IMG/VR virus record: IMGVR_UViG_3300027971_002843
Coordinates: 1-27,902 of that record
Length of the DNA stretch: 27,902 bases
Reading direction: 5' to 3' (one strand)
DNA from: a virus
Position numbers and translations under genes: made by a program. A model generated the notes under the pieces. It did no database searches and had not been told where the DNA came from. It worked only from the letters and a program-made list of their open reading frames with translations. The stretch's first letter is position 1. The number at the start of each line of letters is the position of its first letter. Positions 1 to 27,902 of the stretch are shown here, piece by piece.

Positions 1-1
1 A

Positions 2-319
2 TTAGGACTAGACGATAAAACTGAACCTATGCTCAAAGATGCCAACGAGTTAGATTATCAACAACTTGGCTCCGATGGACTAGTGATTAATTTAAGTTGC
101 CATAATATCAAAGGACTATCATGGTTGAATAATATCCCCAACGGTACTATAGTTGTGCTCCAGGCTCGCAACTGTGATCCAGGTGCTGTTAATCAATACA
201 AAAATTTTAAAGAATTTGATCAGGCATTACCTATTGCTAAAACTCTATATCAAAACACACTTGAATTAACAGACCCAGATGGACCGTATGAAGAATATAT
301 GAAAATTGGAGTTGTATAA
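2..319 (+). CDS. C-terminal end of a SAM methyltransferase-like phage protein (partial at left edge)
   Basis: The reading frame is open from base 2, so the first ATG at 29 is probably internal and the gene begins outside the window. About 105 residues are visible. A segment reading roughly NLSCHNIKGLSWLNNIP, then GTIVVLQARN, and a C-terminus ending in a YMKIG-like strand resemble the last part of class I SAM methyltransferase-like proteins found in T4-like cyanophages and pelagiphages, where a 'W..NIP.GT.V.LQ' stretch and a final beta strand are typical. The SAM-binding motif I would lie upstream and cannot be checked, so the family is judged from the C-terminal pattern only. The substrate is unknown. 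A short frame (312-419) overlaps its stop. Confidence 0.5.
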   Translation, partial: LGLDDKTEPMLKDANELDYQQLGSDGLVINLSCHNIKGLSWLNNIPNGTIVVLQARNCDPGAVNQYKNFKEFDQALPIAKTLYQNTLELTDPDGPYEEYMKIGVV

Positions 320-419
320 AACACCTACCTTAGGACCTTATGGTCACGGTGTGCCCGGCTGCTGGGCTAAAATATATAGGAGTCGTGCCCTGGAATGTAT
401 TTTTAAAGTGAGCAATTAA
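312..419 (+). CDS. Possible mini-ORF overlapping the end of the preceding gene
   Basis: Between the end of the methyltransferase-like gene and the radical SAM gene, frame 3 stays open from a TTG at 306 or 312 to a TAA at 417-419, giving 35-37 codons. The predicted peptide contains PTLGPYGHGVPGCWAKIY and ends IFKVSN; the Gly/Pro/Trp/Cys-rich composition looks protein-like. There is no ATG; the TTG at 312 has GGAG only 1-2 bases upstream, too close for a good ribosome site. The same bases could instead fold as RNA: ACACC (321-325) can pair with GGTGT (348-352) around an inner GACC/GGTC hairpin, and GCCC/GGGC follows. A different 23-codon ATG frame (340-411) also exists. I cannot decide between coding and structured RNA. 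Confidence 0.22.
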   Translation: MYKTPTLGPYGHGVPGCWAKIYRSRALECIFKVSN

Positions 420-435
420 CATCTATAAATAGAAA

Positions 436-1335
436 ATGATAAAATCAGATCAAGTAAATCTTAATATTTTCTATGGATTTAAATGCAATTATAGTTGTGA
501 TGGGTGTATCTCAAATTCAAATTTAGCTAAATCTGATCAAGACCCTGATCTCACTGATATAATAAAAACTATACCTATATTAGCTGATTTGTTTAATGTA
601 ACGGGCATGATAACTTTACTCGGCGGTGAACCACTGTATTATTGGGATGAGCGGATTGTGCCAATTGCAATGGAGTGTAATAAATATTTTCCAAATACAC
701 TAATTAATGTTTTTACCAATGGACAATTGTTGGGGAAAAATCAAAAAAAAGTATTTGAACTAAGTGACAAAATTGATAAATTTTCACTGACAATTACTGA
801 TCATCTAAATACCGAAGAATTAAAAAACACTACTCCAGGAAAAAAGTGGAGGGAGAGTATTAATAGATTTTTAAATCACAAACAAATCGTAAAAATACAC
901 AACGAACATTATCATATAAAAGATAACATCAATGCCAATATTTATATTTCAACCCCAGACAGCAATTCTTGGAAAAATATTTACAAAACTACAATAGATG
1001 GAAAAATCAAACCATTTGCAACCAATGATCCAGAAGGGTCAATGAGGTATGGATGTATTTCAAATAATATATGTTCTATGGTTCGCGGAACAAAATTATA
1101 TAAATGCACACAATTAGCTACACTAGAAAATGGATTGAGAGCCAAAAATCAACTTGATGATCCGGACTGGAAAAAATATCTTTCTTATGCACCAGTAGAT
1201 TTGTTAAATATTGATAAATCTACATTAACAAATTTTATCGATACTTATGCCAAACCTATTGACATGTGTGACATGTGTTCAAATAATCCTACTAGGGGGG
1301 AACCAAGGCAATATAACATGATTTTTAAAAATTAA
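436..1335 (+). CDS. Radical SAM protein with SPASM-like C-terminal cysteines
   Basis: A 299-residue protein. The N-terminus has the radical SAM CX3CX2C motif (C17, C21, C24 in KCNYSCDGC), the ligands for the [4Fe-4S] cluster that cleaves S-adenosylmethionine. GGEP at 63-66 is the usual SAM-amine binding motif. Further cysteines at 207, 213, 224, 278 and 281 suggest one extra auxiliary cluster of the SPASM/twitch kind, found in enzymes that modify peptides, proteins or sugars. The substrate cannot be read from sequence. It does not carry the QueE-type N-terminus. No Shine-Dalgarno sequence precedes the ATG; instead TATAAATA sits at 424-431. It overlaps the next gene by one base (TAATG), so the two are translationally coupled. 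Confidence 0.75.
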   Translation: MIKSDQVNLNIFYGFKCNYSCDGCISNSNLAKSDQDPDLTDIIKTIPILADLFNVTGMITLLGGEPLYYWDERIVPIAMECNKYFPNTLINVFTNGQLLGKNQKKVFELSDKIDKFSLTITDHLNTEELKNTTPGKKWRESINRFLNHKQIVKIHNEHYHIKDNINANIYISTPDSNSWKNIYKTTIDGKIKPFATNDPEGSMRYGCISNNICSMVRGTKLYKCTQLATLENGLRAKNQLDDPDWKKYLSYAPVDLLNIDKSTLTNFIDTYAKPIDMCDMCSNNPTRGEPRQYNMIFKN

Positions 1336-2402
1336 TGAAAAACATGCTGGTACCATTGCCTGTAGAAGGAACACAAAATAACATTCCTTCTTTTCCGGGG
1401 TATGAATGGGTTAAAAAGTTACCCAATAAACGAATATATTTTGCGTTGTTTCAAAGTTGGGTTGATATACACGATCTCCCCAACGGCTATGATTATTACA
1501 TTGTAAGTTTTCATTTAGAAGTATCTAATTTGCACTGGCTTAAACAACAAAAAGTTTCTGGTCCAATTATTGTGTTATTTGATGGTGGTCCCTGCAATTT
1601 AAAATTACCCGGGGTGTATTTTTTACCATTTTATTATTGGCATTATCAACTACAACAAATGCAAGATTGGTTTGGCGTAAAAGAAAAATCAAAACCTACC
1701 TATAAATTTAGTACGGTGTGTAATCGTATTAGTCAAAGCAAAGTATGGATAACAACCAAATTATTAGAAACTGCGAGAGAATCATCATTGATTGTATTAA
1801 ATTCTTGGCTCGAAGAAAAAAATGTTCATGGATGGCAAGCAACTGGCAATGCAACATTAGACCAACTGACACAGGTGTTCCGTGATTGTTATTTTGGTCA
1901 AGAAATAAAAATTGACGACTTTGAAAATGCAACTCAAAACAAACAAAACATAACCGGGAATCCTTGGCAACCGTTGTATCAAGATTGTGCTATACATTTT
2001 ACCAATGAAAGCTTTCACTATAGCAACATGTTTGAAGATGGACAGCAATATATATGGCCAGGCCCTTTTCTTACCGAGAAAACTTTAAAATGCTTGTTAG
2101 GTGGCACAGCATTTGTTCCAGTTGGGCAATTTGAAACTTATCGTACTTTGAAAAATTTAGGATTACAGTTTGATTATGAGTTTGATACTGCTTGGGATTT
2201 AGATCCTGGTAATTTATCTAGAGCAGAAAGTATTATCAAGTTAATTGATAATTTAAATTATTGTACAATAGATCAATTGTTAATCAAAACAGAACAAAGT
2301 ACCAAATATAACCAAAACCATATTGTATCTGGAAAATTTTTTAATCACTGTGAGCAAAAAAATAACGAGTCAATTGCCCAAATCTTCAAATTAATCCGTT
2401 GA
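1335..2402 (+). CDS. Glycosyltransferase-like phage protein, function unknown
   Basis: A 355-residue protein starting at the ATG that overlaps the radical SAM stop. I do not recognise a firm family in the N-terminal two thirds. The C-terminal third has the pattern GPFLTEKTLKCLLGGTAFVP followed by a QF.TYRTLKNLG segment. This resembles the '(I/L)TEKT.K.+..G.PF+..G' block that recurs in GT10-like glycosyltransferases and in many large-phage proteins, where it forms part of a nucleotide-sugar binding fold. The role is therefore inferred as transferase-like. Coupling to the radical SAM gene suggests both act on one substrate. The gene is AT-rich like its upstream neighbour. Confidence 0.4.
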   Translation: MKNMLVPLPVEGTQNNIPSFPGYEWVKKLPNKRIYFALFQSWVDIHDLPNGYDYYIVSFHLEVSNLHWLKQQKVSGPIIVLFDGGPCNLKLPGVYFLPFYYWHYQLQQMQDWFGVKEKSKPTYKFSTVCNRISQSKVWITTKLLETARESSLIVLNSWLEEKNVHGWQATGNATLDQLTQVFRDCYFGQEIKIDDFENATQNKQNITGNPWQPLYQDCAIHFTNESFHYSNMFEDGQQYIWPGPFLTEKTLKCLLGGTAFVPVGQFETYRTLKNLGLQFDYEFDTAWDLDPGNLSRAESIIKLIDNLNYCTIDQLLIKTEQSTKYNQNHIVSGKFFNHCEQKNNESIAQIFKLIR

Positions 2403-2426
2403 CTTTCTAACACAATACTGTATAAT
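2399..2426 (+). promoter_or_regulatory. Sigma-70-type promoter for the DsbA-like gene
   Basis: TTGACT at 2399-2404 and a perfect TATAAT at 2421-2426 with a 16-base spacer. The -35 box overlaps the stop of the preceding gene. An AGGAGAA ribosome site follows before the ATG at 2452. TACT/AGTA flank the -10 as a short inverted repeat. Confidence 0.65.
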
Positions 2427-2451
2427 AGTAAAACTTAATCAGGAGAATTAC

Positions 2452-2715
2452 ATGTCTAACAACAGAACTTTTAGCGGTGCAGAACAAGCCAAACTTACTC
2501 AAGTGATCAACGAAGGCATGCAGGTCATGATGGAAATTGAAACCTTAACTGGTGGCCTTAATGACACTGTTAAAGCTATTGCTGAAGAAATGGATATCAA
2601 ACCCAACATTCTCAAGAAAGCCATTAAACTAGCACACAAATCAGAATTTGGTCGCGAACAACAGGATCACGAATTGCTAGAAACAATTTTGACCAGTGTA
2701 GGTAAGACGCTATAA
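2452..2715 (+). CDS. dsbA: DsbA-like double-stranded DNA-binding protein (late transcription)
   Basis: An 87-residue, mostly helical protein. T4 DsbA is 89 residues and binds double-stranded DNA near late promoters to assist late transcription. The C-terminal half (AIAEEMDIKPNILKKAIKLA, then HKSEF) matches the layout of DsbA-like proteins of T4-type phages: a helix, a '+..N++++' turn and a second helix like the recognition part of a helix-turn-helix, followed by an acidic tail helix. The N-terminal half is a coiled-coil-like helix. It has its own promoter, a clear AGGAGAA ribosome site, and is followed by a structured leader and the replication genes. Assignment rests on size and pattern, not on alignment. 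Confidence 0.55.
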   Translation: MSNNRTFSGAEQAKLTQVINEGMQVMMEIETLTGGLNDTVKAIAEEMDIKPNILKKAIKLAHKSEFGREQQDHELLETILTSVGKTL

Positions 2716-2797
2716 ATATTGTTTTCAATAACAATCGAGTCGTTCACGTTACGAACATGAATCATGGCTAACCGGCCATAAACGGAGAAAATTTAAT
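2716..2797 (+). promoter_or_regulatory. Structured 82-base leader with possible late-type promoter
   Basis: This gap holds three short inverted repeats: ATTGTT/AACAAT (2718-2735), GTTC/GAAC around ACGTTAC (2742-2756) and ATGGC/GCCAT (2764-2779). The last hairpin ends four bases before the CGGAG ribosome site (2783-2787) of the next gene. TATAAATA, the T4 late promoter consensus, lies at 2711-2718 across the upstream stop and would start RNA near 2724, placing all or most of these structures in a 5' leader. Whether the hairpins regulate translation is unknown. Confidence 0.35.
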
Positions 2798-3592
2798 ATG
2801 ACTGTAATGTATCAATCTATGACAACGCATTATATCAAAAGAAATTTTGAAAATGTTGTAGATCTTGGATTTAAAAATTTAGTAGTCGGTGGGTGTAGTT
2901 TTACTCACACCTTAGACGAATACGATGTACCAACTACCTGGCCTTACTATTTTCGAGACTTAGCATCACTTAGTAACGTGTTTTCTTGTGCTGTACCAGG
3001 TGCAGGAAACTATTTTATTTCACAAAGTATAATCTGGGGATTAGAAACTAACAAGTTGCAACCGGATGAAACTCTAATAGTAGTAATGTGGTCAGGGCAC
3101 GATCGAGAAGATGAGATCTTTTCATCTGATGTAATTGATAGTGATTGTAATTTTGTATATCAGTTTACAGACAAAGTTTTCCACGGTTCAACCGGAGGAG
3201 AAAATCGAAACGGTGATGGCAATACACAGTGGTTCGGCTATCGAGACATCCACAAATACAAAAGTTTTGAATCAAGGGCCGTGGAAAACGCAATCTGGAA
3301 AATTGGATTAAAACGATACCTTGACGCCTTGGGATATCAATCAATATTTGTTAATTTTTTAGATCCTGCTTTTCCGAGTAGAACAAATGATTTTGATATT
3401 GTTAAATTCTTGCCCGACCCTATTAAAACAACGTATAATTCCATTATGGATCCTGTGCAGGACATATATAGTTTTTGTTTGAAAAGACTGTTACTTAGTG
3501 ACGATGACTTTCATCCATCGCCTGACGGATATCTTGCGTGGACAAAAGATGTATTACTGCCCTACTGTAAAAATAAATTTAATAAACAATGA
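2798..3592 (+). CDS. SGNH/GDSL-hydrolase-like protein
   Basis: A 264-residue protein with the blocks of the SGNH hydrolase fold: VGGCSFT (31-36, candidate nucleophile Ser34 in place of GDS), GAGN (68-71, oxyanion-hole Gly and Asn), and the C-terminal DDFHPSPDGY with the Asp237-X-His239 pair. SGNH enzymes hydrolyse esters, including acetyl groups on sugars. T4-like phages of aquatic bacteria often carry such proteins, with roles mostly unproven. The start is supported by CGGAG ten bases upstream. The stop overlaps the DNA polymerase start (ATGA), tying its translation to replication genes, though a glycan or capsid-decoration role is just as plausible. Confidence 0.65.
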   Translation: MTVMYQSMTTHYIKRNFENVVDLGFKNLVVGGCSFTHTLDEYDVPTTWPYYFRDLASLSNVFSCAVPGAGNYFISQSIIWGLETNKLQPDETLIVVMWSGHDREDEIFSSDVIDSDCNFVYQFTDKVFHGSTGGENRNGDGNTQWFGYRDIHKYKSFESRAVENAIWKIGLKRYLDALGYQSIFVNFLDPAFPSRTNDFDIVKFLPDPIKTTYNSIMDPVQDIYSFCLKRLLLSDDDFHPSPDGYLAWTKDVLLPYCKNKFNKQ

Positions 3593-6246
3593 GTTATATC
3601 GACGCACTATTTGATCGTGAACACGATCGTATTCATGTAGTTGAAAGGAGAGATGGCAAGAGGTGCTATCAAGAATATCCGGCTAACTATGTTTTTTATT
3701 ACGAGGATCCTCGTGGTAAATTCCTAAGCCTATTTGGCACACCTGTAAGCAGATTCAGTACACGCAACAACAAAGAGTTTCGCAAAGAAATTCGCATACA
3801 GTCTGGCAAGCAACTGTATGAAAGTGATATCAATCCAATTTTTCGTTGTTTAGAAGAAAACTACAAAGGGCAAGATGGTCCTCGATTAAACGTAGCGTTC
3901 TTTGACATTGAAGTAGACTTTGATCCAGAACGTGGCTTCTCCCCAACAACTGATCCATTTAATGCTATCACTGCTATTAGTGTCTATCTGCAATGGCTAG
4001 AGCAAATGGTCACCTTGGTTGTTCCGCCCAAGCACATGAGTCGCGAAACTGCAGACGAAATTGCTAAAGAGTTTGAAAACTGTATCATCTTTGAACGTGA
4101 AGATGAAATGTTAAAAACATTCTTGGATCTTATTGAAGACGCCGATGCAATATCTGGTTGGAACAGTGAGGGCTATGATATACCTTACACAGTAAATCGC
4201 GTTACCAGGATCCTTAGTAAAGACGACACACGCAGATTCTGCTTGTGGAATCAGTATCCCAAGAAACGTACATTTGAACGTTTTGGTGCTGAGAATGAAA
4301 CCTATGATTTGATTGGTCGTGTGCATATGGACTATATGCAACTGTATCGCAAGTACACATACGAAGAACGTCACAGTTATAGTTTAGATGCCATTGCTGA
4401 ATACGAACTCCAAGAAACTAAAACAGTTTTTGAAGGTACCTTGGATCAACTGTACAATCAAAACTTTAAAAAGTTTATCGAGTATAACAGACAAGATACA
4501 ATGATTTTGGCCAAGCTAGATAAGAAACTAAAGTTCTTGGATCTAGCTAATACACTGGCACATGAAAATACTGTACTACTACAAACTACTATGGGTGCTG
4601 TGGCTGTGACCGAGCAGGCCATTATCAACGAAGCACACGAACGTGGCATGGTTGTGCCAAATCGTAAAGAACGCTACAGTGACGAAGACACACAGGCTGC
4701 GGGTGCGTATGTTGCGTTTCCAAAGAAAGGCATACACGAGTATGTAGGCAGTATAGACATCAACTCATTATATCCCAGTGCCATTAGAGCACTTAACATG
4801 GGTCCAGAAACCATTGTGGGACAACTCCGTCCTATTATGACTGATCGTTATATCGGTGATAAGATGCGAAGTGGTAGCTCATTTGCCGGTGCATGGGAAG
4901 GCCTGTTTGGCAGTTTAGAATACGAAGCAGTAATGGCCACAGAGCCGGGCACAGAGATTACTATAGACTGGAAAGATGGTGAAGAGAGTGTACACAGTGC
5001 CGCCGATGTATGGAAGATAATTTTTGATAACAATAATCCATGGATGCTTACAGCCAACGGAACTATCTTTACCTATGAAAAAGAAGCAGTTATTCCGGGA
5101 CTGTTAAAACGCTGGTACGCTGAGCGTAAAGAAATGCAGGCCAAATTGAAAGAGTGTAAAAATGCAGAAGATGAAGAATATTGGGACAAGCGTCAGCTTG
5201 TTAAAAAGATTAACCTTAACAGTCTGTATGGTGCTATTCTTAACCCTGGTTGTAGGTTCTTTGATAAGCGTATTGGTCAGTCTACAACCCTTACTGGTCG
5301 TGCCATTGCCAAGCACATGGATGCTTATGTAAACGAATGTATTACAGGTAAGTATGATCACGTGGGCGAAGCAATCATTTATGGTGACACTGATTCTTGT
5401 TACTTTACCGCTTATCCTGTGCTACAAAAAGAAATAGAAGCAGGCAACATGACCTGGAGTCGTGAAATTGCTGTACAACTGTATAACAGTATTGCCGATC
5501 AAGTCAACGAATCGTTTCCGGGCTTTATGGAACAGGCATTCCATGTGCCCAGAGAAATGGGCGATGTAATCCGAGGTGGTCGAGAGCTTGTGGCCAGCAA
5601 AGGTTTGTTTATTACCAAGAAGCGTTATGCTGTCATGTATTACGACAAAGAAAACAAGCGTGTAGACACACATGGAAGTCCTGGCAAAGTAAAAGCCATG
5701 GGGCTTGATCTTAAACGCAGTGATACTCCCAAGGTCATCCAAGAGTTCTTGAGTAAAATCTTAGATGAAGTGCTGATCGGCACAAGCCGCGAAGACATTA
5801 TTGAAAAGATTCGTGAATTCAAATATATCTTTAAGGAACGCCCGGGTTGGGAGAAAGGTAGTCCCAAGCGTGTAAACAATCTAACCAAGTATGGCAAAGA
5901 AGAAGAACGCCTAGGCAAAGCCAACATGCCCGGACATGTCCGTGCGGCACTTAACTGGAACAATCTACGCAGGATGAACGGTGACAAGTATTCAATGCAG
6001 ATTGTTGATGGCATGAAAACTATTGTATGTAAGCTCAAGAGTAATCCATTGGGTTGGACCAGCATAGGTTATCCTACAGATGAAACACACTTGCCGCAAT
6101 GGTTTAAAGAACTTCCGTTTGCTGACAGCGAAATGGAAGCCACAGTGGTAGATCAAAAGTTAGATAATTTGTTGGGTGTATTGGAGTGGGATCTGGCCAG
6201 TGCTACTAATACTGAAAATACTTTCCAGTCTTTATTTGAGTGGTGA
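3589..6246 (+). CDS. 43: Family B DNA polymerase, T4 gp43 type
   Basis: Replicative DNA polymerase with 3'-5' exonuclease, 885 residues (T4 gp43 is 898). The exonuclease motifs are visible: FFDIEVDF (Exo I), ISGWNSEGYDIPY (Exo II) and EYNRQDTMIL (Exo III). The polymerase motifs are complete: DINSLYPSAI (motif A), KKINLNSLYGAI (motif B) and IYGDTDSCYF (motif C with both catalytic aspartates), then KKRYAVMY (KKRY motif). The C-terminus ends in LFEW; a short hydrophobic tail is where T4 polymerase contacts the sliding clamp. No intein or split is seen, unlike some phage polymerase genes. It overlaps the upstream gene by four bases and is followed one base later by the next ATG. Confidence 0.97.
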   Translation: MSYIDALFDREHDRIHVVERRDGKRCYQEYPANYVFYYEDPRGKFLSLFGTPVSRFSTRNNKEFRKEIRIQSGKQLYESDINPIFRCLEENYKGQDGPRLNVAFFDIEVDFDPERGFSPTTDPFNAITAISVYLQWLEQMVTLVVPPKHMSRETADEIAKEFENCIIFEREDEMLKTFLDLIEDADAISGWNSEGYDIPYTVNRVTRILSKDDTRRFCLWNQYPKKRTFERFGAENETYDLIGRVHMDYMQLYRKYTYEERHSYSLDAIAEYELQETKTVFEGTLDQLYNQNFKKFIEYNRQDTMILAKLDKKLKFLDLANTLAHENTVLLQTTMGAVAVTEQAIINEAHERGMVVPNRKERYSDEDTQAAGAYVAFPKKGIHEYVGSIDINSLYPSAIRALNMGPETIVGQLRPIMTDRYIGDKMRSGSSFAGAWEGLFGSLEYEAVMATEPGTEITIDWKDGEESVHSAADVWKIIFDNNNPWMLTANGTIFTYEKEAVIPGLLKRWYAERKEMQAKLKECKNAEDEEYWDKRQLVKKINLNSLYGAILNPGCRFFDKRIGQSTTLTGRAIAKHMDAYVNECITGKYDHVGEAIIYGDTDSCYFTAYPVLQKEIEAGNMTWSREIAVQLYNSIADQVNESFPGFMEQAFHVPREMGDVIRGGRELVASKGLFITKKRYAVMYYDKENKRVDTHGSPGKVKAMGLDLKRSDTPKVIQEFLSKILDEVLIGTSREDIIEKIREFKYIFKERPGWEKGSPKRVNNLTKYGKEEERLGKANMPGHVRAALNWNNLRRMNGDKYSMQIVDGMKTIVCKLKSNPLGWTSIGYPTDETHLPQWFKELPFADSEMEATVVDQKLDNLLGVLEWDLASATNTENTFQSLFEW

Positions 6247-6247
6247 T

Positions 6248-7219
6248 ATGAAACTAAGCGAGCTGGTTGCCTATAAAAATCAATTGGATCTTCTAAGTGG
6301 TCTCCCTACACGTGATACAGCCAGTCAAGATCTTGATCATATTATATATACTGTAGACACCCGGAAGCTACAGGTATCGGATCAGTTATTAACACATAAA
6401 AATAACCTGATTCAGACCTTTGATTTATTTGAACAAGCATTAGATAGTCTAAAACAACAACTTAATGCCATGATAAACGAAGCTGAAAAACCCATGTTTC
6501 AGCAAAGTTACAGTTTATATGAAGAATTAAACACACAGATTAATTCAGACCAACTGTATCGAGATAACATTGAGCATGTGTTAAATAGGAGATTAGAAGT
6601 CTCCGAAGAAAATTATCAAATATTCTTAGCCAGGCTCATGACTTACACCAATTGGCAACATGCAGGCATGGTATTACGTCCAGGCAAAGAGTCATTTATC
6701 AATCACATGGTAGCCAATGATCCATTATACATTGTAGATGAAAATTATGATTTAATACAGCCGGCAACAAATCAATTCAATGAACTTTATCAAAATCGCT
6801 TGCGTATTAGTACAGTAAAAGAAGATGCTAGCACACCCTGGCTGATCAAAATACCCGATGGTCAACTGGGCGTGTGTTTTGCATATAACTTTTTTAACTA
6901 CAAACCATTTGAAGTTGTAAAGCAGTACCTGTTTGAAATTTATCAAAAACTTAAACCAGGTGGTACCTTGATTATGACTTTTAATGATTGTGATCGTTAC
7001 AAGGCTGTTATGTTAGTTGAACGGTTTTATGCCGCATATACGCCCGGAAATATGTTGCGAGGTTGGGCCAAACACGTGGGATTTAAAGAAAGTTTTTGCC
7101 ACCACGATGATGGTCCCAACACCTGGATTGAATTACAAAAACCCGGAAAATTAACATCATTACGTGGCGGGCAGGCCTTGGCAAAAATATTACCTAAACC
7201 CGTTGCAGAATCTAAATAA
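6248..7219 (+). CDS. Coiled-coil protein with C-terminal methyltransferase-like domain
   Basis: A 323-residue protein. The ATG at 6248 is chosen because it lies one base after the polymerase stop; an in-frame ATG at 6176 would overlap the polymerase by 71 bases. Residues about 30-125 are charged and heptad-like (coiled coil). The C-terminal part has KPGGTLIMTFND near residue 236, the post-SAM-domain strand-turn-strand typical of class I methyltransferases, but no clear GxGxG motif I, so it may be inactive or bind something else. Similar proteins lie near DNA polymerase in other T4-like phages of aquatic bacteria. Role unknown; location suggests a link with replication or DNA modification. Confidence 0.45.
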   Translation: MKLSELVAYKNQLDLLSGLPTRDTASQDLDHIIYTVDTRKLQVSDQLLTHKNNLIQTFDLFEQALDSLKQQLNAMINEAEKPMFQQSYSLYEELNTQINSDQLYRDNIEHVLNRRLEVSEENYQIFLARLMTYTNWQHAGMVLRPGKESFINHMVANDPLYIVDENYDLIQPATNQFNELYQNRLRISTVKEDASTPWLIKIPDGQLGVCFAYNFFNYKPFEVVKQYLFEIYQKLKPGGTLIMTFNDCDRYKAVMLVERFYAAYTPGNMLRGWAKHVGFKESFCHHDDGPNTWIELQKPGKLTSLRGGQALAKILPKPVAESK

Positions 7220-7231
7220 CCCCTGTATAAT
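7203..7231 (+). promoter_or_regulatory. Promoter for the sliding clamp-dpdA operon
   Basis: TTGCAG at 7203-7208, 17-base spacer, TATAAT at 7226-7231, at the end of the upstream gene. An AGGAGAATTAC block then precedes the ATG at 7254; the same AGGAGAATTAC precedes the DsbA-like gene at 2452. Confidence 0.5.
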
Positions 7232-7253
7232 CAAACAATAAGGAGAATTACCC

Positions 7254-7976
7254 ATGAGAGATCATTTATTAGACCTAGTAGAACACACGCATAAATTGGG
7301 TTGTATTGACCTGGTTAAAATCACAGGCGACGCCAAGTCATCTGAAATCTTTGGTGTTGCCGAGGATCGTAGCGTAGTAGTGGAAGGCAAGTATGCCAAT
7401 CCGGTTCCAGAATTTATTGGTTTGTTCGGCATGCCAAACTTGGCTAAACTTAATATTTTATTAAACTTGCCAGAATATAAAGAAGGTGCAGATCTTAGCG
7501 TTACACGTAAAGATACAGGAGCACCCGACGGTATTAGTTTTCAAAATGCCACAAAGGATTTTAAAAACACCTATCGTTTTATGGCATCAGAGATTGTAAC
7601 CGACAAAGCCAAGACAGTTAAATTTAAAGGTGTTACCTGGCACATTGAATTTGAGCCAACTGTTGCGGCCATCCAGCGTCTTAAGATGCAGGCCAGTGCC
7701 AATGCCGAAGAAGTTAATTTTCAAGCCAAGACCGAAAACGGCGACCTAATGTTTTTCTTTGGCGATCATAGTACACACGCCGGTAACTTTGTATTCCAAC
7801 CCGGTGTAACAGGTACTCTTAAACGTGCTTGGAGTTGGCCAATTAAAACTGTGATTAGTATTCTTGATTTAACTGGTGACAAGGTTATGCGGATTAGTGA
7901 TGATGGTGCGGCACAAATCACTGTTGATTCTGGGTTGGCTACTTACACATATATTATTCCAGCACAAAGCAAGTGA
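7254..7976 (+). CDS. 45: Sliding clamp, T4 gp45 type
   Basis: A 240-residue protein (T4 gp45 is 228), the trimeric ring that tethers the polymerase to DNA and, in T4, activates late transcription. The segment FGMPNLAKLNILLNLPEY near residue 58 and the C-terminal strand AAQITVDSGLATYTYIIPAQ match the gp45 family of T4-like phages. It has its own promoter and a strong AGGAGAA ribosome site. The stop overlaps the GTG start of dpdA (GTGA), an unusual coupling of a processivity clamp to a DNA-modifying enzyme. The T4 neighbours gp44/gp62 (clamp loader) are not in the window. Confidence 0.85.
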   Translation: MRDHLLDLVEHTHKLGCIDLVKITGDAKSSEIFGVAEDRSVVVEGKYANPVPEFIGLFGMPNLAKLNILLNLPEYKEGADLSVTRKDTGAPDGISFQNATKDFKNTYRFMASEIVTDKAKTVKFKGVTWHIEFEPTVAAIQRLKMQASANAEEVNFQAKTENGDLMFFFGDHSTHAGNFVFQPGVTGTLKRAWSWPIKTVISILDLTGDKVMRISDDGAAQITVDSGLATYTYIIPAQSK

Positions 7977-9697
7977 TTCAAGATAACTTAACAGCCAAGC
8001 AAAACGATTATGCTGTATTCTTGCCAGCTATCAGTGGCTTCTATGCCACTTACATAGGTAAGCAACGTGATCCTGTGAATGGGCCGTATGTAGATCCGGC
8101 TCGTATGCCTGCTGGTATCCAGGACATGGAACAGATGAACTGGCTCAACAGCACCAAAGGACTATTTCCATACAAGTGGTCGCTTTACTCGGGTGGACAT
8201 GCCAACTTGGATTTAACCAAACAAGACTGGTCCGAGGATATGGTGCGTAGCCGTGAGCCCGGTACACTTATGCTAGGTGACTCAGGTGGATTCCAGATTG
8301 CCAAGGGGTTATGGGAAGGCGAGTGGCGTGACCCAACTAGTGCAGAAGTTGTGGCCAGAATGGCTGAACTCAAGGCCAAGGGTGTTGAACATGTGTTGGA
8401 TCTCAAACCAGATGGTACACCCAAGCACGACAAGAATGGCAATAAAAAGTATGCCAAGATTGATCATGTTAAAAACTATCAGAACTTGTTAGATGCTGCA
8501 CAGAAGAAACGAGAAGCAGTGGTTAGATGGTTAGATGGTGTTTCAGATTATGGCATGACACTGGACATACCAACCTGGGTCATACATGATAAAAATGCCA
8601 GCGACAAGTGCGGTATTACCACATTGGAAGAAGCAGTGGCGGCTACCAAGTATAACAATGATTATTATATGCGGCATCGTAAAGGTGCTCGGAATGGTGG
8701 CATGAAAGTGCTTAATGTGTTACAAGGCGCCAACCATGCTGACGCAGATCGTTGGTATGACACAATGAAACACTACTGCGATCCAACCATTTATCCAGAC
8801 ACGCACTTTGATGGCTGGAGTATGGGCGGCCAGAACATGTGTGATGTGCATTTGGTATTGCGTAGACTTGTGGCATTGCGGCACGATGGCTTGCTTAAAG
8901 AAGGCATACACGATTGGATGCACTTCCTGGGCACAAGTAAACTGGAGTGGGCAGTGTTGTTAACTGACATTCAACGTGCTGTTCGCAAGTATGTGAATCC
9001 ATCATTTACCATCAGCTTTGATTGTGCAAGTCCGTTCTTGGCCACCGCCAACGGACAGGTCTATCATCATATTGATCTTCCACACAATGACAAGTGGTGT
9101 TATCGTATGAGTCCCATTGCTGATGACAAAAAGTATAGCACAGACACACGCCCATATGGATCAGCAGTGGTAGCAGATGGACTGGTTGATCACTTTGACG
9201 AAAGTCCAATCAGTCTACAGTTACAAATGAAAGACGTTTGTTACTATCAACCTGGAATGTTAAACAAGATTGGTAAAGAAGGAAAGACGTCGTGGGACAG
9301 TTTTAGTTACGCATTGTTAATGGGTCATAATGTTTGGATGCACTTGGAAGCAGTCCAACGAGCCAACCGCGAATATGATAATGGATCGTTTCCTGCCATG
9401 ATGTGGCATCAAAATGGAGATCATGCTCGATTCAAAGACATTGTGAATGCTATCTTTGCCACACCAGATCGTGCTGAAGCCGAAGCAATCATTGAACACT
9501 ATGACCGATATTGGATGGACATCATTGGTACTCGTGGATTCAAAGGCAAGAAGGCCAAGAACGCACACAGTCAATTCAATGCCTTATTTGAAGAAGCTGA
9601 TGTTGACAATGATAATGAAGATAGCGTACAATTAGAACAAGAGTTTAGCACGGACCAACTGGCCCGATTAGATCAACTAGAACAAGATCAAGTATAA
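7973..9697 (+). CDS. dpdA: DpdA-like DNA 7-deazaguanine transglycosylase (TGT family)
   Basis: A 574-residue member of the tRNA-guanine transglycosylase superfamily. DSGGFQ at 103-108 matches the TGT substrate-binding Asp loop, VLQGA (249-253) the base-recognition Gln-Gly, GWSMGG (281-286) the TGT 'GLAVGE' loop, and SFDCASPF (348-355) the catalytic Asp motif (candidate nucleophile Asp350). LMGHN further on matches the 'HN' segment of the zinc domain, but the TGT zinc cysteines (CXCXXC) are not seen. TGT enzymes swap guanine for a deazapurine in tRNA; DpdA relatives do so in DNA, and phages use them to protect their genomes from restriction. The context (folE and queD-like genes, coupling to the clamp) favours DNA over tRNA. 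The GTG start overlaps the clamp stop. Confidence 0.78.
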   Translation: MIQDNLTAKQNDYAVFLPAISGFYATYIGKQRDPVNGPYVDPARMPAGIQDMEQMNWLNSTKGLFPYKWSLYSGGHANLDLTKQDWSEDMVRSREPGTLMLGDSGGFQIAKGLWEGEWRDPTSAEVVARMAELKAKGVEHVLDLKPDGTPKHDKNGNKKYAKIDHVKNYQNLLDAAQKKREAVVRWLDGVSDYGMTLDIPTWVIHDKNASDKCGITTLEEAVAATKYNNDYYMRHRKGARNGGMKVLNVLQGANHADADRWYDTMKHYCDPTIYPDTHFDGWSMGGQNMCDVHLVLRRLVALRHDGLLKEGIHDWMHFLGTSKLEWAVLLTDIQRAVRKYVNPSFTISFDCASPFLATANGQVYHHIDLPHNDKWCYRMSPIADDKKYSTDTRPYGSAVVADGLVDHFDESPISLQLQMKDVCYYQPGMLNKIGKEGKTSWDSFSYALLMGHNVWMHLEAVQRANREYDNGSFPAMMWHQNGDHARFKDIVNAIFATPDRAEAEAIIEHYDRYWMDIIGTRGFKGKKAKNAHSQFNALFEEADVDNDNEDSVQLEQEFSTDQLARLDQLEQDQV

Positions 9698-10212
9698 TGA
9701 ACAGAGCAGGACACGAAGAAGTAAGTTTCTTTATAGGAACCGAAGTAGAACACACTGTTGCGTTTGGTATGAAGACCCTGTTTGTAGTAGGCTTACAAGA
9801 CAGCCAGATCGTTCAACAAGAAGCCAAAAACAATGATTGTGAACATATCTATTTTGGTGCAGACCAAAGTTTTCCTGCGTTAGATAAGAATGATGCTGAC
9901 GCTTGGCAGGATTGGGAATACATGATACAGTCGTGCCTAGAGGCTGGATGGTTATGCACACTTGATCTAGACCACGCACAAGCAGAGGGCTTGCTTGAAT
10001 CCGGACTTGTAGAGTTCCATAATTTTATTCCAATGATCAGTGTTAAACTGCCTTACATTCGACAATTTGGATACCATGCTACTCTTAAAATTGATGATCG
10101 AGATTTTGCAGCAACAAACCCGGGTGTGTGGTGTCATAGTTTACACAACTTACAAAATTCCAAGGTGTTTACTGACTGGTCTAAATATACCAAGGACGAA
10201 GTGATAAAATGA
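9697..10212 (+). CDS. Unknown protein coupled to dpdA
   Basis: A 171-residue soluble protein that I do not recognise. Its ATG overlaps the dpdA stop (TAATG) and its stop overlaps the next start (ATGA). Visible features: a hydrophobic strand near 26-32 (TLFVVG), an aromatic/acidic stretch around DADAWQDWEYM, and a C-terminal HNFIPMISVKLPYIRQFGYH followed by a DD.DF..TNPGVWCH.LH segment. Cysteines are scattered, without a metal-site spacing. Alternating strands and helices suggest an alpha/beta fold. Its place suggests it acts with DpdA or with DNA, but no function can be assigned. Confidence 0.8.
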   Translation: MNRAGHEEVSFFIGTEVEHTVAFGMKTLFVVGLQDSQIVQQEAKNNDCEHIYFGADQSFPALDKNDADAWQDWEYMIQSCLEAGWLCTLDLDHAQAEGLLESGLVEFHNFIPMISVKLPYIRQFGYHATLKIDDRDFAATNPGVWCHSLHNLQNSKVFTDWSKYTKDEVIK

Positions 10213-10526
10213 AAAACTGGCTAAGACAACGACTGCTTCACTTTTTAATAGATGCCGAACCTAGCAGGCCCAGTAGGATAGGTCGCGGAAACATCAGTGT
10301 TTCTTTAATGGATGACGAACTATGTGATGACAGCCCAAGTGGCATCGACCTACCAGATCCTATCAACTTTAAGGTACAAGCAGTATCAGGAGGCACAATA
10401 GTAGAGTCCAGTTGGTATGACCACAAGAAGGACGAAAATCGTATCAAACTGCATATTATTACCCAAGAAGAAAACTTAGCAGACTCAATTGGTAAAATTG
10501 TAACTATGGAACTATTACAAAAATGA
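10209..10526 (+). CDS. Small unknown phage protein
   Basis: A 105-residue protein overlapping both neighbours by four bases (ATGA at each end). The N-terminus is basic and hydrophobic (MKNWLRQRLLHFL), which could be an amphipathic helix. The middle contains SLMDDELCDDSPSGIDLPD, strongly acidic, followed by predicted strands. No family recognised. The tight overlaps make it a true gene of the clamp-dpdA operon. Confidence 0.75.
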   Translation: MKNWLRQRLLHFLIDAEPSRPSRIGRGNISVSLMDDELCDDSPSGIDLPDPINFKVQAVSGGTIVESSWYDHKKDENRIKLHIITQEENLADSIGKIVTMELLQK

Positions 10527-10972
10527 TACAAACAGAACGCGAAACAGTAGAACGGATTAAGGAAGCCGCACACAGAAAAATTTGGGTCACATTCCGCAAG
10601 GAAGGAATCCACTGCTACCCGGCGGCCGCAACAGATCCCCGGTTAAATACAGCAGGAGAATATGATGTATCGTTCCTTGCTAATCCTCATCGCCATATAT
10701 TTCATTTCAGGGTGTCAATCGATGTGTTCCACAACGACAGAGACATTGAATTCATTCAGTTCAAACGATGGCTCGAAGCGTTGTATAGCGGTTCGAATAC
10801 CGTTTTAGAACTTGATTGGAAAAGTTGCGAGATGATCGCCGACGACCTATATATACAAATAGCAGAACGCTATCCCAATCGTAATGTAGTAATTGAAGTA
10901 TCCGAAGACGGCGAGAACGGATGCTGCATTAGTTATAACCTTACTCGCCCAACACAATCAATTGTAATTTAA
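10523..10972 (+). CDS. Probable T-fold (QueD-like) protein, unknown activity
   Basis: A 149-residue protein of a kind widespread in T4-like phages of aquatic bacteria but without known role. Its layout parallels 6-carboxytetrahydropterin synthase (QueD): HRHIFHFRVSIDV (56-68) in the place of the QueD 'HGH' strand, then DIEFIQFKRWLEAL in the place of 'DF..LK..+', then SCEMIADDLY (101-110) like the 'TSENLA.W+' helix, then VVIEVSEDGENG, like the 'V.V.ET' substrate Glu strand. The catalytic Cys is not obvious. I infer a tunnelling-fold protein, perhaps a pterin or purine binder. It belongs to the dpdA operon, which fits deazaguanine metabolism. Confidence 0.55.
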   Translation: MIQTERETVERIKEAAHRKIWVTFRKEGIHCYPAAATDPRLNTAGEYDVSFLANPHRHIFHFRVSIDVFHNDRDIEFIQFKRWLEALYSGSNTVLELDWKSCEMIADDLYIQIAERYPNRNVVIEVSEDGENGCCISYNLTRPTQSIVI

Positions 10973-11745
10973 TGAAAATTTATCAATCTAAAGTTTTTAA
11001 TAATCTTGGTATGATTGATCAACAATCATTTATTCCTACATCTGTTGTTGCAAATCCTGCAAAAAATAGTATGCGTAGCATAATTGACATGTTTTTGATT
11101 TGGAAAACTATTGAATATTTTAAACCGACTACCTTACTAGAAATTGGTAGTTATGCAGGACAAACTTTAGGAATTATGCTTGAGTCAGCCGAATCTGATG
11201 CTAAATTGACCTCAGTAGATATAGATTTTAGTAGATTAGAAATATTTCAACATTTATTCCCTCATAATAAAATAGAATTTATTAAAACGGATAGCTTGGA
11301 TTTAAATCTTGATAGAAAATTTGATTTTATACATATCGACGGAAACCATACCTCTCCGTGGGTAGAAAATGATATTATTAAAAGTTTAGAAATGTCTCAT
11401 CAAAATACAATAATTTCAGTGGATGATTGTGAAAAAAATTGGATAGATGTACCTCGAGTTGTAAAAAGTTATCTGTGTGGGCAGAATGATTTTGTACCAT
11501 TTTTAATGGGAGAATCTTCAGTCTTTTTCCATCATGTATCACATTCCTCTGATGAATTTTTAGATCATTGGATACAAAATGATGCCAGAAATTTTATTAG
11601 TTTTTCAAACGAAAATTACTTCAATGAATTTCAGATTCTTAAAGCATCGTTTATATCTCAATACTCATTAACAAGTAGTATGCCTGGGTTAAATCAAGAC
11701 AGTTTAAAGTTGTTTATGAGAGCATGTAGTTTTTACAAACTTTAA
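10972..11745 (+). CDS. Class I SAM-dependent methyltransferase (MTase-24-like)
   Basis: A 257-residue protein. LLEIGSYAGQTLGIML is a clear motif I (E.GxxxG) of the SAM-binding Rossmann fold, LTSVDIDF supplies the acidic residue after strand 2, and FDFIHIDGNHT is the strand-4 'D..FIDG.H' motif seen in methyltransferase family 24, which modifies sugars or small molecules. The final 90 residues are family-specific and unknown. It overlaps the previous gene (TAATG). Base composition turns visibly more AT-rich here than in the dpdA block, which suggests a separate origin. A candidate terminator overlaps its stop. Confidence 0.7.
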   Translation: MKIYQSKVFNNLGMIDQQSFIPTSVVANPAKNSMRSIIDMFLIWKTIEYFKPTTLLEIGSYAGQTLGIMLESAESDAKLTSVDIDFSRLEIFQHLFPHNKIEFIKTDSLDLNLDRKFDFIHIDGNHTSPWVENDIIKSLEMSHQNTIISVDDCEKNWIDVPRVVKSYLCGQNDFVPFLMGESSVFFHHVSHSSDEFLDHWIQNDARNFISFSNENYFNEFQILKASFISQYSLTSSMPGLNQDSLKLFMRACSFYKL

Positions 11746-11779
11746 CTAGTTGACAGCAGTTAATTTAAGTTGTTTTTTT
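11738..11779 (+). terminator. Candidate rho-independent terminator
   Basis: AACT-TTAACT (11738-11747) can pair with AGTTAA (11758-11763) and, after a bulge, AGTT (11768-11771), followed by seven T at 11773-11779. The stem is AT-rich and includes the stop codon of the methyltransferase gene, so termination may be partial. It would close the clamp-dpdA operon. A TTGACA in the loop has no matching -10. Confidence 0.4.
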
Positions 11780-11805
11780 AAATTTATTATTAATAAGGAA
11801 ATATT

Positions 11806-12033
11806 ATGGGCAAACCCCAACATCGTGTAAACCCAAGAGCCCTTCAAGCATTTGAAGACTTGTCAAGCTACTTGGAATTCTGTCGAGACTTTGGCTACAG
11901 ATATCGCGAAGAAGATCTGTACAACTTCAAAGCCTATGCATGGCAACAATATAACAAGTTCACACAAGGCAAGAACGCCAAGAACATGTGGGACGAAGAC
12001 AGCCGTAGATTCTCAGGATATCGCCGTGCGTAA
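11806..12033 (+). CDS. Small conserved phage protein upstream of glycosyltransferase
   Basis: A 75-residue protein rich in aromatic and charged residues (EFCRDFGYRYREEDLYNFKA, then YAWQQYNKF), predicted helical, with no recognised family. AGGAA lies upstream of the ATG. It overlaps the next gene by eight bases, so the pair is probably translated together. No membrane segment or metal site is seen. Confidence 0.75.
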   Translation: MGKPQHRVNPRALQAFEDLSSYLEFCRDFGYRYREEDLYNFKAYAWQQYNKFTQGKNAKNMWDEDSRRFSGYRRA

Positions 12034-13231
12034 ATTATTTTACATGGGGATTGAAAAAATTGAATCCCGTTACACTCTACAGCTGACCGAATGGAATCGC
12101 CGCGTATTTGATCGCCGCGGCCTAGATGTTGTTTATGTTGATGGTGCGAATATCGATAACACACAGAGTATCAGTGTAGGTCAAGTTTTAGATGCCCACG
12201 GTCGTAGTTACTTTAGCATGAGCCAAATGATGAACCTGGTTCAAATGATGCGAAACGGAGAAGTTACAAATGAAGATGTTATCTACTTTGAAGACATGTT
12301 TACTCCAGGTATTGAAAGCCTACCCTATATTATGGATCAAATTCCAATTGAGCAAAGGCCTCGTGTGTATGTTCGTTGCCTTGCACAGGCTATCGATCCT
12401 GACGATTTTGTACACGTTTGGGGCATGGCGGAATGGATGTCAACGTATGAAAAGATGGTTAACCAATTTGTAACAGGTGTGCTAGCCACTAACGAAGAGA
12501 TGGTTGCTCATATGCGTATTGCCGGGTGGACTGCTCCGATCTACAATATTAGTGGCCTGGCATTTGGCAAAGCAGAAGTTCTAGAGCGTATAGGTGGAGC
12601 ACAAAATATAAAACCGTTCGCAGATCGTAAAATGCGTGTGGGATTTGCCGCTAGGTTTGACCAAGAGAAACAACCAGACTTCTACATGGACCTGATTGAA
12701 ATGTATTATCAATTAACTCGACGTCAAAATGTGGAGTTTGCTATATTTCAAGGTGGCCCGTTACGCAGTAACAATCCTAAGTATATTGATCGTGCTAGAC
12801 AACTAGAACGTGAAGGTAAACTTAAAATTTATGAGAACTTAAAGAAAAATGATTACTACGCTTTGCTTAATGATACTCGTGTATTGTTTAATTGTGCATT
12901 ACAAGACTGGGTTTCTAACACCGTCTCAGAAGCTGATACTTTGGGTTGCAATGTTCTTTATCCTGCTTACAGAAGTTTTCCCGAGACTTTTGCTGATGAT
13001 CCTAATAGGCTCTATGTTCCTTGGAGTATCGACGACGCTTATACCAAGTTAGAATTATTATTAAACGATCCACATCACAACATGGGGTTAATTTCAGACT
13101 GGACTGATGGCACAGTAGATCGCATTGTAGATATATTGGAAGGCAAAGGTGAATCTTGGAATCGTGCAGGCAATAGATATCGTGATCATGTGAGTCAAGC
13201 AAAATATCAAGTGAAAAAGATTGAAGAATAA
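12026..13231 (+). CDS. Glycosyltransferase, GT-B (family 4-like)
   Basis: A 401-residue protein. The frame is open upstream to 11852, but I choose the GTG at 12026 because AGGA sits seven bases before it and the protein then begins RKLFYMG, while the upstream part is the small gene read in another frame. The C-terminal half has the GT-B donor-site layout: VGFAARFDQEKQP, AIFQGGPLRSNN, and NCALQDWVSNTVSEADTLG in place of the 'E.G....EA.A.G' donor loop. Very similar proteins are common in T4-like phages of marine and freshwater bacteria. The acceptor is unknown (DNA base, virion protein or host glycan). Confidence 0.65.
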   Translation: MRKLFYMGIEKIESRYTLQLTEWNRRVFDRRGLDVVYVDGANIDNTQSISVGQVLDAHGRSYFSMSQMMNLVQMMRNGEVTNEDVIYFEDMFTPGIESLPYIMDQIPIEQRPRVYVRCLAQAIDPDDFVHVWGMAEWMSTYEKMVNQFVTGVLATNEEMVAHMRIAGWTAPIYNISGLAFGKAEVLERIGGAQNIKPFADRKMRVGFAARFDQEKQPDFYMDLIEMYYQLTRRQNVEFAIFQGGPLRSNNPKYIDRARQLEREGKLKIYENLKKNDYYALLNDTRVLFNCALQDWVSNTVSEADTLGCNVLYPAYRSFPETFADDPNRLYVPWSIDDAYTKLELLLNDPHHNMGLISDWTDGTVDRIVDILEGKGESWNRAGNRYRDHVSQAKYQVKKIEE

Positions 13232-13264
13232 GTAATCTTATCAAATTAAAGTAAGGAAATTAAA

Positions 13265-14203
13265 ATGAAAAAATTGTTGTCTATTATATTATTGTTGTGC
13301 AGTTTTGGTCTGTCGGCTCAATCATTTCCTGCAAAACCTGTAAAAATTATTGTTGGTCTTCCAGTAGGATCTGGTCCTGACGTTATCATTAGAAAAGTTG
13401 CAGATCAACTGTCGACAAAATGGTCTGTTCCGGTTATCATTGAAAACCGACCAGGCGGCGGCGGTGCTGTATCACTAAACGCATTTAATTCGGAACCGGC
13501 AGATGGCTATACCCTGTTCTTTGGCGACGTTGGCACAGTTGCTGGATATCCAATCTTATATAACGACGCCAAGATCATTGAAAACTTAGAACCAGTTCGT
13601 CCAGTAATTTATTCTGAGATGATGTTATTTGCTGGCAGTAAAATTCAAAATGCCAATGATTTAAAAACAGCGTTAAAAGCAAATCCAACACTTGGTAGCT
13701 GGGGTATAGGTAGTCCAGCGCATATCAATGATTTAGTTGTGGCTGACACCTTTGGTATTAACGCGATTCACGTGCCTTATAAAGATTATGGACAATGGTT
13801 TATTGACACATCAAATCAACAAGTAACCGCAGGATTTGCGACTATGGCTTCGGCTGGTAAAATGGAAAAGTCTGGTAAAATTCGATATCTTGCTGTCACT
13901 GGAGACCGCAGAGACTTTGCCTATCCGGATGTTCCTACTGTAAAAGAATTAACTGGTAAGAATATTAAAACTCTTGCCAGCTACGTGGCTGTCTATACCA
14001 ATAAAAAAGTAGATCCAGCGATACGAAAAAAACTGATCAAGGACTTTGATGAAGTTGTTAACAGCAATAATATAAAGTTTGCCTTGTTGGCAGTTGACTA
14101 TCGTCCAATGCCTATCAGTGTTGATGAATTCAAAACCTATGCTAATGAGCAATATAATCTTTACAAAAAGTTAATCAAGCAGTATAATATTACTATTAAC
14201 TAA
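13265..14203 (+). CDS. tctC: TctC/Bug-type periplasmic solute-binding protein
   Basis: A 312-residue protein with a Sec signal peptide (MKKLLSIILLLCSFGLSA, cleavage likely before Gln19). The mature start FPAKPVKIIVGLPVGSGPD, then VPVIIENRPGGGGAVSLNA and ADGYTLFFGD, is the hallmark of the Bug family of receptors of tripartite tricarboxylate transporters, which bind carboxylates, nicotinate and similar compounds in the periplasm. The YPDVPTVKEL stretch near the C-terminus is also typical. Length (about 310-325 in the family) and motifs look intact. The family is hugely expanded in Burkholderiales and very unusual in a phage. No TctA/TctB membrane genes are nearby, so it would have to feed a host transporter or act alone. 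Confidence 0.9.
   Translation: MKKLLSIILLLCSFGLSAQSFPAKPVKIIVGLPVGSGPDVIIRKVADQLSTKWSVPVIIENRPGGGGAVSLNAFNSEPADGYTLFFGDVGTVAGYPILYNDAKIIENLEPVRPVIYSEMMLFAGSKIQNANDLKTALKANPTLGSWGIGSPAHINDLVVADTFGINAIHVPYKDYGQWFIDTSNQQVTAGFATMASAGKMEKSGKIRYLAVTGDRRDFAYPDVPTVKELTGKNIKTLASYVAVYTNKKVDPAIRKKLIKDFDEVVNSNNIKFALLAVDYRPMPISVDEFKTYANEQYNLYKKLIKQYNITIN
14160..14188 (+). promoter_or_regulatory. Promoter inside the 3' end of tctC
   Basis: TTTACA at 14160-14165 and TATAAT at 14183-14188, exactly 17 bases apart. The same boxes and spacing occur in the duplicated promoter at 24152 and 24949. It lies in the last codons of tctC and would drive the epimerase relic and the amidinotransferase gene. Confidence 0.5.
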
Positions 14204-14215
14204 AAGAAAGCACAT

Positions 14216-14326
14216 ATGAAAGTTTTAGTAACCGGAGTCGCTAGATTTATAGGTGGTGAAACTGTGTTAAAATTAGTAGATGCTGGTCACGTGTTATCAC
14301 GTAAGACAGATCAAATAATAAATTAA
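14216..14326 (+). pseudogene. Truncated remnant of a GalE-like epimerase (36 codons)
   Basis: The frame ATG at 14216 to TAA at 14324-14326 encodes a peptide beginning MKVLVTGVARFIGGETVLKL, then VDAGHVLS and an unrelated end. It is nearly the same as the first 26 or so residues of the intact epimerase at 16029 (VTGAAGFIGGETLLKLVDAG), but the nucleotide match is partial, so the copies have diverged. The second glycine of the GxxGxxG NAD motif is Arg here and the remainder is missing, so it cannot be an enzyme. Its stop overlaps the next start (TAATG), so it may survive as a leader that delivers ribosomes to the amidinotransferase gene. Confidence 0.75.
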
Positions 14327-15471
14327 TGTTACATTCTGTTTATCAACATTGGGATCCTTTAAAGGTATGTGTAGTGGGGCGCAGTTACCCTCCAGAATTT
14401 TATTCGTGGATTAAGGTCCCAAGGATAAGGAATGTATTTGAAAAACTTGCTGCCGAAACGGAAGAAGACTATCAGTCTATTGTAAAAAAATTACAAGAAT
14501 TTGGTGTTGAAATTTTACGACCGGAACTTCCTGAACAATCTTTTATTAATGGCAAATATGTTCCGCCACCAATGATGCCAAGAGATCATGCCATTATGAT
14601 TGGAGAAACATTTTATAGTAATATAGAAAACTACGATTTTCAATACTTTTACTGGAACATTCAACAAGACGGTTGGCCCTATTGTACAACCTTTGAAGAT
14701 ATTCAAAATTTACCAATTGATCTACAAAAAATATGTCTATCTGAACATGAAAAATATGTAAAAAGAATAAACAATACTGGATATAGTAAAATTTTTAAAT
14801 ATCTTGAATCTCAAGGAACTATTATAGAAACATTTGCCGATCCTCATATCACTGGACCTATGGTTTCTAGAATTGGCCAAGATTTGTATTTTGGAACTCA
14901 TTATTATAATGAAGATACAACCGAATTAAAAAAAGTAGTTGATGCTAAATTTACAAATACTAGAAATCACATAGTCAATACCGGAGGACACAGTGATGGA
15001 ACTTATTGTCCCGTATGTCCTGGATTAATTATAAGTTTACACGACGTTCCTACTTATGCAGACACATTTCCAGGATGGGAAGTAATTTATCTTCCTCCAT
15101 CACATTTGAATAAACTAGATGATTTTCAAAAAATAAAAAGTAAAAATAACGGAAAATGGTGGATACCTGGATTTGAAACAGATCAAGGAGTTATAGATAC
15201 TGTTGAATCATCGTTAAGTAATTGGACTGGGTATATTGAAGAAACAGTGTTTGATGTCAACATGTTGATTATTGATCCCAAAAATGTCATGGTTTTTAAT
15301 TATAACAAACAGGTATTTGATGCGTTAGACCGGTATGGCATCACCCCACACATAGTACCATTCAGACATAGATATTTTTGGGATGGCGGGGTTCACTGTG
15401 TAACCAACGATTTGCATAGAGAAGGTGTTATGCAAGATTATTTTTCAAAAATATCTAGCAAAGAGTATTAA
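14326..15471 (+). CDS. Amidinotransferase-like guanidine-modifying enzyme
   Basis: A 381-residue pentein-fold protein resembling glycine/inosamine amidinotransferases, which move the amidino group of arginine to an amine through a Cys adduct. Key segments: MMPRDHAIMIG (83-93), ADPHI with Asp172, GGHSDGTYCPVCPGLI with catalytic His222, and WDGGVHCVTNDLHREG with nucleophile Cys358. The spacing between His and Cys and the 'HC.T.D..R.G' end match this family. The acceptor is unknown; candidates are a small amine or an amino sugar. The ATG overlaps the stop of the epimerase relic. The gene is AT-rich with its neighbour 15475-16032, and both sit between two copies of the epimerase 5' end. Confidence 0.8.
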   Translation: MLHSVYQHWDPLKVCVVGRSYPPEFYSWIKVPRIRNVFEKLAAETEEDYQSIVKKLQEFGVEILRPELPEQSFINGKYVPPPMMPRDHAIMIGETFYSNIENYDFQYFYWNIQQDGWPYCTTFEDIQNLPIDLQKICLSEHEKYVKRINNTGYSKIFKYLESQGTIIETFADPHITGPMVSRIGQDLYFGTHYYNEDTTELKKVVDAKFTNTRNHIVNTGGHSDGTYCPVCPGLIISLHDVPTYADTFPGWEVIYLPPSHLNKLDDFQKIKSKNNGKWWIPGFETDQGVIDTVESSLSNWTGYIEETVFDVNMLIIDPKNVMVFNYNKQVFDALDRYGITPHIVPFRHRYFWDGGVHCVTNDLHREGVMQDYFSKISSKEY

Positions 15472-15474
15472 CAA

Positions 15475-16032
15475 ATGACTACAATCATAATACCATTTCC
15501 GCCCGGCGGGGGAGGCAATCATTTAAAAAATATACTTACTAGCAATATTTCAAAATTAACGTATAATAGTCCAACTGTACATCAAACTCCTGGAGGTAAT
15601 TTGCAAGCAAGCCAGGTCAACACAGTGTTGGCTAACCCAGAAGCTACACACGTATTGCATGGACACTTTGGTGAAATTATGTCTTATCAAAATCAAATAC
15701 AAAATATAAAAGATAAAAAATTTATTATAATTTGTAATGACAATTTACGCGACTTCCAGTTATTGTCTAAAAGACGAAAACAATTAGGATATGCTACCGT
15801 TAACACCGGTGAATATTTTGAAGGCGAACAAGTATTTTTATATGAACCTTTTATGTACCATCATTATTTTGATGTGCCAATGAAAAATATTATGAACATT
15901 CCCATTTCAGAATGGTTTATTGAAGACATAACACCTGTTATCAATAAAATTAATTATTTTTTAAAAATTAATCTTGAGGTTGATACTGTAAATACATTGC
16001 ACAAAACATGGTATAGGAATAATTTCAAATGA
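15475..16032 (+). CDS. Unknown protein with Gly-rich N-terminal loop (sulfotransferase-like?)
   Basis: A 185-residue protein. The first strand IIIPFPPGGGGNHLKNIL resembles the phosphosulfate-binding loop of sulfotransferase-like phage proteins, and the C-terminus with HKTWYRNNF resembles their final helix, but no other sulfotransferase motif is clear and the protein is short. In the middle is a hydrophobic strand IIICND. I call the family uncertain. It starts three bases after the amidinotransferase stop and overlaps galE (ATGA), so it belongs to that operon. Confidence 0.4.
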   Translation: MTTIIIPFPPGGGGNHLKNILTSNISKLTYNSPTVHQTPGGNLQASQVNTVLANPEATHVLHGHFGEIMSYQNQIQNIKDKKFIIICNDNLRDFQLLSKRRKQLGYATVNTGEYFEGEQVFLYEPFMYHHYFDVPMKNIMNIPISEWFIEDITPVINKINYFLKINLEVDTVNTLHKTWYRNNFK

Positions 16033-16982
16033 CTAAAGTTGTAGTTACTGGTGCTGCAGGATTTATTGGTGGGGAAACACTATTAAAACTAGTGGATGCT
16101 GGCCACGATGTGCTGGCCATTGATCGAGTGATGCCGCCTGGACATTTGATTCCTGTGCCATGTCAGTGGCACACCGGAGACTTTTCTACTGAGTTAGGTT
16201 TAGACGCTATTAAAAGATTTTGCCCAGATGCCATTATCCACTGTGCTGGCACTAGTCTAGTCGGCCCTAGTGTAGCCAATCCAGAAGAGTACTATGACAA
16301 TAACTTCGTTAAAACCAAAATACTACTGGACTATCTGATTGAAAATCACTATAAACAAGTTAGATTTATTTTTAGTTCGAGTGCCGCAACATACGGCAAT
16401 CCCATTATGACTCCAGTACAAGAAGTTGATCCCACTGAGCCAATTAGTCCATACGGTCAAAGCAAGTTAATGATCGATTGGATGCTGAAGAGTTATCAAC
16501 AAGCCTATGGATTAGACTATGTAAGTTTTCGTTACTTTAACGCATGCGGGGCCGACAGTCAAGCTCGTCATGGCCAAGCACCGGGTGCCACTCATATTAT
16601 TGCCCGAGTGTTAGAAAGTGTCAAAGACAAACAAGATTTCACTTTATATGGTACCGATTATTCTACCGACGATGGTACATGTGTTCGAGACTATATCCAC
16701 GTAGAAGATTTAGCACTAGCTCATATATTGGCCATTGGTCCGTCTATACCCGGGGACATTTATAATCTTGGTACCAATGTTGGCAATAGTAATCTTGCTG
16801 TGGTACAGCTGGCTGCACAAATAACCACAGCCGATATTGCCATGTTACATGGTCCTAAGCGTGAAGGTGACCCAGCTATTCTTACTGCCGATTCCGGTAA
16901 GTTTATAAAGGCCAGTGGGTGGCAACCAAAGTTTAATTTAGAAGACATGATCACTCACGCCTGGGCTTGGTATAATCGATGA
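16029..16982 (+). CDS. galE: NAD-dependent UDP-glucose 4-epimerase (GalE-like)
   Basis: A 317-residue extended short-chain dehydrogenase. TGAAGFIGGE holds the GxxGxxG NAD motif (Gly8, 11, 14), Asp32 after strand 2 fits NAD preference, HCAGTSLVGPS is the central strand, SSSAATYG carries the catalytic Ser, and SPYGQSK has Tyr142-X3-Lys146. The DDGTCVRDYIHVEDLA segment is the characteristic GalE motif that binds the nucleotide sugar. It converts UDP-glucose to UDP-galactose or acts on the N-acetyl forms. It is slightly shorter than cellular GalE (about 335). Overlaps at both ends (ATGA) couple it to the DegT-like gene downstream, a typical sugar-nucleotide pair. Confidence 0.88.
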   Translation: MTKVVVTGAAGFIGGETLLKLVDAGHDVLAIDRVMPPGHLIPVPCQWHTGDFSTELGLDAIKRFCPDAIIHCAGTSLVGPSVANPEEYYDNNFVKTKILLDYLIENHYKQVRFIFSSSAATYGNPIMTPVQEVDPTEPISPYGQSKLMIDWMLKSYQQAYGLDYVSFRYFNACGADSQARHGQAPGATHIIARVLESVKDKQDFTLYGTDYSTDDGTCVRDYIHVEDLALAHILAIGPSIPGDIYNLGTNVGNSNLAVVQLAAQITTADIAMLHGPKREGDPAILTADSGKFIKASGWQPKFNLEDMITHAWAWYNR

Positions 16983-17572
16983 GTTTCAATGCTTTATTTG
17001 ATTTTGAATCAGCCTTGGCCAAATACACAGGTGCACCATATGTGGTGTTAACTGATTGTTGCACTCACGCACTTGAACTTTGTTTTCGTCACGATGGTAT
17101 TAAGAAAACAGCGTTTACTCCATTTACCTATTTAAGTATTCCTATGCTGATGCAACACTTGGGTGTTGATTATCAATATCACAATCAAGATCACAGACAA
17201 TATACTTGGACCGGCGAATACCATTTTGAAGGCACTAGAATTTGGGATAGTGCCCGCAGACTAGAACCGGGCATGTATAAAAAAGGATTCATGCAATGTT
17301 TAAGTTTTGGTTGGACCAAACCATTACAACTAGGTAAGGTTGGTGCTATATTGTTAGACGACTATGAAGCATACAAAAAGTTTAGTCGTCAACGGTCGGA
17401 TGGTAGAGACCTAAATATACCATGGGAAAAAGAAACTGATTTAATTTTAGGATATCATTACTGTCCTACATTAGAATTGTGTGTAAAAGGATTGGAATTA
17501 TTGTCTACTGTAGAACCAAAATCACAACCTGGCATTTATCCTGATTGCAGAAATATTCCATTTAAGTGTTGA
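16979..17572 (+). CDS. Short DegT/DnrJ/EryC1-like aminotransferase domain protein
   Basis: A 197-residue protein covering only the large PLP-binding domain of DegT-family sugar aminotransferases, which are normally about 370-400 residues. VLTDCCTHALEL matches the 'SG..AL.+AL' cofactor loop, FTPFTYLSIPMLMQHLG the following 'P..++.++.+.+...G' helix, IWDSARRL the 'EDAA...G' Asp (Asp90), and CLSFGWTKPLQLGKVGAI the 'SF...K.+..G.GG' segment with the likely Schiff-base Lys114. The C-terminal domain and most of the dimer contacts are absent, without a visible frameshift. It could be a minimal enzyme, a partner subunit or a non-catalytic sugar binder. Coupled to galE. Confidence 0.6.
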   Translation: MSFNALFDFESALAKYTGAPYVVLTDCCTHALELCFRHDGIKKTAFTPFTYLSIPMLMQHLGVDYQYHNQDHRQYTWTGEYHFEGTRIWDSARRLEPGMYKKGFMQCLSFGWTKPLQLGKVGAILLDDYEAYKKFSRQRSDGRDLNIPWEKETDLILGYHYCPTLELCVKGLELLSTVEPKSQPGIYPDCRNIPFKC

Positions 17573-17597
17573 TTTAAATCTAAATAACTGTTACAAT
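17569..17597 (+). promoter_or_regulatory. Promoter for folE
   Basis: TTGATT at 17569-17574, 17-base spacer, TACAAT at 17592-17597, in the gap after the DegT-like gene. A palindrome GATTTAAATC (17571-17580) overlaps the -35. The leader carries a weak AGCC/GGCT hairpin shortly before the CGGAGAA ribosome site. Confidence 0.5.
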
Positions 17598-17641
17598 AGC
17601 AACAAGACTAGCCATCCTCGGCTCTAACTCGGAGAATATAA

Positions 17642-18451
17642 TTGACAGATAAAAATACAAGCCAAGATACATTCGATAGATTGAAAGCAGATCAATTGGT
17701 CGTAGAAGCACCATTCCATCCTGGCTATGAAGATGCTGTAATCGGCGATAACGGCTATGAAGAAGCCAACCTAGCAGATGCTATCCGCTTTAAGATGAAG
17801 CGTGACAAGAAACGTTTTTGGGCTGGCGACAACATTAGCGACTACTTGCACGAAGGTGACAAGGAAATCCTAATCGATGAAGCTACTGCGGCATTTGAAA
17901 AGGTACTAGATACCTTATTAATTGATCGTGAAAACGATCCTAACTCACGAGGCACGGCACGTCGTCTTGCCAAAATGTATTTTAACGAAATTATGGGAGG
18001 TCGATATGATCCAGCACCAGATGCAACAGCTTTTCCAAATGATTCGTCGGATAGATATGACGGTATGCTTGTTGTTCGTAGCGAACTGCGTTCTATGTGC
18101 AGTCATCATCATCAGCCTGTGTCTGGTGTTGCTTACATCGGAATCATCGCCGCAAATAAACTTATTGGCCTGTCTAAATATACTAGGATCGCTCAGTGGT
18201 GTGCTCGTCGTGGCACACTTCAAGAAGAACTATGTAACGACATCGCAAGAGAAATAATGCGGGCCACCGACAGTGAAAATGTCGGCGTGTATATTCAAGC
18301 CACGCACGGATGTTGTGAGAATCGTGGCATCATGGCACACAGTAGTCTAACGCAGACCACAGTATTACGTGGTAGCTTTCAAGCAGACCCAGGAACAAAG
18401 AAAGAGTTCATGGACAATATCAAACTACAACAAGACTTTGCACCAAGATGA
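17642..18451 (+). CDS. folE: GTP cyclohydrolase I (FolE)
   Basis: A 269-residue enzyme that turns GTP into dihydroneopterin triphosphate, the first step of both folate and 7-deazaguanine (preQ0) synthesis. Zinc ligands are Cys143 and His146 in SMCSHHHQPVSG and Cys214 in THGCCENRG; LIGLSKYTRIAQWCARR and the LQEEL segment are the usual family core. The family's CEHH is CSHH here. About 60 extra N-terminal residues precede the core. The start is a TTG at 17642, supported by GGAG seven bases upstream and no other in-frame start before residue 52. In phages with dpdA, folE normally belongs to the DNA-modification pathway, which I infer here. Overlaps the next gene (ATGA). Confidence 0.95.
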   Translation: MTDKNTSQDTFDRLKADQLVVEAPFHPGYEDAVIGDNGYEEANLADAIRFKMKRDKKRFWAGDNISDYLHEGDKEILIDEATAAFEKVLDTLLIDRENDPNSRGTARRLAKMYFNEIMGGRYDPAPDATAFPNDSSDRYDGMLVVRSELRSMCSHHHQPVSGVAYIGIIAANKLIGLSKYTRIAQWCARRGTLQEELCNDIAREIMRATDSENVGVYIQATHGCCENRGIMAHSSLTQTTVLRGSFQADPGTKKEFMDNIKLQQDFAPR

Positions 18452-18672
18452 AAAATATCAATATGTTAGCCGCCGAGGCAATAGATCGAGCAAAAAACCT
18501 ACAGGAGTTTGCTGTATTCCGCGACATGGACGAAATTGTGTTCTGTGGTAGCCCAATTCCTTATACCTTAAACCATGTCATGGGCGAGCAGGTAGAAATC
18601 ACAGTGCCTGCTATTAACCAAGCCGAAGCCGAAACCCGTGTTGATGAGTGGTTACGAAGGCAAAGAGACTAA
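18448..18672 (+). CDS. Small unknown protein downstream of folE
   Basis: A 74-residue acidic protein (ATGA overlap with folE). The layout is helix-strand-strand-helix, with VFCGSPIPYTL in the middle and EAETRVDEWLRRQRD at the end. No family recognised and no metal site seen. The overlap argues that it is translated together with FolE. Confidence 0.65.
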   Translation: MKNINMLAAEAIDRAKNLQEFAVFRDMDEIVFCGSPIPYTLNHVMGEQVEITVPAINQAEAETRVDEWLRRQRD

Positions 18673-18704
18673 AATTCTGTTGTAAAAAAGCCACACCAAA
18701 CAGT

Positions 18705-18744
18705 TTGACTCAAAAAGGGTGATACGCTATAATAGTAGCATATC
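18705..18744 (+). promoter_or_regulatory. Strong sigma-70 promoter with flanking inverted repeat, for the lipoprotein gene
   Basis: TTGACT at 18705-18710, 17-base spacer, TATAAT at 18728-18733. The inverted repeat GATACGC (18721-18727) / GCATATC (18738-18744), six of seven bases matched, brackets the -10 box, a typical position for a repressor operator. TGGAG precedes the ATG at 18764. Confidence 0.65.
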
Positions 18745-18763
18745 GTAAATTTTTGGAGCCAAC

Positions 18764-21211
18764 ATGCGTAAGGTACAGGTATTTAATAGGACTGCTATAG
18801 CCGTTGCGGCCGCAACTGTATTGCTACAAGCCTGCGGTGGTGGTGGTGGCGGTGGTGGCGGTGGTGGCGGAAGCCCATACTCGCCCGGTAATCCGTATCT
18901 CAGAACCGAAGTTCCTTATTCCACACCTGTTAGGGTAGGCACAGTTGATCCTCTGGTCAATAACAAATACACTGCCTTTGTTGGTGATACCTATGTGGCC
19001 AATATTTCAGGCACAGGTGAAGATGTAATTGTTGCCGGCGCATCTACAGCACAATCCTCTGCCACGGATTGGGCCAGCACCAGAATCAGCATGTTCAGTT
19101 GGTCCAACGGCACCATGGTAGACAAAACCGCTCAATGGTTTACCGGTAGCAACAATATTATTTTAGGTACCAACGCTGTAAAATTTGCAGACTTCTTTAA
19201 ATCTGGTCGCACTGACATGTTTACTGCGCCCTACTCAGACTGGAGCCTTACCGACAACGGGCCAGCTTATGTGTGGACCAACAATGGCACCAGTTTTACT
19301 AGACAGGCCATTGCGGCCAATGTCAGTGCTCATGATTCGGCCATAGCCGACATAAATGGTGATGGCTACAAAGATATTGTGATACTGGATGCCAATGCCC
19401 AAAACAGCACACTGGCCATCAATGATCGAGTCAGCAGTTTCCGAACATATACTGCTACGTCAGGAACACAACTTGGCGGTAGCAGTATTGCAGTGGCAGA
19501 CTTTTTGAACAGCGGCTCCAGTACTTTTATCACCACTGACAACTGGTCAGCCGGTGGTAACGTACAAAAATTGTGGAGTTGGAGTATTGATGGCAGTAAC
19601 AACCTTAGTTTCAATGAGCTTGCGGTGTTGCCCACATCCAGATTTAATCTAGCAAAATGGCAGGCCATAGGCGTACTGGACAGTCATAATGTCAGAGTAG
19701 CCGCACATGATTTTAATAGTGATTCGGTCATGGATGCTATTGTGTTTAGCCAGCCTGGGCGAGTATCACCTGGTACCAGCACTAACTACAGTGAAATACA
19801 ATTCCTAAAAAACAACGGCTCTGGATCATTTACCGACGTAACCGATTCGACCTTGGTTGGATACAACACCAACACTCGTACTACCTATCAGCCCAAGTTC
19901 CTGGACCTTAACGGTGACGGCCTAACTGATATCTTGGTATCAGGTGGCGATACCTCGGGCACCAGCAGTCAGTTTTTGTTGAAAAGTGCAGATGGCAAAT
20001 ATGTGGCCACTTATGCAAAGGTATTGAGTGATTATCTGGCACAGGTCAAGACCATGGCCGGAGGCGATGCAAACGATCACACTGTGAATGTGGTCAAGGG
20101 CCCAGACGGCAAGATGTACTTGGTTAGTGCCGTGAGTTATATGAATGGGTCGGATCGACAGTTGGCTGTGTATATCAGTGCCCTGGGTAGTCAAAGCGTA
20201 ACCACAGCACAAACAGCAGTGAATTTAATGTTGCAAAAATGGCCCTACATGACTGCGGCCGCAGCCAACGATGCACTAGCCCGTACTGTGGCTTCATACA
20301 TGAACGGTGTAGGTATCATTGACGAAGACGCGGTACTTAAACCTCTCGGTGATTTGAGTTTGTCCACCGCGGGTGGGTACAAGGCCATAAATGGATTCAT
20401 AGCCGGTGTCAATCTTGGTGACGGATCAGTAGTGGCCATGGACATGGCAGGCCGTAGTTACAACCTAAACTTGACTCCAATGGCCATAAACAGAATCAAT
20501 GCGTTTGGCTACAACACCGAACACAACGATCAATACGAGTTGACCAGTCATGCAGAGTATCTGGTCAATGGTGGACTTGCCACAGTAAATGGTATGCGTG
20601 TTGGTAGTGATTATGTTGCACAAGATAGTAGTCGATCGAACATGTTGAACAAACCTACTCAATATACCATTGGCGTACCTAAGATTTATAGTTATGGTAA
20701 ATGGAGTATGGGTACGCAATACACCTATTTGAATACCAATCCGTGGATTGCGTTTGGTGGTGCTTGGGGTTCAGTAACTGGCTCAGGAATCATGGACAAT
20801 GTGGTCACTTATCGTAATAGCGGATTCAGCGCACAGGCCAGTTTGATGAATGTGACTACAAACATTACCCCAGGTTTGATTACCAAGGTCAATAACATGT
20901 GGGGTGCTTGGGCAGAAACTGGCTACAGATTCGGTGATGCACGTCGTGAAGGCGATTTGGGATTATATGCCGGTATCAAACCTGTAGTACTATCAGGATC
21001 AGTAGAAGCCAAATTGCCCACAGGTGTTGACAACTCAGGTAATATCATGTACACTAACAAGACACTGGCAGTACAGAATCAAACTACCGGTTATGTGCGG
21101 GCACTTTATACCAATCAGTTGACCAAACAGACACAGTTAAGATTAAGTGCCATGAGCACAACGGATGGTCAGTATAGAGCAATGACAGAATTAAGATTTT
21201 GGATAGACTAA
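18764..21211 (+). CDS. Large surface lipoprotein with FG-GAP/VCBS repeats and barrel-like C-terminus
   Basis: An 815-residue predicted outer-membrane lipoprotein. A signal peptide ends in the lipobox LLQAC, with Cys24 the lipidation site, followed by twelve glycines. Calcium-loop repeats typical of FG-GAP/VCBS beta-propellers are at D196 (ADINGDGYKD), D316 (HDFNSDSVMD) and D381 (LDLNGDGLTD). Residues from about 540 onward alternate short beta strands (for example VVAMDMAGRSYNLNL, KWSMGTQYTYL) and end in ELRFWID, similar to autotransporter-like or porin-like barrels. Such Cys-Gly lipoproteins are typical of Betaproteobacteria, not of phages, so host origin is likely. Possible jobs are altering the infected cell's surface, superinfection exclusion or adhesion. 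It is more GC-rich than the genes around it. Confidence 0.75.
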   Translation: MRKVQVFNRTAIAVAAATVLLQACGGGGGGGGGGGGSPYSPGNPYLRTEVPYSTPVRVGTVDPLVNNKYTAFVGDTYVANISGTGEDVIVAGASTAQSSATDWASTRISMFSWSNGTMVDKTAQWFTGSNNIILGTNAVKFADFFKSGRTDMFTAPYSDWSLTDNGPAYVWTNNGTSFTRQAIAANVSAHDSAIADINGDGYKDIVILDANAQNSTLAINDRVSSFRTYTATSGTQLGGSSIAVADFLNSGSSTFITTDNWSAGGNVQKLWSWSIDGSNNLSFNELAVLPTSRFNLAKWQAIGVLDSHNVRVAAHDFNSDSVMDAIVFSQPGRVSPGTSTNYSEIQFLKNNGSGSFTDVTDSTLVGYNTNTRTTYQPKFLDLNGDGLTDILVSGGDTSGTSSQFLLKSADGKYVATYAKVLSDYLAQVKTMAGGDANDHTVNVVKGPDGKMYLVSAVSYMNGSDRQLAVYISALGSQSVTTAQTAVNLMLQKWPYMTAAAANDALARTVASYMNGVGIIDEDAVLKPLGDLSLSTAGGYKAINGFIAGVNLGDGSVVAMDMAGRSYNLNLTPMAINRINAFGYNTEHNDQYELTSHAEYLVNGGLATVNGMRVGSDYVAQDSSRSNMLNKPTQYTIGVPKIYSYGKWSMGTQYTYLNTNPWIAFGGAWGSVTGSGIMDNVVTYRNSGFSAQASLMNVTTNITPGLITKVNNMWGAWAETGYRFGDARREGDLGLYAGIKPVVLSGSVEAKLPTGVDNSGNIMYTNKTLAVQNQTTGYVRALYTNQLTKQTQLRLSAMSTTDGQYRAMTELRFWID
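18836..18871 (+). repeat. (GGN)12 codon tract encoding twelve glycines
   Basis: Twelve consecutive GGT/GGC/GGA codons directly after the lipidated Cys. Changes in codon number would alter the length of the flexible tether without shifting the frame. Confidence 0.9.
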
Positions 21212-21212
21212 T

Positions 21213-21581
21213 ATGACAACATTACTAGAAGCACAACAGGCAGGCGTAGCACCATGGGATAATCTTGTAGAAAATCGTTCATTGGTTGCTGTATATTTAG
21301 ACCGGTATCCATGCACTCCAGGGCATAGGTTGTATGTGCCCAAAGATAACAATCCTAATTGGATTGTACAGGCCATGGAACACGCCCTAGCCGATGGTAA
21401 TCACATGGTTGCTCAAGGTGAGTGTGATGGATTTAACATTGGATTTAATTCAGGTGTGGCCGCGGGTCAAACTGTGATGTATCCGCATGTGCATCTTATT
21501 CCACGCCGTAACGGCGATGTTGAGGACCCTGTGGGCGGTGTGCGAAATACTATACCGGGAAAAGGAAACTATAAAAAATGA
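21213..21581 (+). CDS. HIT-family nucleotide hydrolase
   Basis: A 122-residue histidine-triad protein. The family signature HxHxHxx appears as MYPHVHLIPRR, so His92 and His94 (nucleophile) are present but the first His is Tyr90. GDVEDPVGGVRNTIPGKGNY is the usual C-terminal segment of bacterial HIT proteins. These enzymes split nucleotide phosphoramidates and dinucleoside polyphosphates. It starts one base after the lipoprotein stop and overlaps the next gene (ATGA), so the three appear to form one operon. The Tyr substitution is shared, to my knowledge, with other phage and cyanobacterial HIT proteins. Confidence 0.82.
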   Translation: MTTLLEAQQAGVAPWDNLVENRSLVAVYLDRYPCTPGHRLYVPKDNNPNWIVQAMEHALADGNHMVAQGECDGFNIGFNSGVAAGQTVMYPHVHLIPRRNGDVEDPVGGVRNTIPGKGNYKK

Positions 21582-21760
21582 TAGTACTTACCGCATTGAT
21601 GTGTATACTACTAGGTTATCAAGTGACCATGCCTGCTGTAGACAATGCCAAATATACCTTTACAGTTCACAAAGATCAAATCATACGCATGAATACACAA
21701 AACGGAAGTTTTGAACAGTGTGACGACAAATTACAATGTGTACCCGTTGAACAAAAATAA
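21578..21760 (+). CDS. Tiny protein with hydrophobic N-terminus (membrane or exported)
   Basis: A 60-residue protein coupled to the HIT gene. MIVLTALMCILLGYQVTM is a hydrophobic segment that could be a signal peptide or a single membrane anchor, and the rest is polar with two cysteines (CDDKLQC) that could form a disulfide outside the cytoplasm. No family recognised. Confidence 0.6.
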   Translation: MIVLTALMCILLGYQVTMPAVDNAKYTFTVHKDQIIRMNTQNGSFEQCDDKLQCVPVEQK

Positions 21761-21785
21761 ATAATTTTATTAAGAAAGAGATATT

Positions 21786-22010
21786 ATGAGCCAAAAACGT
21801 ACATTTGTATTACAATTAAAAAACGATCAAGCTATCACACTTGAATTTTCATCAATCGAAGCCACCGGTGATCGACTGTGGCAGATGTTTGTTACGACCG
21901 AAGCACTCGATACTGTGCAACAGTTAATCAGTGCTGGGTCAACCGTTGAAACTAAGTCAGCTAGAAAAACAGCACCAGAAAAATCACCGTTAACTAAAAA
22001 GAAAAAGTAA
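21786..22010 (+). CDS. Small protein with basic C-terminal tail
   Basis: A 74-residue protein with an AAGAGA ribosome site. The first 50 residues are strand-strand-helix (FVLQLKNDQAITLEFSS), and the tail is Lys/Ser/Ala-rich, ending KKKK, which suggests nucleic-acid or membrane-surface contact. No family recognised. Confidence 0.6.
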   Translation: MSQKRTFVLQLKNDQAITLEFSSIEATGDRLWQMFVTTEALDTVQQLISAGSTVETKSARKTAPEKSPLTKKKK

Positions 22011-22024
22011 TTCTATCGGTCATT

Positions 22025-22606
22025 ATGTCTGACAACCAAATTAATTTAGCAATAGACTTAAAAGGACAATATTGTAACCACTGGCCATTTGCACGAATTA
22101 TTATAAATGATCAGATATTATTTGATAGCGAGGTAGTAGATTCAGTCAATTTAATTTTTAATATTGATGCTCAAAAAAAGAATCGCTTATCAATCGAACA
22201 TCACAGCAAGCAATTTGGTGACAATAATGTGTATGATTGCACAGCCGACCAAAGCCAAGATTGTATATTAACAATCAAAGATATACGCTTCGAAGATATT
22301 ACTGTTGGTTCAGAAATTATGAATCAATTATTTTTTAAACCAGTATGGACCGAAAAGCAACTACAAACTATGTCCCCTGATGTACTATTGCAAATGTCGA
22401 CAATTTCTTGTCAAGACAACACAATGATGAATTTTAATAGTATTTTTAATCTAGAGTTTGAAACGCCAATACTACATTGGTTAACTATTTCTAAGTATAA
22501 AAAACCTTTAGAAAACAATGCATATTTTAGCAATTACTCATCGCGTTGGCATTATGAAAGAGACATAGAACTAATAGAAGAAATAAAAGAATTAATGAAC
22601 CAATGA
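22025..22606 (+). CDS. Conserved phage protein of unknown role coupled to a radical SAM enzyme
   Basis: A 193-residue protein. Its N-terminal 110 residues are beta-rich (an immunoglobulin-like sandwich is possible), and the C-terminal part has the pattern MMNFNSIFNLEFETPILHWL followed by a KYKKP, an FSNYSSRWHYE and a final charged helix. Proteins with this C-terminal pattern occur in other large phages, without a known role. It overlaps the B12-type radical SAM gene by four bases, so it could be its partner or target. No Shine-Dalgarno sequence better than a weak match is seen. Confidence 0.65.
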   Translation: MSDNQINLAIDLKGQYCNHWPFARIIINDQILFDSEVVDSVNLIFNIDAQKKNRLSIEHHSKQFGDNNVYDCTADQSQDCILTIKDIRFEDITVGSEIMNQLFFKPVWTEKQLQTMSPDVLLQMSTISCQDNTMMNFNSIFNLEFETPILHWLTISKYKKPLENNAYFSNYSSRWHYERDIELIEEIKELMNQ

Positions 22607-24105
22607 CTCGCACCGCAATAATAACTATTCCAAGAATTGAGCCACATCGGCCACCAACTGGGGCTGCAATTGTGGCCAAAGTGTGTAAAGATCAAGGGCA
22701 CGACGTTACGTGTTACGATCTCAATATAGAATTTTTTCATCATTGTAAACAACTTGATGTCGATTATCATGAGTTTGACACAATATGGGATAGGTTTTCT
22801 GACCCAACTGATCTGCAAGAAAATATACTAGGTGAATTTATAAACCACTGGAGCCATCGTATTTCTAGTAAAAATTATGACCGTGTATTAATCAGTGTGT
22901 TTGGCGTTAGTGGCATGTATTTTGCCGAGAGATTCCTTAAAGTATTTAGACCTTTGACTACCGCAATAATCAGCGCAGGTGGCATGGGGATTTCGTATAC
23001 TGGGTTAAGGACAGATGGCCAGGGATTTGGCGCCAAACTACGCAATGCTGGGTTAATAAATGATTATACAACCGGCGAAGGCGAAATCGTTTTGATAAAA
23101 TACTTTAATGGTGAGGAAGGTCCTGGTATCAATAACGAAATACCACACCAAGTTGAAGACTTAGATTCGTTGCCGTGGCCTGATTATAGTTTCTATGACC
23201 TAGATCGTTATGACTATTTAAACAACAACGAGCGCGAAGTGTTTATTACCGGTAGCCGTGGTTGCGTAAGGAAATGCACTTACTGTGACATTGAACGTTA
23301 CTGGCCAAAATTTAGATACCGTAGCGGGCAAAACATTGCCGACGAAATTATTTACAATTATGAAAATCATGGCATCACTAGGTACTACTTTACCGACAGT
23401 CTGGTTAATGGAAGTTTACGAGCATTTCGTGATATGTGTAACAAGTTAGCTGCATATAACTTTCCTACGCCGATTCACTGGGGCGGTCAATATATTTTTA
23501 GACCCAAAAGTGTGTTAGACAATGATGATTTTATAATGACCAAGGTTGCAGGTGGCGATTTGTTTTTTGTTGGAATAGAAACTGGCAGTGATCGTGTAAG
23601 ATTTGATATGGGTAAAAAATTTACCAACGAAGATATTGATTATCAACTTGAACAATTTAGCCGTAATCGTATCAAAGTAATTCCTTTGATGTTTACCGGA
23701 TATCTAACCGAAACTATAGAGGACCATAACGAAACCATGGCAATTTTTCCAAGATGGCAACGCTATGTAGCTGATGGAACTATTAACGGATTTGAGCTAG
23801 GTGCCAATCTGCTTATACTACCCGGGGCACCAGTTGAACGCATGATCGAAAGCCACGGATTGACCTTTATGCTTGACTCAAAAAACGAGCCTGGTCTAAA
23901 TCTTTGGCAAAGTTCTCTAAATCCTGATCTTACTGTGCGTGAACGTATACGAAGAAAAATAGAATTACACGAGCAAGCCATACGACATGCATACCCTGTT
24001 TGGAGGCAGGCCGCACGATTAAATGATCTAAAACAGCTAATTTTACAAAATAATTTACATGATTCAATAATTGAAAAAAAATTCTTTAAAATTAATGAAA
24101 TCTAA
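22603..24105 (+). CDS. Cobalamin-binding-type radical SAM protein
   Basis: A 500-residue protein. Residues 1 to about 170 have the architecture of B12-binding domains that precede radical SAM domains (a strand, 'PPTGAAIVAKVCKDQGHDV', 'YDLN' and later 'ISAGGMGIS'), though no classic DXHXXG cobalamin motif is present. The radical SAM motif CVRKCTYC supplies Cys221, Cys225 and Cys228. DLDSLPWPDY just before it is typical of this class. Such enzymes methylate or rearrange unreactive carbons. The substrate is unknown; a phage peptide, DNA base or glycan are all possible. Overlaps the 193-residue gene by four bases. Confidence 0.8.
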   Translation: MTRTAIITIPRIEPHRPPTGAAIVAKVCKDQGHDVTCYDLNIEFFHHCKQLDVDYHEFDTIWDRFSDPTDLQENILGEFINHWSHRISSKNYDRVLISVFGVSGMYFAERFLKVFRPLTTAIISAGGMGISYTGLRTDGQGFGAKLRNAGLINDYTTGEGEIVLIKYFNGEEGPGINNEIPHQVEDLDSLPWPDYSFYDLDRYDYLNNNEREVFITGSRGCVRKCTYCDIERYWPKFRYRSGQNIADEIIYNYENHGITRYYFTDSLVNGSLRAFRDMCNKLAAYNFPTPIHWGGQYIFRPKSVLDNDDFIMTKVAGGDLFFVGIETGSDRVRFDMGKKFTNEDIDYQLEQFSRNRIKVIPLMFTGYLTETIEDHNETMAIFPRWQRYVADGTINGFELGANLLILPGAPVERMIESHGLTFMLDSKNEPGLNLWQSSLNPDLTVRERIRRKIELHEQAIRHAYPVWRQAARLNDLKQLILQNNLHDSIIEKKFFKINEI

Positions 24106-24128
24106 ATATAAAAAGTAAATACTTTTAC

Positions 24129-24194
24129 AGCGGTCTTTGGTGTCATCCCGCTTTACAAACTCTGTCACCTATGCTATAATTTAACATAGGAGAA
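24129..24194 (+). repeat. 66-bp direct repeat, copy 1 (promoter/operator block)
   Basis: An exact 66-base match to 24926-24991, 797 bases downstream. The block carries a complete promoter, two inverted repeats and the AGGAGAA ribosome site of the following gene. It starts at an AGCGG and ends just before the sequences diverge at the start codons. Confidence 0.95.
24152..24190 (+). promoter_or_regulatory. Promoter/operator of the methyltransferase-like gene
   Basis: TTTACA (24152-24157), 17-base spacer, TATAAT (24175-24180). A perfect inverted repeat CCTATG (24168-24173) / CATAGG (24185-24190) surrounds the -10, and AGCGG/CCGCT (24129-24133/24148-24152) lies just upstream of and touching the -35. 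This looks like a repressor-controlled strong promoter. Confidence 0.8.
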
Positions 24195-24199
24195 ACAGC

Positions 24200-24910
24200 A
24201 TGAACAATCTAAATGATTACAGTGTTGCACAATGTCAAGAATACTGTAAACAACTTCCATTCTATCAAAATCTTGAACGCGATTTTGACATACTCCGGTG
24301 GGACAAGTTATGGACACACACCTATGTATTTGACATGACTCCAAGAGAAAGTTTCGGTAGAAAGCGCATATTTCCAAAGCGCAGTGTATTTTCAATGGTT
24401 CCGTTTTTTTACTTAGAGCCTCTATTAAAAAAAAATCCAGAAACAATATATGACTTAGGAGCAGGTTGGAATATTTTTAAAAAATATATACCAAATATTA
24501 TAGGCATAAGTCCGACTCACAACGTCGATAATAACAGCGATATTCATGACATAGTTGATGCTGATTTTATTCATGGGCACCAAAATTATTTTAAATCTGT
24601 TTTTTCGATCGGTGCTTTGCATTTTCGTCCGTTGACAGACTTAAAAGCGGTAATACAAGAATTTGCATCAATGATTGCAACAGGTGGCCGAGGGTTTTTG
24701 GCGCTGAATGTCATGCGAATGATTGAACGCACACCAGTTGAGTATTTAAAGCAAACATTGGGAACAACCGTGCCCACTGACAATGAATACAGCGAGTACA
24801 TTCGAAGAGTATTATCGGAGATTGATCTTGATTATCTAATAGTTGATGTCGATTTGACTGTAATGGACGAGTGGATGGACGGTAACATCAGGATTGTTTT
24901 TGAAAAATAA
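24200..24910 (+). CDS. Class I methyltransferase-like protein
   Basis: A 236-residue protein. IYDLGAGWNIFKKYIPNIIG is a variant motif I (D.GAG.N), followed by IVDADFIHGHQNYFKSVFSI, which matches the motif II-post I part of class I SAM methyltransferases, and a GGRGFLALNVMRM segment. No catalytic or target domain is recognised, so the substrate is unknown. The promoter block ends six bases before its ATG. The stop is followed by the second copy of the same block and the queD-like gene, so the two are separate but co-regulated units. Confidence 0.6.
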   Translation: MNNLNDYSVAQCQEYCKQLPFYQNLERDFDILRWDKLWTHTYVFDMTPRESFGRKRIFPKRSVFSMVPFFYLEPLLKKNPETIYDLGAGWNIFKKYIPNIIGISPTHNVDNNSDIHDIVDADFIHGHQNYFKSVFSIGALHFRPLTDLKAVIQEFASMIATGGRGFLALNVMRMIERTPVEYLKQTLGTTVPTDNEYSEYIRRVLSEIDLDYLIVDVDLTVMDEWMDGNIRIVFEK

Positions 24911-24925
24911 GGAAATAATCCGAAT

Positions 24926-24991
24926 AGCGGTCTTTGGTGTCATCCCGCTTTACAAACTCTGTCACCTATGCTATAATTTAACATAGGAGAA
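24926..24991 (+). repeat. 66-bp direct repeat, copy 2 (promoter/operator block)
   Basis: An exact copy of 24129-24194, again ending in AGGAGAA just before the start codon of a gene. The identity suggests recent duplication or strong conservation by a shared regulator. Confidence 0.95.
24949..24987 (+). promoter_or_regulatory. Promoter/operator of the queD-like gene
   Basis: TTTACA (24949-24954), 17-base spacer, TATAAT (24972-24977), with CCTATG (24965-24970) / CATAGG (24982-24987) around the -10. Same arrangement as copy 1. Confidence 0.8.
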
Positions 24992-24995
24992 TACA

Positions 24996-25448
24996 ATGGC
25001 AAAGTATTATTCAACAAAACACTACGGTCACAACATTGGACTCAGTGCTGTGTTTCGTCAACCCAATGCAGATCATTCACATTGTCATTTGCTACACGGT
25101 TACAGTCTGGCATTTACATTTACATTTGGATGTGACTCATTAGACAACAAAAACTGGGCAGTGGACTTTGGTGGACTCAAACCGCTCAAAGCATGGCTGG
25201 AAGATCATTTTGATCACAAGTTGGCTTTGGATCAACAAGATCCACACTTAGCTAAATTTCAAGAACTAGAAGCGTTGGATCTTGCAGAGATTAGAATCTT
25301 TGACGGTGTGGGTGCAGAGAAGTTTGCCGAACATGCTTTCAATTTTGCTGACCAATTGATCAGAGAAAACACCAACAATCGTTGCTATTGCGTCAGGGTA
25401 GAATGTGCTGAACACGGTGCCAACAGTGCTATCTACGAAGGCCAATAA
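24996..25448 (+). CDS. queD: 6-carboxytetrahydropterin synthase-like protein (QueD family, variant zinc site)
   Basis: A 150-residue T-fold protein. QueD turns dihydroneopterin triphosphate into 6-carboxytetrahydropterin, step two to preQ0. DFGGLKPLKAWLEDHFDH (57-74) and VRVECAEHGANSAIY are the family's core strands. Cys30, four residues before HG, fits the catalytic Cys and His74 the catalytic His. Of the three zinc histidines only His34 is in place: the first aligns with Phe20 and the third with Tyr36 (HGY instead of HGH). Extra histidines (27, 29, 31) could compensate. A similar 'FRQ...HC..LHGY' subfamily is, from memory, annotated in bacteria and cyanophages. Has its own repeated promoter. 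Confidence 0.72.
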   Translation: MAKYYSTKHYGHNIGLSAVFRQPNADHSHCHLLHGYSLAFTFTFGCDSLDNKNWAVDFGGLKPLKAWLEDHFDHKLALDQQDPHLAKFQELEALDLAEIRIFDGVGAEKFAEHAFNFADQLIRENTNNRCYCVRVECAEHGANSAIYEGQ

Positions 25449-25491
25449 AGATTTATTTGCCTAATAAAGTACGCATATAAATATTCACACC

Positions 25492-26313
25492 ATGACAAAT
25501 GAATATAGAATAGCAGTACTACTTCCCACCAGAGGCCGCACAGCAGCCTTAAGTCGCAGTGTTGAAAGCCTAGTCAATTTGGCGAAAGATACTGACAGCA
25601 TACAAATTATGCTGGGATTTGACAATGACGATCCTGTAGGCATCGACCATTTTAAATCGGTCTTGCAACCATGGCTAGACAAACGCAATCTTCATTACAC
25701 TGCCATGACATTTGCTCCCATGGGATATATTCGCCTGAATGAATATGTAAACACCCTGGCAGAAAAGTCATCCGCAGATTGGCTAGTTTTCTGGAACGAC
25801 GATGCTGTGATGGAAACTCAAGATTGGGATCACGAGATTGCCAGCTATACCGGCCAATTTAAAATTTTAGCATTCAGGACTCACAACGATCATCCTTACA
25901 GTATTTTTCCTATAGTACCCAGAGCATGGTTGGATCTGTTAGGGCATCTCAGTCCGCATCAGATATCCGATGGTTGGCTCAGTCAAAATGCCTACTGCAT
26001 AGATGTTATGCAACGTATTGATGTGCATGTCAAGCACGACCGTGCAGACCTTACTGGGAATAATAGAGATCAAACTTATCAAAACAGACCCATGTTGGAA
26101 GGCAATCCCAGCAGTCCACATGACTTCCATCATATCGCATGGGCTAAAAGAAGAATGGAGGAATGTGATAAACTCAATGACTATTTAAAGAGTCAAGGAT
26201 TAAATTCCACATTCTGGGACGCTGTCAAAGCTGGCACACAAGATCCGTGGCAACGTCTCCGAGAAAACGACGTCAATAATCAAATGCGTCAATTTCAAAT
26301 TAGAGCAGAATAA
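25492..26313 (+). CDS. GT-A-fold glycosyltransferase-like protein
   Basis: A 273-residue protein. The N-terminus IAVLLPTRGR is the GT2-like start strand and FDNDDP near 43-48 a DxD-like metal site; LVFWNDDAVMETQDWD (about 95-112) is a second conserved acidic block. The C-terminal half is family-specific. The acceptor is unknown. No Shine-Dalgarno sequence precedes the ATG; TATAAATA lies at 25476-25483, eight bases away, so a leaderless transcript is possible. Four bases separate it from the next gene. Confidence 0.6.
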   Translation: MTNEYRIAVLLPTRGRTAALSRSVESLVNLAKDTDSIQIMLGFDNDDPVGIDHFKSVLQPWLDKRNLHYTAMTFAPMGYIRLNEYVNTLAEKSSADWLVFWNDDAVMETQDWDHEIASYTGQFKILAFRTHNDHPYSIFPIVPRAWLDLLGHLSPHQISDGWLSQNAYCIDVMQRIDVHVKHDRADLTGNNRDQTYQNRPMLEGNPSSPHDFHHIAWAKRRMEECDKLNDYLKSQGLNSTFWDAVKAGTQDPWQRLRENDVNNQMRQFQIRAE

Positions 26314-26317
26314 CACG

Positions 26318-27097
26318 ATGACAAAAACTCTAGAGCAACGCATCCAAGAATATTGGAACAACCAACCCTGTAATGTTAGACACAGTAAAAACTCTCCCGG
26401 AAGTTTGGAGTTTTTTCAAGATGTTTCTGCTCGCCGCTATCGTGTTGAACCACACATTCCAGAATTCGCTGGGTTTTATCTTTGGCAAGGCAAGCAAGTA
26501 TTAGAAATTGGTCCTGGCATTGGATCCGATGCAGCTGAATTTGCCCGCAACGGGGCCGATTACTACGGAATAGACTATTCAAAGGAAAGTGTCAAACTGG
26601 CCCAACAAAGATTTGATGTTGAGGAGCTTCAAGGTACATTTATCTGTGGCGATGCCAGTGATATCAACACTTATGAAAATCTACCCAAGATGGACTTGGT
26701 CTACAGTTACGGTGTGATTCATCACTTTCCAGCCATAGACCGCATTATTGACAACGCATACAACATTCTCAAACCCGGAGGTGAATTCCGTTTCATGGTG
26801 TATGCAAAAAATTCATGGAAACAGGCCATGATCAATCGCGGACTAGATCAATACGAAGCCCAAGCCGGTTGCCCTTACGCCAAGAGTTATACCCGCAACG
26901 ACATTGTAGAATTGTTGGGATCAAAATTTCATCTTGAAAGACTACGTCAAGACCATTGTTTTATGTACAATGTGGATGCTTACAAGCAGGGTCGTTACGA
27001 ATTGGAACCTTGGTTTGAAGCCATGCCCGAAGCCATGCGTGAAGCGGTCAAGGAATACCTAGGCTGGCACCTATTAGTTAAAGCCCGTCGACTGTGA
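26318..27097 (+). CDS. SAM-dependent methyltransferase (Methyltransf_11/25-like)
   Basis: A 259-residue protein with a complete class I set: VLEIGPGIGSDAAEFA (motif I), YGIDYSKESVKLAQQRF (motif II), GDASDINT (post-II), LVYSYGVIHHF (motif IV) and LKPGGEFRFMVY (post-IV). A short N-terminal WNNQPCNVRH block is typical of sugar or natural-product methyltransferases (for example those acting on deoxysugars). Overlaps the RmlB-like gene by four bases (GTGA), which supports a nucleotide-sugar role. Confidence 0.8.
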   Translation: MTKTLEQRIQEYWNNQPCNVRHSKNSPGSLEFFQDVSARRYRVEPHIPEFAGFYLWQGKQVLEIGPGIGSDAAEFARNGADYYGIDYSKESVKLAQQRFDVEELQGTFICGDASDINTYENLPKMDLVYSYGVIHHFPAIDRIIDNAYNILKPGGEFRFMVYAKNSWKQAMINRGLDQYEAQAGCPYAKSYTRNDIVELLGSKFHLERLRQDHCFMYNVDAYKQGRYELEPWFEAMPEAMREAVKEYLGWHLLVKARRL

Positions 27098-27902
27098 AAA
27101 AAATTGTATATGTGACTGGTTGTCTGGGATTTATAGGAGTACATGTTACACGACAATGTTTGGAACGTGGATGGTATGTGCTTGGCATAGACAAAGGCAC
27201 ATACGCCAGTAATTGGAATTTTTTAAAAGAATTTAATAAAAATCCCAATTTCAAATTTATCAAATCCGACATCAACGACATTGATCGGTTGATTGATTGC
27301 GACTATGTAATCAATACCGCCGCAGAAACACACGTGGATAATTCAATCATGAGTTCCGATGTGTTTATTCGTAGTAACATCAATGGTGTACATCATTTGC
27401 TAGAGTTGATCAAACAACAACCCTTGTACAAGGCTCCAGTATTTCTACATTTTAGCACTGATGAAGTTTACGGAGACATTGAAACTGGATCTCACACCGA
27501 AACGGATTTGCTCAAACCCAGTAATCCATATTCAGCCTCAAAGGCCGCAGCCGACATGCTGGTCCTGGCCTGGGCTAGAACCTATGGTATCAAGTATGTC
27601 ATAATTCGTCCAACCAACAATTACGGAATTGGACAATATGTAGAAAAACTCATACCTAAAAGTATCAAATATCTTGAACTGGGCAAACCAATTGATTTGC
27701 ACAATCGCGGTAATCCTATACGTACTTGGTTGCACGCCGGAGATACAGCCGCAGCGGTATTGACCATTATTGATTCCAATTGTAAAAATGAAATATTCAA
27801 TATTAGTGGCAATACCGAATTACCCAACTGCGAAGTAATTAAAAAAATATTAAAACTATATTACAGTGCTAACCACGATAGCGACTGGGAATCATTTACT
27901 AT
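27094..27902 (+). CDS. rmlB: dTDP-glucose 4,6-dehydratase-like protein (partial at right edge)
   Basis: The frame opens with GTG at 27094 and stays open to the window end (about 269 codons). Visible are YVTGCLGFIGVHVTR (NAD GxxGxxG), INTAAETHVDNSI, HFSTDEVYGD (catalytic Thr-Asp-Glu), NPYSASKAAADML (Tyr-X3-Lys) and RPTNNYG, all typical of RmlB, which makes dTDP-4-keto-6-deoxyglucose, the precursor of many 6-deoxysugars. The C-terminal part is cut. Other extended SDRs of similar sequence (UDP-sugar 4,6-dehydratases) cannot be excluded. Coupled to the upstream methyltransferase gene. Confidence 0.8.
   Translation, partial: MKKIVYVTGCLGFIGVHVTRQCLERGWYVLGIDKGTYASNWNFLKEFNKNPNFKFIKSDINDIDRLIDCDYVINTAAETHVDNSIMSSDVFIRSNINGVHHLLELIKQQPLYKAPVFLHFSTDEVYGDIETGSHTETDLLKPSNPYSASKAAADMLVLAWARTYGIKYVIIRPTNNYGIGQYVEKLIPKSIKYLELGKPIDLHNRGNPIRTWLHAGDTAAAVLTIIDSNCKNEIFNISGNTELPNCEVIKKILKLYYSANHDSDWESFT

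Follow-up and report, generated by a model that had tools for sequence, protein, structure and literature searches.

The phage genes known to modify the surface of the host mostly code for sugar-modifying enzymes, for proteins of the inner membrane or for small lipoproteins. Cor and T5 Llp are both small, and T5 Llp acts early in infection. Like the protein described here they are phage-encoded outer-membrane lipoproteins, although by their descriptions they are set apart by having neither a propeller nor a barrel. Both act on FhuA, which is blocked by Cor (PMC9311878). In bacteria, the closest counterparts are the S8 lipoprotein autotransporters SphB1 and NalP, which have the same arrangement of an N-terminal passenger and a C-terminal outer-membrane barrel and stay attached to the cell surface through their lipid (PMC9289746, PMC9977779). 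A bacterial AT-1 autotransporter has, as described, a propeller-type passenger like that of the phage protein, but it carries LGxL rather than FG-GAP repeats and is a bacterial chromosomal gene. Virus-encoded FG-GAP repeats are also known from the prasinovirus MntV1, where surface-ligand binding has been proposed; this is a eukaryotic giant virus, and the available part of that source makes no mention of a lipobox and barrel architecture (PMC11467894). No paper on FG-GAP in jumbo phages or on phage-encoded autotransporters was found in a limited literature collection. Moraphages were set aside as the described lineage, FG-GAP, lipoprotein, integrin, propeller, autotransporter and GTP cyclohydrolase all being unmentioned for them (PMC12619734).

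The gene analysed here lies in a stretch of 27,902 nucleotides, hereafter the window (IMG/VR virus record IMGVR_UViG_3300027971_002843), and its features are listed in Table 1. On balance we favour reading its product as a phage-encoded, early-transcribed outer-membrane lipoprotein of autotransporter-like build that would alter the surface of the infected cell.

Gene family and locus

The family has at least 115 viral-contig matches in IMG/VR and no fewer than 62 distinct homologs of full length on viral contigs; the family statistics given below were drawn from a set of 62. Several homologs are on contigs of 225-344 kb. Three contigs above 300 kb (317, 320 and 337 kb) were tested for a T4-type capsid gene and all three carry one; the one on the 337 kb contig shares 68-71% identity with the capsids of cultured jumbo phages. 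The gene is carried by a large phage that has not been cultured and by dozens of related jumbo phages. No family match was found in 50,697 phage records or among plasmids. For phages without a cultured relative in those records that carries the gene, it offers a way of testing surface control.

In about 50 of 79 loci folE is located near the gene, upstream, usually with the HIT gene and queD downstream, and a marine-looking group of homologs has other neighbours. From its position in the window, the HIT gene is likely to be co-transcribed with the lipoprotein gene. A queD-like gene is present at 24996-25448 of the window, and in most relatives the lipoprotein gene likewise lies between folE and a queD-like gene; the predicted products of these flanks suggest deazaguanine or pterin chemistry. 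A second bacterial-type envelope protein of the locus, a TctC/Bug-type periplasmic solute-binding receptor (Pfam E 5e-39), is encoded at 13265-14203. The match of the 197-aa protein encoded at 16979-17572 to DegT/DnrJ aminotransferases is confined to a short part of their N-terminal region; as its family is conserved across the loci, it is likely to be a small protein in its own right and not the remnant of an enzyme.

Table 1. Positions in the window of the lipoprotein gene, its parts and its neighbours.
Feature	Position	Strand	Basis
GTP cyclohydrolase I (folE), upstream neighbour	17642..18451	+	Pfam E 4e-39; synteny
Sigma70-type promoter, near-consensus, TTGACT-17-TATAAT	18705..18733	+	sequence; kept in homologs
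Ribosome binding site GGAG	18755..18758	+	sequence
Lipoprotein ORF, FG-GAP propeller and C-terminal barrel, 815 aa, ATG start	18764..21211	+	sequence, Pfam, AF2
Signal peptide and lipobox LLQAC, Cys24	18764..18835	+	sequence
12-glycine tether	18836..18871	+	sequence
FG-GAP beta-propeller, residues ~50-478, putative passenger	18911..20197	+	Pfam, AF2, VIA-align
Ca-binding loop DINGDGYKD, residue 196	19349..19375	+	sequence
Ca-binding loop DFNSDSVMD, residue 316	19709..19735	+	sequence
Ca-binding loop DLNGDGLTD, residue 381	19904..19930	+	sequence
Junction: helix pair (482-508) and strand linker, S8 autotransporter-like	20198..20488	+	hhalign, AF2
C-terminal transmembrane-type beta-barrel, ~12 strands	20570..21199	+	AF2, structural matches
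Last strand, aromatic beta-signal-like motif YRAMTELRF	21173..21199	+	aromatic end common to homologs
HIT-domain protein, 1 bp past lipoprotein stop	21213..21581	+	Pfam; synteny

Predicted architecture and exchange of its parts

The lipobox and poly-glycine tether named in the initial annotation are both present, in the order of a charged n-region, a hydrophobic stretch, LLQAC with Cys24 and, directly after it, 12 glycines. The residue which follows the lipobox cysteine is Gly and not Asp, which fits predicted sorting to the outer membrane. A type II signal peptide with a lipobox is shared by the 815-aa protein and nearly all homologs, in which the boxes are canonical (LSAC, ITGC, LTGC etc.); an automatic scan detected it in 60 of 62 homologs, and the other two (TTAC, LGGC) were recognised by eye. 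At least four consecutive glycines follow the cysteine in 54/60 homologs, an aromatic residue occupies one of the last three positions in 60/62, and after the lipobox cysteine makes up 0.096% of residues in homologs against 1.5% in other ORFs. The three calcium-loop repeats (0.03 expected in the shuffled protein) and the FG-GAP assignment also stand, the latter with a Pfam FG-GAP_3 match (PF13517, E 1.8e-14) over three stretches and a propeller in the AlphaFold2 (AF2) model. Function beyond FG-GAP was not found with PHROGs, PADLOC or Pfam, and PHROGs had zero matches to the protein. The sole NCBIfam match was a sub-threshold one to XAC2610, over a Ca-loop, and sequence searches of the PDB with the protein and with a C-terminal profile returned nothing relevant. 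Comparison with the nearest relative gave dN 0.051 and dS 0.507 (dN/dS ~0.1), indicating a real gene under purifying selection.

The AF2 whole-chain model, built on 27 homologs, has a mean pLDDT of 80.8 and consists of a propeller and a strand-rich C-terminus. The propeller was matched to those of BBS7 and LGI1 with a VIA-align Z of 23.7, and to integrin alpha headpieces with a Z of about 21-22. Next in the model come helices at residues 482-492 and 498-508 and a strand linker; the series of ~12 strands begins near residue 603 and extends to 812. Foldseek searches with the whole-chain model mixed the two domains and gave unreliable matches, so the C-terminus was folded separately (pLDDT 82.5), yielding an imperfect barrel (pTM 0.72). 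The best solved matches of this model are all outer-membrane barrels, including KdgM and FapF, and autotransporter translocators aligned with it at Z 10.8 (AIDA-I), 10.8 (EstA) and 10.7 (NalP). The Foldseek TM-scores of the C-terminus are modest (FapF 0.45 by target length), and the strand count is therefore approximate. A barrel-like C-terminus had been proposed from the sequence, and a barrel-type C-terminus is what structure prediction returned.

The predicted layout is that of a type Va autotransporter, with a signal peptide, an N-terminal passenger and a C-terminal barrel of ~12 strands. As neither PF03797 (searched to E 10) nor any other Pfam autotransporter model matched any of 24 family members, we describe the protein as working like a type Va autotransporter and do not claim formal membership. 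Classical PF03797 autotransporters were rejected as a source of the barrel (profile P 0.14).

S8 autotransporter C-termini from Burkholderiales genomes were used as comparators in hhalign. The junction between propeller and barrel resembles the final helix pair of a subtilisin domain together with the stretch that leads into an autotransporter barrel; in S8 autotransporters the conserved junction comes after the catalytic Ser. Judged from the profiles the phage junction is homologous to the two-helix and strand-linker junction of the S8 autotransporters L081, L085 and L102-L104 (97.4%, P 1.6e-11), and the whole C-terminus also aligned with S8 autotransporter C-termini (96%, P 4.6e-9). The lowest P among 60 column-shuffled controls was 0.018, and the reversed profile gave 0.59. 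The barrel alone showed weak similarity to the S8 autotransporter barrel (P 0.021; best of 60 shuffles 0.064), to which it is probably homologous. Upstream of the junction the two differ, as S8 autotransporters have a protease there whereas the phage-encoded protein has its FG-GAP propeller in that position; PF00082 (subtilase) had no match in the 815-aa protein, which is therefore not filed as an S8 protease. A lipobox with a Gly-rich tether is common to the phage protein and two Burkholderiales S8 autotransporters, L078 and L079, which also start with a lipobox and polyglycine. The barrel of these two is of another type than that of the junction-bearing S8 autotransporters, and the latter (the profile members) had no lipobox in the scan. 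One S8 gene, L092, ends at the junction and is followed by a separate small ORF.

Passenger and barrel are, on the evidence of identities and trees, recombined independently among phages. Compared with L006, the window protein is 63-78% identical in the propeller and 53% in the barrel, and compared with L011 it is 31-48% identical in the propeller and 77% in the barrel. The propeller and barrel trees are incongruent (AU p 5e-57 and 1.6e-4), although these p-values are optimistic because the groups were picked after the identities had been seen. The same propeller is fused to RTX secretion repeats in L043 and L177, and in L181 (5515-7290) to two DUF4214 stretches, in the folE/HIT slot and without lipobox or barrel. 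Taken with the tree conflict, these fusions indicate that the propeller is a passenger with exchangeable delivery parts. The queD neighbour occurs in two forms, ~40% or ~90% identical to that of the window, so the queD slot has been exchanged too. Family lipoproteins that are propeller-only or differently built, without the barrel, were seen on other viral contigs (L022/L182, L176 and L183).

Promoter class and timing

A strong promoter had been claimed for the gene, and it is real: a promoter score of at least 10/12 within the upstream 110 bp was found for 51/57 homologs, compared to 109/689 other genes of the same loci. The idea that it is the gene's own acquired switch did not hold. TTGAC-N17-19-TATAAT is present in 28-31 copies in each of four large phage contigs, nearly all on one strand, against 0-1 per strand for a reversed-pattern control, and the promoter is thus one of ~30 sites of its class per phage genome. 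Nor was its operator-like character borne out, as the inverted repeat that spans the -10 box is not conserved in the upstream sequences of relatives, and an operator dyad was rejected on this ground. In the four contigs (G006, G007, G008 and G009, which contain L023, L016, L015 and L010) a frequent form of the promoter is TTGACCA(A/G)(A/T)AAT...GCTATAAT, with the start of the spacer conserved.

On the 337 kb contig, whose capsid gene is at 292 kb, no TTGAC-N17-19-TATAAT site was found in the 93 kb stretch around it (217-310 kb). The two other contigs with a gp23 capsid gene have the same promoter gap of tens of kb about that gene. This strong, host-type promoter of ~30 copies seems to represent the early class of promoters in these jumbo phages. 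Since the class is missing around the capsid gene, the lipoprotein gene looks early, judging by its promoter, and not virion-structural.

Proposed function, alternatives and origin

The lipobox, the propeller, the barrel-type C-terminus and a promoter class that is missing near the capsid gene together argue for a surface protein of the infected cell and not a part of the virion, in agreement with the initial annotation. Display of an autotransporter-like protein at the surface is quite probable, and we are inclined to accept that it remodels the surface of the infected cell early. The protein would be lipidated and sorted by host Sec, signal peptidase II and Lol early in infection, and its barrel would be folded in the outer membrane by BAM. 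The cysteine-free propeller would then cross to the cell exterior, where it would stay held by the lipid, the glycine tether and the barrel. There it may bind a surface ligand such as a phage receptor, a glycan or a neighbouring outer-membrane protein, and such binding would change the infected-cell surface early, most likely by blocking superinfection or receptor binding. The most likely single use is superinfection exclusion, which is put forward tentatively and by analogy with Cor and Llp because the sequence points to no particular ligand; adhesion or glycan binding is close behind.

It is conceivable, although we stop just short of calling it probable, that uncultured jumbo phages of a widespread lineage encode a type-V-like display system of lipid-anchored, early-on autotransporters, in which an interchangeable propeller replaces the S8 protease and passengers and barrels are shuffled. 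Such shuffling between phages is what competition over surface recognition, in the manner of an arms race, would lead one to expect, and a protease autotransporter chassis would have been re-used for displaying a binding domain. A conserved, early-type autotransporter-like protein, present in many jumbo phages, would then represent a new form of phage control over host surface display.

A surface-displayed propeller could also be an adhesin or a nutrient or glycan binder with no role in exclusion, aggregating infected cells, binding particles or polysaccharide, or giving protection from grazing. This is possible, and is consistent with the FG-GAP/integrin-like and lectin-like propellers among the structural matches, with the resemblance of the propeller-RTX and propeller-DUF4214 fusions to secreted adhesins, with the action of some bacterial surface propeller proteins in adhesion or biofilm (BapP, PMC12153261) and with a locus rich in sugar and nucleotide-sugar genes. 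However, the propeller match is silent on the ligand, no carbohydrate-binding family was recognised, and what an infected cell with little time left would gain from it is harder to see than the gain from exclusion.

Rather unlikely is an arrangement with the barrel in the outer membrane but the lipidated propeller retained in the periplasm, from where it would act on receptors or envelope enzymes on their inner side, like T5 Llp. The inner leaflet could serve as anchoring site for the N-terminal lipid, but the junction is homologous to that of autotransporters with outside passengers, cysteine is depleted, and the same propeller is fused to RTX secretion repeats. A virion-associated protein, for instance a tail fibre or capsid decoration, is very improbable: propellers and strand-rich domains do occur in phage receptor-binding devices, and the whole-chain model had weak Foldseek matches to Phi11 and 80alpha, but the lipobox, barrel and aromatic C-terminus, the missing promoter class around the capsid gene, the metabolic-gene neighbours and the zero PHROG matches all oppose it.

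The surface-display reading leaves the origin of the gene to be considered, which the initial annotation had taken to be host-like and acquired. A search for bacterial homologs found the family in 3 of 399 Burkholderiales genomes, the query genome included, and in a phylum sample in the query genome only. The family is thus mostly viral and very rare in bacteria, and in the tree its few bacterial members are placed among viral lineages, on long branches. Its conserved phage locus marks the gene as long established in phages, whatever the direction of its first transfer, and synteny and the tree led to the rejection of recent host capture. The higher GC content that had been cited is real for this gene (47% against 39% in the flanks) and modest across the family, with 52/62 homologs above their flanks and a mean difference of 2.5 points. 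That the gene was recently captured from a host, or is host DNA misassembled into the contig, with no conserved role, is scarcely credible, for its GC above the flanks and a small number of homologs on chromosomes, of which three adjoin ychF, are set against 62 distinct full-length viral homologs with a conserved locus and promoter, synteny over ~50 viral loci, purifying selection, and T4-type capsid genes on 317-337 kb contigs that also carry the gene. The bacterial homologs adjoining ychF, all on chromosomal contigs, are L024 and L025, which have a signal peptide without a lipobox, and L042, which has a lipobox and polyglycine.
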